Source: a virus
Strand: one strand, 5' to 3'
IMG/VR virus record: IMGVR_UViG_3300028287_000004
Coordinates: 1-58,576 of that record
Length of the DNA stretch: 58,576 bases
The translations under genes and the position numbers were made by a program. This document shows positions 1 through 58,576 of the stretch, one piece after another (the stretch's first letter is position 1; each line of letters opens with the position of its first letter). Below the pieces are notes generated by a model. The model had not been told where the DNA came from. It saw only the letters and a list, made by a program, of their open reading frames with translations, and did no database searches.

Positions 1-94
1 TAAAAAAATCGAAGAAGGTGAATTCACCGAAGCAAAGGATATGAAGTACAAATTTCGTAAGCCAGCTTTTCCGAAAAAGAAAAAAGAAGACTAA
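1..94 (+). CDS. 3' end of an unidentified gene
   Basis: An open frame enters from the left edge and stops at TAA 92-94. The visible C-terminus is about 30 residues, rich in Lys and Glu, and ends in a run of lysines followed by Glu-Asp. Nothing in so short a piece identifies a family. It sits 12 nt before the next start codon and is transcribed in the same direction. Confidence 0.5.
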   Translation, partial: KKIEEGEFTEAKDMKYKFRKPAFPKKKKED

Positions 95-101
95 CTAAAT
101 A
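94..101 (+). promoter_or_regulatory. Variant late-promoter box (ACTAAATA)
   Basis: ACTAAATA differs by one base from the NATAAATA box seen before many structural genes here. It ends 5 nt before the ATG at 107, the same spacing as three other boxes in this window. The T4 late box spans about -13 to -6, so the predicted transcript start is the A of the ATG. Confidence 0.45.
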
Positions 102-106
102 CTTGT

Positions 107-346
107 ATGGTAAGTACAAGTAAATTTTTAGAATGGGCACAAATGGTTACCGGCTGTACCGCAGCGTTAATCGTGTCACTTAATATTGGGGACACATGGG
201 TCTTTTGGGCTATGTGTCTTTTTTTCATTAAAGATAGTATGATGGGCGTGTTTGCATATATAAACAAGTACCCAGGTATTATCATGAGTAGTATAATTTA
301 CGTACCAATTGATTTGATTGGTGTTTACAGATGGTGGTTATTTTGA
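107..346 (+). CDS. Small membrane protein, PnuC-like topology
   Basis: 79 residues with two or three hydrophobic segments (about 9-28, 31-50 and 58-78), separated by a short loop, ending in the motif GVYRWWLF. Short phage membrane proteins with this arrangement and a terminal YRW motif resemble fragments of PnuC-type nicotinamide riboside transporters, but that similarity is only from memory of the pattern. There is no Shine-Dalgarno sequence before the ATG. Instead a late-promoter-like box lies exactly 5 nt upstream, so the gene is probably read from a leaderless mRNA. The next gene overlaps its end by 16 nt if its first ATG is used. Confidence 0.65.
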   Translation: MVSTSKFLEWAQMVTGCTAALIVSLNIGDTWVFWAMCLFFIKDSMMGVFAYINKYPGIIMSSIIYVPIDLIGVYRWWLF

Positions 347-609
347 ACTGGATACAAATAGATAAGCAGATTATTAGTATGATGCGTATTATAGATGACA
401 AAGATAAATTATATGAAGATGTAAAGCACGTATTCAAGTGGAATGATTCACAAGTCGAAGCTGCCGTAGCTCCACTAATCAATCGTTGGAACTGGCATGG
501 TATGCACAAAGATGAAGTTCCAACTAAAAAGAAACGTGTAACTAAAACCACAAAAAAAGCCCCTACTAAGAAAGCAGGAGCTAAAACTAAAGCAAAAAAG
601 AATTCATAA
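331..609 (+). CDS. Small protein with a lysine-rich, histone-H1-like tail
   Basis: Up to 92 residues. The middle (about 20-60) looks like a small helical domain ending in RWNWHGMHKDE. The last 30 residues are almost only Lys, Thr and Ala, like histone H1 tails and other nucleic-acid-binding tails. The first possible ATG (331) overlaps the preceding gene; ATGs at 379 and 382 are alternatives and no ribosome site decides between them. The 3' end overlaps the convergent nuclease gene by 6 nt. I do not recognise the family; DNA or RNA binding is an inference from charge. Confidence 0.5.
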   Translation: MVVILNWIQIDKQIISMMRIIDDKDKLYEDVKHVFKWNDSQVEAAVAPLINRWNWHGMHKDEVPTKKKRVTKTTKKAPTKKAGAKTKAKKNS

Positions 610-1041
610 CTTGTTTCTTAAATCGTCAAGATACTCACTGAGTATCTTAGAACTACCTATTCTGACGTTGATGATACCGTTATAGTATTCATCCGTCTCT
701 AACACTCTACGATCAAATTGTTCTTTAGCTTCCATGTAGCTTAAAGCACCACGACTCGGACAGTAGTGTAAAATCTCCCTAGTAAACATTTCAGGGCCCA
801 ATCTTTCAACATCTGCATTCAGATGGTCAGAAGAACCCCAGTATGTACGCCAATCAGATTCCTTGGTGCCACGTCTTTTGTTCTTACGTCCCTTTAGAGG
901 TGGTTTCGTGGTCTTAAATTTTGCTAATTTCTTACCTACGTATTTCCTGTTATCCTCAAGATTCGTAATCAGATATACAAATCCCTCAACATCATCTGGT
1001 AATTCATTAACTATTTCGTTATTATATGTCCAATCACTCAT
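604..1041 (-). CDS. GIY-YIG family endonuclease
   Basis: 145 residues. The N-terminal half carries the two half-motifs of a GIY-YIG nuclease: VYL at 22-24 and YVG at 34-36, about 10 residues apart, followed by a basic stretch, an Arg (about 65, in WRTYWGS) and a Glu (about 104, in SYMEAKE) in the expected positions of the catalytic Arg and metal-binding Glu. Such proteins in T4-like phages are usually free-standing homing (Seg-type) endonucleases or DNA-degradation enzymes; which applies here cannot be told. It is transcribed leftward and lies directly downstream of the structured minus-strand RNA region, so the two may share a transcript. Confidence 0.75.
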   Translation of the reverse strand: MSDWTYNNEIVNELPDDVEGFVYLITNLEDNRKYVGKKLAKFKTTKPPLKGRKNKRRGTKESDWRTYWGSSDHLNADVERLGPEMFTREILHYCPSRGALSYMEAKEQFDRRVLETDEYYNGIINVRIGSSKILSEYLDDLRNKL

Positions 1042-1097
1042 GTGTATTGTATATCATTTCTTGTTATCTTATTTAGGTCTAAAGACCTAATCCTTCA

Positions 1098-1590
1098 TAT
1101 ATTTCATGTCGCTTCGCTCATTCAATATATTCAGTCTTTATTTCTTATATATAATATAATGGTTATATTATTAATCTTATTTATATATGCCTGCGGCTAA
1201 GCCACAATTGCCCTGTTGCCAGGACAACTGCAAAAAATTATGGATACATGCCATAGCTTCATCGCCTCTGTTTATGAGCTAGTAGCCAGAAACTACGGGG
1301 TCGGTTGGCGATTCCCCCTTCACTCAGTACTGCGTCTTTCGACCCAACGGCACCTAATAATGTCTAAACAGACAGAACATTATGTAAGTCGATAGTGTTA
1401 TAGTAACCTATCATCGGTTATAAAATTGTAAAACTGGTCAACCACGAACCTTTAGAGCCGTGGCTGTTATGTGTTATGAATACTCTTTTTTGTGGTTAAC
1501 GAGAAGATTGCGGGAATTCATCCCCACTAGTCCAACGGCAACAGTATCTTTAAATACTGGCAGATTCAATCCCGAGTTGGCAACCCAACT
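1098..1590 (-). ncRNA. Candidate large structured RNA (minus strand)
   Basis: There is no credible gene here, but the minus strand folds repeatedly. Paired segments in plus coordinates: 1098-1108/1119-1129; 1193-1197/1201-1205; 1205-1215/1220-1230 (11 bp with a GCAA tetraloop); 1298-1303/1340-1345 or 1334-1336/1341-1343 (GAAA loop); 1358-1365/1374-1382; 1391-1400/1404-1412 (one bulge); 1437-1445/1492-1500; 1510-1516/1521-1527; 1542-1547/1554-1559; 1575-1580/1585-1590. Several stems contain G-U pairs that are A-C mismatches on the plus strand, and the GNRA loops exist only on the minus strand, so the RNA is minus-sense. The family is unidentified; the GOLLD class of large phage-associated RNAs is one candidate to test. 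Confidence 0.55.
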
Positions 1591-1612
1591 AACAGTTCCA
1601 CTATGTCTGATA

Positions 1613-1714
1613 TATTAGCATTTGTCATTGTGTATTAGCCTTGTATGTGCTATGTGTTAGTTTTATATTAGCTTTGTAATAGTTTTCAATAGAGCCTGAG
1701 TTATTTATATTAGC
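1613..1714 (-). repeat. GCTAATA (TATTAGC) repeat cluster
   Basis: On the minus strand GCTAATA occurs at 1613-1619, 1633-1639, 1666-1672 and 1708-1714, with a variant CTAACAC at 1654-1660. The same GCTAAYA word recurs at about 10-nt spacing in the leader of the gp32 gene (50602-50638). The cluster lies between the gp51-like stop codon and the structured RNA, reading in the RNA's direction. It may be a protein-binding array; function is inferred only. Confidence 0.5.
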
Positions 1715-1715
1715 A

Positions 1716-1949
1716 TTAGAGTATTGGCACACCTGCCTGTTTACTCATTTCATAGTTGTCTTTTATAATATCATTAATGTGAGCAATGTGCCCAACTGGC
1801 ATATCATGGAGTTCAGAAATACTTACCCCACCTCTCATATACCAAGTTAACTTTAACATATTCTTGTGTACGTTGTCAAGCTCTTTTTTGTATTTTTCTG
1901 TTTTTTCTTGAATTTCTGCTGGCGATGCTGTAATTAACCAGCCATGAAA
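1716..1949 (-). CDS. 51: gp51-like tail reached by -1 frameshift from gp26
   Basis: This open frame of 77 codons continues from gp26 in the -1 frame and has no convincing start of its own: the first ATG is 31 codons in and lacks a ribosome site. It contains NMLKLTWYMRGGVSISEL and a C-terminal IIKDNYEMSKQAG segment, which resemble the small proteins annotated as gp51 (baseplate hub assembly catalyst) in T4-like phages. In T4, genes 26 and 51 are adjacent. Together with gp26 it would give a 356-residue fusion, in the manner of the lambda G/GT tail assembly chaperones. The family name is less certain than the frame. Confidence 0.65.
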   Translation of the reverse strand, partial: FHGWLITASPAEIQEKTEKYKKELDNVHKNMLKLTWYMRGGVSISELHDMPVGHIAHINDIIKDNYEMSKQAGVPIL

Positions 1950-1970
1950 AAATTTACAGGGTTGACCTCC
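1918..1970 (-). promoter_or_regulatory. Programmed -1 frameshift signal in gp26
   Basis: On the minus strand an internal Shine-Dalgarno-like GGAGG (1966-1970) is followed after 10 nt by the slippery heptamer A AAT TTT (1949-1955) in the gp26 frame. After 6 nt comes a stem GCTGG/CCAGC (1938-1942 with 1918-1922). The gp26 stop is at 1934-1936. Spacing of enhancer, slip site and stem matches the E. coli dnaX arrangement. A -1 slip gives AAA TTT and then an open frame of 77 codons. Confidence 0.7.
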
Positions 1971-2785
1971 AGAGCAACCTCGCCTTTATGATCACATTCT
2001 GGGCATACAAACGCAAATGTGGTCGCATCTTTGGGCTTTTTAGACAATTCTTTGACTTTTGCATCAATTTCGTCTACTATTTTTGTTGGAATGTTGCTTA
2101 GGAACTCCATAATCGAATCATAATCATTTACATTTCCTTCTGGAGTTTCGATGTAACTGATTGTGTTTGCTAACAAATCTACGTTATGTTCTGCAATCTT
2201 TCTAAAACTTCCGTAGAATCTTCTTGCTAGTTCAGCTTCGTCAGTGTCCTCATTCTCTTCATTCGCTACACTATTCTGAATATGTTGAACGATTCGTTTT
2301 TGCTCAACATCAATTAGTGCTAATCTTGTGATAGCTTCTACACTTGGTGGACGAATATGAATTTTAACTTCATCGAATTCAACTGGTGCAACATGTTCAA
2401 TATCTGGGAACTTGTTTAAGATATAATTTATATCAATATTGAAGTCACTTACTTCCTCACAATTCGTACATTTATGTGCATGTGTCAATTCACGTCCGTA
2501 TGTTGCATATTGTATAGCAAGATATAATGCTTCCATATCAATGTTGCACATTGTTCTAGGATTTGGTATATCTGGACAGCAACTCTTTGCGATATTGATT
2601 AGTGCTTCGCCATTAAGAAGTTCATCTGGGTTCTTCATAGTAATTTCGTCTACTGCCGTCATAGGCAATACCCCAACTTCTTCTAGTAGTGTGGTGCCCC
2701 ATTCTGGGTTAAATTTACCACCTGTTGGTAGTTTTATATAAATCCCTGGTTTTCTGAAATATTTTGCTAGTGGGTTTGTGTTCAT
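1934..2785 (-). CDS. 26: Baseplate hub protein gp26-like
   Basis: 283 residues. Features typical of the T4 gp26 family are visible: a stretch MKNPDELLNGEALINIAKSC, then NIDMEALYLAIQYATYGRE, then two CxxC pairs (106-109 and 261-264) that could form a zinc ribbon. T4 gp26 is a baseplate hub assembly component; the protein here is longer, with an acidic linker near residue 185. I chose the ATG at 2785 because AGAGG sits 7 nt upstream; an in-frame ATG at 2812 lacks this. The stop is preceded by a slippery sequence, and reading continues in the -1 frame into a gp51-like tail. A late promoter (2820-2827) lies just upstream. Confidence 0.7.
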   Translation of the reverse strand: MNTNPLAKYFRKPGIYIKLPTGGKFNPEWGTTLLEEVGVLPMTAVDEITMKNPDELLNGEALINIAKSCCPDIPNPRTMCNIDMEALYLAIQYATYGRELTHAHKCTNCEEVSDFNIDINYILNKFPDIEHVAPVEFDEVKIHIRPPSVEAITRLALIDVEQKRIVQHIQNSVANEENEDTDEAELARRFYGSFRKIAEHNVDLLANTISYIETPEGNVNDYDSIMEFLSNIPTKIVDEIDAKVKELSKKPKDATTFAFVCPECDHKGEVALEVNPVNFFMAG

Positions 2786-2798
2786 TTTTTCGCCTCTT

Positions 2799-2806
2799 GA
2801 TAAATA
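2799..2806 (+). promoter_or_regulatory. Late promoter for the tape-measure-like gene (GATAAATA)
   Basis: GATAAATA on the plus strand with predicted start at 2812, about 73 nt before the ATG at 2885. It points toward the minus-strand box at 2820-2827, so the two late promoters are face to face and their start sites almost coincide. Confidence 0.6.
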
Positions 2807-2819
2807 CAACAATACGAAG

Positions 2820-2827
2820 TATTTATG
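2820..2827 (-). promoter_or_regulatory. Late promoter for gp26 (CATAAATA)
   Basis: CATAAATA on the minus strand, predicted start near 2814, 29 nt before the gp26 ATG. It faces a plus-strand box at 2799-2806, and the two form an inverted repeat. Confidence 0.65.
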
Positions 2828-2884
2828 TTCATAGTTATTTAATCAATTATAAACTACGAATATAATCATAAAGTGAGAGATATT

Positions 2885-5404
2885 ATGGCAGAAGATGTAA
2901 TTATTCAGGGTTTTGGTAGTGACCGAAGTTTTCCGGACTTTGCTACCGAAGCGACCCAAAAAGGAATTATGCAAGAAGCAGGAAAGCATAGTAATGCTTT
3001 TGCGCAGATGGTTAGGTTACTTAGCGCCCAAGCCGCAGGTCAGAAAATCTCACAGAACGAATATAAAGAGATACAACAGGAACTACGTAACAATAGAAAA
3101 GCTACGGATGCTCTTAAAAAACAAAATGATAGTAACGATAACAAAACTAGAAAACAAACTGATGATGCATTACAAGAGGATCAAAAACAAACAAGTATTT
3201 TTAAGAAACTACTGATTGCATCAGTTGAACGTACTCAACTTTCTGCAAAGCAATTCAAAGAAGAAATTAAGAATGATAAGAGAATGCAAGAATTGATGAA
3301 AGACGGAATGTCTTCTGACTCTGCTGGTATCATGTCAAAATTAGAAGGATTTGGATCAGTCATTAGTTCAGTAGGTGGTAAACTTGCACCATTGGCAGGT
3401 ATGGTAACAGCCGCCGCAGGTGCGGTTACCGGTATCAATGCTTATATGAAAGCACAAGCACAAGATAGATTTAATCTTGCACAAGAATTAAGACAAAGCG
3501 GTCTTGCTGCTGGATTAAATTCATCACAAGCAAGTTTAACCTCATTTGCTGCGACTGTGCGAGAAAATAACTTTACTCTTGGCGAAGCCGCAGAATTTAC
3601 ACAACGTTTTGCAAATTCAGTTGGTGTTCTTGGAGTAAAGAGTTCTCTTGAATTCGTAAACTCACTAGCATATGCAGGCGAAGGCGGCGCAGATATGATG
3701 CGTAAGTTTGGTATGGAATTCGGTGAAGTAGCAAATGTAGCTGGTACTTACTTAGACAGTGTAAGAAATCTAGGCATGCTTGACAGAATGAATGGACAAC
3801 AGTTGCGAAGTAATATGGATGACTTTATGAGTACTGTAGTATCTACATCCAATGTTATGAAGATTAATATGGAAGATGCGGCAAAGATGATTTCTGATAC
3901 TTTGGGTAGAACAGATATATCTGCATTACTTGCTACTATGGATCCACAAAGAGCTGCACAAGTGCAAGAAGTGGTTGGTATGGCTGGCGGTATGGATAAT
4001 CCACTCGGTGAGGCACTTGCTATGAGACTTGCGGCAGGTTCACAGGGTGAATTTCAGATGACATCGCAATTTGCAGACTTAATGTCAAGTCCTATTACTG
4101 CATCCATCATGCCATTAGTTGAACAACTTGCAACATCAGCAGAACAAGGTGGGGTCAGTGGATTCCAGAGTGCGTTAGCAGGATCACGTGGTGATTTTCA
4201 GTCAGCGATAGATGGTGCTAGTAGAGAATTGATACTAAGTGGCGATCAAATGGGACAGGCAATGATTTCGTCATTTGCTAAACTATTAGGAACTGTTGAA
4301 GATGCAGATGCAGGACGTCAACCTTTATCAGGTGATGATGTTGCAACTTTAGGATCAATAGAAGCAAGTAGACAGTTTGCACTTGCATTAGAGGGTGTCA
4401 ATAATGCATTTATTGAGAATGCAGATTTAGAAAATAATTTAGGAAAACTTAATACAGCTAGTATAACAATGTCAGGATCAATAGAACGTTCTGGTACTGC
4501 AATCGCACAACATTCTGAGGCGGTTATTGGTGTGACTACCGGACTTCAAGCTATTGTGCAAGACATAGCTTCAGGCGGAATTGATATGGTTGGTAGTGTA
4601 TTCGCGGCAGTGAGTGATGACAGTGCAGATTCGCTGGCAAACGTAATACAAATGCGAAAAGTGGTTGAAGATACATTTGGCGCAACATCACTAGAAGCGA
4701 TTTCTAAACCAATTCTAGATCAATTAGAAACGGTTGAAAGATTTCAGAAACGAAGTGAAGAGAATCCTACATTGTTTAATAGAAATAGTGTGCAATTTGC
4801 GCAACGTGACTTATTTAGAATGATTGATGAACTTAGTGAAACGAATCCAGAACAAGCAGAATCATTGCTTAGAGGCTCAGGCTTAGAAAACTTTGCAAGG
4901 ACTGGAGAGACTATTGCATACGATCCTACTATATTGGCACAACAAGGAGTGATGCAAAATAATATGCCTATAACAGCATACGATGAACAAGGTGGGTATA
5001 TGCTACAAGGTGGCGGCAGAATGAAAACTCGACAAGAGACTGCGTTAGAAGTCCGTTCTGCGTTAGAATCAATATCTGGTGATCTTGGTACTGACTTTGT
5101 TAGAAATGCATTTACTGCATTAAGTACTGGTAGTGGCTCCAACCTTCTTGATACTGTAGGTTTTGAAAAAGAAAATGATACCTTTACTACAGAAGAACAA
5201 TCTATGATTACTACAATCGTAGAACAGATGAACGCTAATAACTTAATTAATCAAGAAAATATGCAACGATTAATAAACTCGATTGAATCTGATACTGGTA
5301 GAAGCGTGTTTGATTGGGCAGGTGCATCAGAAGAAGACAAAGCGCAACAGAGAGCATTGTTATCTACTATGAATCAACTACTTCAATCATTGAATAGTAA
5401 TTAA
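2885..5404 (+). CDS. Tail tape-measure-like structural protein
   Basis: 839 residues. Long, mostly helical and rich in Ala, Gln, Met and Ser. It has a charged, coiled-coil-like N-terminal part (about 50-140) and a hydrophobic segment (about 150-185: GSVISSVGGKLAPLAGMVTA and on), a pattern typical of tape-measure proteins, which run inside the tail tube and set tail length. Its place beside the gp26/gp51 cassette also fits, because tail assembly chaperones usually neighbour the tape measure. T4's tape measure is gp29 (590 residues); I cannot show direct homology. An upstream in-frame GTG at 2873 is possible, but the ATG at 2885 has GAGAG just before it. Confidence 0.55.
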   Translation: MAEDVIIQGFGSDRSFPDFATEATQKGIMQEAGKHSNAFAQMVRLLSAQAAGQKISQNEYKEIQQELRNNRKATDALKKQNDSNDNKTRKQTDDALQEDQKQTSIFKKLLIASVERTQLSAKQFKEEIKNDKRMQELMKDGMSSDSAGIMSKLEGFGSVISSVGGKLAPLAGMVTAAAGAVTGINAYMKAQAQDRFNLAQELRQSGLAAGLNSSQASLTSFAATVRENNFTLGEAAEFTQRFANSVGVLGVKSSLEFVNSLAYAGEGGADMMRKFGMEFGEVANVAGTYLDSVRNLGMLDRMNGQQLRSNMDDFMSTVVSTSNVMKINMEDAAKMISDTLGRTDISALLATMDPQRAAQVQEVVGMAGGMDNPLGEALAMRLAAGSQGEFQMTSQFADLMSSPITASIMPLVEQLATSAEQGGVSGFQSALAGSRGDFQSAIDGASRELILSGDQMGQAMISSFAKLLGTVEDADAGRQPLSGDDVATLGSIEASRQFALALEGVNNAFIENADLENNLGKLNTASITMSGSIERSGTAIAQHSEAVIGVTTGLQAIVQDIASGGIDMVGSVFAAVSDDSADSLANVIQMRKVVEDTFGATSLEAISKPILDQLETVERFQKRSEENPTLFNRNSVQFAQRDLFRMIDELSETNPEQAESLLRGSGLENFARTGETIAYDPTILAQQGVMQNNMPITAYDEQGGYMLQGGGRMKTRQETALEVRSALESISGDLGTDFVRNAFTALSTGSGSNLLDTVGFEKENDTFTTEEQSMITTIVEQMNANNLINQENMQRLINSIESDTGRSVFDWAGASEEDKAQQRALLSTMNQLLQSLNSN

Positions 5405-5409
5405 AAGTG

Positions 5410-5438
5410 TTGACATGTACTTAAAAACATGCTACTAT
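5410..5438 (+). promoter_or_regulatory. Sigma70-type (early-like) promoter before portal gene
   Basis: TTGACA at 5410-5415, 17-nt spacer, TACTAT at 5433-5438. It starts 6 nt after the tape-measure-like stop codon and precedes the portal ATG at 5460. Portal genes usually follow late promoters, so a host-type promoter here is unusual. Confidence 0.7.
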
Positions 5439-5459
5439 AAAAAATACAGGATATAAAAA

Positions 5460-7151
5460 ATGGCAACTTGGAAAAAATACTTTAAAACATATGATGGTCT
5501 CCCACAACGAGACCCATCATCGTCTATTCAAGGATCGGAAGCATCCAATAAGCGTTATAGCAGTTGGTTACCTGAAGTTTATCAGGGACAACCAAACCGT
5601 GTGCAACGTTATGGACAGTACGACCAAATGGACTTAGATAGTGAAGTGAACGCAGCGTTGGATATCATTGCTGAATTCTCAACATTACAAGATGAAAACT
5701 CTAGATTACCATTTAAATTCGACTTCCCAGAAGATCCAACTGAATCAGAGAATGATGTTTTGCAACGTACACTACGACAGTGGTGTTCGGTGAACGAAAT
5801 GAACAAGCGTGTTTTCCGTATATTCCGAAATGCCATTAAGTACGGCGACCAAATCTTTGTTCGTGATCCAGAAACATATAAACTATTTTGGGTTGATCCT
5901 GCCAAAGTAGATAAAGTTATTGTTAACGAAGGTAAAGGCAAGAAGGTAGAAGCATATTATATCAAAGATATTGATATCAATATGGAAAGCATGAATATTA
6001 CGGCAGATGCAAACAAACTTACACAAACTGGTGCAGGCGCATCAGGTATGCCGAACCTTAATAGTAATACTACTCAAAGTTACACTGGCGGTAGTGCAGG
6101 CGGATCACGTTTTGCAAATGATCAATCATCGACACCAGTTGATGCGGCACACGTTATTCATATTTCATTGAATGAAGGCATCGACGGCTTTTGGCCTTTT
6201 GGTACATCTATCTTAGAGCCTATCTTTAAAGTTTATAAGCAAAAAGAATTATTAGAAGATGCTATTCTAATCTATCGTGTACAACGTGCGCCAGAACGCA
6301 GAGTGTTTTACATTGATGTAGGTAACATGCCAACTCACAAAGCACGTGCGCACCTAGAACGTATCAAGAATGAAATTCATCAAAGACGTATTCCATCTAA
6401 GACTGGTGGTGGACAAACTGTTACTGATAGTGCTTACAATCCACTATCAATCATGGAAGATTATTTCTTTGCTCAAACAGCAGAAGGCCGTGGTTCTAAA
6501 GTTGAAACACTTCCGGGTGGCGAGAACTTAGGTCAAATTGATGACTTGAAATACTTCAACGACAAACTGTTGCGTGGTTTACGTGTTCCAGCTTCATACT
6601 TAGGTGGTATGGATGACGGCGGCGCAACAGTGAATGATGGTCGTGTAGGCACAGCAATGATTGCTGAATTTAGATTTACTAAGTTCTGTGAACGACTACA
6701 AGCACTTATCGTTGAACAACTAGACAATGAGTTTAAGATGTTCTGTAAAAATCGTGGTGTGCAAGTAGAAAGTTCGCGTTTCTCATTACAATTCAATACT
6801 CCTCAGAACTTCGGTAAGTTCCGTCAAGCAGAAGTAGATCAAGTTGCAATGAATGTGTTCTCATCAATCGAAGGTGCTGATTATATCAGTAAGCGTTTTG
6901 CTCTACAACGTTTCTTGGGACTAACAGAAGATGAAATACTAGAAAACGAAAAGTTATGGCGTGAAGAAAACGGCGGCACAGATGAACTAGCAGGCGCTAG
7001 TGATAATCTTAAAGGCGTAGGTGCAGCACCTGCTCCAGACGATATAGGTGGAAACGATGATTTTGACTTTGATGAAACTGACGCAGATGATACAGAAGAC
7101 GGTTCAGTAATCGATGGATCAGAAAACGCAGAAACAGACGAGGAAGTATAA
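5460..7151 (+). CDS. 20: Portal vertex protein gp20
   Basis: 563 residues (T4 gp20: 524). The sequence is recognisable as the T4-type portal: YDQMDLDSEVNAALDIIAEF near 55-75, the NAIKYGDQIFVRDPE segment, HISLNEGIDGFWPFGTSIL, and YNPLSIMEDYFFAQTAEGRG followed by LPGGENLGQIDDLKYFNDKL. The portal forms the dodecameric ring at one head vertex through which DNA is packaged by gp17 and to which the neck attaches. The C-terminal 60 residues are strongly acidic and low in complexity. The ATG follows AGGAT. The gene is driven by a sigma70-type promoter and its stop codon lies inside the late promoter of the next gene. Confidence 0.95.
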   Translation: MATWKKYFKTYDGLPQRDPSSSIQGSEASNKRYSSWLPEVYQGQPNRVQRYGQYDQMDLDSEVNAALDIIAEFSTLQDENSRLPFKFDFPEDPTESENDVLQRTLRQWCSVNEMNKRVFRIFRNAIKYGDQIFVRDPETYKLFWVDPAKVDKVIVNEGKGKKVEAYYIKDIDINMESMNITADANKLTQTGAGASGMPNLNSNTTQSYTGGSAGGSRFANDQSSTPVDAAHVIHISLNEGIDGFWPFGTSILEPIFKVYKQKELLEDAILIYRVQRAPERRVFYIDVGNMPTHKARAHLERIKNEIHQRRIPSKTGGGQTVTDSAYNPLSIMEDYFFAQTAEGRGSKVETLPGGENLGQIDDLKYFNDKLLRGLRVPASYLGGMDDGGATVNDGRVGTAMIAEFRFTKFCERLQALIVEQLDNEFKMFCKNRGVQVESSRFSLQFNTPQNFGKFRQAEVDQVAMNVFSSIEGADYISKRFALQRFLGLTEDEILENEKLWREENGGTDELAGASDNLKGVGAAPAPDDIGGNDDFDFDETDADDTEDGSVIDGSENAETDEEV

Positions 7152-7154
7152 ATA
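7147..7154 (+). promoter_or_regulatory. Late promoter overlapping the gp20 stop (TATAAATA)
   Basis: A perfect TATAAATA, overlapping the gp20 TAA (7149-7151), ends 5 nt before the ATG at 7160. The predicted transcript start is the A of that ATG. Confidence 0.7.
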
Positions 7155-7159
7155 CTACT

Positions 7160-7381
7160 ATGAGATATTCAGATTTAACAGAAAACTATTCTCCAGACGA
7201 GGATAATCATAATAGTAGAGAGATAGATGATACCCGTAAGGATCGTCTAACTCTTGTACACCTATCTAAACTGCGTAAAATTCGTGAATACCGTAAGTAT
7301 CAAGACGGTGTTAAATCACAGCAAGTACAACGTCAATATAAAGGCGGCGGCGATGAAAGCGGCGGCGATATGGAGCTATAG
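7160..7381 (+). CDS. Small prohead core protein, gp67-like
   Basis: 73 residues, highly charged. The segment DTRKDRLTLVHLSKLRKIREYRKYQ (about 25-49) resembles a small protein found between gp20 and gp21 in marine T4-like phages, and the position matches T4 gp67, a prohead core component. The C-terminus is Gly-rich and acidic. No Shine-Dalgarno sequence precedes the ATG; the late box ends exactly 5 nt upstream, so the mRNA is predicted to be leaderless. Homology to gp67 itself is inferred mainly from position and size. Confidence 0.6.
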   Translation: MRYSDLTENYSPDEDNHNSREIDDTRKDRLTLVHLSKLRKIREYRKYQDGVKSQQVQRQYKGGGDESGGDMEL

Positions 7382-7441
7382 TCTCTATTAAGTAGTAAGT
7401 TTTACTATTTACGTCACATACTAAATATCTCTACGACAATG

Positions 7442-7468
7442 AAACGGCTAAAAAGTAGCCGTTTTTTT
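7442..7468 (+). terminator. Intrinsic terminator after gp67-like gene
   Basis: AAACGGCTA/TAGCCGTTT stem with an AAAAG loop, followed by a run of seven T. Confidence 0.85.
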
Positions 7469-7497
7469 GCATTTCCCTATTATACACTATCTTTACC

Positions 7498-7505
7498 TAT
7501 AAATA
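7498..7505 (+). promoter_or_regulatory. Late promoter (TATAAATA)
   Basis: Perfect TATAAATA about 70 nt before the acidic core protein gene at 7576, just after a terminator. Confidence 0.75.
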
Positions 7506-7575
7506 CTTTTGAAACAAAGAGTGTTTCTACAACCGCCACAGAAAGCAGTGGCTTTTTAGATAAGGAGACATTAAT

Positions 7576-8418
7576 ATGTCAAGCAAACTAGAACAAGTAC
7601 TAGAACTTCTTATCAACGAGGAGCGTGAAGCAGCGGAAGAGCTACTGCACGATTTTATCGTAGAAAATGCTCGTCAGATCCATGAGGAACTACTGAACGA
7701 AAGTGACGAAGTAGTAGAAGAAGAACTTGAGGAACTAGACGAAGCAGACGATATCGTTGAGCTAGAAGACGAAGCATCAGAAATAGAAGATGATGCATCA
7801 GAAATTGAAAACGAAGAATTCTATGACGAAGACGGAATGGAAGACGGAGAAGCAATCGATGATCTAGAAATGGATGACGATGCAGAAGCGGAAGACGAAG
7901 GCGTTGAAGCACGTGTAGATGATCTAGAATCAGCATTAGCTGAACTAGAAGCAGAATTCGAAAAAATTATGTCAGGTGAAGACGATGACATGGAAGACGA
8001 AGCAGACGATATGGATGCGGAAGACGAAATGGAAGAGTCATTCGAACTAGAACTAGACGAGTCAGAAGACGAAGACCTAGAAGAAGGTGAAGAACTTGAC
8101 CTAGAAGAATCAGACGATGACGCAGACGAAGATGAAGACCTAAACGAGTATGTAACTCCAGTGTCAGCATCAGTAGGCGACAACGGCGATAACACATCAT
8201 CAACTGTAAACGCAAATCCAAAGCGTCCAGGCGATGACTCAAATGCAGCACCAGTAAAAGCGAATGATGGTAACACATCAGGCGGTAAAGGTGACGCACC
8301 AAAAGATATGGGTACAAAGAATGTAAACGTATCAGGTAACTCAAAATCACCAGCAATGTCAAATCAAGCGGCAAAGCCAGGTGACAATGGTGTGAATAAC
8401 AAGTCAATCACATCATAA
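7576..8418 (+). CDS. Very acidic prohead core protein (gp68 position)
   Basis: 280 residues. Residues 1-45 form a plausible amphipathic helical segment (LEQVLELLINEEREAAEELL and on). Residues 45-190 are dominated by Glu and Asp, with Ala, Leu and Met. Residues 195-280 are a Gly/Asn/Ser/Pro-rich tail. The position between gp20 and gp21 is that of T4 prohead core genes 67 and 68, and an acidic core that is proteolysed and expelled is known for T4. I infer a core/scaffold role; I see no specific homology to gp68. A late promoter and a strong ribosome site (AAGGAGA) precede the ATG. The matching Ser-rich open frame on the opposite strand is a shadow of this composition. Confidence 0.65.
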   Translation: MSSKLEQVLELLINEEREAAEELLHDFIVENARQIHEELLNESDEVVEEELEELDEADDIVELEDEASEIEDDASEIENEEFYDEDGMEDGEAIDDLEMDDDAEAEDEGVEARVDDLESALAELEAEFEKIMSGEDDDMEDEADDMDAEDEMEESFELELDESEDEDLEEGEELDLEESDDDADEDEDLNEYVTPVSASVGDNGDNTSSTVNANPKRPGDDSNAAPVKANDGNTSGGKGDAPKDMGTKNVNVSGNSKSPAMSNQAAKPGDNGVNNKSITS

Positions 8419-8441
8419 TTTAATTCTATTTGGAGAAACCA

Positions 8442-9071
8442 ATGACCGTTCTTATTGAAAGATTTTCACACAGTCAAGCAGGTGTTAAAACCCGCATTGT
8501 CGAAGGTGAAGACGGTGGAAAGAACATGTTTATGGAAGGCATTTTCGTCCAAGGTGGCGTAAAGAATGCTAACCAACGTGTTTACCCGGTTTCAGAAATC
8601 TCAAGAGCAGTAGAAAGCGTTCAGAAAAAAATCTCTGAAGGCTTCCCTGTTCTAGGTGAATGTGATCATCCACCGGAATTAACAGTTAACGTTGACCGTG
8701 TGTCACATATTATTGAAAGTATGTGGATGGACGGACCGAACGGCTATGGTAAACTTAAAATTGTTCCTACACCAATGGGCAACATCATCAGAACATTAAT
8801 CGAATCAGGCGCTACTTTAGGTGTTTCTTCTCGTGGTTCAGGTGAAGTTGGTAACAACGGTGAAGTGAGTAACTTTGAGATTGTAACTGTAGATATCGTA
8901 GCTCAGCCAAGTGCTCCAGAAGCATATCCAAAGGCTATCTACGAAGGATTAATGAACATGAAAGGCGGCTATCAAACTTGGCAGCTTGCACAGAGTGTTC
9001 AAAATGACAAGGCAGCGCAGAAGTACTTGTCAGAAGAAATAGTAAAGTTCATTCGTGAACTTAAACTGTAA
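8442..9071 (+). CDS. 21: Prohead protease gp21
   Basis: 209 residues (T4 gp21: 212). It has the two active-site regions of the T4-type prohead protease: GECDHP with His 76 and GVSSRG with Ser 129/130. The enzyme forms part of the prohead core, then cleaves scaffold, core proteins and the N-terminus of gp23 before being removed. An in-frame TTG exists at 8430, but the ATG at 8442 has GGAG 7 nt upstream and is the better start. The gene sits between the acidic core gene and the gp22 scaffold, as in T4. Confidence 0.93.
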   Translation: MTVLIERFSHSQAGVKTRIVEGEDGGKNMFMEGIFVQGGVKNANQRVYPVSEISRAVESVQKKISEGFPVLGECDHPPELTVNVDRVSHIIESMWMDGPNGYGKLKIVPTPMGNIIRTLIESGATLGVSSRGSGEVGNNGEVSNFEIVTVDIVAQPSAPEAYPKAIYEGLMNMKGGYQTWQLAQSVQNDKAAQKYLSEEIVKFIRELKL

Positions 9072-9087
9072 AACAGGAGAAGCAACA

Positions 9088-10197
9088 ATGGCAACAGAAA
9101 TCCTTGCTAACCTTCTAGAGTCCGGCGCACTAAGCGAAGAAGCTGGTGCGGCTATTAAAGAGGCTATGGAAGCAAAACTAAATGAAGCAAGAGAGGAAAT
9201 TACAGCCGAGTTGCGTGAAGAATTCGCACAAAAGTTTGAACATGACAAAGGTGTTATCGTTGAAGCAATGGATAATATGCTAACTACAGCAATCCAAGCT
9301 GAGATGACTGAGTTTAAGTCAGACCGTGAATCTCTAATCGCAGAACGAGTTGCGTATAAGAAAGCAATTTCTGAACACGCTAAGATCCTTGAAAAATTCA
9401 TTACTTCTCAACTTGCAGCAGAAGTTAAGGAACTACGAGCTGACCGTGCAAAAGTAGCTGAAAATCTAGAAACGACAAAATCGTTTGTAGTGAAGCAACT
9501 ATCACGTGAACTTGCAGAATTCCATAACGACAAGCGTGAATTAGTAGAAACTAAAGTGCGCATGGTAGCAGAAGGCAAACAACTTCTTAACAAAACAAAA
9601 GAATCGTTTGTCAAGCGTTCAGCAGAGTTAGTAGAGAACACAATCTCTAACGCTCTACGTTCAGAAATCGCAATGCTTAAAGAGGACATCACAGCGGCTA
9701 AAGAAAACGAATTTGGTCGTAAACTGTTTGAAGCATTCGCAGGCGAATTCATGTCATCACAATTAAATGAAGGCACAGAAGTAGCTAAAGTGAACAAAAA
9801 GCTAGACGAATCTGCTAACAAAGTTGCAGAATTAGAAGCAGTGATTACTGCTAAAGAAGCAGATATTGCTACAGCGCAAAAAGCAAAGCGCGTAATGGAA
9901 GATCGTATGAATCGCAAAGCGAAATTAGACGAACTACTATCACCACTTGCTGGTCAAAAGCGCGAAGTAATGTCAGACTTACTTGAATCAGTAAAAACAA
10001 CTAATTTAAAAACAGCTTTCAAGAAATATCTACCGGCTGTTTTAAATGAATCAGTTTCAGCGCAAGCGGAAACAAAAACATTAACAGAAAGCAAAGTTAC
10101 AGAACACACTGGAAACCGCGTTGTAAAAGAAGCAACACAGTCAACAGGTGACGATGCTGATATAGTCGTGCTAAGAAAACTAGCCGGTCTAAAGTAA
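9088..10197 (+). CDS. 22: Prohead scaffold (core) protein gp22
   Basis: 369 residues (T4 gp22: 269), almost entirely helical, with alternating Glu/Lys/Ala and long predicted coiled coils (about 20-150 and 215-280). This composition and the position between gp21 and gp23 identify the main scaffold of the prohead, which shapes the shell and is digested by gp21. The ATG at 9088 follows AGGAGA by 9 nt; an upstream in-frame ATG at 9055 overlaps gp21 and lacks a ribosome site. The protein is longer than T4's mainly through extra coiled coil. Confidence 0.88.
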   Translation: MATEILANLLESGALSEEAGAAIKEAMEAKLNEAREEITAELREEFAQKFEHDKGVIVEAMDNMLTTAIQAEMTEFKSDRESLIAERVAYKKAISEHAKILEKFITSQLAAEVKELRADRAKVAENLETTKSFVVKQLSRELAEFHNDKRELVETKVRMVAEGKQLLNKTKESFVKRSAELVENTISNALRSEIAMLKEDITAAKENEFGRKLFEAFAGEFMSSQLNEGTEVAKVNKKLDESANKVAELEAVITAKEADIATAQKAKRVMEDRMNRKAKLDELLSPLAGQKREVMSDLLESVKTTNLKTAFKKYLPAVLNESVSAQAETKTLTESKVTEHTGNRVVKEATQSTGDDADIVVLRKLAGLK

Positions 10198-10225
10198 TTA
10201 ACCAGAACACAGGAGAATCAAACAG

Positions 10226-11386
10226 ATGGAAAATCTTTTTGAAGGTAACAACTGGGACAACACACGTGATGCGCTACTAGAGGGTCTAGAAGGCACAAAA
10301 CGTGATGTAATGTCATCAGTACTAAACAACACAAAAGTAGCTCTTGCTGAATCAGCAACAGCAGGCGCAACACAAGCAGGTAACATTGCGACACTAAACA
10401 AAGTGATCCTACCAGTTATCCGTCGTGTAATGCCAACAGTTATTGCAAACGAAATCATCGGCGTACAGCCAATGACTGGTCCAGTGGGTCAGATTCACAC
10501 ACTACGTGTACGTTATGCAGACAACGCAGCAGGCGTAACAGCAGGCCAAGAAGCTCTATCACCATTCGATATTGCTAAATCATACTCAGGCGCAAACGGT
10601 ACAGCACCAGCAGCGACAGCAGCTATGGAAGGTACAGCAGGTAACAGAATGTCAATCCAAGTGATGAAACAAACTGTTGAAGCGAAAACACGTAAGCTAT
10701 CAGCACGTTGGACATTCGAAGCGGCACAAGACGCTAACGCAATGCACGGCCTAGACGTTGAAGCAGAGATCATGGCAGCACTTGCTATGGAAATCACAGC
10801 AGAAATCGACCAAGAAGTTCTAGGTTCACTAGAAAATCTAGCGACAACTGGTGCGACTTTCGACATGACAAACACACAGTTCACTGGTACACCAACATTC
10901 GTAGGTGATCGTCATGCAGTTCTAGCAACTCTAATCAACCAACAAGCTAACCTAGTAGCACAGCGCACACGTCGCGGTGCAGCAAACTGGGCAGTTGTTT
11001 CACCAGCAGCACTAACAGTGCTACAGTCAGCAACTACATCAGCTTTCGCACGTACAACAGAAGGTACATTCGAAGCGCCAACAAACACAAAGTTCGTAGG
11101 CACACTAAACGGCACAATGCGCGTATATGTAAACACATATGCAAATGACGCGGCACCAGTTCTACTAGGCTATAAAGGCTCAGGCGAAATCGATGCAGCA
11201 GCATTCTATTGCCCATACGTACCGCTAATGTCATCAGGCGTTGTTGTGGATCCACAGTCATTCGAACCAGTAGTGTCATTCATGACTCGTTACGGTTACG
11301 TTGAGCTAACAAACACAGCATCATCACTAGGTAACGCAGCAGATTACGTTTCAAAAATCGAAGTTGCAAACCTAGCATTCGTATAA
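10226..11386 (+). CDS. 23: Major capsid protein gp23
   Basis: 386 residues. Recognisable gp23 segments are NKVILPVIRRVMPTVIANEI, VQPMTGPVGQIHTLRVRY, and the C-terminal FMTRYGYVELTN. It forms the hexamers of the head. It is much shorter than T4 gp23 (521 residues), consistent with a compact HK97-type fold lacking T4's insertion domain. A likely gp21 cleavage site is VALAE|SATAG after Glu 42, matching the (L/I)xE rule. The ribosome site AGGAGA precedes the ATG, and a strong terminator follows at 11413. Leucine is encoded mainly by CTA here, unlike in weakly expressed neighbours. Confidence 0.95.
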   Translation: MENLFEGNNWDNTRDALLEGLEGTKRDVMSSVLNNTKVALAESATAGATQAGNIATLNKVILPVIRRVMPTVIANEIIGVQPMTGPVGQIHTLRVRYADNAAGVTAGQEALSPFDIAKSYSGANGTAPAATAAMEGTAGNRMSIQVMKQTVEAKTRKLSARWTFEAAQDANAMHGLDVEAEIMAALAMEITAEIDQEVLGSLENLATTGATFDMTNTQFTGTPTFVGDRHAVLATLINQQANLVAQRTRRGAANWAVVSPAALTVLQSATTSAFARTTEGTFEAPTNTKFVGTLNGTMRVYVNTYANDAAPVLLGYKGSGEIDAAAFYCPYVPLMSSGVVVDPQSFEPVVSFMTRYGYVELTNTASSLGNAADYVSKIEVANLAFV

Positions 11387-11412
11387 GTTTTACTTAAACG
11401 ATTAATAATATT

Positions 11413-11441
11413 AACCCGGGAGGAAACTCCCGGGTTTTTTT
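11413..11441 (+). terminator. Intrinsic terminator after gp23
   Basis: Ten-bp stem AACCCGGGAG/CTCCCGGGTT with a GAAA tetraloop and T run. Confidence 0.92.
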
Positions 11442-11459
11442 ATGTTCTAAGTTAAATCT

Positions 11460-11467
11460 GATAAATA
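11460..11467 (+). promoter_or_regulatory. Late promoter (GATAAATA)
   Basis: Late box between the gp23 terminator and the first fibre gene at 11502. Confidence 0.65.
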
Positions 11468-11501
11468 GACATAGCACAATCTAAGTTTGGAAGAAAATAA
11501 C

Positions 11502-13202
11502 ATGGCAGAACAATTAAAATTTGGCGACCGACTATTTCTTAAAGGTGAAAAAGTTCTCTTTGATAATGGCACAGAAGATGCTATTATTGAATCGAGAAAC
11601 GGCACCCTTGTAATTAAAGGCAACTTAACAGTTGAAGGTACAACTACAACATTAGACACTTCATCTACTGTAGTTTCTGATCCGTTTATACTATTAAACG
11701 GAGATCATACAGGAGCTGCATCAGAAGATGTTGGTATCGAAATTGAAAGAGGCACTGATACCAACGTCAAGTTTGGATGGGACGAAACCAATAATAGATG
11801 GTCAACGTTTGGAGAATTATTTTATTCTAATAATATAGAAGCAGATACTATTGTTGCAAATACTAGTATATCAGGTCCATTGATTTCATCTAATGTTACT
11901 ATAACAGGCGGTAATATAGATGGTACTGTTATTGGTGCAACTAATCCAGTACAAGCATACTTCACTGATATACATGGTGACGGTACAAATATAACAAACG
12001 TTCTTACAAACTACACAACGACAGATTTAGCTGAAGGCACAAACTTATATTACACAGATGAACGTGTCGATGACAGAATCAATGACTTGTTTTTTGCATC
12101 ATATGGTATCTCAGCGACATATACTGATCCAGCAGGTGTCTTTGAAATTGGCTTTGATGCTACAAATATAGGCACTGGCGAACAAATTCTTGATACTACT
12201 GACACTGTACAAGCGGCATTTAGAACACTTACATCAGGTCCAAACTTAGATTTAACTGTTTCTACTGACGGAGATAACATTGTAGTAGACACCGCAGTAA
12301 AAATTAATAACTTAGAATTCAATACATTTACTGGCACTGGTTCAGTAAGTCAATTCACACTTCCATATACAGTATCACAAGATTGGCAAGTTCTAGTATA
12401 TATCGATGGCGTAGTACAAGAACCTACAACTTCATATACAATGTCTGGTAATACGCTTACATTATCAGCGCCACTTGCATTAAGTTCTGTAATGAATGTA
12501 ATTAAGATGGCAAGCAACACAGTTGCATCAACTGTCATAGATGCCAACACGTTGAACACATTTGCAGGATCTTATTACTTAGATTATACAAACTTTACTA
12601 ATACTCCGACTATACCAACCGTGCCAACTAATGTAAGTGCATTCACAAATGATAGTGGATATATTACTAGCGCAGACATTCCAACAAATCACATGGTAAA
12701 TGATGCAAGTAACACAGTCGCAGGAAGCATTAGTCCATCAGTTGACGCAACCCATGATTTAGGAACAGCAACAGAACAATGGAATACAATTTACGGACAT
12801 ACAGTAGAAGCAACTTACGCTGACCTTGCAGAAAGATATTCAGCAGATGCTCCTTATGAACCGGGAACAGTTCTAGTATTCGGCGGCGAAGCAGAAGTAA
12901 CAACCACAACAATGCTTTCAGATACAAAAGTCGTAGGTATTGTTTCTACAGACCCAGCACTTAAAATGAATTCAGCAGCAGGTAATTCACAGACGCATCC
13001 TTACATTGCACTTAAAGGCAGAGTTCCGTGTAAAGTAATTGGCAAAATTGAAAAGGGTGATCTATTAGTAACATCATCGACGCCAGGTTATGCTAAAGCA
13101 TCTCTTGGCGTACCAATGATTGGCACTGTAATAGGCAAAGCGATTGAAGCAAAGTCGGGAACCGGTGAGGGAATAATTGAAGTATTTGTGAGTATAATGT
13201 AA
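11502..13202 (+). CDS. Fibre-like structural protein with LAERY C-terminal domain
   Basis: 566 residues. The N-terminal 100 residues contain the phrase GNLTVEGTTTTLDTSSTVVS, followed by FILLNGDH and GIEIERGTD, which recurs in the neighbouring fibre proteins. The middle has beta-rich repeats (TTDLAEGTNLYYTDERVDDR; NVSAFTNDSGYIT). The last 150 residues form a domain beginning YADLAERYSADAPYEPGTVL and running through ALKGRVPCKV, shared by four proteins in this island. It resembles C-terminal fibre domains of marine T4-like phages, some of which are trimerisation or self-cleaving chaperone domains; which type this is cannot be told. The ATG at 11502 is preferred over an upstream TTG. Its stop overlaps the next start (TAATG). 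Confidence 0.7.
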   Translation: MAEQLKFGDRLFLKGEKVLFDNGTEDAIIESRNGTLVIKGNLTVEGTTTTLDTSSTVVSDPFILLNGDHTGAASEDVGIEIERGTDTNVKFGWDETNNRWSTFGELFYSNNIEADTIVANTSISGPLISSNVTITGGNIDGTVIGATNPVQAYFTDIHGDGTNITNVLTNYTTTDLAEGTNLYYTDERVDDRINDLFFASYGISATYTDPAGVFEIGFDATNIGTGEQILDTTDTVQAAFRTLTSGPNLDLTVSTDGDNIVVDTAVKINNLEFNTFTGTGSVSQFTLPYTVSQDWQVLVYIDGVVQEPTTSYTMSGNTLTLSAPLALSSVMNVIKMASNTVASTVIDANTLNTFAGSYYLDYTNFTNTPTIPTVPTNVSAFTNDSGYITSADIPTNHMVNDASNTVAGSISPSVDATHDLGTATEQWNTIYGHTVEATYADLAERYSADAPYEPGTVLVFGGEAEVTTTTMLSDTKVVGIVSTDPALKMNSAAGNSQTHPYIALKGRVPCKVIGKIEKGDLLVTSSTPGYAKASLGVPMIGTVIGKAIEAKSGTGEGIIEVFVSIM

Positions 13203-15391
13203 TGACAACAAACATTAATTCATATATCTTAGGTGCATCTACTGTACAGAATACTAATCTACATAATAATGTATTTGGTAATGTCACTGGTACAGCGGTT
13301 GAAGGCGACACACAACTTGTAATAACAACAAGTGGCGACTTATCGGGCGGCGGCACAATTACATTAGGCACTGGCGGAACTCTTGATATAAGTTATACTG
13401 GCCCAGTTAATGTTTCCGCATTTACAAATGATAGTGGATACATTACTAGTTCTGCAATTCCAACAAATGTTTCATCATTTACAAATGATAGTGGATACAT
13501 TACTAGTTCTGCAATTCCAACAAATGTATCAGAATTGACAAATGATAGTGGATATATCACTAGTTCTGCAATTCCAACAAATGTATCAGCATTCACAAAT
13601 GATAGTGGATATATCACTAGTTCTGCAATTCCAACAAATGTATCAGCATTCACAAATGATAGTGGTTATCTAACAAGTTTCACAGAAACAGACCCAACAG
13701 TACCAACGCATGTTAAAAATATTACAACAGTAAATATCAATAGTTGGAACTCAGCCTATGGTTGGGGAGACCACGCTGTTGAAAATTATATCAAAGACAT
13801 TGCATCATTTAGTACAAGTGATTTAGCAGAAGGTGCAAATCTATATCATACAGACGCAAGAGTAGACGCACGTATACCAACAAATGTATCAGCATTCACA
13901 AATGATAGTGGATACATTACTACATTTACTGATAACTATGTTGATTCTATTTCGTTCAACACAACTGATGGGGTACTAACTGTCGGTAGAACTGGAACCC
14001 TGAACGATTTAACAGTAGATTTAGATGGTCGCTATCAATTAACTGGAACATTTGCCGAGACAGATACACTTGATAGTGTAACGTCACGTGGTAATACAAC
14101 TTCTAATAATATTACAGTTAATGATTTATTAGTTAGTGGAGACTTAACAGTTTCGGGTACTACAACAACAGTACTTTCTCAGAATACTCGTATCAATGAA
14201 AATATTCTTTATCTAAACCAAGGCGGAGAATCAACAATTACTAACGCAGTTGGGAACGGAACGACAGTAACGTTCACTGCTAATAATACATACAGCGTGG
14301 GTTACACTGTTGATATAACTGGTGTAACACCAAGTAGTTTCAATTTAGTAGATGCTTACGTAACATCAGCAGACGCTACTACATTCACAGTCACAAGTAA
14401 TGTTACAGATACGTATATATCAGGTGGTGAAGCATACGGACACGCCCATGTCAATGTTGATTTGGGTTGGGTCGGAGCTTATGATGACGGAACATATGCA
14501 CACGCTGGATTCTTTAGAGATGCAACAGATGGGCGCTTCAAAGTATTTGACGGCCATACAGTTGAGCCGACAGCAGCAGTTGACATCGATACATCACACG
14601 CTAGTTTTAATCTTGCTCCTCTACAAGCAGACATGTTTTATGGCGACTTGACGGGGTCTGTGACTGGTACAGTATCATCGATTGCAAATCATAGTACTAC
14701 AAACTTGTCTGAAGGTACAAATCTGTATTACACAAATGCACGTGTCGATGCACGTATACCAACAAATGTATCAGCATTCACAAATGATGCAGGTTATATT
14801 ACAGGATATACTGACACAAACTATTATCTGGAAAGTGCTTCGTTCAATACGAGTAACGGTGTACTAACACTTACAAAAACTGATACAAATACAGTCGTAG
14901 TAGATTTAGATGGACGTTTCACTGATAACGTACATGCAGACGCAATGAACCAGGGTGTAGCAACAACTGACTCCCCTAATTTTGTTGACGTTACTGCTAC
15001 TAACTTTCATGGCACTGCAACTACAGCAAAGTATGCTGACCTTGCAGAAAAATATACAACAGAAATTGAACATCCTGTCGGAACTGTTATGATGGTTGCC
15101 GCATCAGACGATTATGAAACTTGTCCGGTGCAAACATTAGGATATCCGATTGGAGTAATCTCTGAAAAGCCAGCATTCTTAATGAATGAAGAATGTGATG
15201 GACAAGCATTAGCCCTTAAAGGGCGAGTTCCAGTAAGAATAATTGGACCAGTTAAAAAAGGTGAAGCTGTTTTTGTATATGAGAACGGTACCGCAGGCAG
15301 ACAATATAACGGTGCGCACATTGTTGGTGTTGCACTAGAAACAAATACAGACACGGGTGAAAAACTTGTTGAATGTGTACTAAAAACATAA
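13202..15391 (+). CDS. Fibre-like protein with tandem 19-residue repeats
   Basis: 729 residues, translationally coupled to the preceding gene by a TAATG overlap. Residues about 70-160 hold five tandem 19-residue repeats (NVSAFTNDSGYITSSAIPT), encoded by 57-bp DNA repeats. Further on are the NLYHTDARVDAR and NLYYTNARVDAR motifs and a module (NENILYLNQGGESTITNAVG, then YDDGTYAHAGFFRDATDGRF) that the next gene also has. The C-terminal domain is a divergent version of the LAERY domain (YADLAEKYTTEIEHPVGTVM through ALKGRVPVRIIG). A trimeric tail or head fibre is the likely role; receptor binding is inferred. Confidence 0.65.
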   Translation: MTTNINSYILGASTVQNTNLHNNVFGNVTGTAVEGDTQLVITTSGDLSGGGTITLGTGGTLDISYTGPVNVSAFTNDSGYITSSAIPTNVSSFTNDSGYITSSAIPTNVSELTNDSGYITSSAIPTNVSAFTNDSGYITSSAIPTNVSAFTNDSGYLTSFTETDPTVPTHVKNITTVNINSWNSAYGWGDHAVENYIKDIASFSTSDLAEGANLYHTDARVDARIPTNVSAFTNDSGYITTFTDNYVDSISFNTTDGVLTVGRTGTLNDLTVDLDGRYQLTGTFAETDTLDSVTSRGNTTSNNITVNDLLVSGDLTVSGTTTTVLSQNTRINENILYLNQGGESTITNAVGNGTTVTFTANNTYSVGYTVDITGVTPSSFNLVDAYVTSADATTFTVTSNVTDTYISGGEAYGHAHVNVDLGWVGAYDDGTYAHAGFFRDATDGRFKVFDGHTVEPTAAVDIDTSHASFNLAPLQADMFYGDLTGSVTGTVSSIANHSTTNLSEGTNLYYTNARVDARIPTNVSAFTNDAGYITGYTDTNYYLESASFNTSNGVLTLTKTDTNTVVVDLDGRFTDNVHADAMNQGVATTDSPNFVDVTATNFHGTATTAKYADLAEKYTTEIEHPVGTVMMVAASDDYETCPVQTLGYPIGVISEKPAFLMNEECDGQALALKGRVPVRIIGPVKKGEAVFVYENGTAGRQYNGAHIVGVALETNTDTGEKLVECVLKT
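13409..13693 (+). repeat. Five tandem 57-bp repeats inside a fibre gene
   Basis: Units begin at 13409, 13466, 13523, 13580 and 13637 and encode the 19-residue NVS...AIPT repeat. The DNA is nearly identical between units, and the fifth diverges at its end. Copy number could change by recombination or slippage without breaking the frame. Confidence 0.9.
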
Positions 15392-15404
15392 AGGTTGAGA
15401 ACTA

Positions 15405-18400
15405 ATGAGCATAACAAAGGTAAGCAAGTTTGTATTAGAAGATAGCAGTGTTTCGTTATCTAAACTAGATACAACTAGTGCATTTGAAGGACAAATTTTA
15501 GCAGTTGGTACAGGTAACACTCTGCAATTTGAAGATAAACTCGTAACAGAGGATGTTGAAGATATTGTAGCAGGTTTAATCCTGCGTGGAAATCATACAA
15601 ACATTTCAGTTTCTTATGTTGATGGCACAAATCAACTTAACTTAAATGCAAGCGGCGCAGTCACAAGTGTGAATACACAAACAGGCGCGGTTGTTCTTGA
15701 CACAGATGATATCGTAGAGGGAACTGGTAATTTATATTGGACAGAAGCACGTTTTAATTCATCATTTGCGAGTAAAGATACTGATAATCTTTCTGAAGGT
15801 ACGCTCAACCTGTACTTTACAGATCAGAGAGTACACGATGCAATCTCAGTAACAGATTTGAGCGGAGATGGTTCTCTAACTTACGCAAACGGTATTATCA
15901 CATATACAGGCCCATCAGCAAACGAAGTACGTGCGCATTTCTCAGCCGGCACAGGTGTTTCAATTGCAAATGGCGAAATCTCAATTGGGCAAGATGTATC
16001 TCCTTCGAGTAACGTTGTATTCAATGATATCAATGCTACGAACAATGTTATTATCGATGGTAACTTGACTGTATCTGGTACAACAACTACAGTATTCTCA
16101 GAAACAACCCGCATCAATGAAAACTTATTATATCTAAATGAAGGTGGTGAAGCCACTATTACGGGTGCTGTTGGCAATGGAACAACAGTAACTTACACTG
16201 CGGACAATACTTATAGTGTTGGTTATACAGTTGACATTACTGGTGTGACACCAAGCAGTTTTAATATTGTAGACGGTGTTATTACAGCGACAGATGATAC
16301 GACATTCACAATTACAAGTACTGTTACAGACACATATGTATCTGGCGGCGAAGCGTATGGACATGCACATGTTAATGCAGACTTAGGTTGGGTTGGCGCA
16401 TATGATGATGGTACTTACGCACATACTGGTTTATTCAGAGATGCATCTGACGGTGTATTTAAAATCTTTGACAGTTACACGGTTGAACCAAGTGATAGCT
16501 CATCAATCAATACAGCACACGCTTCTTACAATGCGGCATCTATGTTAGTAGATAATCTAACAGCAGAGGGAGATATCACAGCAACAAATATCTCAGGTGA
16601 TGGTACAAATATCACAAACGTACTAACAAATTATTCTACAACAGATTTATCTGAAGGTACAAATCTATACTTCACCGATGAAAGAGTGGATGATAGAGTT
16701 GCGGCATTGATGACTCCTGGTACAAATATCACTATGCACTATGATGATATTGCAGGTACATTTACGATTAACTCAACTGGATTTGCAGGTAGTACAACAG
16801 ATGATTTGCTTGAAGGTTCTACGCATCTTTACTTTACAGAAGAGCGTGTTGATGATAGAGTTTCAGACTTACTAGTTGCTGGTAATAATATTACAATTAC
16901 ATATGATGACAACGCAGGTACATTAACAATCGACGGTATTGAAGATGATTTTTCAAATAATACTACTGATAACTTATCTGAAGGTTCAACAAACTTATAC
17001 TTCACTGATGAACGTGCGCAAGATGCAGTAGCATCGGCCCTAGTAGCAGGCACAAACACAACCATCGTATATGATGACAATGCAAATACAATTACTATTT
17101 CTGCAACTCCAACAGGAGGTTTTGATCTATCACAGAACACAACAGATGATGTAGCAGAAGGTTCAACAAATCTATACTATACAGATGCACGTGTACGTGC
17201 GGCACTAACGCTAAATGATACAAGTGAATTTGATACATTTACATATGATCAAAATACCGGTACTCTGACACATAGTGGTGTTACTACTTCTCAAATTCGT
17301 AGTACTTTATCTGGTGGAACTGGAGTAACATACAATGACGCGACCGGTGAAATATCAATTGGCCAAGATGTTGCTATAGCATCAGATGTGCAGTTTGAAA
17401 ATATGGTACTAACTGGTAACTTAACTGTCTCTGGTGCATATACAGTTGTAAACACTGAAACAATAAATCTAGCAGATAATATTCTTTTATTAAACTCAAA
17501 CGAAACTGGGGTACCATCTCAATCGGGTGGTATTGAAATTGAACGCGGTACAGATGTAAATGTGTCATTCTTATGGAATGAAGGTAGTGATTATTGGTCG
17601 CTGGGGTCTGAAAACTTATTCACAAGCGGTACGTTCTTGGGGGATTTGCAAGGCGATGTAATCGGTAATGTAACAGGTCAAATCACTGATATTTCTAATC
17701 ATACCACAGATGACTTATCGGAGGGTATTGGTAACTTCTATTGGACAGATACACGCTTTAATGATGCATTTAACGGAAAAGATTCAGATGACTTATCAGA
17801 GGGTGCTACAAATCTTTATTGGACAGTTCTGCGTACACGTGGCGCAATAAGTACAAGTGGTGACTTGACTTATAATAGCGGCACTGGTGTTATACATTTT
17901 GATTTAACAGAACATACAACTAGCGAGCTACCTGAAGGTACAAACTTATATTACACTGATGCTAGAGCGGATGCACGTGTTGATATTTTAAAAACAGGCC
18001 TTACAGTATCTGGTGATGCAACTGTACACTTTGATAATATTTCAAATGTACCAGCAGTGACAAAAGATGTTCTGACTGGCGATAATACAAATTCTACATT
18101 TAATTTAAGCGCAACACCAGGAAACGCAGATGCAGTAATCGTAACTATGAACGGTGTAACTCAAATGCCAGGATCTGATTATACAGTATCAGGTTCAACA
18201 ATTACATTTACAACTACTCCGCCATCCGGACAAATTATTCTTGTTCGTCATGTTGGTTATCAAATTGTTGGTTCAGTAGCAGACAATGACTTATCAATTA
18301 CCGGTGGAACAATGAGTGGTTCAATTCTAGTTAATGCAGACAATACATATGACTTAGGTAGTGCTACAAACCAATGGCGTACAGTTTATGGACACGAAAT

Positions 18401-18791
18401 TGAAGCTACATTTGCTGACCTTGCAGAAAGATATGCATCCGATGCTCCATATTTAGTAGGCACTGTTGTTATATATGGCGGAGAAGCAGAAATTACAACA
18501 ACGACAGATGAAATGGATGTTTCAGTAGCTGGTATTATCTCTGGTTCTCCTGCTCTAAAAATGAACGCAGCGGCTGGTAATTCACAAACACACCCATATG
18601 TTGCACTAAAAGGTAGAGTACCGTGTCAAGTAATTGGTCCTGTAACAAAAGGCGATCTTCTTGTAACATCGTCAACACCAGGCTTTGCTAAATCAGTTGG
18701 TAAAAGAGACTTAGGTCTTGCAGTACTTGCGAAAGCACTTGAAACTAATTTAGATGATGGAAGAAAAATGGTTGAAGTTGCAGTCGTTTAA
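15405..18791 (+). CDS. Large fibre-like protein with NLYFTDERV repeats
   Basis: 1128 residues. It contains at least eight copies of a motif of the form DDLSEG-x-TNLYFTDERVDDRV, spaced 50-100 residues apart through most of its length. It also has the NENLLYLNEGGEATITGAVG module shared with the previous gene and the LLLNSNETG / IEIERGTDVN phrase shared with other island genes. The C-terminal 140 residues are the LAERYASDAPY domain. The repeats suggest a long beta-structured trimeric shaft. It may be a tail fibre or a head-attached fibre; the island lies between gp23 and the neck genes, so neither is excluded. Confidence 0.65.
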   Translation: MSITKVSKFVLEDSSVSLSKLDTTSAFEGQILAVGTGNTLQFEDKLVTEDVEDIVAGLILRGNHTNISVSYVDGTNQLNLNASGAVTSVNTQTGAVVLDTDDIVEGTGNLYWTEARFNSSFASKDTDNLSEGTLNLYFTDQRVHDAISVTDLSGDGSLTYANGIITYTGPSANEVRAHFSAGTGVSIANGEISIGQDVSPSSNVVFNDINATNNVIIDGNLTVSGTTTTVFSETTRINENLLYLNEGGEATITGAVGNGTTVTYTADNTYSVGYTVDITGVTPSSFNIVDGVITATDDTTFTITSTVTDTYVSGGEAYGHAHVNADLGWVGAYDDGTYAHTGLFRDASDGVFKIFDSYTVEPSDSSSINTAHASYNAASMLVDNLTAEGDITATNISGDGTNITNVLTNYSTTDLSEGTNLYFTDERVDDRVAALMTPGTNITMHYDDIAGTFTINSTGFAGSTTDDLLEGSTHLYFTEERVDDRVSDLLVAGNNITITYDDNAGTLTIDGIEDDFSNNTTDNLSEGSTNLYFTDERAQDAVASALVAGTNTTIVYDDNANTITISATPTGGFDLSQNTTDDVAEGSTNLYYTDARVRAALTLNDTSEFDTFTYDQNTGTLTHSGVTTSQIRSTLSGGTGVTYNDATGEISIGQDVAIASDVQFENMVLTGNLTVSGAYTVVNTETINLADNILLLNSNETGVPSQSGGIEIERGTDVNVSFLWNEGSDYWSLGSENLFTSGTFLGDLQGDVIGNVTGQITDISNHTTDDLSEGIGNFYWTDTRFNDAFNGKDSDDLSEGATNLYWTVLRTRGAISTSGDLTYNSGTGVIHFDLTEHTTSELPEGTNLYYTDARADARVDILKTGLTVSGDATVHFDNISNVPAVTKDVLTGDNTNSTFNLSATPGNADAVIVTMNGVTQMPGSDYTVSGSTITFTTTPPSGQIILVRHVGYQIVGSVADNDLSITGGTMSGSILVNADNTYDLGSATNQWRTVYGHEIEATFADLAERYASDAPYLVGTVVIYGGEAEITTTTDEMDVSVAGIISGSPALKMNAAAGNSQTHPYVALKGRVPCQVIGPVTKGDLLVTSSTPGFAKSVGKRDLGLAVLAKALETNLDDGRKMVEVAVV

Positions 18792-18815
18792 TGCTATAAT
18801 TAGTCTATATAAATT

Positions 18816-19120
18816 AACTAATAATTAAACTGAAATAGTATTTTTGATAAATACTATTAGATAATGCTGATCCCCTATTCCAGTATTGTCCGCAACCAAA
18901 TCGATTTATATATAGACGGGAGAATATAATATGGCTGCATATGCAATACAATATCGTCGTGGTACTACTACTCAACATAACTCTTTCACAGGTCTTCTGG
19001 GTGAGGTTACTGTTGATACAGACAAGAACACGCTTGTCGTACACGACGGCTCAACAACAGGTGGTTTTCCACTAGCACGTGAAGGCGCTGCTTCGACCGC
19101 TTCATCAGGTTCATTTACAT
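18816..19120 (+). repeat. Promoter plus N-terminal cassette, copy 1
   Basis: About 300 bp covering a late promoter, the leader and the first ~60 codons of the giant fibre gene. It is nearly identical to 25859-26160, with a net 2-bp difference in the leader. Confidence 0.88.
18846..18853 (+). promoter_or_regulatory. Late promoter of the 2103-residue fibre gene (GATAAATA)
   Basis: GATAAATA 78 nt before the ATG at 18931. The whole leader from 18816 is repeated almost exactly at 25859. Confidence 0.7.
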
Positions 19121-22100
19121 CAAATGTAACTGTTGGCGGCACACTAGCAGTAACATCGACCGCATCATTCTCGGATGATGTTACAATTACAGGTGACCTA
19201 GGTATGACAGGTCACATCATTCCATCTGTTAACTCAGATGGCACAACTGGTTTTGATTTAGGTTCGCCTGATATGAAATGGCGCGATCTTTATCTATCAC
19301 AAGGTTCATTGTACATTGATGGACAAAAAGTTATCGAATCAAACAGCGGCACTATTGTCGTACAGGCTGATCCAGATCAGTCTCTAACAACTAAAGTATC
19401 AGGCTCTGGTGTAATGACACTGGAATCAGCTACAACAGTTAACATGGCATCAACACTACAAATGCAAACAGGTAAGAAAATTACTGACCAGGGCGGCAAC
19501 GCAGTTGTATTTGGTGATAAAGTTGACATGGACAACAACCAACTTATTAATCTTGGTACACCAACCGAGGCTGGTCATGCAACTACAAAAGGTTATGTAG
19601 ACCAAATAATTGATAATATATCAACAGACGCTATCACTGAAGGCGATTCACAAATTGAAATCGCTGACCTTGGTACAGGTACTGTTGGTATCACAGTTGA
19701 TGGTACGCAACGCTTTGCACTATCAGCAACAGAAGCAGCATTTACTGTTCCAGTAACAGTAAACGGTGATGAACTAGCAAAAAAATCATATGTTGACTCA
19801 GTAATATCATCTGGTGGATACAGTGACAGTGATGTACAATCTGTACTAGATAACAGACCATCATTTGCAGATGGTTTAGTTATACCATTTGATAAAAGTT
19901 TATTTGCATCAGGTGGTCCAGGTAATCCTACTGAATATTTATGGGCTAAAAATAATTCAGGCCAGGTGGATTTGCAGGCTTGGAAGTATGCCAAAGGTAA
20001 TGGACAAACAAACTTAGTACTTGATGCCGGCACAGGAGCAATTGACGTTAAAGGCGCTCGTATATATGATCTTGGTGCACCAACACAAGCCAATGATGCA
20101 GCAAACAAATCATATGTTGACTCAGCAGTAGCTGGTCTAGTTGATTCAGCACCAGGCGCTCTAGATACACTTAACGAACTAGCAGCGGCACTGGGTGATG
20201 ATGCTAACTTCTCTGCTACGGTAACAAATGAATTGGCAACAAAAGCAACTACTGCATATGTTGATTCAGAAATCACAACACTATCAGCATCAGTAGCATC
20301 TGGTGGATACAGTGACAGTGATGTAGCAGATTACCTATCATCAGGAGAATTTACATACACAGCAGGACAAATTCCTTCAACATTCTCAAATCTAACTGGT
20401 GCTGAGAAAATTGGATCAGGATTAACTAATCACGGTTTTCATTGGGATTCAACTGGCCACTATTATTATCAATTAAATCAGAATAGTAATAGAATTTATA
20501 GATTTTATACATCAACGCCATGGGACCAATCTACTTTAGGTGACGAACAATCAACTCACGTCCATGGCAACGCCTCCTATTCACTTGCAGTAAGTAGTGA
20601 TGGTTTAAACCTTTATTACGGCTTGCCAGGTATTGCAGGAGCAGGATTTATCATCATGCAGATTCCGCTATCAATAGCTCATGATTTAACCAGTGCAGGC
20701 ACTCCAAAACAGTTAACAATAGGGGGAGACTTTGGAGGAGATCGATTAGCAAACGAAGTCAATTCACAATATCCTTTTAACGCTCAATGGAAGGACCTTG
20801 AAATAAGTGAAGATGGAAAGTACTTTTTCGGATGTATTGCCCGCGGCGGCACCTCTGACAGAATGATAATAAAACTAAATCTGTTAACTCCGTGTGATAT
20901 TACAACTGCAACATACAACAGCGAAATGTCGGGTTTTGAGGGGAACAACGGTAGTTATGTTAATTTTCAAATTACACCAAATAGACTCTTTACAACCACA
21001 GGAGATGGCAGTACGAAATATCTGAGATATTGGAACTTGGAAAATGAGTATGAACTTCCAAGCTCACCAACACCAGATGGTATGCTTGTACTTTCGTCAA
21101 TAGAAATATGGGCGGAGGTGCGTTTGTCTAATGAATACTTGTTCTTTGCTCAGTATGTAGATGAACGACCAAGTGGTACAGCATATTTAGCACTGTCAAG
21201 ATATACTATTGATCAAGGATCAATTGAAAGTTTACGATCCGTAACACCACTACAAATTGGTACAGGTGTTGCTATTGCAGGTGATCTAGACGTTGGTAGA
21301 ATTACGAATTTATCAACACCAACAGATGCAACAGATGCTGCAAACAAAGCATATGTTGATTCAGAAATCACAACACTATCAGCATCAGTAGCAGCTGGTG
21401 GATACAGTGACAGTGATGTAGCAGATTACCTATCATCAGGAACAGTTACATCAATTGAAGTTAAAGAAGCATCAACTGGTCCAACTGGTTTTGCAGCATC
21501 AGCACTAGCACATACATTAGAAAATCCAAACTTTGACGGCGGATCTTTGCAAGATGAGTATGGTTATTCTGTAGCACTAAATGATACACATATGATTGTT
21601 GGTGCATACGAAGAAGATGAAGAAAACGGACCTAGAACCCAGCATGGCATTACATATGTTTATAACTTATCTGATGGGTCACTAGCACATACATTAGAAA
21701 ATCCAAATGCGTTTAGTGTAGCAACCAATCCAAATATTGGAGGCGCCATGTATGGCTCCTGCGTCGCAATGAGTAATTCATATGCGATTGTTGCTGCCAG
21801 ATGGGCAACTGACAACACATATAGTCATTATCCGAACGGTGCTGTATACATATATGATACTTCAGATTTTTCATTAAAGCATAGTATACTAGCTCCAGAT
21901 CATCCTAAGGATGATTACTATCTATATAATGGCGCTGATTGGAACTATTTTGGTTCTTCATTAGCAATTGATGCCACACACGCACTTGTTGGTAATAAAA
22001 GCGTCAGAAAAGTATATATATATGACCTTGAAACTGGACAAATTGATGGTACAATTTCTTCTACCATAGACAATTTTGGTTCTTCAGTAGCAATGTCATC

Positions 22101-25100
22101 ATCATATATCGCTGTTTCAGATGAACGAAATGACACCGAAAAGCAAGTACACGTGTACAATCGAGCAGACTTATCATTCATGTACTCAATCAGTAATCCA
22201 AACGGAAATACCGCTGACTATTTTGGCGCAAACGTGAAAATGACAGAAACCCACGTAGTTGTAAGTGCCCATGCCTTTGTTGCAAATGGCGGGGGATATC
22301 GCGCTGGTAGAATATACAGGTTTAACATAGCAGATGGGTCATTGGATTACGCAATCGATAACCCAGATAACCCAAATAACCCAAACAGCCACGATTTTGG
22401 TCGGAAAATGGATATTGATGGTTCGAACTTGCTTGCTTACAGTAATGACGGCAATGAGAAAGTATCTATCTTCGACTTGTCTAATAATGGATCACTAGTA
22501 AAAACACTTGATAATCCAAACGCATACGGAGGCACATACGGTGATATCTACGGCCATTCGGTAGCAATTAAAGGAAATAATGTAGCTATATCTGCTCTAA
22601 GAGAAGATAGTTCGTCAGCAGATGATACTGGCAGAGTATACGTTTTCAAAGCTCCTGCACCGCCAGCAACGTTGTTTGATGTTGATGCTTCAACATCAAC
22701 ACTGCAAATCGGCGCAGATATGACAGTGGGCAAAACAGCAACATTTAACTCAGATGTTACTATTTCGTCAACACCAACAGAACCAACACATGCAACGAAC
22801 AAAGCATATGTTGATTCGGCAGTAGCTGGTCTAGTTGATTCATCACCAGAAGCTCTAGATACTCTAAATGAACTAGCAGCAGCATTAGGCGATGATGCTA
22901 ACTTCTCTGCTACAGTAACAAATGAATTGGCAACAAAAGCAACTACTGCATATGTTGATTCAGAAATTTCAACATTATCAGCATCAGTAGCAGCTGGTTC
23001 ATACAGTGACAGTGATGTAGCAGATTACCTATCATCAGGAGAAGTTACATCATTCGAAATCAAAGAAGCATCAACCGGACCAACTGGTTTTGTGGGAACT
23101 ACACTAGCACATACATTAGAAAATCCAAACCTCAATACCGTAAGCGGTAAAGATAAATTTGGAGGAGTTTTGGGCGCCGGTGGTACCGCACTAAACGATA
23201 CACATATGCTTGTTACTGCAACCCGTGAAGACAAACCTGGTTTAACTAATACTGGCGCTGTACATGTTTATAACTTATCTGATATGTCACTAGCGCATAC
23301 ATTAGAACTATCTTCACCTGTAGAAGGTGCTGAATTTGGCAAGGTAGTTGCAATGAATAATTCATATGCAGTTGTAGGCGCACAGCATAATCAAGGCTTT
23401 ATATACATTTATGACACTTCAGATTTTACATTAAAGCATACAGTAGCAAACCCTGTACCCAACGTCAGCACCAGTTTTGGCAAGAGTGACACAGCAATAG
23501 CAATTGATGATACACACGTACTTGTTGGTGATTATCAGGTTAAAAAAGCACATTTAATTAACCTTGCAACTGGTCAAGTTGATTACACATTCTCTGAGTC
23601 CGACCAAAACTTTGGACAATGTGTAGCAATGACACCATCTCATATAGCTATTTCTGCAAAAACTTCATCATACACGGGTTATGTAAAAGTGTACAATAGA
23701 TCAACTATGGCCTTTGAGTACCAAATCGATAACCCAGATGAAGATGGCTTCGAATATTTTGGCGGCGACCTGTTCACCCACTCTATGGTAGCAACAGATA
23801 CTCATATCATTGTTGGTGCACGACATGAAGCCAACAATGCCGGCAAAGTATATGTGTTTAACGTAGCAGATGGATCACTAGCATATTCATTAACAAGTCC
23901 AACCTCAACCCAATGGTTTGGCGACTGGATTGATGCTGATGGTTCTCATTTCGTTGTAGGCCAACACAACAGCGACGATACTGCCTCAGGTCTCGGTTAT
24001 TCAGGACAAGCACATATCTTTAACGTATCTGATGGATCATTAGTAAAAACACTTGATAATCCAAACGCATATGGCACAGCACAGGCCGATCAATTTGGTA
24101 TAAAAGCAACAATTAAAGGTGATTATGTAGTGGTTACAGCATCACATGAAGCTGATGCAACAACAACTGAAGCCGGTAGAGTATACGTATTCAAGGCTGC
24201 TGTTCCAGAAGTCTTGTTTGACATTGATGCTTCAACTGCAACACTGCAAATCGGCGCAGATATGACAGTAGGCAATACAGCAACATTTAACTCAGATGTT
24301 ACTATTTCGTCAACACCAACAGAACCAACACATGCAGCAAACAAAGCATATGTTGATTCAGCAGTAGCTGGTTTAGTTGATTCATCACCAGAAGCTCTAG
24401 ATACTCTAAATGAACTAGCAGCAGCACTGGGTGATGATGCTAACTTCTCTGCTACAGTAACAAATGAATTGGCAACAAAAGCAACTACTGCATACGTGGA
24501 TAGCTCAATTGCAGCTAATCCAGGTCCAACAGGTCCACAAGGACTTAAAGGTGATACTGGTGACCAAGGCCCAACAGGTCCACAAGGACCTGCAGGTGAT
24601 GATGGTGCTACTGGTGCAACAGGTCCACAAGGACTTAAAGGTGATACTGGTGATACTGGTGCTACTGGTGCAACAGGTCCAGCAGGCGCCGATGGTGCAA
24701 CAGGTCCAACAGGTCCAACAGGTCCACAAGGACCTGCAGGTGATGATGGTGCTACTGGTTCAACAGGTGCAACAGGACCACAAGGTCCAACAGGTCCACA
24801 AGGTCCAACAGGTCCATCTGGTTCCGACGGTGCTGCACCAGCCGGAGCAATTATATATCATACATCTAACACGCCCCCATCAGGCTTTATCAAAGCTAAT
24901 GGTGCAAGTCTAAGCACAAGCACTTACTCGGCACTGTTCTCAGTTATCGGTTACACATTCGGTGGTTCTGGCGGTTCGTTTAACGTGCCTGACCTTCGTG
25001 GCGAGTTCTTGCGTGGTTGGGATGACAGTCGTGGTGTTGACAGTGGTCGTAGCTTTGGTAGCTATCAAGCGGATGAGTTTAAGAGTCACTCTCACACAAT

Positions 25101-25242
25101 CTACGCCTCCGGTAGCTCCGCTGGATTCGCTGGTGGCCCGTGGTCTGGACTGCAAGCCCCTACTACAAGGTCCACATCCTCAACAGGTGGTTCAGAAACT
25201 CGCCCACGAAACGTAGCATTACTTGCCTGTATCAAATATTAA
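18931..25242 (+). CDS. Giant multidomain fibre protein (propeller repeats, collagen stalk, collar domain)
   Basis: 2103 residues. Residues 1-60 ([14 protein letters not shown] and on) resemble the N-terminal domain of Mtd-type phage receptor-binding proteins. Linkers [12 protein letters not shown] and [17 protein letters not shown] occur three times. A unique domain (about 470-770) is followed by two blocks of repeats (about 855-1245 and 1390-1755) of the form AHTLENPN...[16 protein letters not shown]...[11 protein letters not shown], like FG-GAP or other beta-propeller blades. Residues 1865-1969 are 35 collagen-like Gly-X-Y triplets. The last 134 residues are a tail-collar domain ([42 protein letters not shown]), like T4 gp12. 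A receptor-binding fibre is the best reading. Confidence 0.82.
20101..20299 (+). repeat. [11 protein letters not shown] module, copy 1
   Basis: DNA encoding [32 protein letters not shown] and [11 protein letters not shown]. It is nearly identical to 22801-22991 and 24337-24506 in the same gene; a more diverged copy is in the gene at 28730. Confidence 0.85.
22801..22991 (+). repeat. [11 protein letters not shown] module, copy 2
   Basis: Second near-identical copy of the module at 20101. Between copies 2 and 3 lies one complete block of propeller-like repeats. Confidence 0.85.
24337..24506 (+). repeat. [11 protein letters not shown] module, copy 3
   Basis: Third copy, directly before the collagen-like stalk. 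Recombination with copy 2 would delete one propeller block in frame. Confidence 0.85.
24523..24837 (+). repeat. Collagen-like Gly-X-Y coding repeat
   Basis: Thirty-five Gly-X-Y triplets, built from short DNA words such as GGTCCAACAGGTCCACAAGG repeated with variations. It encodes a probable trimeric stalk before the collar domain. Confidence 0.92.
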
Positions 25243-25254
25243 GGAGACACAGAT

Positions 25255-25293
25255 ATGAACGTATATCAAACCATTAAGGAGAAACAAATATGA
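25255..25293 (+). CDS. 12-codon mini-ORF from a duplicated gene start
   Basis: AAGGAGA, then ATGAACGTATATCAAACC, occurs twice 35 nt apart (ATG at 25255 and at 25290). The first copy reads 12 codons and stops at TGA 25291-25293, overlapping the second ATG as ATGA. It looks like a short tandem duplication of the start region of the next gene. It may be silent or may couple translation to the real gene. Confidence 0.6.
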   Translation: MNVYQTIKEKQI

Positions 25294-25685
25294 ACGTATA
25301 TCAAACCGACATCGATGGTGTCTTTGTAGGCATCACAACAGCAGACACCGACCCAATGGATGAAAGCAACATACTTATTCCAGCAGGCTGTGTCGAGATT
25401 GAACCACCTGCAACAGCAGAGGGCCAGTTTGCACGATGGGATGGCGCTGCATGGTCTGTAGAGGATTTTCCAACACCTGAGTTAGAACCAGAACCAGAAC
25501 CAGTAGACCCAGCCATAGAGGCTCGTTCTAACCGTGATGCACTTTTGTCATCTTCTGACTGGACACAGGTTGCTGATGCTCCTGTAGATCAAGCTATATG
25601 GGCAAACTATCGTCAGCTTTTAAGGGATGTACCAGCACAGCCTGAATTCCCACACGATGTAACATGGCCTACTAAGCCAGAATAA
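25290..25685 (+). CDS. Fibre assembly chaperone-like protein
   Basis: 131 residues. The N-terminal half is beta-rich and ends in a Glu/Pro linker (ELEPEPEPVDP). The C-terminal 55 residues, RSNRDALLSSSDWTQVADAP followed by WANYRQLLRDVPAQ and FPHDVTWPTKP, match the phage tail assembly chaperone pattern (Phage_tail_APC family). Genes of this type usually lie directly after a tail fibre or collar gene and help it fold. This one follows the giant fibre gene by 47 nt, counting from its stop to the second ATG, which has its own AAGGAG site. Confidence 0.82.
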   Translation: MNVYQTDIDGVFVGITTADTDPMDESNILIPAGCVEIEPPATAEGQFARWDGAAWSVEDFPTPELEPEPEPVDPAIEARSNRDALLSSSDWTQVADAPVDQAIWANYRQLLRDVPAQPEFPHDVTWPTKPE

Positions 25686-25702
25686 TTAATATAAAACTAA
25701 TC

Positions 25703-25736
25703 AAGGGCGTAACTTAATTGTTGCGCCCTTGTATTT
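25703..25736 (+). terminator. Hairpin terminator after the chaperone gene
   Basis: Eleven-bp stem AAGGGCGTAAC/GTTGCGCCCTT (one G-U pair) with a TTAATT loop. The T run after it is weak (GTATTT). Confidence 0.7.
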
Positions 25737-25799
25737 CATACATAATAATGGTAACCCGATGGTTTCCGCTTTTTTCGACGGAAAAAGAGCTATAAAAGA

Positions 25800-25859
25800 A
25801 TGGCGACACAGAGAAAATTTATTATCGATGTCGGACATTCAGAAAAACAATTAATATAA
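25800..25859 (+). pseudogene. Possible remnant of a fibre gene start
   Basis: ATG at 25800 opens 19 codons (MATQRKFIIDVGHSEKQLI) and stops where the duplicated promoter cassette begins (25859). The peptide looks like the first residues of a phage appendage protein. The rest of the stretch 25737-25888 holds no other gene. I infer that a former fibre gene was cut when the cassette was inserted; chance is also possible. Confidence 0.3.
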
Positions 25860-26160
25860 ACTAATAATTAAACTGAAATAGTATTTTTGATAAATACTAT
25901 TAGATAATGCTGATCCCCTATTCCAGTGTTGTCTATAACAAATCGATTTATATATAGACGGGAGAATAAATATGGCTGCATATGCAATCCAATTCCGACG
26001 TGGTACTACTACTCAACATAACTCTTTCACAGGTCTTCTGGGTGAGGTTACAGTTGATACAGACAAGAAAACTCTTGTCGTACACGACGGCTCAACAACA
26101 GGTGGTTTTCCACTAGCACGTGAAGGTGCTGCATCAAGTGCTTCATCAGGTTCATTTACA
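25859..26160 (+). repeat. Promoter plus N-terminal cassette, copy 2
   Basis: Near-identical to 18816-19120: same late promoter, leader and first ~60 codons. The leader differs by a few substitutions and small indels (GTCCGCAACCAAATC versus GTCTATAACAAATC). Confidence 0.88.
25889..25896 (+). promoter_or_regulatory. Late promoter (GATAAATA), copy 2
   Basis: The late box inside the second cassette, driving the fibre gene at 25972. Confidence 0.7.
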
Positions 26161-28623
26161 TCAAATGTAAATATTGGCGGAACACTAGCAGTAACTTCAA
26201 CAGCATCATTCACAGATGATGTATCAATTACAGGTGACCTAGATATGACAGGTCACATCATTCCATCAGCAAATATCACATATGATTTAGGTTCGCCTAC
26301 AATGATGTGGAGAGATATTTACGTTGGTCCAGGTTCACTATATGTTAACGGTAAGAAAGTTATCGAAGACAACAATGGGTCAATCAACTTTACAACAGAT
26401 GCAAACGAAACACTAAAATTAGTTGTTCCAGGTGCAACTGGTACTCTACAATTCTCAGCTGGTTCGTTGCAACTAGATGGTGAAATTAACGCTATCACAG
26501 GTGATATCACATTCGGCGATCACCTAGATATGAGTTCAAATCGTATCAAAAACATTTCAGCTCCGGTTGAAGGCACAGATGCAACAAACAAAACATATGT
26601 TGACAATGCAATTTCTTCAGGTCTGTCAGGTGGTTCACTTGCAGTTGATGCAACAACAGGTAACTTCTCAGGCGATGTTACAGTTGGTGGTTCACTAACA
26701 GTAACAGGCACAGTGACAACAGTTAACTCAGAAACAATTGAACTAGCAGATAACATTCTTCTACTAAATTCAAATACTTTAGGTAATGCGTCACAATCAG
26801 GTGGTATCGAAGTAGAACGCGGCGATGATCTAAACGTTCAACTACTATGGGACGAAACAAATGATCGTTGGTCAGTAGGTTCAGAAGACTTTAAAGCGGC
26901 TACATTTATCGGTAATCTAACTGGTGATGTAACTGGTACAGTTTCGTCGATTGCAAACCATGATTCTGATGATCTATCAGAAGGCACAGCGAATCGTTTC
27001 TATACAACAACACGTCAATTAGCTATGGAAGCATATGTTGATTCAGCAATTGGTAATCTTAATAATACAGTTAATAACCTTTCATCAGATAGTATTACTG
27101 ATGATTCTGGTAATACTAGGATCACGATCAACAACAGCGGACAAATTCTGACGGTAGTAAATTCTGTACCGTATAATGTCCATGCAGGTGGCGTTAGTGA
27201 ATCGTTTGTAAGTTTTAGCCCTGCAGGTGGTAACATTAATTCGATCACGTTGGGTAACAGCAACGCCCCATGGAGCAAAGGTTACTTCAATGATGTTGTA
27301 GTAAATAGTGCACCAACAATTTCAACACATGCAGCAAACAAATCATATGTTGATTCAGTAGTAGCAGCTGGCGCATACAGTGACAGTGATTTAGTAGATT
27401 ATCTTGCTAATAACCAAACATTTTTTGACAATATAAGACGATCTGACGCCAGCGCCACAGTTGGTACGTGGGCAGACCCTTTCAACCAGGTAAATGGTCA
27501 ACACCTTATTTTAACAGAATCTATTATGTGGCCAAGTGCAGCAGCAGAACATGGATCTTACAAACTTGTTGAAATAAAAGGGCAGACTGGTACTGGTACA
27601 ATTCATGCAGAGTTCTTTCCAGACGTAATCAAACCGGGTTATTCAACTGGTGGTGACGATGTTAAACTAGAACCAAATGCGGGTGGCGTTGTTAATGTAA
27701 GCAACAGCAAAATCTCAAATGTATCAACACCAACAAATGCAACAGATGCTGCAAACAAATCATATGTTGACTCAGTAATAGCAGCTGGTGAATATGGTGA
27801 CAGTGATGTTAAAACATATCTAGAGGCATACGATGGTAACATTAATCTTGACGCAACTAAAGCTATATCTTACAAAGATTTTCAAAACACCTCACGAGAT
27901 ATCATTACAGTTACGGAAGCTGGCGGTTCAGCTATCGGCGCTGCAATTCGAGCAACTTACTTCACACAAATTGATCCAAACAATGATTTCATAATCTCAA
28001 CAGGTACTAAAAATGCGAGATTTAATCTAAATAGTGGTCATATGAGTCTAGGAAATTCTCAAATCAAATATGTTGGCACACCAACAGATACAAAAGATGC
28101 AGCAACCAAAGAGTATGTTGATTCAGCAGATACAGCACTAGGCGGTCGTTTAGATGTTATTGAAGGTACTGGTACAGGTTCTGTAGCTAAAGCACTAGTA
28201 GACGCTAAAGCATACGCAGACCAAGCAGAAGCAGACGCTATCACATCAGCAACAAATCTAGTTGCTAATGCAACTGGTTCAAACCTAAGTCTGGCTAACA
28301 AGTCAACATCTGATCTATCAGAAGGTTCAAACCAGTACTTCACAGATGCAAGAGCGGTAGCGGCAGTAGAATCAGCACTAACGCACTTCCACTCAGCAGA
28401 ACAAGTAGTATCAGCAGCAGTAGCAACATCTAACGCATCTGGTTCAGTGTCATTCACATTCTCAGAACTTGCAGGCGCGGATCACTATGCAGTGTATCTA
28501 AACCGTCAACTTCTACGTCCAGGTGAATTCACAGCTAATGCTAACTCAACAAACAACCTAACAATTTCAACAGGCATTCTTGCAGAAGATGACGAACTTG
28601 AAGTAGTAGGTTTTAAACTATAA
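25972..28623 (+). CDS. Fibre protein sharing its N-terminal domain with the giant fibre
   Basis: 883 residues. The first ~100 residues repeat those of the giant fibre (Mtd-like N-terminal domain, then TFTSNVNIGGTLAV and a GHIIPSANITYDLGSPTMMW segment). The middle contains the LLLNSNTLG / GIEVERGDDLN phrase and several YVDSVIAAG linkers that also occur in the giant fibre. The tip (about 780-883) is different: HFHSAEQVVSAAVA to a C-terminal domain ending ILAEDDELEVVGFKL, with no collagen stalk or collar. The shared base with different tips suggests that the two proteins dock on the same site or are alternative fibres. Receptor binding is inferred. Confidence 0.68.
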   Translation: MAAYAIQFRRGTTTQHNSFTGLLGEVTVDTDKKTLVVHDGSTTGGFPLAREGAASSASSGSFTSNVNIGGTLAVTSTASFTDDVSITGDLDMTGHIIPSANITYDLGSPTMMWRDIYVGPGSLYVNGKKVIEDNNGSINFTTDANETLKLVVPGATGTLQFSAGSLQLDGEINAITGDITFGDHLDMSSNRIKNISAPVEGTDATNKTYVDNAISSGLSGGSLAVDATTGNFSGDVTVGGSLTVTGTVTTVNSETIELADNILLLNSNTLGNASQSGGIEVERGDDLNVQLLWDETNDRWSVGSEDFKAATFIGNLTGDVTGTVSSIANHDSDDLSEGTANRFYTTTRQLAMEAYVDSAIGNLNNTVNNLSSDSITDDSGNTRITINNSGQILTVVNSVPYNVHAGGVSESFVSFSPAGGNINSITLGNSNAPWSKGYFNDVVVNSAPTISTHAANKSYVDSVVAAGAYSDSDLVDYLANNQTFFDNIRRSDASATVGTWADPFNQVNGQHLILTESIMWPSAAAEHGSYKLVEIKGQTGTGTIHAEFFPDVIKPGYSTGGDDVKLEPNAGGVVNVSNSKISNVSTPTNATDAANKSYVDSVIAAGEYGDSDVKTYLEAYDGNINLDATKAISYKDFQNTSRDIITVTEAGGSAIGAAIRATYFTQIDPNNDFIISTGTKNARFNLNSGHMSLGNSQIKYVGTPTDTKDAATKEYVDSADTALGGRLDVIEGTGTGSVAKALVDAKAYADQAEADAITSATNLVANATGSNLSLANKSTSDLSEGSNQYFTDARAVAAVESALTHFHSAEQVVSAAVATSNASGSVSFTFSELAGADHYAVYLNRQLLRPGEFTANANSTNNLTISTGILAEDDELEVVGFKL

Positions 28624-28632
28624 TCTAATCAA

Positions 28633-28696
28633 TGTTGGGGGGTTTGAACATTCCCCCCAACAGTTTACATTGTAAACACTGGGGACGAGAGGTCCC
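28633..28696 (+). other. Three consecutive hairpins between fibre genes
   Basis: TGTTGGGGGG/CCCCCCAACA (28633-28642 with 28653-28662), GTTTAC/GTAAAC (28663-28668 with 28672-28677) and GGGAC/GTCCC (28682-28686 with 28692-28696) follow one another. None has a T run, so they are not ordinary intrinsic terminators. They may protect or process the mRNA or attenuate read-through. Confidence 0.6.
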
Positions 28697-28729
28697 TTCG
28701 TATTAGAAAACTCATTAAGGAGACAAAAA

Positions 28730-30196
28730 ATGTCACGTAAGTTTAAAATTGGTGGTACAAGTAAATCACTTAAAGACCTATGGAAAGAAAAGAAAGCTGC
28801 GGCAGATTCTCTTAAAACAAACGATGGTAAGTGGAACAATATCACATCACTATCATCAACATCAGATGATGACTATAAGAACTATAAGTTTAAAGTTAAC
28901 ACAAAAGGTGAGATGGAACCGGTTCTTTCAGATGCAGATATTGGCGCAGACGATATCGTATTTGGCGCATCAAAATCAAATCTTCGCCGTATGGCTGACC
29001 TAGAACGTAACGTTTCAATTCTAGCAAACCAAATCACAACTATTGATGGTGACGCAGATGTTGACGACGATTCAGACGAACTTTTCGATAACTGGATCAC
29101 AAAAGATACAGCGTTCACAAAAGATGTAACACTTGGTCGTTCAAGTTCAACATCATGGTGGAATGGTTCATCAACATCACGTGTTGATGTTGACGGTCAC
29201 TTATACATTAACAATGGTATGTCACTTGGCTCAACAGCACAAGAAGTATTCCGTGATCTTGCAGGTGGTATGGCTTCAACTGGTCTAACATTCTCAGATT
29301 CGGGTAACTCAATCTCAATCAACGAATCATATACAGCTACACGCTCATATGTTGATACAGCAATTGCAAACCTATCAGACTCAGCACCAGGTACGCTAAA
29401 CACACTTAACGAACTAGCTGCGGCGCTAGGCGATGATGCAAACTTTGCATCTACAACAGCTACTAACATTGCTGCAAAAGTTGCTAAAACATCATCACAA
29501 GCACTACGTGCAACAGATGCAATTACAGTTTCAAATGATACTATAACTATTCACAAAGGTGACGGTACATCAGAATCAGTAACAGTTTCAGATGCTAACT
29601 CAGACAACTATCTAACTGGCGCTTCATTCAGTACTTCAAATGGTGTTCTAACACTATCACGTACAAATGGTAACGTAACAGTTGATCTAGATGGTCGTTG
29701 GACAGATAACGGCTATGCAGATACAATGAATCAGCATGTTCGTACAACTGATTCACCAACATTTGCAAACGTAACAGCAACAGCGTTCAACGGTACAGCA
29801 ACATACGCTAAGTATGCTGACCTTGCAGAACGTTATGCAGCAGATGCTCCATACGCAGAAGGTACAGTTGTAGTATTTGGTGGCGAAGCAGAAGTAACAG
29901 CTTCATCATCATTCGCACAGCGTTCACTTGCAGGTGTAGTATCACTACGCCCAGCGGTTGCTATGAATGCAGAAGCAGGTAACAATGAAACACACCCATT
30001 CATTGCTCTACAAGGTCGTGTTCCAGTGAAAGTAACTGGTGACGTTAAGAAAGGTGACATTCTTGTTGCTTCTGACGTTGCAGGTACAGCAACAGCTTGG
30101 ACAAACGAAGACGCAGACCCACGTATGACAGCATACGTAGGTATCGCTATTGCAGATGCAGTAGACGGTTTCGTAGAAGTAAAAGTAGGTAAGTAA
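28730..30196 (+). CDS. Fibre-like structural protein with LAERY domain
   Basis: 488 residues. The N-terminus (MSRKFKIGGTSKSLKDLWKE) is unlike the other island proteins and may be the attachment domain. The middle has a diverged [17 protein letters not shown] module and a TSDNYLTGASFSTSNGVLTL segment. The C-terminal 140 residues (YADLAERYAADAPYAEGTVV through ALQGRVPVKVTG) are the LAERY domain of three upstream genes. Codon use is CTA-rich and uniform, like gp23 and gp18, suggesting strong expression. A good ribosome site (AAGGAGA) precedes the ATG. A major structural fibre or fibrous decoration is likely. Confidence 0.68.
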   Translation: MSRKFKIGGTSKSLKDLWKEKKAAADSLKTNDGKWNNITSLSSTSDDDYKNYKFKVNTKGEMEPVLSDADIGADDIVFGASKSNLRRMADLERNVSILANQITTIDGDADVDDDSDELFDNWITKDTAFTKDVTLGRSSSTSWWNGSSTSRVDVDGHLYINNGMSLGSTAQEVFRDLAGGMASTGLTFSDSGNSISINESYTATRSYVDTAIANLSDSAPGTLNTLNELAAALGDDANFASTTATNIAAKVAKTSSQALRATDAITVSNDTITIHKGDGTSESVTVSDANSDNYLTGASFSTSNGVLTLSRTNGNVTVDLDGRWTDNGYADTMNQHVRTTDSPTFANVTATAFNGTATYAKYADLAERYAADAPYAEGTVVVFGGEAEVTASSSFAQRSLAGVVSLRPAVAMNAEAGNNETHPFIALQGRVPVKVTGDVKKGDILVASDVAGTATAWTNEDADPRMTAYVGIAIADAVDGFVEVKVGK

Positions 30197-30218
30197 TTCT
30201 TATCAGAAACACTCAGAG

Positions 30219-30246
30219 AAAGGGAGCGGCAACGCTCCCTTTTTTT
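30219..30246 (+). terminator. Intrinsic terminator ending the fibre island
   Basis: Ten-bp stem AAAGGGAGCG/CGCTCCCTTT with a GCAA tetraloop and T run. Confidence 0.92.
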
Positions 30247-30249
30247 GTT

Positions 30250-30257
30250 TATAAATA
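30250..30257 (+). promoter_or_regulatory. Late promoter 5 nt before an ATG (TATAAATA)
   Basis: Perfect TATAAATA ending 5 nt before the ATG at 30263. Predicted transcript start equals the A of that ATG. Confidence 0.65.
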
Positions 30258-30262
30258 TGTTT

Positions 30263-30715
30263 ATGGAAATAAGATATTATAACAATAGAAAAACTGTAGA
30301 ACTTAAAACTGAATCATTCTTAGATAACATTGCTAGGTATGATATAGCTGAAAAGCCCAATGTCTTAAACAAAAAACATTCATTACAATATGTTGATTTT
30401 GATAAATTGAAAATAACAGATAAGCAACGTGAAAGTTTCGATCCTACACATGCCAATGATATCATTGATGGCTTCCATCCGGGCGTACATCATCCAACTT
30501 GTGTTGCGTTATTCAACGGAGAATATATTGTTTGGGATGGTCATCATAGTGCAGTTGTTGCATTGAAGACAGGAATGAAACAAGCGCCATGTGTTGTATT
30601 TGAATGTGACACACTAGAAGAATTTCAAAAGTTATTAGACGCAGATACGTTTATCAAATTTGATAAAGCTCAATTAGAAATTATGTTTGATGAATTACTT
30701 AATCTTCCCGATTAA
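30263..30715 (+). CDS. ParB/sulfiredoxin-like domain protein
   Basis: 150 residues from the ATG at 30263; an ATG at 30257 overlaps the promoter box. Residues about 45-120 resemble the ParB-like nuclease/sulfiredoxin fold: VDFDKLKITDKQ, then a GVHHPTCVALFNGEYIVWDG segment, then HHSAVVALKTGMKQAPCVVF, with DGHH in the position of the nucleotide-binding box. Phage proteins of this fold may be nucleases, kinases or DNA binders, so no function is assigned. There is no ribosome site; a leaderless transcript is predicted. Its end overlaps the convergent gene by 17 nt. Confidence 0.55.
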   Translation: MEIRYYNNRKTVELKTESFLDNIARYDIAEKPNVLNKKHSLQYVDFDKLKITDKQRESFDPTHANDIIDGFHPGVHHPTCVALFNGEYIVWDGHHSAVVALKTGMKQAPCVVFECDTLEEFQKLLDADTFIKFDKAQLEIMFDELLNLPD

Positions 30716-31403
30716 AGAAATTATTTAATGTATTACATAACCAAGATTTTTGTTCGTCTGACTTATTATCAACTACCCATTCTGGGAATTTTTCGAATAG
30801 CTTTTTCCACTGTTCCATTTCATTATGTAAATCAATAACACGTCTACTGTACTCACTCGTACCCGGCAAACTGTATTCATCACGTATATTTCTAAGATGG
30901 TCTTTGCATTTACGCAAGTCTTCTATGTCTCGGTCAACAGCAAGTAATATTTCTTCGAAACTTTCACTAGTGTTAAACTTTTCTATTAAAAATTTATGAT
31001 GGTCTTTCTTTGCCTTGCCATCATAAAGAAACATAATTTCTTGTAAGTCATAGTATAGTGCTTTTATTGGATTAATACTTTCTCTGTATCTTTCCATAAC
31101 TTCTTTAATTTCAAATCTTTTATCTATCGTGCTTAGATTTTCAAGCGCCGCCATAGCAACCATATTCATCTTTTGGCGATTATTTGTTATGTCTCGCACA
31201 TATTTCTTTTTGATACGCTCTATCGCAGTATCAATTACTTTTTTCTCGTCTACTGTTAATCCAGATTTGAGATATTCCAAGTGTCCAGGAGTTGTGTTAT
31301 TGATACCAATACGAAGGCTATCCGCAATAACACCTGTTTTTAGGTATTCTTTGCAGTCACGAATAAACTTTTGTTTTTTGAAATCAATAATGTCTTTTGA
31401 CAC
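30699..31403 (-). CDS. Unidentified helical protein
   Basis: 234 residues, mostly helical and charged, with no motif I recognise. Segments such as ESFEEILLAVDRDIEDLRKC and LHNEMEQWKKLFEKFPEWVV suggest helical bundles or coiled coils. The start is GTG at 31403, with GGGAGG ending 6 nt upstream; no ATG fits as well. A late promoter at 31437-31444 on the same strand makes it a late gene, so it is probably a virion or assembly protein. It is the last gene of a minus-strand block with gp14, gp15 and a NUDIX gene. Confidence 0.6.
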   Translation of the reverse strand: MSKDIIDFKKQKFIRDCKEYLKTGVIADSLRIGINNTTPGHLEYLKSGLTVDEKKVIDTAIERIKKKYVRDITNNRQKMNMVAMAALENLSTIDKRFEIKEVMERYRESINPIKALYYDLQEIMFLYDGKAKKDHHKFLIEKFNTSESFEEILLAVDRDIEDLRKCKDHLRNIRDEYSLPGTSEYSRRVIDLHNEMEQWKKLFEKFPEWVVDNKSDEQKSWLCNTLNNFFNRED

Positions 31404-31436
31404 ATGCTACCTCCCAAGAACTATTTCCTCTACTAG

Positions 31437-31444
31437 TATTTATA
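31437..31444 (-). promoter_or_regulatory. Late promoter on the minus strand (TATAAATA)
   Basis: TATAAATA reading leftward, overlapping the stop codon of the NUDIX gene (31440-31442). Predicted start near 31431, 28 nt before the GTG start. Confidence 0.7.
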
Positions 31445-31865
31445 GCGATAAAATAATATTTTTAATCTGCTTTAATTTATTCTTTTTGAATAGTGTGTCC
31501 CTAGTACCTGGGTGCATAGGTTTTGGGAAGTGACCACTATCAATCCAAGCATAACCTCCGCTTTCTGTATTTAACTTTGGTAGAAATTCTGTATCTACAA
31601 TTATAACGAATGTGTAATAACTAAACGTTTTGTCTCTGGAATGATATTGATCTAATGGATATATTTTATTTACTTTATTTTCAATATCTAAATCTATTTC
31701 TTCTCGCAACTCTCGTAATAGTGCTTGGGAAACATTTTCATCTTCCTCTACTTTGCCTCCCCAAAAGCCCCAATGTCTCGCATATGATCCGGAAGCCGAA
31801 CGTTGTTGTAATAGTATTCTTTTTGTATCTTTTGCTATAATGCAACCGCCTGCGGCTTTAATCAT
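31440..31865 (-). CDS. NUDIX hydrolase
   Basis: 141 residues from the ATG at 31865. A Nudix box of the form Gx5Ex7RELxEE lies at residues 37-59: GGKVEED, Glu 43, then REL and EE at 51-56. The usual final Gly is Asp here (EEIDLD). Substrate preference cannot be read; MutT-type nucleotide cleaning, cap removal or NAD-type hydrolysis are all possible. The N-terminal order (AAGGCIIAKDTKRILLQQRS) is typical of the family. The start overlaps the end of gp15, so translation is probably coupled; an in-frame GTG at 31874 is an alternative start. Confidence 0.88.
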   Translation of the reverse strand: MIKAAGGCIIAKDTKRILLQQRSASGSYARHWGFWGGKVEEDENVSQALLRELREEIDLDIENKVNKIYPLDQYHSRDKTFSYYTFVIIVDTEFLPKLNTESGGYAWIDSGHFPKPMHPGTRDTLFKKNKLKQIKNIILSL

Positions 31866-33255
31866 CAGTTTCACTTTCGCTGATTAGTTCAAGTCTCCAA
31901 TAACCACCTTCGTAGATACCTTGATATGTATCACTCCAATTTCCATCTTCAAATTTAAATTGTTGCATAGTATATGTGTTTGTAACATATGCTCTTAGAT
32001 CAAACTCACTTGCATCGAAACTAATAACCCATGAGGAACCGTTGTACTCAATGATATCATTTTCTTCAATGACTATTCCCCATACTGAATCAGATGATGC
32101 AGAACCCAAGCATAGATATCGTTGTCCAACTGATTCAGTTGGGAAGCTATTAAATCCTGGTCTAACAGTACTTGGATTAATCACTCTATCTACGCTAGTT
32201 ATAGTGTTGTTTGGTAGTGTATCACTATCTAAGTTGAACAGGAGTGCTGTAGGGTCTTCTGTGCGTGATACAGAGCCTATTACGTCAGCGTTTAAATCTT
32301 CTAGTTCGCCATGATATTTAAGACGTATTCTTGAAACACCATCGTGTAGTGTTCCATAGTTAGATAATACTGTATCCCATTCAATACCATTATCCCAATT
32401 GCCATTCTCTAATGCTTTGATTAGAATAGCATCGTCTTCTTTATAAACATTTACTGCATAGTTTCCTGGAGTAACGATAACTGAATTATCTTTTTGTAAA
32501 TCAGAAAAGAATTCAAATGCGTTAGGATCGTAGTCAAGTGTATCTAAATCAGAATAGTTATATATGTTATGAATGATATTTCTAATAACATTTTGTTTTG
32601 TAACTTGAGCAGGAGGATTAATCCAAACTGGTATTTGGAAGAATAAACTTGCGATATCAATCTGATCCTCAATACCTGCAGGAATACCACGACTTGTCCA
32701 TTGAATGTCTGTAAGCTCAACTGTTGTAATCGTAGTCCAATCAATCGGGTTATCATTCTGTTGTATTTCAAGTGCCGGATTGAATAACACTAGCATTTGC
32801 TCTAGTAGTTGTAGCTTCTGATCGGTATTAGAAGTCCATACATCTACTTGCATGTTCAATAAGTATGGCACTGGCATCAATCTGCCTACAGAATATTTGT
32901 TACCCTGTTCGTTTGTATACTTGCTTGTTTCTGGATCCCAACGTCTTTCATTTACGCCTACTGAATCTGTGAATAAAGGATCTTGTACTCTTGCTCTATC
33001 TGGTTGAAAACTCTGAACCCAACATGCAATAAATGGAGTTGAGTTAACAATGTTCTCTGAATTTCCCTTGACAATCGTAGCTGCCATACGAGACACATCA
33101 CCGTATCTTGCTGGTACACGCATATAGTAATCGCTTATGCCATCATTCATTTTCTTGCCTGTCTTTACAGAGAAGCCACTAAACATACGAACGAACTGAA
33201 GAATATATCTTCTAATTTGTTCATCGTAAAAATGCATTTGTCTTGTGTCACTCAT
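31858..33255 (-). CDS. 15: Tail sheath stabiliser and completion protein gp15-like
   Basis: 465 residues. The N-terminus has the gp15 layout: FYDEQIRRYILQFVRMFSGF, compared with a Phe-Tyr...RRY...LF start in T4 gp15, followed by the RVPARYGD box and, further on, MPVPYLLNMQVDVWTSNTDQ with the LLEQMLVLFNPALEI segment. T4 gp15 (272 residues) caps the tail and joins it to the neck. The protein here is longer by about 190 C-terminal residues (from about 260) of beta-rich sequence. The ATG overlaps the gp14 stop by one base (TAATG), as expected for neighbouring neck genes. Confidence 0.78.
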   Translation of the reverse strand: MSDTRQMHFYDEQIRRYILQFVRMFSGFSVKTGKKMNDGISDYYMRVPARYGDVSRMAATIVKGNSENIVNSTPFIACWVQSFQPDRARVQDPLFTDSVGVNERRWDPETSKYTNEQGNKYSVGRLMPVPYLLNMQVDVWTSNTDQKLQLLEQMLVLFNPALEIQQNDNPIDWTTITTVELTDIQWTSRGIPAGIEDQIDIASLFFQIPVWINPPAQVTKQNVIRNIIHNIYNYSDLDTLDYDPNAFEFFSDLQKDNSVIVTPGNYAVNVYKEDDAILIKALENGNWDNGIEWDTVLSNYGTLHDGVSRIRLKYHGELEDLNADVIGSVSRTEDPTALLFNLDSDTLPNNTITSVDRVINPSTVRPGFNSFPTESVGQRYLCLGSASSDSVWGIVIEENDIIEYNGSSWVISFDASEFDLRAYVTNTYTMQQFKFEDGNWSDTYQGIYEGGYWRLELISESETDD

Positions 33256-34253
33256 TATTCATCTACCTTCGGTCTAACTGCTTTTGACAGATTTACACGT
33301 GAATTTATCGTTGTTCCGTCATCAAGTATCGATACGCCATCGTTGTTAATGAATTGATGATGCAATCTGTGCCCAACTTCCCATGCTCCGTCATCGTCTT
33401 CAATTTTGAACCATTTGTTATCACGATATTGAAATAGTCTTGCTGGTTTATAATCCACTCTCAAGAAGTAAGAATTGTCATCTGGTTCTTGTGGAAAGCT
33501 ACTACCACTTGCTACAGTTGCGTAATCGATATCGTCTGGGTGGTCTCCTTGAACTGCATACTCAAGATTATTCTTTCTATAATCATAATACTTTCCAGGA
33601 ACATTCTGTTGTGCTTCGTCTACGATAGCATCGTTAATTTGCAACTCAGTGTTATATGTTGAAAGCAAATTCTTTAAATCATCAGCTTCTTCGCCGGTGC
33701 CGAATATATCAGAATACTCCTGTGAGTCTTGAAGTTGCTTACAACGAACACGCCAAATATGTGGCCACCATCCTGGATCAAAGCCTTCGCTTGCTTTTGA
33801 ACCTTCTTGTACAACCCAATATTGATTAACGGCAGCCGCATCTTCATCAAGTAGTAAGTCATCCCTCATATGAGGAAGCTCAATAACATCACCTGTCATA
33901 AGTTTTCGACCCATCTGTTCTACCATCTGATTTAGATGTACTGTGAATACATTCTGGTCTGACCCTAAGAACATACCGAACTGTGACAAATCAAAGTCTT
34001 GGTCACTTATTGTATACGCACCACGTAAATCATACAAAGTTGTTTCATATTTTCTATCACGATTCTCCATGAACAGCAAATCCTGAATTGGTGGATTAGC
34101 TGGATCATAGTTAGGATCGTTCTCATCAACTGAGCCGATATATTTGTGTACAAGTAATGACGTACCGCCATGATCGAAGTGTGCTTTCACCATCTTATCA
34201 ATGAACTTGTAGTCATTACCCTTACGAGGGTTCCATAAACTTAATCTTGGCAT
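33255..34253 (-). CDS. 14: Neck protein gp14-like
   Basis: 332 residues (T4 gp14: 256). The segments YETTLYDLRGAYTISDQDFD, SQFGMFLGSDQNVFTVHLNQ and GRKLMTGDVIELPHMRDDLL, with WWPHIWRVRCKQL, follow the pattern of gp14 neck proteins. Adjacency to gp15 supports this. An additional 100-residue C-terminal part ends in a short charged tail. In T4, gp13 and gp14 form the collar that seals the packaged head. The start has AAGGAAAA upstream and a late promoter at 34279-34286. The inverted orientation relative to gp13 (36932, plus strand) is unusual. Confidence 0.65.
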   Translation of the reverse strand: MPRLSLWNPRKGNDYKFIDKMVKAHFDHGGTSLLVHKYIGSVDENDPNYDPANPPIQDLLFMENRDRKYETTLYDLRGAYTISDQDFDLSQFGMFLGSDQNVFTVHLNQMVEQMGRKLMTGDVIELPHMRDDLLLDEDAAAVNQYWVVQEGSKASEGFDPGWWPHIWRVRCKQLQDSQEYSDIFGTGEEADDLKNLLSTYNTELQINDAIVDEAQQNVPGKYYDYRKNNLEYAVQGDHPDDIDYATVASGSSFPQEPDDNSYFLRVDYKPARLFQYRDNKWFKIEDDDGAWEVGHRLHHQFINNDGVSILDDGTTINSRVNLSKAVRPKVDE

Positions 34254-34278
34254 TGCTTTTTTCCTTGACTTATTACTG

Positions 34279-34286
34279 TATTTATC
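34279..34286 (-). promoter_or_regulatory. Late promoter for the gp14-gp15 unit (GATAAATA)
   Basis: GATAAATA on the minus strand, predicted start near 34273, 20 nt before the gp14 ATG. Confidence 0.68.
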
Positions 34287-34319
34287 ATATAGTTAAGATA
34301 ACGTATGGAGAGAATCATT

Positions 34320-35003
34320 ATGAATGACGGAACATTAATTTCACGTGGTATTATTGCTGATACAGTAATCTCACAATTTAAGATGTGGGCAACCAACCCA
34401 GAAAGATATCATCGTGGCAATGCAGTAGACGGCAATTATTACGGAGAACACGACGGTGAGCGAGAGTATGATGTGTGGTGGACTACTCAGCCACCAAAAG
34501 AAATGTGGATGCCACTTGTTGCTCAATTATATGGCAAGGTAACACATATGTTTGGACATGAGAATTGGTCTATTCATGTTGTTGACTGTATCACTACTCG
34601 ACCTGGATCAAGTAAAGTGTATGCACATATTGATATGCCGTATCGTTTTGATGAATTCGCAGATAGCGATGAAGTGCTTGGTGTACAAATTATTATTCCA
34701 CTAGATGTATTCACAATAGAGAATGGTGCAACAGCGTTACTCCCTGGATCGAATGCAGAACGAATCGATTATAAAGATTTAGAAACGAATCGAGAGCATT
34801 ACAATGACAGATTATTGTCAGAAGGTATGCAATTTCTTTCAAATCCTGGTGATGTTTTGCTGTATGATAGTCGCACATTACATAGTACAATGCCTAACGG
34901 ATCAAGTGAATTTCGTAGTGCATTGTTAATAAACGCTTTAAAAACTGATATTATTCCAAGAGTGCAAGAGCTTGATGGAAACACAGATTTTATTAAAAAG
35001 TAA
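34320..35003 (+). CDS. 2-oxoglutarate/Fe(II) oxygenase (PhyH-like)
   Basis: 227 residues. The iron-binding triad is visible: His 103 and Asp 105 (HID), His 188 (RTLHST). Arg 199 fits the 2-oxoglutarate-binding position, and NGATALLPGS before the second His is typical of phytanoyl-CoA dioxygenase-like enzymes. Such genes are common in marine T4-like phages; substrates are unknown, with host metabolism or modification of macromolecules as options. The ATG at 34320 has GGAGAG upstream and is preferred over the ATG at 34305. It stands alone between the minus-strand neck block and a host-type promoter. Confidence 0.82.
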   Translation: MNDGTLISRGIIADTVISQFKMWATNPERYHRGNAVDGNYYGEHDGEREYDVWWTTQPPKEMWMPLVAQLYGKVTHMFGHENWSIHVVDCITTRPGSSKVYAHIDMPYRFDEFADSDEVLGVQIIIPLDVFTIENGATALLPGSNAERIDYKDLETNREHYNDRLLSEGMQFLSNPGDVLLYDSRTLHSTMPNGSSEFRSALLINALKTDIIPRVQELDGNTDFIKK

Positions 35004-35009
35004 AAAAAC

Positions 35010-35037
35010 TTGACATTTCCTATAAACAATGTATTAT
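35010..35037 (+). promoter_or_regulatory. Sigma70-type promoter
   Basis: TTGACA 35010-35015, 16-nt spacer, TATTAT 35032-35037, about 30 nt before the ATG at 35067 with its AGGAGG site. Probably an early or middle promoter. Confidence 0.7.
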
Positions 35038-35066
35038 ATAGTTAAATAGCAAATGAAGGAGGACCC

Positions 35067-36338
35067 ATGACAGTGGCAACTAAACGAAAAATGTCGAGAG
35101 TGAAAGTTACTAAAAAAGCAAGTAAGCCTCGCACCCCTAGATTTGTAGATGAAAAATATACAGGCCCAGAGCCAGACTGGACATATGCAGAAGATATGAC
35201 CGGCGAAGAATATTACCGAGAGAGATGCCGTGTAGGCTTTTATTATAATTATTTTTATACTCAAAAAGATGGTAAACCTTGGGTTATCACTTGGATGAAA
35301 AATAATGGATATACAAACACTGATATGGCAGCAGTTAAAGCAGTACCAGATAGTTGGATACCTATGTCAGTATCGGGTTATTGTCGTTCACTGACTAAAG
35401 GAATGCCGACTAATCACAACGGTGTTGCAGCACACCTTGAAACTCTTCCGGGAGTAGCATCAACATGCATGAAAGATGCAGACGTTTATGTGAAAGAAAA
35501 ACTTATAGAAATTATTGAACGTGGTGCAACTATTAAGCACGAAAAGAAAGTCGAAGAGAAGAAGAAGGATCTCCCACGCCTCAGCATTCAACAATTGCTA
35601 CGTGATAAAGCAGCAGAAATGGCAGAAGAAATCGACAACTTCGTAGATGATTTTGATTATAAGCCTGCTACACTTAAAAAGTTTGATCCACTTAAACTCC
35701 TGAGAAAAGTAGAAGCTAAAGGTAATCACGCTAAAGCAATCAAATCATTCTATGAACCAGAATTTGCAGAGTTTGATGAACTTCTTAATCCACCAAAGCG
35801 TATGAACGAAGCAAAGAAGGATGATTACGAACAACTCAAAGAAGGCTACGCACACTTAAAGAAAGCAGAACTTAAAGCCGCACATGCTTTATACAGTAAT
35901 ATTCTTGATGCGTGTGATGCGATTGTACTAGAGAGTAAAGCAAATCGTACTCCTCGTAAAAAGAAAGCAGTTAGTAAAGACAAGATTGTTGCTAAAGTTA
36001 AATATGCAAAGCAGGACCAAGCAACTACAAGTGTGTCTATTAAGCCAATTGATTGTTTAGATGCATCAGCGATTATGACTTATAATATCAAGACACGTAA
36101 ACTTGGTATCTACTATCCGGATGCTCATAGTAGTCTTTCGTTCAAAGGCACAACATTAACTGGATTTGATGAAAACAAGAGTGTACAAAAGACAATGCGC
36201 AAACCAGCAGAACAAGTATCTAAGTTTAAGAAAGTTAGTAAGCGATCTTTGCAAAAAGAATTTGATAGTGTAAACAGTGTAGAGACTAAAATGAATGGCC
36301 GCTTCAATGAACAGACTTTGATTTTGAAGGTTTTTTGA
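35067..36338 (+). CDS. Unidentified basic protein, early-expressed
   Basis: 423 residues. Basic N-terminal 30 residues, then an aromatic-rich globular-looking region (about 45-135: YYRERCRVGFYYNYFYTQKD, then WVITWMKNNGY). A helical, Lys/Glu-rich middle (about 150-300) is followed by a beta-rich C-terminal domain (about 310-423). No catalytic motif is evident. The strong AGGAGG ribosome site and TTGACA promoter suggest expression before the late genes, which argues against a structural role. I do not recognise the family. Confidence 0.6.
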   Translation: MTVATKRKMSRVKVTKKASKPRTPRFVDEKYTGPEPDWTYAEDMTGEEYYRERCRVGFYYNYFYTQKDGKPWVITWMKNNGYTNTDMAAVKAVPDSWIPMSVSGYCRSLTKGMPTNHNGVAAHLETLPGVASTCMKDADVYVKEKLIEIIERGATIKHEKKVEEKKKDLPRLSIQQLLRDKAAEMAEEIDNFVDDFDYKPATLKKFDPLKLLRKVEAKGNHAKAIKSFYEPEFAEFDELLNPPKRMNEAKKDDYEQLKEGYAHLKKAELKAAHALYSNILDACDAIVLESKANRTPRKKKAVSKDKIVAKVKYAKQDQATTSVSIKPIDCLDASAIMTYNIKTRKLGIYYPDAHSSLSFKGTTLTGFDENKSVQKTMRKPAEQVSKFKKVSKRSLQKEFDSVNSVETKMNGRFNEQTLILKVF

Positions 36339-36344
36339 TAAATA
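36337..36344 (+). promoter_or_regulatory. Late promoter (GATAAATA)
   Basis: Late box at the stop of the preceding gene and 53 nt before the ATG at 36397. Confidence 0.6.
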
Positions 36345-36396
36345 CTATGTAGGCGACGGTCTACCTTAACTCATTATTCCCGGGAGACACAAAATA

Positions 36397-36831
36397 ATGT
36401 CACAATCAAATAGAGTATTTTACTATATGGAAATTAAAGTTCCAAACTTTGCGGCCGAAACTTCAATCGGCGCACAGCGCGACCTTCTAGACCAACACAT
36501 TGCAGAAACAAATTCTAAAAAATCTAAAATTGCAAAAGAAACTGTATTTTTAGACATTGCAGTTCATAATCAAGTTGATGATGTGCAGGCTATTACACTA
36601 GAATTTGCAAACGAGCGTAATTATAACACATACCTTTCTGTAGTTCAAGAATTCAGAGATTGGGCTATTACAAACCACAATGTTGAATATGTAATGGAAA
36701 AAACGTCTATTACATCATATGCGGCACTTACTACTGAATTACTAGATACTACGAATGGATCAACAGATACATATTATGATAATATGAAAAAATATATGGT
36801 AGTTGACCTGCCAACATCACGTGGTTTTTAA
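36397..36831 (+). CDS. Unidentified late protein before gp13
   Basis: 144 residues. It opens with a beta strand-like MEIKVPNF segment, then helices and a tail ending VVDLPTSRGF. It has a late promoter, a good ribosome site (CGGGAGA), and its own terminator at 36857, so it is a single-gene late unit. I do not recognise a family. A small virion or head/tail-joining protein is plausible from its position among the neck and tail genes, but this is only context. Confidence 0.55.
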   Translation: MSQSNRVFYYMEIKVPNFAAETSIGAQRDLLDQHIAETNSKKSKIAKETVFLDIAVHNQVDDVQAITLEFANERNYNTYLSVVQEFRDWAITNHNVEYVMEKTSITSYAALTTELLDTTNGSTDTYYDNMKKYMVVDLPTSRGF

Positions 36832-36856
36832 GTAAAAATTTTAAATTAATGTTAAG

Positions 36857-36885
36857 CCCATACTATTAATAATAGTATGGGTTTT
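36857..36885 (+). terminator. Intrinsic terminator before gp13
   Basis: Eleven-bp stem CCCATACTATT/AATAGTATGGG with a three-base loop, then TTTT. Confidence 0.8.
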
Positions 36886-36902
36886 CCATATCCGGTATAT
36901 TT

Positions 36903-36910
36903 GATAAATA
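36903..36910 (+). promoter_or_regulatory. Late promoter for gp13 (GATAAATA)
   Basis: Late box 22 nt before the ATG at 36932; the ribosome site TTGGAGA lies between. Confidence 0.65.
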
Positions 36911-36931
36911 CTGTATATTGGAGATTTATCA

Positions 36932-37684
36932 ATGCCTAAGAACCGTAATAAAATTAGAAATGATGTGATTAAAGAAATTAGACTATTGCTTGGCGATGGT
37001 ATGATTGACATCGAACTTGATCCTGAACACTATGATGTGGCACTTGATGTAGCTGTATCTAAAATTAGACAACGCTCAGAAAATTCAGTAGAAGAAGACT
37101 TCTATGCGCTTGAACTAAAAGAAGACGTTTCAGAATACTCACTACCTGAAGAAATCATTGAAGTGAAACAGATTTGGAATCGTTCATTTGGTAATGGTAT
37201 TTCTGGTGGCAATGATATGGATCCATTTGAATTAGCATATGCTAACTCTTATTTTATGACAAATAATCATATTGGCGGCGCTTCAACATACGATTTTTTT
37301 GCTCAATACAGAGAAACAATTAACCGTGTTGCGGCAACAGATATTCAATACATTTGGAATCCAGTAACAAAGAAACTAAAACTTCTACGCAGAATGAGAG
37401 CCGATACAACTGTTCTTGTACATGTACACTTAGAACGTAACGAAGACCAACTTATGATTGACCCTTATATCAAGTCTTGGATTCGTGATTATGCACTTGC
37501 ATATTGTAAGCGTATGCTAGGTGAAGCACGTGGTAAGTTTTCATCACTTCCGGGCGCTCAGGGCGGCGTGACACTTAACGGTGCAGAAATGAAAGCAGAA
37601 GCAGATGCACTGATTGAAAAATTAGAATTTGAATTGACGAATTATCAAGATGGTTCAGCGCCATTAGGATTTGTAATCGGCTAA
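36932..37684 (+). CDS. 13: Neck protein gp13
   Basis: 250 residues (T4 gp13: 309). It shows the gp13 pattern: an N-terminal helix with IRLLLGDGMIDIELDPEHYD, YALELKEDVSEYSLPEEIIE and VKQIWNRSFGN, then YIWNPVTKKLKLLRRM and the helical IKSWIRDYALAYCKRMLGEA, ending in a glycine-rich loop (GAQGGVTLNGAEM) and a C-terminal helix. gp13 binds the portal and, with gp14, closes the DNA-filled head. It is on the plus strand although its partner gp14 is on the minus strand 2.7 kb away. Confidence 0.85.
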   Translation: MPKNRNKIRNDVIKEIRLLLGDGMIDIELDPEHYDVALDVAVSKIRQRSENSVEEDFYALELKEDVSEYSLPEEIIEVKQIWNRSFGNGISGGNDMDPFELAYANSYFMTNNHIGGASTYDFFAQYRETINRVAATDIQYIWNPVTKKLKLLRRMRADTTVLVHVHLERNEDQLMIDPYIKSWIRDYALAYCKRMLGEARGKFSSLPGAQGGVTLNGAEMKAEADALIEKLEFELTNYQDGSAPLGFVIG

Positions 37685-37733
37685 CTGCTACAATTTATCG
37701 CATCGCTTTTTCTTAATTTACGTGTTATTATAC

Positions 37734-37741
37734 AATAAATA
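37734..37741 (+). promoter_or_regulatory. Late promoter 5 nt before an ATG (AATAAATA)
   Basis: AATAAATA ends 5 nt before the ATG at 37747, so the predicted transcript begins at the start codon. Confidence 0.58.
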
Positions 37742-37746
37742 AGAAT

Positions 37747-38070
37747 ATGGAATTCTTATTAAAAGCAGTAATATCAGGTATACTTGTAGCTACAGTCAGC
37801 ACAGTTGCACAACGTAATGCGACACTGGCTTCATTGCTCATGGGTATACCTTTTACCGCCTTCTTAGCAATGATATTCATGTGGTATGCGGGCGTTGATG
37901 TTGAAACATTTTCTAAATTTTCTTTTGGAACTGTGTATTTTGTCTTGACATCCTTAGTGTTTTTTGTTATATTTGGGGTAATGATAAGTTACGTTGGTTT
38001 CTGGTACAGTATGTTACTCGGATCAATAGTAACTATTATCCTATATAACGTTGTACTAAGGCTTTTATAA
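37747..38070 (+). CDS. Small multi-span membrane protein
   Basis: 107 residues with four hydrophobic segments (about 3-22, 26-48, 60-80 and 84-105). The order resembles short membrane proteins of the DUF3147 type, but this is an impression only. There is no ribosome site before the ATG and a late box lies 5 nt upstream, so a leaderless transcript is predicted. The next gene starts at the base after its stop codon, suggesting coupling. The role is unknown; a late phage membrane protein could act in lysis or superinfection exclusion, neither shown here. Confidence 0.6.
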   Translation: MEFLLKAVISGILVATVSTVAQRNATLASLLMGIPFTAFLAMIFMWYAGVDVETFSKFSFGTVYFVLTSLVFFVIFGVMISYVGFWYSMLLGSIVTIILYNVVLRLL

Positions 38071-38577
38071 ATGACAAAACATAAACTACTAGTAATAGGT
38101 CACGGTAGACATGGTAAGGATACTGTTTGCGAAATATTGTGTGACGAATATGGCTATACCTTTGAAAGTAGTAGTCAGTTTTGTAGTAAACTTTTTATCT
38201 ATGATATGCTTAAAACAAAATACAACTATTCTAATGAAGAAGAGTGCTATGCAGATAGACATTCTCACCGTTCAGAATGGTATGACGCAATCTGTAAATA
38301 TAATCTCAATGATGCGGCCACATTAGGGCGTGAAATGTTTAAAGAATACGATATCTATTGTGGATTACGCAACAAGCGTGAATTCTTTGCAATGAAAAAT
38401 ACAGGCGTATTTGATTATTGCATCTGGGTAGATAGAAGTGATCACTTGCCTCCTGAAGATAAAAGCAGTATGAGCTTAGAACAGTGGATGGCAGACTTCA
38501 CTATTGATAATAATAGTGGGCTATCTGAGTTAGCTTTTAATACTCGTAAATTAATCAATTATATTTCCCATAGCTAA
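38071..38577 (+). CDS. P-loop kinase, deoxynucleotide monophosphate kinase-like
   Basis: 168 residues. A Walker A motif, GHGRHGKDT, lies at 10-18 directly after the first strand (KLLVIG). LGREMFKEY and CIWVDRSDHLP follow in the positions of the lid and Walker B-like strand. This resembles T4 gp1-type dNMP kinases and adenylate-kinase-like phage enzymes, which phosphorylate dNMPs for DNA synthesis. It is shorter than T4 gp1 (241 residues). It follows the membrane-protein gene with no gap and no separate ribosome site, so it probably depends on it for translation. Confidence 0.68.
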   Translation: MTKHKLLVIGHGRHGKDTVCEILCDEYGYTFESSSQFCSKLFIYDMLKTKYNYSNEEECYADRHSHRSEWYDAICKYNLNDAATLGREMFKEYDIYCGLRNKREFFAMKNTGVFDYCIWVDRSDHLPPEDKSSMSLEQWMADFTIDNNSGLSELAFNTRKLINYISHS

Positions 38578-38634
38578 GTATTGCAAACATTGTCTACGTA
38601 GTTAATTCAAAAACATCTATTATCCTCGTTTTTT

Positions 38635-38642
38635 CATAAATA
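38635..38642 (+). promoter_or_regulatory. Late promoter for gp18 (CATAAATA)
   Basis: CATAAATA 38 nt before the gp18 ATG, with AAGGAGA in the leader. Confidence 0.75.
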
Positions 38643-38680
38643 CTACTAGCAATTCGTATATTCAAACAAGGAGAACAAGG

Positions 38681-41335
38681 ATGGCGACATTAGTATCCCC
38701 AGGTGTATCAGTAATGGTAGTTGACGAGTCACAGTACGCGGCAGCAACCCAAGGTACCCTACCGTTAGTTGTAGTAGCAACAGCGGCAAACAAAACAGAC
38801 GCATCAGGCTCAGCAATCGCAGCCGGAACAATCCCAGCTAACGCTGGCGTTGCGTATCTTGTTTCTTCACAGCGAGAACTAGTTGAAACTTTTGGTGAAC
38901 CAAAGTTTTATGAAGTAGGTGGTTCAGTTGTGCAAGGATCAGAAACAAGTGAATATGGTCTTTTAGCAGCATATCAATATCTAGGCGTATCTAACAACGC
39001 TTATGTTATTCGTGCAGACATGGATCTATCACAATTAGAAGCATCATCAAATGAACCGGCAGGTTTGCTAACAGGCGGCACATATTGGCATGATACAGAC
39101 TCATCAGTATTTGGTCTATTCAAACATGATGGCACAGATTGGGTAGCAGCAAACCCAGTAATTTTAAATGATGAACCAGGCACGGGTAATGTAGAAAGCA
39201 TTAATGCATCAGGTTATGCATCACCAACAAACACATTTGGTTCAACAGGTGACTTTGCAGTTGTAACATCAACAGCACGTATCACATATTGGTCAAAAGT
39301 GGGCGTTAACTGGGTTCTACTAGGTGACATTGGTTCACCTAACTTCTCATTTGCTAAATTTGCACCAACAGGCGCATCAGGCGACACATATGTTCGTCTA
39401 ACTCAACAGGGCGGCGGTCTTGACCTAGCAGTAGCGGCATACAATGCAGCATCAGGTCTATTCCAAGCAGTTGAAGCACCAGCATATGGTTCAGATGATC
39501 TAGCATTAGCAGACTTAATTACAGAAGGTGATGTATATACACATCACGATTCATCACTAGGTATCATTCAACTACGCCGTCATAGTGGCGCAACTGAAAA
39601 CGTACTAACAAGTGATGCAATTGCAGACACTTCATCAATCACAACAGTTTTCAATCTAGCAGGTTCAGGTTTCTCATTCTCAGGCGCAACGCTTGATAAC
39701 GTAATCTCAACAATGCAATCAGACACAACACTGAACAATGCGAATGTGCGTGTTGAAAAAATCGGTAACAACCGTGTGCGTTTCACTAAAACTGATGGCA
39801 AGTGGCTATCACTATCATTCACATCAGGTCAAACTGATCTAGGTTTCACAGAAGCAGAAAATACTGCATCAGTATGGGAAGACCTATCATACGAAGCATC
39901 AGCAGAACAACCAAAAGGCGATATCGCTGAAGGTACACTATGGTTCGATGCAGACCTAAAAATTGAAATTCTGCGCAACGAATTCAATGGTTCTGAAATG
40001 GAATGGACAGCATACGCATGGTCAGAAGACTCAAACGGTCTAAGCCAAGCAGAACTGCAACTACGTTCAGGTATGCCAACAAAGCGTAAAGACGGTACAT
40101 CAGCACTAGTAGCTGGTGATATCTGGGTAGATGGCGATGCAATGCCATACCCAACAGTATATCGTTGGAACGGTTCAGAGTGGGTTAAACTAGACAATGC
40201 AGACCAATCATCAACGAACGGTCTTGTATTCGGTCACTACTCAAACGAAGCACCATTCGATGCAAACGGCGCAGCAAATGCACGTACATCACACGCAGAT
40301 GCTCCAAACGCAGAACTACACCCAGAAAACATCATGTTAGTAAACATGGACTACTCAACATACAACGTTAAGCGTTGGGAAAATGGCGAGTGGGTATGGG
40401 CATCAGGTCTAAACCTAGATGGTTCAGGTCGTTTTGGCTCAGAAGCAACACGTGGTATGATTGTAGAAGCAATGCAAGCAGCAGTAGCAGGCAACGATGG
40501 TATTCGTTCAGAAGCAACATATTTTAATCTAATTGCAGCACCTGGTTACCCAGAGCTAATGGACGAAATGATTGCTCTTAACAAAGATAAAAAAGAAATC
40601 GCATTCGTAATTGGTGATGCTCCGCTAACACTGAAGGCAGACTCGACATCAATGAAAGCATGGGCAGATTCAAATCTTCCAGCAGATGCATATGCAGGTG
40701 TTTATTACCCACACGGTCTATCAACAGACTTGTCAGGTAACGATGTTGTAATCCCAGCATCAGCAGTTGCACTACGCACATTTGCTTTCTCAGACCAAGT
40801 GTCATTCCCATGGTTTGCGCCAGCAGGTCTAACACGCGGTGTTGTATCAAATGCTTCACAAGTAGGTTATATAACAGACGAAAACGAATTCTCACGTGTA
40901 CGTCTAACAGAAGGTCAACGTGACGTTCTATACATGAACAGAATGAACCCAATTGCAGACATGCCAGGTACAGGTCTAGTAGTATATGGTCAGAAAACAC
41001 TTCAGTCATATGCATCAGCAACAGACCGTGTTAACGTAGCACGTCTAATTAACTACATGCGTTTCAATCTTGACCAACTATCACGTGGTTTCTTATTCGA
41101 ACAGAATGATAAAATCACACGTGATAACATGCGTGATGCAGTAGAACGTTTCTGTTCAGGTCTTGTTATTAATCGCGGTCTATACGACTTCCTAGTAGTA
41201 TGTGACGAAACAAATAACACACCAGCACGTATCGATAGAAACGAACTATGGGTAGATGTTGCAATTCAGCCAGCGAAATCAGTTGAATTCATCTATATTC
41301 CACTACGTATTCGTAACACAGGCGAAGCACTATAA
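38681..41335 (+). CDS. 18: Tail sheath protein gp18
   Basis: 884 residues (T4 gp18: 659). The N-terminus ATLVSPGVSVMVVDESQYAA and the later SAVALRTFAFSDQVSFPWFA, RGVVSNASQVGYI and RLTEGQRDVLYMNRMNPIAD with the C-terminal INYMRFNLDQLSRGFLFEQN identify the contractile sheath protein. Extra length lies in an insertion between about 115 and 530, beta-rich and Ala/Ser/Thr-rich, likely a surface-exposed domain on the sheath. It includes repeated FGLFKHDGTDW / LWFDADLKIE / IWVDGDAMPYPTVYRW modules. Very CTA/ACA/TCA-biased codons indicate high expression. A terminator follows. Confidence 0.93.
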   Translation: MATLVSPGVSVMVVDESQYAAATQGTLPLVVVATAANKTDASGSAIAAGTIPANAGVAYLVSSQRELVETFGEPKFYEVGGSVVQGSETSEYGLLAAYQYLGVSNNAYVIRADMDLSQLEASSNEPAGLLTGGTYWHDTDSSVFGLFKHDGTDWVAANPVILNDEPGTGNVESINASGYASPTNTFGSTGDFAVVTSTARITYWSKVGVNWVLLGDIGSPNFSFAKFAPTGASGDTYVRLTQQGGGLDLAVAAYNAASGLFQAVEAPAYGSDDLALADLITEGDVYTHHDSSLGIIQLRRHSGATENVLTSDAIADTSSITTVFNLAGSGFSFSGATLDNVISTMQSDTTLNNANVRVEKIGNNRVRFTKTDGKWLSLSFTSGQTDLGFTEAENTASVWEDLSYEASAEQPKGDIAEGTLWFDADLKIEILRNEFNGSEMEWTAYAWSEDSNGLSQAELQLRSGMPTKRKDGTSALVAGDIWVDGDAMPYPTVYRWNGSEWVKLDNADQSSTNGLVFGHYSNEAPFDANGAANARTSHADAPNAELHPENIMLVNMDYSTYNVKRWENGEWVWASGLNLDGSGRFGSEATRGMIVEAMQAAVAGNDGIRSEATYFNLIAAPGYPELMDEMIALNKDKKEIAFVIGDAPLTLKADSTSMKAWADSNLPADAYAGVYYPHGLSTDLSGNDVVIPASAVALRTFAFSDQVSFPWFAPAGLTRGVVSNASQVGYITDENEFSRVRLTEGQRDVLYMNRMNPIADMPGTGLVVYGQKTLQSYASATDRVNVARLINYMRFNLDQLSRGFLFEQNDKITRDNMRDAVERFCSGLVINRGLYDFLVVCDETNNTPARIDRNELWVDVAIQPAKSVEFIYIPLRIRNTGEAL

Positions 41336-41361
41336 TATAGTTCTTTAATAAACAAACAAGA

Positions 41362-41386
41362 AACCCCGCTTTATGCGGGGTTTTTT
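41362..41386 (+). terminator. Intrinsic terminator after gp18
   Basis: Stem AACCCCGC/GCGGGGTT with TTTAT loop and six T. Confidence 0.92.
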
Positions 41387-41417
41387 ATTAACTACAACTT
41401 TAATTTAGTACATATTA

Positions 41418-41425
41418 GATAAATA
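41418..41425 (+). promoter_or_regulatory. Late promoter for gp19 (GATAAATA)
   Basis: Late box about 45 nt before the gp19 ATG; CAGGAGA is the ribosome site. Confidence 0.7.
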
Positions 41426-41470
41426 CTTGTATAACACTATAGTTTATAACTATTTTCAGGAGATAAGAGA

Positions 41471-42076
41471 ATGTCAACACTAAACAAATTCGGTGTACCA
41501 CTAGATTCAACAGGTACAGGCACAGGTATCCTACAACCAAAACTAAACTATCGTTTTCGTGTTGTAGTAACAGGTTTCGGTGGTGCAACAAACCCAGCAC
41601 CACAAGAGTTTACACGTCAGGTAATGAATGTAACACGTCCAAAAGTTTCACACGAGTCAATCCCAGTAGATTCATACAACTCACGTATGTACATGATGGG
41701 CAAGCACACATGGGAACCAGTAACAGTTACACTACGCGACGATGTAGCAAACAATCTAACAAAGCTAGTTGGTCGTCAACTACAGACACAGCTAAACCAC
41801 AAAGAACAAACTGGTCCAGCATCAGGTTCAAATTATAAGTTCGGTATGCTAATTGAAACACTAGATGGTAACTCAGGTGCACCAATCGAACAGTGGCAGT
41901 TAGAAGGCTGTTTCCTAACAAATACAGATTATTCACAGTCAGATTACTCAGTTTCAGATCCAGTAACTATTTCGCTTACTCTACAGTATGATAACGCAGT
42001 ATTCACAGATGACAACATTATGCCAGTAACTAACCAGTTCACAGGCGGCATCGGCAGTGGTTCTCTAGGCGAATAA
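41471..42076 (+). CDS. 19: Tail tube protein gp19
   Basis: 201 residues (T4 gp19: 163). Typical tube segments: KLNYRFRVVVTGFGG, FTRQVMNVTRPKVSHESIPV, DSYNSRMYMMGKHTWEPVTV, TLRDDV and WQLEGCFLTNTDYSQSDYSV with ITLTLQYD-type ending (VTISLTLQYDNAVF). It stacks in hexameric rings to form the inner tube. It follows the sheath gene as in T4 and shares the CTA/ACA-rich codon use of gp18 and gp23. Confidence 0.93.
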   Translation: MSTLNKFGVPLDSTGTGTGILQPKLNYRFRVVVTGFGGATNPAPQEFTRQVMNVTRPKVSHESIPVDSYNSRMYMMGKHTWEPVTVTLRDDVANNLTKLVGRQLQTQLNHKEQTGPASGSNYKFGMLIETLDGNSGAPIEQWQLEGCFLTNTDYSQSDYSVSDPVTISLTLQYDNAVFTDDNIMPVTNQFTGGIGSGSLGE

Positions 42077-42097
42077 TAGTAACCTAAGGTTTAAATA

Positions 42098-43204
42098 ATG
42101 GCTGATATAATCAGAGATAGCAGCGGAGCTAGACAGAAATTCGGATTTGGTGGGGAACCAGGATCTGCAATTTCGTCTGCTCCAAAGCTAACCAATCAAT
42201 GGTTCTTAGAATTTAAGACAACAGATGGAAAAAATGCAGAAGAATATTCTGCGTATGCTAAATCTGTATCTCCGATTACTATTCAAACACAAACACAACC
42301 AATCGATAAGTACGGTAGACGCATTTATGTACCAACACGTGTTGAATTTCCAGAAGTGAGTGTATCTCTATATGATAAAGTAGACGGCTCTACAATGAGT
42401 TTCGCACAGGAACTATATAAACGCTACTTTAAAAATCAAGACATGAATGTTGATACCGGACTTGCAAATGAATTAAATTCTACTACAAATTCTGGTAGAA
42501 AAATAGTAGACGCAGATTATGCATTCAGAAGTTTTTCATCTGTTACAATCTATCACTGGTTCGGCGATCAGAAGAACGGTGGTCATGCACAACGCATTGT
42601 TCTTGTTAATCCAGTAATTACATCTATTACATTTTCTAATAGTGATTACGCAGTTAGCGAAGCCAGAGTTATTGACATAACACTACAACCAGAGAATGTA
42701 GTATTTGGTGCTATGGAAACTGAAGCAGCAATTCCAAACTGGATGAATTTGGGTATTAGCTCTGAACAACAGGCAACTTCACTAGCTACTGATCCACTAG
42801 CGGGCGCAGATGATACTAAACAGCAAGGAGCCGACCTGTATACACTGCCTAGGTCTATTGGCACACAAGATCCTGATGTTAGGCCTGCACAACCAGTAAC
42901 ACAAACACAAAGCGAAAATTATGTAACAATAGGCGGCGAGAAATATATTCCTGGGCAGTCAATGACTGAAAACCAAGTTGCCGCAACTGAAGTTAGAATT
43001 GCAATGGGCAATGAAGTGTCTGGACAGGAATTAAAAGATTATAATACTGGTAAAGCAAGACGTGATGCACGAATAGAAGAAGATAACCGACTTCTCAATA
43101 CAGATCCCAGAACTTTAGGTGCTACAGACCAGGAACGTAGAAAAAAAGCGGCACAACAAAGACGTGTAAATGAAATAAACAAAAATAAGTATCCGGATTT
43201 TTAA
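42098..43204 (+). CDS. Tail-tube-fold protein, probable baseplate tube initiator (gp54/gp48-like)
   Basis: 368 residues. Residues 30-210 follow the gp19 plan: LTNQWFLEFKTTDG, YAKSVSPITIQTQTQPIDKY, GRRIYVPTRVEFPEVSVSLY, ITSITFSNSDYAVSEARVID and ITLQPENVVFG. The remaining 150 residues are low-complexity, Gln/Asp/Arg-rich. In T4 the baseplate proteins gp48 and gp54 have the tube fold and start tube polymerisation; T4 gp54 is 320 residues. Its place right after gp19 suggests one of these roles, but a second tube-like protein of other function is possible. Confidence 0.68.
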   Translation: MADIIRDSSGARQKFGFGGEPGSAISSAPKLTNQWFLEFKTTDGKNAEEYSAYAKSVSPITIQTQTQPIDKYGRRIYVPTRVEFPEVSVSLYDKVDGSTMSFAQELYKRYFKNQDMNVDTGLANELNSTTNSGRKIVDADYAFRSFSSVTIYHWFGDQKNGGHAQRIVLVNPVITSITFSNSDYAVSEARVIDITLQPENVVFGAMETEAAIPNWMNLGISSEQQATSLATDPLAGADDTKQQGADLYTLPRSIGTQDPDVRPAQPVTQTQSENYVTIGGEKYIPGQSMTENQVAATEVRIAMGNEVSGQELKDYNTGKARRDARIEEDNRLLNTDPRTLGATDQERRKKAAQQRRVNEINKNKYPDF

Positions 43205-43206
43205 CA

Positions 43207-43470
43207 ATGAACATTGATATTATTGTAGCTCAGTTAGTTAAAAAAGGTTTCACAGAATCACGTGCAAAGAAACATGCAGGTGAAATAATACGTGTGGCGA
43301 AACAATATAACGTTACGCCAGCATACTTGATAGATCAACTATCAAACGAATTCAAATTGAACGATTTAGGTTCATTCTTAATTAATAGCGCATTGCGATT
43401 TGGTTATAAAACTGGCACAACGTCCGGATCTGAACCTAATAAATACATCGCAAGAGCTATTATTAAATGA
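43207..43470 (+). CDS. Small helical protein between tube initiator and gp4
   Basis: 87 residues, mostly helical: LVKKGFTESRAKKHAGEIIR, then VTPAYLIDQLSNEFKLND and a short loop. It starts 3 nt after the previous stop and overlaps the gp4 start by 4 nt (ATGA), so it is translationally coupled in the late tail-head operon. I do not recognise the family. Conservation of position in related phages would support a role in assembly. Confidence 0.55.
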   Translation: MNIDIIVAQLVKKGFTESRAKKHAGEIIRVAKQYNVTPAYLIDQLSNEFKLNDLGSFLINSALRFGYKTGTTSGSEPNKYIARAIIK

Positions 43471-43928
43471 GTAAATATCACCAAGGTAAATATAAAGTAA
43501 TGAACCCTGACAAATATGCAGGGGCAGGTGCTCCTACATTTAGGAGTAGCTGGGAATTAACCTTCATGCAGTTTTGTGATAACAACCCTAATGTCTTAGC
43601 ATGGGCAAGTGAACCAGTAAGAATTACATACAAGCATCCTATAACTGGTAAGTTAACATCTTACGTTCCAGACTTTATTATGACATACTTAGATAGTAGC
43701 GGTAAGAAACATGCAGAATTAATAGAGATTAAACCTGCAGCACAGAGTAGACCCGATCTTGCACGAAAACGCGGAGAAGCACAACAAGTAGTAGTGAACT
43801 ATGCGAAGTGGGAAGCAGCAACAAAATGGGCAAATAAACGTGGCATGCGATTTAGAGTTATCAATGAAGGCGACATTTATCAGAACACTAAAAAGCCTAA
43901 GCCAAAAACGCCGAGGAAGAAGAAATGA
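43467..43928 (+). CDS. 4: Head completion protein gp4
   Basis: 153 residues (T4 gp4: 150). It matches the gp4 pattern: the start KYHQGKYKVMNPDKYAG, FRSSWELTFMQFCDNNPNVL, YVPDFIMTYLDSSGKKHAEL with the IEIKP strand (PD...E-x-K nuclease-like motif), QVVVNYAKWEAATKWA and a lysine-rich end. In T4 gp4 is needed to make heads competent for tail joining, and the fold is nuclease-like. The start and stop both overlap neighbours in ATGA form. Confidence 0.9.
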   Translation: MSKYHQGKYKVMNPDKYAGAGAPTFRSSWELTFMQFCDNNPNVLAWASEPVRITYKHPITGKLTSYVPDFIMTYLDSSGKKHAELIEIKPAAQSRPDLARKRGEAQQVVVNYAKWEAATKWANKRGMRFRVINEGDIYQNTKKPKPKTPRKKK

Positions 43929-44446
43929 CAAAGAAATTAGAAGAAACATTTAATATTAACCCAATCGAAGAAGAAGAAAAAGTTGAAGAAACTCCTACTA
44001 TTGAAGAAAGTAGAGACTTAACTGAAATCTTATCAACTGAGATTAGCACAACGGAAAAGATTGATGCATCACTTCCATTGGTTCAAGGGCTAAATGAGCA
44101 TGACAAGGACATGGATGATATTCATCAGAAAGCTATCAGTACATTCGAAGAATTGATTTCATTAGGGATGAATGTAGAAGTACATGCAGGCGCAAAGCTA
44201 ATGGAAACAGCAAATCAAATGCTAAAGACTGCAATGGAAGCTAAAGATAGTAAAGTAGATAGAAAGCTAAAGATGCTAAATCTACAATTACAAAAAGCAA
44301 AACTTGATTTAGCACAAGATAAAGAAGATAAAAAGTCTAAAATTGATGATGAAATTGAATCTGAAGGTTCGGTAGTATTAGATCGTAATGAATTATTAAA
44401 ACGACTGAACCGTGCCCAAGATAAAATTGACGATTCTGATAAATAA
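43925..44446 (+). CDS. 16: Small terminase subunit gp16-like
   Basis: 173 residues (T4 gp16: 164). An acidic, disordered N-terminus (1-60) is followed by a helical core (about 65-140: ISTFEELISLGMNVEVHAGA, LMETANQMLKTAMEAKDSKV, KLKMLNLQLQKAKLDLAQDK) and a charged tail. This is the composition and size of T4-type small terminases, which form rings that regulate the packaging motor gp17. It overlaps gp4 by 4 nt; gp17 is 2.9 kb downstream instead of adjacent. Identification rests on pattern and context. Confidence 0.7.
   Translation: MTKKLEETFNINPIEEEEKVEETPTIEESRDLTEILSTEISTTEKIDASLPLVQGLNEHDKDMDDIHQKAISTFEELISLGMNVEVHAGAKLMETANQMLKTAMEAKDSKVDRKLKMLNLQLQKAKLDLAQDKEDKKSKIDDEIESEGSVVLDRNELLKRLNRAQDKIDDSDK
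44438..44445 (+). promoter_or_regulatory. Late promoter (GATAAATA)
   Basis: Late box over the gp16 stop, about 28 nt before the ATG at 44473. Confidence 0.6.
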
Positions 44447-44472
44447 GAATAGCACATATATTGGAGACACCA

Positions 44473-45054
44473 ATGAAAAGTTTTAAAGAATATTTAACAG
44501 AATCAGTTAATGAACACAAGATGACTCTACGTTTTGCATCAGAACTAGAAGACAATGATGTTAATCGTATTGAGCGTTTCTTAGGCAAGTATGACCTAAG
44601 AACTATCTCTAGCGTTTCAACAACACCAATTACAAAGAACCCAATGTTCTTTGATGATGTAGAAAATACAAAAGTTTCAAAAGTAGATATTACAACTGGC
44701 TATCCAATGTCAGCAGATATTCTACGTCAACAACTATCAGATTTACTTGAAATGAATATTACACATATCGCTGTACATCCAGAAGGCTGGGAACCAACAG
44801 AAGAAGTTGAAGAAGACGGCGACAAAAAAGCATTACTAGACACGCCAGAGTATGGTGATGAATCAGATAATGGCAAACATTATGGTCGTACTTTCGTTGA
44901 CAACTTCTTAAAGTCACTATCAAAGCGTGATGATCATGATAAAGTAGAAGTAGAAAATGCATTATCAGTGAAAGCTAAACGTGATAAAGCAGGTGACGTT
45001 ATGACTACTGAAGATACTGCAAGCGATTCAGTTATTTCAGGAGACGAAGAATGA
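44473..45054 (+). CDS. Unidentified late protein (FKEYL-type N-terminus)
   Basis: 193 residues. It begins MKSFKEYLTESVN, a start common to several virion-associated proteins of marine T4-like phages and possibly a prohead-targeting or cleavage element. The first 110 residues look globular (LRFASELEDNDVNRIERFLG, ITHIAVHPEGWEP), and the rest is acidic and disordered. The ATG at 44473 follows TTGGAGA; an in-frame TTG at 44461 is less likely. Its end overlaps the next gene (ATGA). Virion association is inferred from the late promoter and neighbours. Confidence 0.6.
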   Translation: MKSFKEYLTESVNEHKMTLRFASELEDNDVNRIERFLGKYDLRTISSVSTTPITKNPMFFDDVENTKVSKVDITTGYPMSADILRQQLSDLLEMNITHIAVHPEGWEPTEEVEEDGDKKALLDTPEYGDESDNGKHYGRTFVDNFLKSLSKRDDHDKVEVENALSVKAKRDKAGDVMTTEDTASDSVISGDEE

Positions 45055-45455
45055 AAAAGCATTTCAATCTAACAACAACAGAAGACAACGGTAAAGCGAT
45101 TACTACAACCAACACAAGCACTGAGTATCCAGAAGAACTAGTTCGTATGCTTGCTCTTGCTGGTCAAGGTATGCCACAAGTAGCTCCTGCTCCAGTAGCA
45201 GATGATTGCGGATGTGGCGGATCGCCATGTGGCTGTGAAGAAGCAGTTGAAGAAGAAATGGAAACAGAATATCAAGCAACACCAGCAAATGATGAACTTT
45301 CTTTAAATGATTATTCAAAGAAGACAGCGAATTCTATTTCACGTCAAAAGAAAAGATTGAAGCCAAGTGCAGGTGATAACCCACTTGAGTATTCAATGAA
45401 TGAAGATGACATCTATGAAGCACTAATGGCAGACTTTGATCTAAATGTTGATTAA
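45051..45455 (+). CDS. Unidentified protein with a CGCGGSPCGC cysteine motif
   Basis: 134 residues. At about 53-62 it has DCGCGGSPCGCE, five cysteines in ten residues, suited to metal binding or disulphide linking. This is unusual for a phage protein otherwise poor in Cys. Flanking parts are acidic and disordered, and a C-terminal helix ends ALMADFDLNVD. It is coupled to the preceding gene by ATGA. The family is unknown; a metal-binding structural protein is an inference. Confidence 0.55.
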   Translation: MKKHFNLTTTEDNGKAITTTNTSTEYPEELVRMLALAGQGMPQVAPAPVADDCGCGGSPCGCEEAVEEEMETEYQATPANDELSLNDYSKKTANSISRQKKRLKPSAGDNPLEYSMNEDDIYEALMADFDLNVD

Positions 45456-45461
45456 TTAAAC

Positions 45462-45477
45462 GCTCTACCGACTGAGC
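45462..45477 (-). other. tRNA D-arm-like fragment
   Basis: The minus strand reads GCTCAGTCGGTAGAGC, exactly a tRNA D-stem and loop (GCTC/GAGC around AGTCGGTA). No anticodon or T arm follows, so this is at most a remnant. It sits between a stop codon and a terminator. Confidence 0.5.
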
Positions 45478-45488
45478 AGCCCTTAAAG

Positions 45489-45512
45489 AGCGTCCCAATG
45501 GGGCGCTTTTTT
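45489..45512 (+). terminator. Intrinsic terminator
   Basis: Stem AGCGTCCC/GGGGCGCT (one G-U pair), AAT loop, run of T. Confidence 0.85.
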
Positions 45513-45525
45513 ATTTGTATATATT

Positions 45526-45533
45526 GATAAATA
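45526..45533 (+). promoter_or_regulatory. Late promoter (GATAAATA)
   Basis: Late box before the propeller-repeat gene at 45572. Confidence 0.65.
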
Positions 45534-45571
45534 AATAAAATAGTATTGTAAAACAAAATAGGAGTTATCAC

Positions 45572-47092
45572 ATGGCAAATAAATTCAGAGGCACGACTTG
45601 GAATAACGCAAGATTTGGCCCAAAAATACAAATAAGAAGGTCAATTGACTTGGCAGAACTAGGAGACTTTGGTGCAATAACTGAAAATTCATTAGATTTG
45701 CCTACACGTGGCGCTACGCATAGAAAATCAACCGGAGGATCAACATCTGCGACTCGCGGCTATACAGATTTACAAGGGTTATTTGATACAGTAGTAGACA
45801 ACCAAGATATGGGTGCGATTACAGATGCAACAACTACACATCGAATTTGGAGTTCAACGGGCGCAATCACAGATGTTGTAACATCTGCACCAACAGGTAT
45901 CCTTCCAGGTAGCGGAGGTTCATCGCAACCTGTTGTTATACCAATGTCTGACTTTTCAACAAATACATTAGAACATTCAATTACTAATCCAATGCCATCG
46001 GGGGGTTGGGCGCAGTTTGGTAGAACAACCGCAGTCAACGATTCATATGTGATTGTCGGTGCTCATGCAATTGATGAATTAGATCCTACTGCTAACGACT
46101 CAGGTAAGGCATACATTTATAACTTATCAGACGGTTCAGTGAAATATACACTGGATAATCCAAGTATGGTTGGAGGCGGAAGTTATGATAATTTTGGTAT
46201 GTCTGTAGGCATCAGTGACTCGTATGCGATTGTAGGTGCCTATAACGAGGAAGCCACCAACGTTAATAACGTTGGTGCAGCATACATTTATGACTTATCA
46301 GACGGTTCATTGAAATACTCACTTGCGAATCCGAATCCCCACCTTTGGGACAGTTTTGGTTGGACATCAGCGATCAGTGACTCGTATGCGGCAGTTGCTG
46401 CCAGTGACGATGATACACTAGCAAATAACGGAGGTAGTGTGTACGTCTATGATGTAACGGATGGTTCGCTACTGTATACAATCAATGGTAGTCATCAAAG
46501 TGGACAATTTGGGACAGGATTAGCAATCAATGGTTCATATATGCTTGTAGGTGAAGCTCATAATACCAGACGAAAAGCATATATTTATGACCTAACAGAT
46601 GGATCATTAGTGCATACATTTGATGATCCTGGATCATCAGGTAATACCCAATTTGGCTACGCACTGGCAATGACTGATACACATGCAATCATTTCGGCAT
46701 ACGGTGAAAACAATTCCATGGGTGTGGTATATATCTTTGACTTATCAGATAATTCATTGCTGTATACACTAGAGAACGCAAACTCTGCCAATAATCGATC
46801 TGCCTACTTCGGGCGAGCGGTGGCACTTAATGACTCATATGCAGTTGTAGGATCCCCAGGTGAAGACGTTAATGGAGTAGATCAAACAGGCCAAGCATAC
46901 GTCTTTGACTTATCAGATGGATCACTAGTAGATACTATAGATCACCCAGATGCAGTCGGCAATGCCCAAGGCGATAATTTTGGTTACTCAGTGTCAATCA
47001 ATAATACACACCTAGTTGTTGGTGTGTACAGAGAACAAGGCACCGACGGATCTGATGCTGCAGGATCAGTATATATTTTCTCTGGAGAATAA
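45572..47092 (+). CDS. Propeller-repeat (FG-GAP-like) structural protein
   Basis: 506 residues. After an N-terminal part (1-130: FRGTTWNNARFGPKIQIRRS and a GAITD-rich region) it has about seven blades of the form FGxSVAISDSYAIVGAYxE...AYIYDLSDGSLKYTL-x-NP. The same repeats occur twice in the 2103-residue fibre. Repeats of this type usually form a beta-propeller that binds proteins or glycans. It stands as a separate late gene between terminators, just before gp17. It may be a fibre tip, a decoration, or an adhesin; which one cannot be told. Confidence 0.75.
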   Translation: MANKFRGTTWNNARFGPKIQIRRSIDLAELGDFGAITENSLDLPTRGATHRKSTGGSTSATRGYTDLQGLFDTVVDNQDMGAITDATTTHRIWSSTGAITDVVTSAPTGILPGSGGSSQPVVIPMSDFSTNTLEHSITNPMPSGGWAQFGRTTAVNDSYVIVGAHAIDELDPTANDSGKAYIYNLSDGSVKYTLDNPSMVGGGSYDNFGMSVGISDSYAIVGAYNEEATNVNNVGAAYIYDLSDGSLKYSLANPNPHLWDSFGWTSAISDSYAAVAASDDDTLANNGGSVYVYDVTDGSLLYTINGSHQSGQFGTGLAINGSYMLVGEAHNTRRKAYIYDLTDGSLVHTFDDPGSSGNTQFGYALAMTDTHAIISAYGENNSMGVVYIFDLSDNSLLYTLENANSANNRSAYFGRAVALNDSYAVVGSPGEDVNGVDQTGQAYVFDLSDGSLVDTIDHPDAVGNAQGDNFGYSVSINNTHLVVGVYREQGTDGSDAAGSVYIFSGE

Positions 47093-47128
47093 TATCGTAT
47101 TACGATATGCAGTAAAATAAAACAATAT

Positions 47129-47158
47129 AAAAGCAGGGCTTTAACGCCCTGCTTTTTT
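47129..47158 (+). terminator. Intrinsic terminator
   Basis: AAGCAGGGC/GCCCTGCTT stem with a TTTAAC loop and a run of T. Confidence 0.9.
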
Positions 47159-47164
47159 ATGAGC

Positions 47165-47188
47165 TGCGCAAATACACACACTTGCGCA
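47165..47188. repeat. TGCGCAA inverted/direct repeat
   Basis: TGCGCAA (47165-47171) and TTGCGCA (47182-47188) flank ten bases; TGCGCAAA also occurs directly at 47183. It lies in the 244-nt space before gp17, which otherwise holds two terminators and a late promoter. A protein-binding palindrome is possible. Confidence 0.5.
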
Positions 47189-47268
47189 AAATTCATATCG
47201 TCTTTGCGTATTCAGCATTAGTGAACCATGATGGTTTTTAGTGTTATATTGATATTAACAAAAACAAA

Positions 47269-47293
47269 GAAAGCGGCAGCAATGCCGCTTTTT
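47269..47293 (+). terminator. Intrinsic terminator before gp17
   Basis: AAAGCGGCA/TGCCGCTTT stem with a GCAA tetraloop and T run. Confidence 0.88.
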
Positions 47294-47299
47294 AATTTG

Positions 47300-47307
47300 C
47301 ATAAATA
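47300..47307 (+). promoter_or_regulatory. Late promoter for gp17 (CATAAATA)
   Basis: CATAAATA 29 nt before the gp17 ATG, directly after a terminator. Confidence 0.72.
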
Positions 47308-47336
47308 CAATTAACTTAGAACTTAACGAGGGATAC

Positions 47337-48893
47337 ATGGCAGATTTAACAAAAAAAGCATATGCAAAGACTGAATATTCAGATGCACAGTTACTAGAAT
47401 TTAGTAACTGCTTTGATCCTTATTACTTTCTTAACAATTATTTTACAATCCAACATCCTACTAAAGGTAGTATGATATATAAAGCATATTCATATCAGGA
47501 TGAGTTAGTAAACTCATATCACAATTATCGCTATAGTATTTCAATGCTTGGACGCCAGATGGGTAAGTCTACCACAGCAGCTGGCTACTTGTTATGGTAT
47601 GGTATGTTTGTGCCTGACCAAACTATCCTTATTGCAGCACACAAATATTCAGGTGCGCAAGAAATTATGCATAGAATTAGATATGCATATGAATTATGTC
47701 CAGATCATATCAGATGTGGAGTTGTATCATATAACAAAGGATCTATTGAGTTCGACAATGGTTCACGTATCATTGCACAAGCTACTACAGAGAACACTGG
47801 GCGTGGTTTGTCTATCTCATTGCTTTATGCAGACGAATTTGCATTCGTAAGACCTACGATTGCTAAAGAATTCTGGACTTCTATCTCTCCTACACTTGCT
47901 ACAGGTGGTAAAGCGATTATCACATCTACACCAAACTTAGATGATGACCAATTTGCTCTTATTTGGCAAGGTGGACTAAAGACATTAGATGAGTATGGGA
48001 ACAAAACAGATGTTGGAGTGAACGGGTTTAGAGCATATAAAGCTATTTGGAATCAACACCCTGACAGAGATGACCAATGGGCATCCGAAGAAAAGGGACG
48101 TGTGGGGACTGAACGTTTTTTACGTGAACACGAATGTGAATTTGTCGCATTCGATGAAACTCTAGTAGATAGTATTAAGCTATCACAATTTAAAGGTATG
48201 GAACCTCTTAAAAAGACTGGGCAAGTACGTTGGTATGAACCAATTAAGAAAGATGCAACTTATGTTGTTGGTCTTGATCCTAGTATGGGAACTGGTGGCG
48301 ACAATGCGGCTATCCAAGTTTGGTCTTTACCAGAGATGAACCAAGTTGCAGAATGGATGCATAATAAAACTGATATGCGAGGGCAAGTTAGAATATTACA
48401 TGAGATGCTAACTGAAATAAGTGATGAGATGAAATCATTGGGGAATAAATCACCAGAGATATATTGGTCAGTTGAGAATAATACACTAGGAGAAGCTACT
48501 CTTATACTAATTGAAGAAATGGACGAAGATAAGTTTCCAGGAGAGTTTTTACACGAACCTGCGAAGCGAGGACATTCACGTTCTGTGCGTAAAGGATTTA
48601 CTACTACACATAAAAGTAAAATCACAGGTTGTATGAAGATGAAATCTTGGATTGAATCTGATAAGATGACACCACTAAGTAAAAACTTAATTAGAGAGTT
48701 CAAAACATTCGTTGCTAAAGGTAGAAGTTATGAAGCTAAATTAGGAGAGACTGATGACTTAGTATCAGCGACATTATTGTGCGTTAGGCAGATACAAGTC
48801 ATATCAAGGTTCGATGAGCAATATGAAAGTTTACTCGGTGAAAGTTTAGACGGCGAAGATGACTATGATCAACCACTTCCTGTAGTATTTTGA
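47337..48893 (+). CDS. 17: Large terminase subunit gp17
   Basis: 518 residues (T4 gp17: 610). ATPase domain: Walker A GRQMGKST at 72-79, Walker B LLYADE with Asp 166-Glu 167, coupling motif TSTPN near 197. The nuclease domain begins near 310 with VVGLDPSMGTGGDNAAIQVW, whose Asp is a metal ligand of the RNase H-like fold, and has SVENNTLGE further on. It pumps DNA into the prohead through gp20 and cuts the concatemer. T4's N-terminal extension is absent, explaining the shorter length. No intron or homing insertion interrupts it. Confidence 0.95.
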   Translation: MADLTKKAYAKTEYSDAQLLEFSNCFDPYYFLNNYFTIQHPTKGSMIYKAYSYQDELVNSYHNYRYSISMLGRQMGKSTTAAGYLLWYGMFVPDQTILIAAHKYSGAQEIMHRIRYAYELCPDHIRCGVVSYNKGSIEFDNGSRIIAQATTENTGRGLSISLLYADEFAFVRPTIAKEFWTSISPTLATGGKAIITSTPNLDDDQFALIWQGGLKTLDEYGNKTDVGVNGFRAYKAIWNQHPDRDDQWASEEKGRVGTERFLREHECEFVAFDETLVDSIKLSQFKGMEPLKKTGQVRWYEPIKKDATYVVGLDPSMGTGGDNAAIQVWSLPEMNQVAEWMHNKTDMRGQVRILHEMLTEISDEMKSLGNKSPEIYWSVENNTLGEATLILIEEMDEDKFPGEFLHEPAKRGHSRSVRKGFTTTHKSKITGCMKMKSWIESDKMTPLSKNLIREFKTFVAKGRSYEAKLGETDDLVSATLLCVRQIQVISRFDEQYESLLGESLDGEDDYDQPLPVVF

Positions 48894-48899
48894 TAAATA
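48892..48899 (+). promoter_or_regulatory. Late promoter (GATAAATA)
   Basis: Late box overlapping the gp17 stop, 20 nt before the next ATG at 48919. Confidence 0.65.
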
Positions 48900-48918
48900 C
48901 TAAAAAGGAAACATTACT

Positions 48919-50457
48919 ATGGCTATAAATTATAACAGCATTGCTGAAAAGACAATGAGAATCATACAAGGATATGGGTTTCAAGTAAAGATGTTTGATT
49001 CATCAAATGGCAAAAGCGTTGCGGATCCAAGTGATGCTAGATACTTTTATGTAGAAACACCAAATATGATGGTGCATCTAAATGATGATTCAGAAGAATT
49101 AAAACTTCATCTCGGTGAACACACTGACATAGATGAACAAAATATAGATAAGCTAATCAAAACTATGCGAACTATTGCTAGAACAAATATGATTGACTTT
49201 GATATCAGAACATTCGGTAAGCATATTGAACCAAAAAATTATGCATATGAAATTGAAAAAAACAAGGAGCAGACTATGAGTGACGTATTTAACGAGGGTT
49301 TAAGCCCATTAGAAGGTTCATCACGCACAAGTCGCCAAACACTAGAAAATGTACGACTAATCGTTAAGCATCGTGCGCCAGTAAATGAAGAACAACGTGG
49401 TTCACGTTCACGTAACATTTCAGCAATCTTTATTGAGAATGCTGATGGCGAACGTTTTAAGTATCCACATAAACATTTGAATGGTGCAAGAGCTATGGCT
49501 AGACACGTTGCACATGGCGGTGTACCAAGTGATATGGTTGGCGAGGCGATTATTGAACAATCAACAAATTTATCAAAACTAAAAGAATTCATGAACGTAG
49601 TGAACAAGCAAGGTCTTGTAAACGAAAACAATCGTTCTATTGTTGCTAATGTAAAGCAAAAGATGGATTCTATTAAAGAATCAATTAAGCGAATTCAAGG
49701 CGCAAAAGGCTACACTTCATTTGTAGAATCACTAGCACTAAATGAAGCTGGCGATGAGAAAATGGTATGTAAAGACTGTGGCGATGAGAAGGGTAAACCA
49801 ACAACTGATTGTAAGCATGACTGCCATGATGATAATGGTTCTCATTGGGTTAAGAAATCAGAATTATCAGAAGATGCAATTGCAGAGTACGTATCTAAAT
49901 TCACAAAGTCATCATTCGAAGAATCACTAAAAGATATTCTTCCGTTAGTTCACAAAGTGAACGAAGAAGAAATGGAAAACAATCGTGCAAATCAAATTGA
50001 CCGTGTAAAAGAAATTATCATGGGAGTCGATAAGAAAACTGGTGAGAAGAAAAATAAAATCTCATTCCCAGCAAAGGGCGAAGTATTCGACATGGATAAA
50101 GTTAAGAAGCAATATGCAGAACCTAGAGATGCAAAGCAAGCGGCAGAACAAAAATCTTTAATGATTGCTCTACAATTCGATGACTTAGCAGACCGTGTAG
50201 ACGTTGATACGATTGACGATAAGAAGCGTAAAAATAAAGGACATGATAGAGCAGCAGAACTATCAAACTTCCTACGTGACTTCGGAGACGATGTTCGTAA
50301 TAATCCAAAAGCACTAGATAAGCAAAAAGTTGCTCTAGCTGGATTCCTTCTTAAAATGTCAAAACAAAAATCAGAATCAGTAGAAGAAACAACAACTATC
50401 GAAGAAAAGATGGAAGCAATGATTGCTGAATCATTCTCAAAATTCGATATTATGTAA
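48919..50457 (+). CDS. Unidentified virion-type protein with Cys/His motif
   Basis: 512 residues. N-terminal domain (1-110) with YFYVETPNMMVHLNDDSEEL; a second region (about 130-240) with RNISAIFIENADGERFKYPH and KHLNGARAMARHVAHGGVPS; a short Cys/His cluster (about 278-297: CKDCGDEKG, then DCKHDCHDD) suited to one zinc ion; and a helical C-terminus. An internal ATG at 49276 after GGAGCAG may mark a second start inside the gene. The late promoter and position before gp32 suggest a virion protein. I do not recognise a named family. Confidence 0.6.
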   Translation: MAINYNSIAEKTMRIIQGYGFQVKMFDSSNGKSVADPSDARYFYVETPNMMVHLNDDSEELKLHLGEHTDIDEQNIDKLIKTMRTIARTNMIDFDIRTFGKHIEPKNYAYEIEKNKEQTMSDVFNEGLSPLEGSSRTSRQTLENVRLIVKHRAPVNEEQRGSRSRNISAIFIENADGERFKYPHKHLNGARAMARHVAHGGVPSDMVGEAIIEQSTNLSKLKEFMNVVNKQGLVNENNRSIVANVKQKMDSIKESIKRIQGAKGYTSFVESLALNEAGDEKMVCKDCGDEKGKPTTDCKHDCHDDNGSHWVKKSELSEDAIAEYVSKFTKSSFEESLKDILPLVHKVNEEEMENNRANQIDRVKEIIMGVDKKTGEKKNKISFPAKGEVFDMDKVKKQYAEPRDAKQAAEQKSLMIALQFDDLADRVDVDTIDDKKRKNKGHDRAAELSNFLRDFGDDVRNNPKALDKQKVALAGFLLKMSKQKSESVEETTTIEEKMEAMIAESFSKFDIM

Positions 50458-50478
50458 ATCACCATACTAAAGTATAAG

Positions 50479-50506
50479 AAAAAAGGGAGCGAAAGCTCCC
50501 TTTTTT
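50479..50506 (+). terminator. Intrinsic terminator ending the late block
   Basis: Stem AAAAGGGAGC/GCTCCCTTTT with a GAAA tetraloop and T run. Confidence 0.93.
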
Positions 50507-50519
50507 ATGCAAAAAACAC

Positions 50520-50548
50520 TTGACTTTGCTAAATAGATGTAGTAATAT
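50520..50548 (+). promoter_or_regulatory. Sigma70-type promoter for gp32
   Basis: TTGACT 50520-50525, 17-nt spacer, TAATAT 50543-50548. It follows a terminator and leaves a leader of roughly 100 nt before the gp32 ATG. Confidence 0.75.
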
Positions 50549-50595
50549 AAGTACAGGCTCTAAGAGGATGTGTTGATATTCATTAAGGCACAAAA

Positions 50596-50643
50596 ACTAA
50601 AGCTAATATAAATCTAACATGGCTAACATAGGCTAATATAAAG
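50596..50643 (+). promoter_or_regulatory. GCTAAYA repeats in the gp32 leader (candidate operator)
   Basis: CTAAYA words at 50596 (variant), 50602, 50613, 50622 and 50632, spaced about 10 nt, run up to the ribosome site AAGGAA. In T4, gp32 represses its own translation by binding an unstructured repetitive leader; this AT-rich repeat array is placed to do the same. The direct link is inferred. Confidence 0.55.
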
Positions 50644-50653
50644 GAAAACTACA

Positions 50654-51718
50654 ATGGCTACACTAGCAGAAATCCGTGCAAAACTGCTTGCACAAGAAAA
50701 CAAAGCAGAAAATAATTCAAATCAATCACGCGGCTCAGATGCACTATACCCGTTCTGGAATATGGACAACGATAGTACAGCGACAATCCGCTTTCTCCCA
50801 GACTCATCAGCAGACAATGTATTCTTTTGGCGTGAGCGTCAAGTAATCAAAATGTCTTTTGCAGGTATTGTAGGTGGTGAACAAAAACCTATTCAAGTAC
50901 AAGTTCCATGTATCGAAATGTGGGGCGACACATGTCCTATTCATGCAGAAATTCGTCCATGGTTCAAAGACCCATCTATGGAAGACTTGGCTCGTAAGTA
51001 CTGGAAGAAGCGTTCTTACATATTTCAAGGTTTTGTAGTACAAGACCCGATGAATGAAGAATCACCAGAGAATCCTATCCGTCGTTTCGTGATCGGTCCA
51101 CAAATCTTTAAGTTGTTGAAATCAGCATTGATGGATCCAGATATGGAAAATCTACCAACTGATTATGATGCAGGTACAGATTTTCGACTAGTCAAAACAC
51201 AAAAAGGACAGTATGCAGATTACGCTACATCTAATTGGGCTCGCAAAGAACGCTCACTGAATGAAGAAGAACGTTCAGCAATCGAAGCCCATGGTCTTTC
51301 AGACTTGAATGATTTCATGCCAAAGCGTCCTACACAAGACGAAGTGAATGTTATCATGGAGATGTTCGAAGCATCTGTTGATGGTGAACTATATGATCCA
51401 ATGCGTTGGGGCAACTTCTTCAAGCCATATGGTTTGGATGTACCAGAAGGTGCAGAGCCTAACAATTCATCAAGTTCATCAGCATCGAAAGCAACACCAG
51501 CTCCTCGTCCAGCTCCAACAGCTCCTGCAGCAGCACCTGTAGCGGCTCAAGCGGCAGTAGAGGATGATATTCCATTTAAATTAGATGCAGAAGCCGCCTT
51601 AGCAGAACGTAATAGTGCTTCACAAATGGTAGGCGCAGCAAAAGCATCAGCAGATACTGGCGCAGGAAAAGATGCATCAGACATTCTTGCAATGATCCGT
51701 TCTCGTAAATCAGACTAA
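50654..51718 (+). CDS. 32: Single-stranded DNA-binding protein gp32
   Basis: 354 residues (T4 gp32: 301). The N-terminal basic LAEIRAKLLAQENKAENNSN is the cooperativity region. The OB-fold core includes SDALYPFWNMDNDSTATIRF, LPDSSADNVFFWRERQVIKM and a VPCIEMWGDTCPIHAEIRPW stretch, with Cys and His in the zinc-binding region. A low-complexity Ser/Ala/Pro linker leads to an acidic C-terminal part (EDDIPFKLDAEAALAE). It coats ssDNA during replication and recombination and loads UvsX with UvsY's help; uvsX follows directly. Confidence 0.93.
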   Translation: MATLAEIRAKLLAQENKAENNSNQSRGSDALYPFWNMDNDSTATIRFLPDSSADNVFFWRERQVIKMSFAGIVGGEQKPIQVQVPCIEMWGDTCPIHAEIRPWFKDPSMEDLARKYWKKRSYIFQGFVVQDPMNEESPENPIRRFVIGPQIFKLLKSALMDPDMENLPTDYDAGTDFRLVKTQKGQYADYATSNWARKERSLNEEERSAIEAHGLSDLNDFMPKRPTQDEVNVIMEMFEASVDGELYDPMRWGNFFKPYGLDVPEGAEPNNSSSSSASKATPAPRPAPTAPAAAPVAAQAAVEDDIPFKLDAEAALAERNSASQMVGAAKASADTGAGKDASDILAMIRSRKSD

Positions 51719-51734
51719 TTATACTAGTCAACTT

Positions 51735-51762
51735 GGGAGGGCGTGACCGTCCTCCCCTTTTT
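51735..51762 (+). terminator. Hairpin terminator between gp32 and uvsX
   Basis: Nine-bp stem GGGAGGGCG/CGTCCTCCC with a TGAC loop and a T run. It probably sets a higher level of gp32 mRNA than of uvsX mRNA through partial read-through, as no promoter is seen before uvsX. Confidence 0.85.
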
Positions 51763-51786
51763 CACAAAATTTAATGGAGTTAGACT

Positions 51787-52902
51787 ATGGCAAAAGCATT
51801 TGATGCGTCAAAGTTTCGTAAAAGTATTACAAAAGCAGTCCCAGGAATGTCTGTGGGCTTCCGTGATCCGAATACATGGATCTCAACAGGTAACTACTGT
51901 CTAAACAAGTTAATCTCAAATGACTTCTATAAAGGTATTCCACTTGGTAAAGTGACAGTACTTGCAGGCGAGTCTGGTGCAGGTAAATCATATATTGCAT
52001 CTGGTAACATTATTAAGAATGCACAGGATCAGGGTATCTTTGTGGTTCTAATCGATAGTGAGAACGCACTAGATGAAAGTTGGTTACACGCACTGAATGT
52101 AAGCACAGACGATGATAAGCTACTGAAATTGAATGTAGCCATGATTGATGATGTTGCTAAGATTATTTCAGACTTTATGACAGACTATCGTAAAGAGTAC
52201 ACAGATACACCTGACGAAGAACGTCCTAAGGTTCTGTTCGTACTTGATAGTTTGGGTATGATGTTGACACCAACAGATGTTAATCAGTTCGAAAAAGGTG
52301 AAATGAAAGGCGATATGGGTCGTAAGCCCAAAGCACTATCAGCACTTGTTCGTAACTGTGTAAACATGTTTGGTGATTTCAATGTAGGTATGATTGCAAC
52401 GAATCACACATACGCATCACAAGATATGTTCGATCCAGATGATAAGATTTCAGGCGGACAAGGCTTTATCTATGCATCAAGTATTGTTATCGCTATGCGT
52501 AAACTGAAACTGAAAACAGACGAGAACGGTGTAAAGACATCTAAAGTGCATGGTATTCGTGCCGCATGTAAAGTTGTTAAGACACGTTATTCAAAACCGT
52601 TTGAAAGCGTACAAGTAGAAATTCCATATGAAACAGGTATGTCACCTTATTCAGGTCTGCTTGAATTCTTTGAAGCAAAAGGTCTACTAGTCAAGCAAGG
52701 TAATCGTCTGAAGTATACTACCAAATCTGGTGAAGAAATTCTTGAGTTCCGTAAGAACTGGACTGATGAAAAACTAGACCAAGTTATTGCAGATTGGAAT
52801 ACAGAAGACTTAGATGCAGAAGTAAATGGCCTTGAAGCACTAGAAGTTGATGCTAACGGAGAAATCATCCACGATGAAAACTCTGAACTTAATGAGGTGT
52901 AA
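51787..52902 (+). CDS. uvsX: RecA-like recombinase UvsX
   Basis: 371 residues (T4 UvsX: 391). Walker A GESGAGKS at 61-68, a Walker B strand RPKVLFVLDSLGMM near 145-160, the loop region SGGQGFIYASSIVIAMRKLK, and an acidic C-terminal tail. It forms filaments on ssDNA and drives strand exchange in recombination-dependent replication. It lies between gp32 and a QueD-like gene and shares a transcript with uvsY downstream. The ATG follows GGAG. Confidence 0.95.
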   Translation: MAKAFDASKFRKSITKAVPGMSVGFRDPNTWISTGNYCLNKLISNDFYKGIPLGKVTVLAGESGAGKSYIASGNIIKNAQDQGIFVVLIDSENALDESWLHALNVSTDDDKLLKLNVAMIDDVAKIISDFMTDYRKEYTDTPDEERPKVLFVLDSLGMMLTPTDVNQFEKGEMKGDMGRKPKALSALVRNCVNMFGDFNVGMIATNHTYASQDMFDPDDKISGGQGFIYASSIVIAMRKLKLKTDENGVKTSKVHGIRAACKVVKTRYSKPFESVQVEIPYETGMSPYSGLLEFFEAKGLLVKQGNRLKYTTKSGEEILEFRKNWTDEKLDQVIADWNTEDLDAEVNGLEALEVDANGEIIHDENSELNEV

Positions 52903-52905
52903 AGA

Positions 52906-53352
52906 ATGACTAAGTACTACTCAACAAAGACTTATGGTCACAACATTGGGCTTTCGGCTGTTTTTAGACAGCCGTTAGCACACTCTCATTGCAAGTTCTT
53001 GCATGGGTATAGCTTACAGTTTAAGTTTATTTTCGGTTGCGAAGAACTAGATGAACGCAATTGGGTAGTTGATTTCGGTGGCTTAAAGCCATTGAAGAAG
53101 TGGTTAGAAGATAACTTTGATCACAAAGTAGTTGTTGACAGGGCTGATCCTTTGTTGTATAAACTAAGTGAACTAGAATCATCTGGTTTAGCAGAACTTA
53201 CATTATTTGATGGTGTGGGGGTTGAGAAGTTCGCAGAACATGCTCATAAGTTTGCTGATGAACTAGTTCGAGAAATGACAAACAATAGGTGTCATTGTGT
53301 CAGTGCAGAATGTGCTGAACATGGTGCAAACTCAGCAATTTACGAGGCGTAA
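52906..53352 (+). CDS. QueD/6-pyruvoyl-tetrahydropterin synthase-like protein
   Basis: 148 residues. A tunnelling-fold pattern: GLSAVFRQPLAHSHCKFLHG with Cys and His, RNWVVDFGGLKPLKKWLEDN, DHKVVVDRADPL and a late CAEHGANSAIYE segment. QueD makes 6-carboxytetrahydropterin for 7-deazaguanine synthesis, and phage homologues can serve queuosine or DNA modification. The canonical zinc-binding HGH is HGY here and the usual first His region is altered, so activity may differ; a similar variant form is, I believe, common in marine phages. It starts 4 nt after uvsX, so is co-expressed with recombination genes. Confidence 0.78.
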   Translation: MTKYYSTKTYGHNIGLSAVFRQPLAHSHCKFLHGYSLQFKFIFGCEELDERNWVVDFGGLKPLKKWLEDNFDHKVVVDRADPLLYKLSELESSGLAELTLFDGVGVEKFAEHAHKFADELVREMTNNRCHCVSAECAEHGANSAIYEA

Positions 53353-53359
53353 AAATAAA

Positions 53360-53608
53360 ATGGCAGCAGTAGACTCAGACGTAATATTTGACATATGGGA
53401 AGCATTCAAAGTATTAGTTCCAGCTAAGGAACGAATGAATGCGGCAGAACGATTGATTAAAATATGTGATGATGTAGGTTTTCAGAAAGAAGACATTGCA
53501 GAAATGACAGAGAACGATAAGATTCTTGAAACAGCGTTTGATATATATTTTCAAGACGACTACGATGAAGATGAAGACGACGACTCTTGGGATGATTATG
53601 ACGAATGA
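53360..53608 (+). CDS. Small acidic protein between QueD-like and uvsY
   Basis: 82 residues from the ATG at 53360; an upstream in-frame ATG (53297) lies inside the preceding gene. Residues 1-60 look like a helical domain (IFDIWEAFKVLVPAKERMNA), and the last 20 are nearly all Asp and Glu with aromatics (DDYDEDEDDDSWDDYDE), like the acidic tails of ssDNA-binding proteins. It overlaps uvsY by 4 nt (ATGA). An accessory role in recombination or in protein contact is possible from context only. Confidence 0.58.
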   Translation: MAAVDSDVIFDIWEAFKVLVPAKERMNAAERLIKICDDVGFQKEDIAEMTENDKILETAFDIYFQDDYDEDEDDDSWDDYDE

Positions 53609-54060
53609 GTTGGTATAGTAAAATCGTTGCGGACTGGAGTAAGATCCCTTCTTGTATAGATCACTTTGAAAGTGAACTACAAGAAGCCCGCAATGAAGTA
53701 AAAATATATGGTAATGTTGAAAAGAATGCAACGATGTTACCCGGATATGTAGAACTACGATTTGGGCAATTACAGGAAATCGAAGCAATTCTAGAACATC
53801 TAAATATACAGTTACGTAAGAAACGAAGTGAATACTTGCGTAAGTACTTAGAAAACTATAATAAAGCACTAAGTAGTAGGGACGCAGAAAAGTATGCAGA
53901 CGGCGAAGCAGAAGTTGTTGCTATCTCAGAACTTATTAATCAAGTAGCGTTATTACGAAACAAATACCAAGGCATTACCAAGGGATTTGAAATTAAGCAC
54001 TTTCAGTTGAGTAACATTATTAAACTAAGAGTGGCGGGCATGGAAGATGCAACGATATAA
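53605..54060 (+). CDS. uvsY: Recombination mediator UvsY
   Basis: 151 residues (T4 UvsY: 137), mostly helical and basic. The pattern WYSKIVADWSKIPSCIDHFE, NVEKNATMLPGYVELRFGQL and LRKKRSEYLRKYLENY with a C-terminal IKHFQLSNIIKLRVAGMEDATI-like helix is that of UvsY. UvsY helps UvsX displace gp32 from ssDNA. It is coupled to the preceding small gene by ATGA overlap. Confidence 0.88.
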   Translation: MSWYSKIVADWSKIPSCIDHFESELQEARNEVKIYGNVEKNATMLPGYVELRFGQLQEIEAILEHLNIQLRKKRSEYLRKYLENYNKALSSRDAEKYADGEAEVVAISELINQVALLRNKYQGITKGFEIKHFQLSNIIKLRVAGMEDATI

Positions 54061-54123
54061 ACAATAGATATTAAGATATAAGCGGTGTTGTTAAATACAT
54101 TGCGATTTCGGAGAAAACAATAA

Positions 54124-56415
54124 ATGAAAATTCAAGTAATAAAACGTGACGGCGACAAAGAGGTTTTAGACCTCGAGAAAATGCACAAAGTCGTTTTCTT
54201 TGCGTGTGACGGCATTGCTGGAGTATCACCAAGTGAAGTTGAGATAAAATCTCATATCCAGTTCTATGACGGTATTACAAGTTCAGAAATTCAAGAAACG
54301 CTGATTAAATCAGCGGCAGATTTGATCAATGAAGATACCCCAAACTATCAGTGGGTAGCAGGTAATCTAGTAAACTATCATTTGCGAAAGATGGTATATA
54401 ATAGTTTTGAGCCGTGTCACGTACTTGACTTAGTGAAGAAAAATACGAACCGTGGCTTTTATGATACTGCGTTGCTTGAAGACTATTCTGAAGAAGAATG
54501 GGAAACAATCAATAACTATATTAAACATGATAGAGATTTTAATATTTCTTATGTTGGTATGGAACAATTCCGTGGCAAATATCTAGTACAAAATCGTGTA
54601 ACTAAAGATGTATTTGAAACCCCGCAGATGGCTTATATGTTAATTGCCGCTACGCTGTTTTCAAGTTATCCTAAGGAAACACGTATGAAGTGGGTAAAAG
54701 ATTACTATGATGCAATTAGTAACTTTGATATCTCACTCCCAACTCCAGTGATGGCAGGCGTTCGTACGCCGCAGAGACAGTTTTCCTCCTGTGTTCTAAT
54801 TGAGACTGGTGACTCGCTTGATTCAATCAATGCGACATCTAGTGCAATCGTAAAATATGTCTCACAGAAAGCGGGCATCGGCGTTAACGCTGGTGCTATT
54901 CGTGCGATCAATTCTCCGATCCGAAACGGAGATGCGTCACACACTGGTGTTATCCCTTTCTATAAAATGTTCCAAGCGGCTGTTAAATCATGTTCACAAG
55001 GTGGTGTTCGTGGTGGTGCAGCGACTCTGTACTATCCGCTTTGGCATTTAGAAGTAGAAGATATGCTTGTTCTAAAGAACAACAAAGGCACAGAAGACAA
55101 CCGTGTACGTCACTTAGACTACGGTGTGCAATTTAACAAGTTGATGTATGAACGTCTAATGACTGGCGGCAACATCACTCTATTCTCTCCTAACGATGTT
55201 CCGGGACTGTATGAAGCATTCTTTGACGATCAAGACAAGTTCCGTGAATTGTATGAGAAAGCAGAACGCAAAACATCCATTCGTAAGAAGTCAATTCCGG
55301 CAATCGATCTATTCTCTGCATTCATGAATGAGCGCAAGAACACGGGTCGTATCTATCTGATGAACGTAGATCACGCTAACGATCATGGAGCATTCAAACC
55401 TGATCTAGCTCCTATTCGTCAATCAAACCTATGCTGTGAAATTAATCTACCGACAAAGCCACTAGAACACATCTTTGATGAAGAGGGTGAAATTTCGCTA
55501 TGTACTCTAAGTGCTATCAATTGGGGTAACATTAAAACTCCAGCAGACTTTGCTAAACCTTGTGAATTATCAATTCGTGGGCTAGATGCACTATTAGATT
55601 ATCAAAAGTATCCAGTACTTGCAGCACAGTTATCAACTGAAAAGCGCAGACCACTGGGTATCGGTATCATTAACTTTGCTTACTGGTTAGCTAAGAATGA
55701 TACAAACTATTCAAATCCAAACTTAGAGTTAGTTGATGAATGGGCAGAAGCATGGAGCTACTACTTAATCAAAGCATCTAACACTCTTGCGAAAGAACAA
55801 GGCAAATGTTCTGGCACAGACGAAACACGTTATGGTGATGGTGTAGTTCCAATGGATACTCGTAAACGTGATGTGGATGAACTTACTCCGTATGTTGAAC
55901 GTCAAGATTGGGCGACATTACGTGCAGACTTACAAGAGTATGGTATTCGTAACTCAACTGTTATGGCTCTTATGCCAGCAGAAACATCAGCACAGATTAG
56001 TAACTCAACAAACGGTATTGAGCCTCCACGCTCACTAGTGTCAGTTAAGCAATCTAAGCATGGTGTTCTAAAGCAAGTTGTACCGGGTATTCACAAGCTA
56101 AAGAACAAATACGAATTACTATGGGATCAGCAGTCACCAGAAGGTTACTTGAAGATCATGGCAGTTCTACAGAAATATATTGACCAAGGTATCTCAGTAA
56201 ACACTTCATACAATCCAGTATTCTTTGATGAAGAAAAGATCCCTATGTCAGTGATGCTACAACATCTTATCATGTTCTATAAATACGGTGGTAAGCAGTT
56301 GTACTACTTCAACACATTCGACGGTCAAGGAGAGATTGACGTATCGAAACTAATGGACGAACCACTAGCACAATCTGTCATTGATGATGAAGATTGTGAT
56401 GCGTGTGTAATTTAA
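54124..56415 (+). CDS. nrdA: Ribonucleotide reductase class Ia, large subunit NrdA
   Basis: 763 residues, nearly the length of E. coli NrdA (761). An N-terminal ATP-cone (IQVIKRDGDKEVLDLEKMHK) is present. Active-site residues are all visible: Cys in QFSSCVLIETGD, the NLCCEI box (Asn, Cys, Glu), Cys in ISLCTLSAINWGN, tandem Tyr in GKQLYYFNTFDGQGE, and the C-terminal redox pair CDACVI. It makes dNDPs for phage DNA synthesis together with NrdB. The ribosome site is CGGAGA. No intron or inserted endonuclease is present. Confidence 0.97.
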   Translation: MKIQVIKRDGDKEVLDLEKMHKVVFFACDGIAGVSPSEVEIKSHIQFYDGITSSEIQETLIKSAADLINEDTPNYQWVAGNLVNYHLRKMVYNSFEPCHVLDLVKKNTNRGFYDTALLEDYSEEEWETINNYIKHDRDFNISYVGMEQFRGKYLVQNRVTKDVFETPQMAYMLIAATLFSSYPKETRMKWVKDYYDAISNFDISLPTPVMAGVRTPQRQFSSCVLIETGDSLDSINATSSAIVKYVSQKAGIGVNAGAIRAINSPIRNGDASHTGVIPFYKMFQAAVKSCSQGGVRGGAATLYYPLWHLEVEDMLVLKNNKGTEDNRVRHLDYGVQFNKLMYERLMTGGNITLFSPNDVPGLYEAFFDDQDKFRELYEKAERKTSIRKKSIPAIDLFSAFMNERKNTGRIYLMNVDHANDHGAFKPDLAPIRQSNLCCEINLPTKPLEHIFDEEGEISLCTLSAINWGNIKTPADFAKPCELSIRGLDALLDYQKYPVLAAQLSTEKRRPLGIGIINFAYWLAKNDTNYSNPNLELVDEWAEAWSYYLIKASNTLAKEQGKCSGTDETRYGDGVVPMDTRKRDVDELTPYVERQDWATLRADLQEYGIRNSTVMALMPAETSAQISNSTNGIEPPRSLVSVKQSKHGVLKQVVPGIHKLKNKYELLWDQQSPEGYLKIMAVLQKYIDQGISVNTSYNPVFFDEEKIPMSVMLQHLIMFYKYGGKQLYYFNTFDGQGEIDVSKLMDEPLAQSVIDDEDCDACVI

Positions 56416-56431
56416 AACGAGAGAGAAATAA

Positions 56432-57562
56432 ATGTCAGTATTCAATTCAAAAAACAAAGCAGATCATACAAAAGCACTAGCATTTCTAGACCCAAATGGT
56501 GGGGTTGCTATTCAACGTTTTGATATGCTAAAATATAAACAGTTTGACAAGCTAACAGACAAGCAACTAGGTTTCTTCTGGCGTCCAGAGGAAGTAGATG
56601 TAACTAAAGATAGTAATGATTTTAAAAATCTTACAGACCATGAGCGTCATATCTTTACATCAAATCTAAAACGTCAAATTCTACTAGATAGTGTACAAGG
56701 ACGTGCGCCAGTAGAAGCATTTGGTCCACTAGTATCCATTCCAGAACTAGAAGCATGGATCCAAACTTGGACATTTAGTGAAACAATTCACTCACGTTCA
56801 TATACTCACATCATTCGTAATGTATACTCAGACCCTTCTAAAGTGTTTGACGTCATGATGGATATCGAAGAGATTATGGATTGTGCTGATGATATCTCAG
56901 AATGCTATGACCAACTAATCGATATGACATCATACTTCAATCTATTGGGCGAAGGTACGCATACTGTAAATGGTAATGAAGTAGTAGTAGACAAATACGA
57001 AATTAAAAAGTTGCTTTATAAAACTCTTATGAGCGTAAATATCCTTGAAGGAGTTCGTTTCTATGTCTCATTTGCGTGTTCATGGGCATTTGCAGAACTG
57101 AAGAAGATGGAAGGGAATGCAAAGATTATTAAACTAATCGCACGTGATGAAAATCTACACTTAGCATCTACTCAAACACTTCTGAAACTTCTTCCAAAAG
57201 ATGATCCAGACTTCATTCAGATTGCTAAAGAAACAGAAGCAGAATGCATTCAAATGTTTGTAGACGCAGTAGAGCAAGAAAAGCAGTGGGCAAACTATCT
57301 GTTTAAAGATGGTTCAATGATTGGTCTAAACACACAACTACTTTCAGATTATATTGAATGGATTTGTTGTAAGCGTATGACAGCAGTAGGACTTAAATGT
57401 CCATATCAAACTCCACAAGCTAATCCACTACCGTGGACACAGAAGTGGATTTCAGGTGCAGACGTACAAGTAGCACCACAAGAAACAGAAATTTCATCAT
57501 ACGTTATCGGTGGAGTTAAGCAAGATGTTGACACTAATACATTCGGAGGCATGTCACTATAA
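56432..57562 (+). CDS. nrdB: Ribonucleotide reductase class Ia, small subunit NrdB
   Basis: 376 residues. Di-iron and radical residues are intact: Glu, His and Tyr in SETIHSRSYTHIIRN (the stable tyrosyl radical site), and the Glu/His pair region GNAKIIKLIARDENLHLAST. The N-terminal Trp region (QLGFFWRPEEVDV) and the C-terminus ending FGGMSL for contact with NrdA are present. It follows nrdA by 16 nt and overlaps the next gene by one base (TAATG). Confidence 0.97.
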   Translation: MSVFNSKNKADHTKALAFLDPNGGVAIQRFDMLKYKQFDKLTDKQLGFFWRPEEVDVTKDSNDFKNLTDHERHIFTSNLKRQILLDSVQGRAPVEAFGPLVSIPELEAWIQTWTFSETIHSRSYTHIIRNVYSDPSKVFDVMMDIEEIMDCADDISECYDQLIDMTSYFNLLGEGTHTVNGNEVVVDKYEIKKLLYKTLMSVNILEGVRFYVSFACSWAFAELKKMEGNAKIIKLIARDENLHLASTQTLLKLLPKDDPDFIQIAKETEAECIQMFVDAVEQEKQWANYLFKDGSMIGLNTQLLSDYIEWICCKRMTAVGLKCPYQTPQANPLPWTQKWISGADVQVAPQETEISSYVIGGVKQDVDTNTFGGMSL

Positions 57563-58206
57563 TGGAACACGTATTTGATGATACATGGATTAGACAAAAA
57601 CAATTTAAAGTTGCTATGGAAAACGAAGTTATTCACATTCCTTCAACTGCAATCGACCATAAAGTAATTGATGCACAATTACCTGGGTTTATCACGGGCG
57701 CAACGGGAGATGATAAGTCTCAATTTATTTTAGATGTTGGCTGTGGTGATGGTTATGCGATGCAAAAGATGGTTGATATGGAGTATGAAAATGTTCAAGG
57801 CATCACACTTCACACAGAAGACCATCTTGCATGTAAAGAAAAGGGACTAACTTCACATGTGATGAACTATAACTTTTCTGAGTTAATGAAAGGATTCTTT
57901 CATGTAGCTTGGATGCGTCAATCACTACAATTTTCATTTCAGCCATTCTTTACTATGCTAGAACTTAATCGTGTTATGCGACTAAATGGCTGGGTATATA
58001 TCGAAGTTCCAGATACATCTAATGAAGGTGTTCCTCTAGGTACGTTGCACCGAGAAACATACGAGCGTATTTTTAAATCAGCAGGCTTTGAAATTATACA
58101 AAGTGATAATATCAAATTGTCAGTTGGTGATGTGAGCGAATCGCATAACTTTTTTGCACTTACAAAACGTGCAAATGTGTCATTACCAGAGCTACCAGAA
58201 GAATAA
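57562..58206 (+). CDS. SAM-dependent methyltransferase
   Basis: 214 residues. A class I methyltransferase glycine-rich motif I, LDVGCGDGYA, lies near 56-65. Acidic residues after the second strand (GITLHTEDH), the FHVAWMRQSLQFSFQPF region and RVMRLNGWVYIEVPD follow in the usual order. It resembles small-molecule or general methyltransferases more than DNA methylases, as no NPPY- or PC-type catalytic motif is present. The target is unknown. It starts inside the nrdB stop codon, so its translation is coupled to ribonucleotide reductase. Confidence 0.8.
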   Translation: MEHVFDDTWIRQKQFKVAMENEVIHIPSTAIDHKVIDAQLPGFITGATGDDKSQFILDVGCGDGYAMQKMVDMEYENVQGITLHTEDHLACKEKGLTSHVMNYNFSELMKGFFHVAWMRQSLQFSFQPFFTMLELNRVMRLNGWVYIEVPDTSNEGVPLGTLHRETYERIFKSAGFEIIQSDNIKLSVGDVSESHNFFALTKRANVSLPELPEE

Positions 58207-58234
58207 TAAAAGTTAAAAAAATTATAAGTCATTG

Positions 58235-58264
58235 AAGTGCAATGGTTTTCTCTTGCACTTTTTT
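58235..58264 (+). terminator. Intrinsic terminator after the nrd operon
   Basis: Stem AAGTGCAA/TTGCACTT with a ten-base loop and a T run. The next promoter begins two bases later. Confidence 0.88.
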
Positions 58265-58265
58265 G

Positions 58266-58293
58266 TTGACATTCCTGTAAGACATGCTATATT
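58266..58293 (+). promoter_or_regulatory. Sigma70-type promoter
   Basis: TTGACA 58266-58271, 16-nt spacer ending CATGC, TATATT 58288-58293, before the ATG at 58321. The ACATGCTA stretch before the -10 box is shared with the promoter at 5410. Confidence 0.75.
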
Positions 58294-58320
58294 AATTAAG
58301 TAATCATCGGAGAAACACAA

Positions 58321-58576
58321 TGACTAAAGATGAACTTCAAGTAATCCTAGAAAAACATAAGCTATGGCTTGAGGGTAATAAAGAAGGAGTTCGTGCTAAC
58401 TTAGAGGGTGCTAACTTGATGGATGCTGACTTGAGCTGCGCTAACTTGAGGGATGCTGACTTGAGTGGGGCTGACTTGAGGTATGTTGACTTGAGTGGTG
58501 CTAACTTAGAGAGTGCTGATCTTACTGGAGCTAAACTTGAGGGTGCAATAATGCAGGATTCTGTTTGGAGGAAGAA
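58321..58576 (+). CDS. Pentapeptide-repeat protein (truncated by window end)
   Basis: At least 85 codons, running off the right edge. After a short N-terminal helix (MTKDELQVILEKHKLWLEGN) come ten or so pentapeptide repeats of the A(D/N)LxX type (GANLMDADLSCANLRDADLS and on), which form a right-handed quadrilateral beta-helix. Known members can mimic DNA and inhibit gyrase, but many have no known function. CGGAGA precedes the ATG, and a sigma70-type promoter suggests early expression. The DNA of the repeats is itself repetitive (GCTAACTTGAG / GCTGACTTGAG). Confidence 0.85.

Follow-up and report, generated by a model that had tools for sequence, protein, structure and literature searches.

CTAAYA arrays as a candidate RNA operator shared by a gp32-like SSB leader and a structured RNA in a jumbo phage

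In the stretch of DNA analysed here (the window, a 58.6-kb fragment of a jumbo phage that encodes a gp32-like single-strand DNA-binding protein, SSB), the word CTAAYA is repeated in two dense arrays, one in the leader of the SSB gene and one before a structured RNA. We read these arrays as a single RNA operator used twice, whose binder is most likely the gp32-like SSB, and place the probability of this reading, which draws on sequence comparison, at about 0.6. That the gp32 leader and the structured-RNA site have an operator in common was the core of the original prediction, and the comparison of relatives supports it well; a search of the open-access literature found no paper on an SSB operator common to a phage RNA.

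The SSB leader contains four copies of CTAAYA (50602-50638, plus strand), three of them GCTAAYA, with starts spaced by 11, 9, and 10 nt; the GCTAAYA repeats expected about every 10 nt before the gp32 start are thus present, together with one extra TCTAACA. The second site has five copies on the minus strand (1613-1714), namely the four GCTAATA reported previously and an extra ACTAACA (Table 1). A single word is not enriched, with 18 occurrences in the window against 19.4 expected, and three CTAAYA within 60 nt are attained in 15 of 300 dinucleotide shuffles of the window; four within 60 nt, as present at both sites, are attained in none of the 300. A third tight cluster, sought in the whole 58.6 kb, was not found. 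The rarity belongs to the two dense clusters, not to CTAAYA itself.

Table 1. Positions in the window of the two arrays and of the features around them.
Feature	Position	Strand	Remarks
Hairpin terminator GGGAGC-GAAA-GCTCCC, flanks A6/T6	50479..50506	+	symmetric stem; called on minus strand
Promoter-like site of gp32 transcript, sigma70-type, TTGACT-17-TAATAT	50520..50548	+	similar site in relatives
Operator word 1, GCTAATA	50602..50608	+	
Operator word 2, TCTAACA	50613..50619	+	
Operator word 3, GCTAACA	50622..50628	+	
Operator word 4, GCTAATA	50632..50638	+	adjoins Shine-Dalgarno AAAGGA, 50640-50645
gp32-like single-strand DNA-binding protein, 354 aa	50654..51718	+	PF08804, PHROG 1192, predicted fold
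Promoter-like site, TTGACA-18-TAAAGT	1850..1879	-	upstream of second array, inside preceding ORF; weak evidence
Operator word, GCTAATA	1708..1714	-	
Operator word, GCTAATA	1666..1672	-	
Operator word, ACTAACA	1655..1661	-	
Operator word, GCTAATA	1633..1639	-	immediately 5' of micro-ORF start
Operator word, GCTAATA	1613..1619	-	over micro-ORF codons 4-6
Micro-ORF, MTNANISDIVELLVGLPTRD, then stop	1566..1628	-	overlaps 5' end of structured RNA; frame conservation
Structured RNA, ~430 nt	1181..1610	-	new to Rfam; homologues; covariation

By profile and predicted fold, the SSB of the window is a T4-type gp32 protein: it scores 28.5 bits against PF08804 (cut-off 26.8), and the six best Foldseek matches of its predicted fold are all gp32 of T4 or RB69 (E 7e-7). 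The terminator sets the gene apart from the one upstream, and all 19 leaders sampled have a sigma70-type promoter-like site (17-nt spacer) 76-106 nt upstream of the gp32 ATG; since the words fall between these two elements and the SSB start, they would be part of the leader RNA. This leader is predicted to hold no more structure than its shuffles in a model without pseudoknots, no T4-type pseudoknot was found in it, and its words are predicted to be just as accessible as the remaining leader (0.59 for both).

Among the best 80 IMG/VR relatives of the window SSB (65-89% identity), the leaders of close relatives, which the original prediction had named as a check, are not missing the array: all intact ones carry it, with at least three copies and the last one touching the Shine-Dalgarno sequence, and they have diverged outside it, in their promoter-proximal parts, spacers, and length. 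The 34 non-redundant gp32 leaders have four copies (20 leaders) or three (14), none in reverse complement, and in these leaders the last word starts 18-22 nt before the ATG, with the Shine-Dalgarno sequence directly after it. A scan of viral contigs that is blind to the protein, using two words plus TAGGAG, leads to the same gene, with an SSB start 29-32 nt downstream of the array in 78 of the 80 matches listed; the remaining two appear inside reading frames. Taken with the structured-RNA flanks described below, the words are in sense orientation at 57 of 57 non-redundant sites (34 leaders and 23 flanks), where the relatives are not independent and the counts are a measure of conservation, not probabilities. 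An SSB relative of 56% identity, found in one MAG by a search of genome contigs, has no array. The spacing, described earlier as helical, is indeed mostly 9-12 nt across relatives, but the next most frequent spacings are 14-25 nt; because values of 14-19 are common in gp32 leaders, a strict helical phase of the words is not supported.

The arrays are also close to exclusive to these two places. Three closely spaced words, sought in 20 contigs, form clusters at the structured RNA or in the gp32 leader in every case but one, which lies within a long ORF. In G001 and G022, two 342-kb contigs of relatives that are not certified complete, the gp32-leader and RNA arrays are the only intergenic ones that hold up, against about 600 and 420 single words, respectively; genome-wide, it is thus the single word that is common, not the array. 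G001 has one further, irregular cluster, at 117533; it seems to lie antisense to a short ORF, and we attribute it to chance.

The structured RNA has no Rfam match at gathering or permissive thresholds (the permissive search gave one weak SNORD36 match, E 0.12, outside the RNA), a tRNA/tmRNA search returned nothing, and blastn against the INPHARED phages gave no match. It was recovered in about 40 phage contigs via two conserved stretches, and its consensus structure from 16 sequences comprises 80 pairs, with compensatory changes in 30. A group I or II intron was considered and rejected, as the RNA matches no Rfam family and the gene downstream changes, leaving no conserved 3' exon. The RNA body contains no sense CTAAYA; the 23 non-redundant 5' flanks all contain 4-7 copies, none of them antisense, and the words there have a higher predicted accessibility than the remaining flank in every case (0.69 vs 0.56). 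Pairing between the RNA body and the arrays was discarded as an explanation: the antisense TRTTAG occurs in some bodies and is not kept across lineages.

The second site had been described as DNA upstream of the RNA; it does lie before the structured RNA, but it overlies the conserved start of a micro-ORF at the RNA 5' end. In all distinct lineages, the ATG of this frame, about 20 codons in length, is found just before or over the last word, with a predicted peptide of the approximate form M..(T/A)N(I)...IV(E/G/D)xLxGLPxRD, and the frame, except in L146, ends at the same TGA; in L163 the middle differs and the frame is retained via two compensating indels. Among 20 distinct segments, an ATG opens into the conserved part in the micro-ORF frame in 19, and in the other two frames in 1 and 2. 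Since peptide conservation is partly common to the first RNA helix, this conservation of the frame is the better evidence. With the micro-ORF under the second array, both arrays would be laid out alike: promoter, words, ribosome-binding region, start codon. In most lineages a promoter-like TTGACA-18-TANANT lies 130-137 nt upstream of the second site, in sequence that is also coding and is thus a weak indication; in L129, L137, and L148 a good promoter-like site precedes the first word by 17-19 nt. The words of the second site are probably transcribed.

In the loci read, the structured RNA comes after the gene for the baseplate hub and the small frame that follows it. At 1946-1952 (minus strand), just before its stop (1934-1936), the hub gene has the run T TTT TTC, and a small ORF that extends to 1716 is in the -1 frame relative to it. 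Distant relatives, among them RaK2, GAP32, and PA5oct, retain the T-run, which points to a programmed -1 frameshift. Immediately after the structured RNA, the window encodes a SegE-like GIY-YIG homing endonuclease (604-1041, minus strand), in whose place G001 and G007 have a different, nuclease-like gene; just 5' of this downstream gene stands a hairpin, ATTAGGTCTTTAGACCT (window ~1030-1060, minus strand), that is conserved in distant relatives though the gene changes. In L139/L162 (contig IMGVR_UViG_3300025137_000014) the structured RNA is in two separate stretches, possibly owing to an insertion or to the way the locus was cut.

The T4 protein offers a model for what such arrays could do: gp32 represses its own translation by binding cooperatively to an unstructured leader with UUAAA/UAAA repeats by the ribosome-binding site, nucleated by a pseudoknot (PMC535899; PMC3014915); the T4 leader as read contains TTAAA. 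From T4 and RB69, gp32 is also the best candidate for the binder of the CTAAYA words. In the gp32 transcript, three to four copies would occupy the ~50 nt at the 3' end of the leader, against the Shine-Dalgarno sequence; in the second transcript, four to seven would precede the micro-ORF start, the last one overlapping it. The single-stranded words would be bound by a protein of the phage, most likely its gp32-like SSB, at about one monomer per 10 nt, and ribosome entry would thereby be blocked. Once all single-stranded DNA is covered, free SSB would stop further SSB synthesis, as T4 gp32 does, and would simultaneously either keep the micro-ORF from being translated or become bound by the structured RNA. 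Protein binding, the SSB as binder, and the direction of the effect are what we infer by analogy. On the structured RNA, the array would serve as either a further target or a decoy; a more specific proposal, which we put forward only tentatively and hold to be rather unlikely, is that this RNA is a phage decoy with SSB sites at its head, whose level sets the free SSB available for SSB shut-off, while the micro-ORF reports how far SSB is saturated, by way of the ribosomes that run into the fold.

The same RNA operator could instead be read by another RNA-binding protein, of phage or host, that controls both the SSB and the structured RNA. The words do resemble a sequence-specific site, and RB69 RegA prefers UAA-rich RNA (PMC3014915); however, RegA (PF01818) is absent from G001 and G022 in the search that found the T4 protein at 2e-75, a KH_1 domain was not found in either contig, and the autoregulation of the T4 and RB69 proteins is a direct precedent for the SSB as binder, so that we consider a different binder improbable. 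Even less probable is that the arrays act as DNA; a replication origin or a transcription factor would then use them as iterons or phased sites. Spacings of 9-12 and ~20 nt are roughly helical, and the structured-RNA locus lies ~7.5 kb from the cumulative GC-skew minimum in G001 and G022; the minimum, at that distance, may mark an origin or may only follow the gene-strand switch. The evidence favours an RNA element, given the sense orientation at all 57 sites, the loose spacing (14-19 nt in gp32 leaders), the position downstream of promoters and before start codons, and the last copy fixed against the Shine-Dalgarno sequence. The arrays could also be unstructured elements that enhance translation or affect mRNA stability without any specific repressor. 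This would fit their A/U-rich, weakly structured sequence close to start codons, but is just as improbable as a role as DNA, as a fixed word is retained over large divergence and the arrays are exclusive to two places in 342-kb genomes, no intergenic array marking other genes.

SSB homologues nearer PA5oct have different repeated words at the same position of the leader, for example AGGCAAC in L260 and L302, and AGCACAATT in Atu_ph07. Over the more distant SSB leaders, 20 of 56 are enriched in repeats relative to shuffles (p<=0.05), compared with 2 of 48 leaders of the next gene, where the SSB leaders are related sequences and the control equally so. The structured RNA is absent from the hub loci read in the AGGCAAC-word clade and in named phages, and a covariance model of its 90-nt core found no match in PA5oct, Phosso, Atu_ph07, SCTP-2, GAP32, RaK2, Vibrio 2.275, Munch, and T4, or in eight more distant IMG/VR contigs. 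In a 251-kb contig of the AGGCAAC clade, the words cluster at the SSB only and a second GGCAAC array was not found (a loose GGCA pattern was dropped as a search word, being too common); as the array of this clade thus appears to be at the SSB leader alone, sharing of the operator with the structured RNA is not general. In L302, L260, L274, and similar SSB leaders, a small hairpin (ATCTAA...TTAGAT) stands between AGGCAAC words; a related SSB would here have an operator arranged in another way.

These comparisons suggest that in a group of giant marine bacterial viruses one protein switches an SSB and a structured RNA on or off, and they link the replication machinery to a structured phage RNA that had not been described. 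How a nonspecific single-strand DNA-binding protein selects its own mRNA is a question that has stood open since T4; here, dozens of natural variants show the operator word, its copy number, and a second target, and since neighbouring clades use other words, the specificity of SSB for operator becomes testable by swapping proteins and words.

Among known systems, CsrB/RsmZ-type sponges are separate structured RNAs with several copies of the word that their repressor binds in its mRNA targets. The structured RNA described here similarly has 4-7 copies at its 5' end, presumably on the same transcript, but in a mostly single-stranded flank over a micro-ORF rather than in hairpin loops, and with titration as a putative role. 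The operators of RB69 RegA are likewise UAA-containing RNA sites at translation starts; here, however, no RegA homologue was detected, the sites form arrays, and there are two targets only. For repression of M13 gene II by the gene V protein (PMC535899), no array is known; a phage SSB there acts as translational repressor of another gene, as we propose here, with a different protein and a different target. The closest counterpart is the gene 32 operator of T4 and RB69, which has a repeated short word in the leader, over the ribosome-binding site of an SSB of homologous fold. The word there is UUAAA/UAAA, here CUAAYA; there is a pseudoknot there, and none was found here in a model without pseudoknots; and here an unrelated structured RNA, with its micro-ORF, bears a second array.
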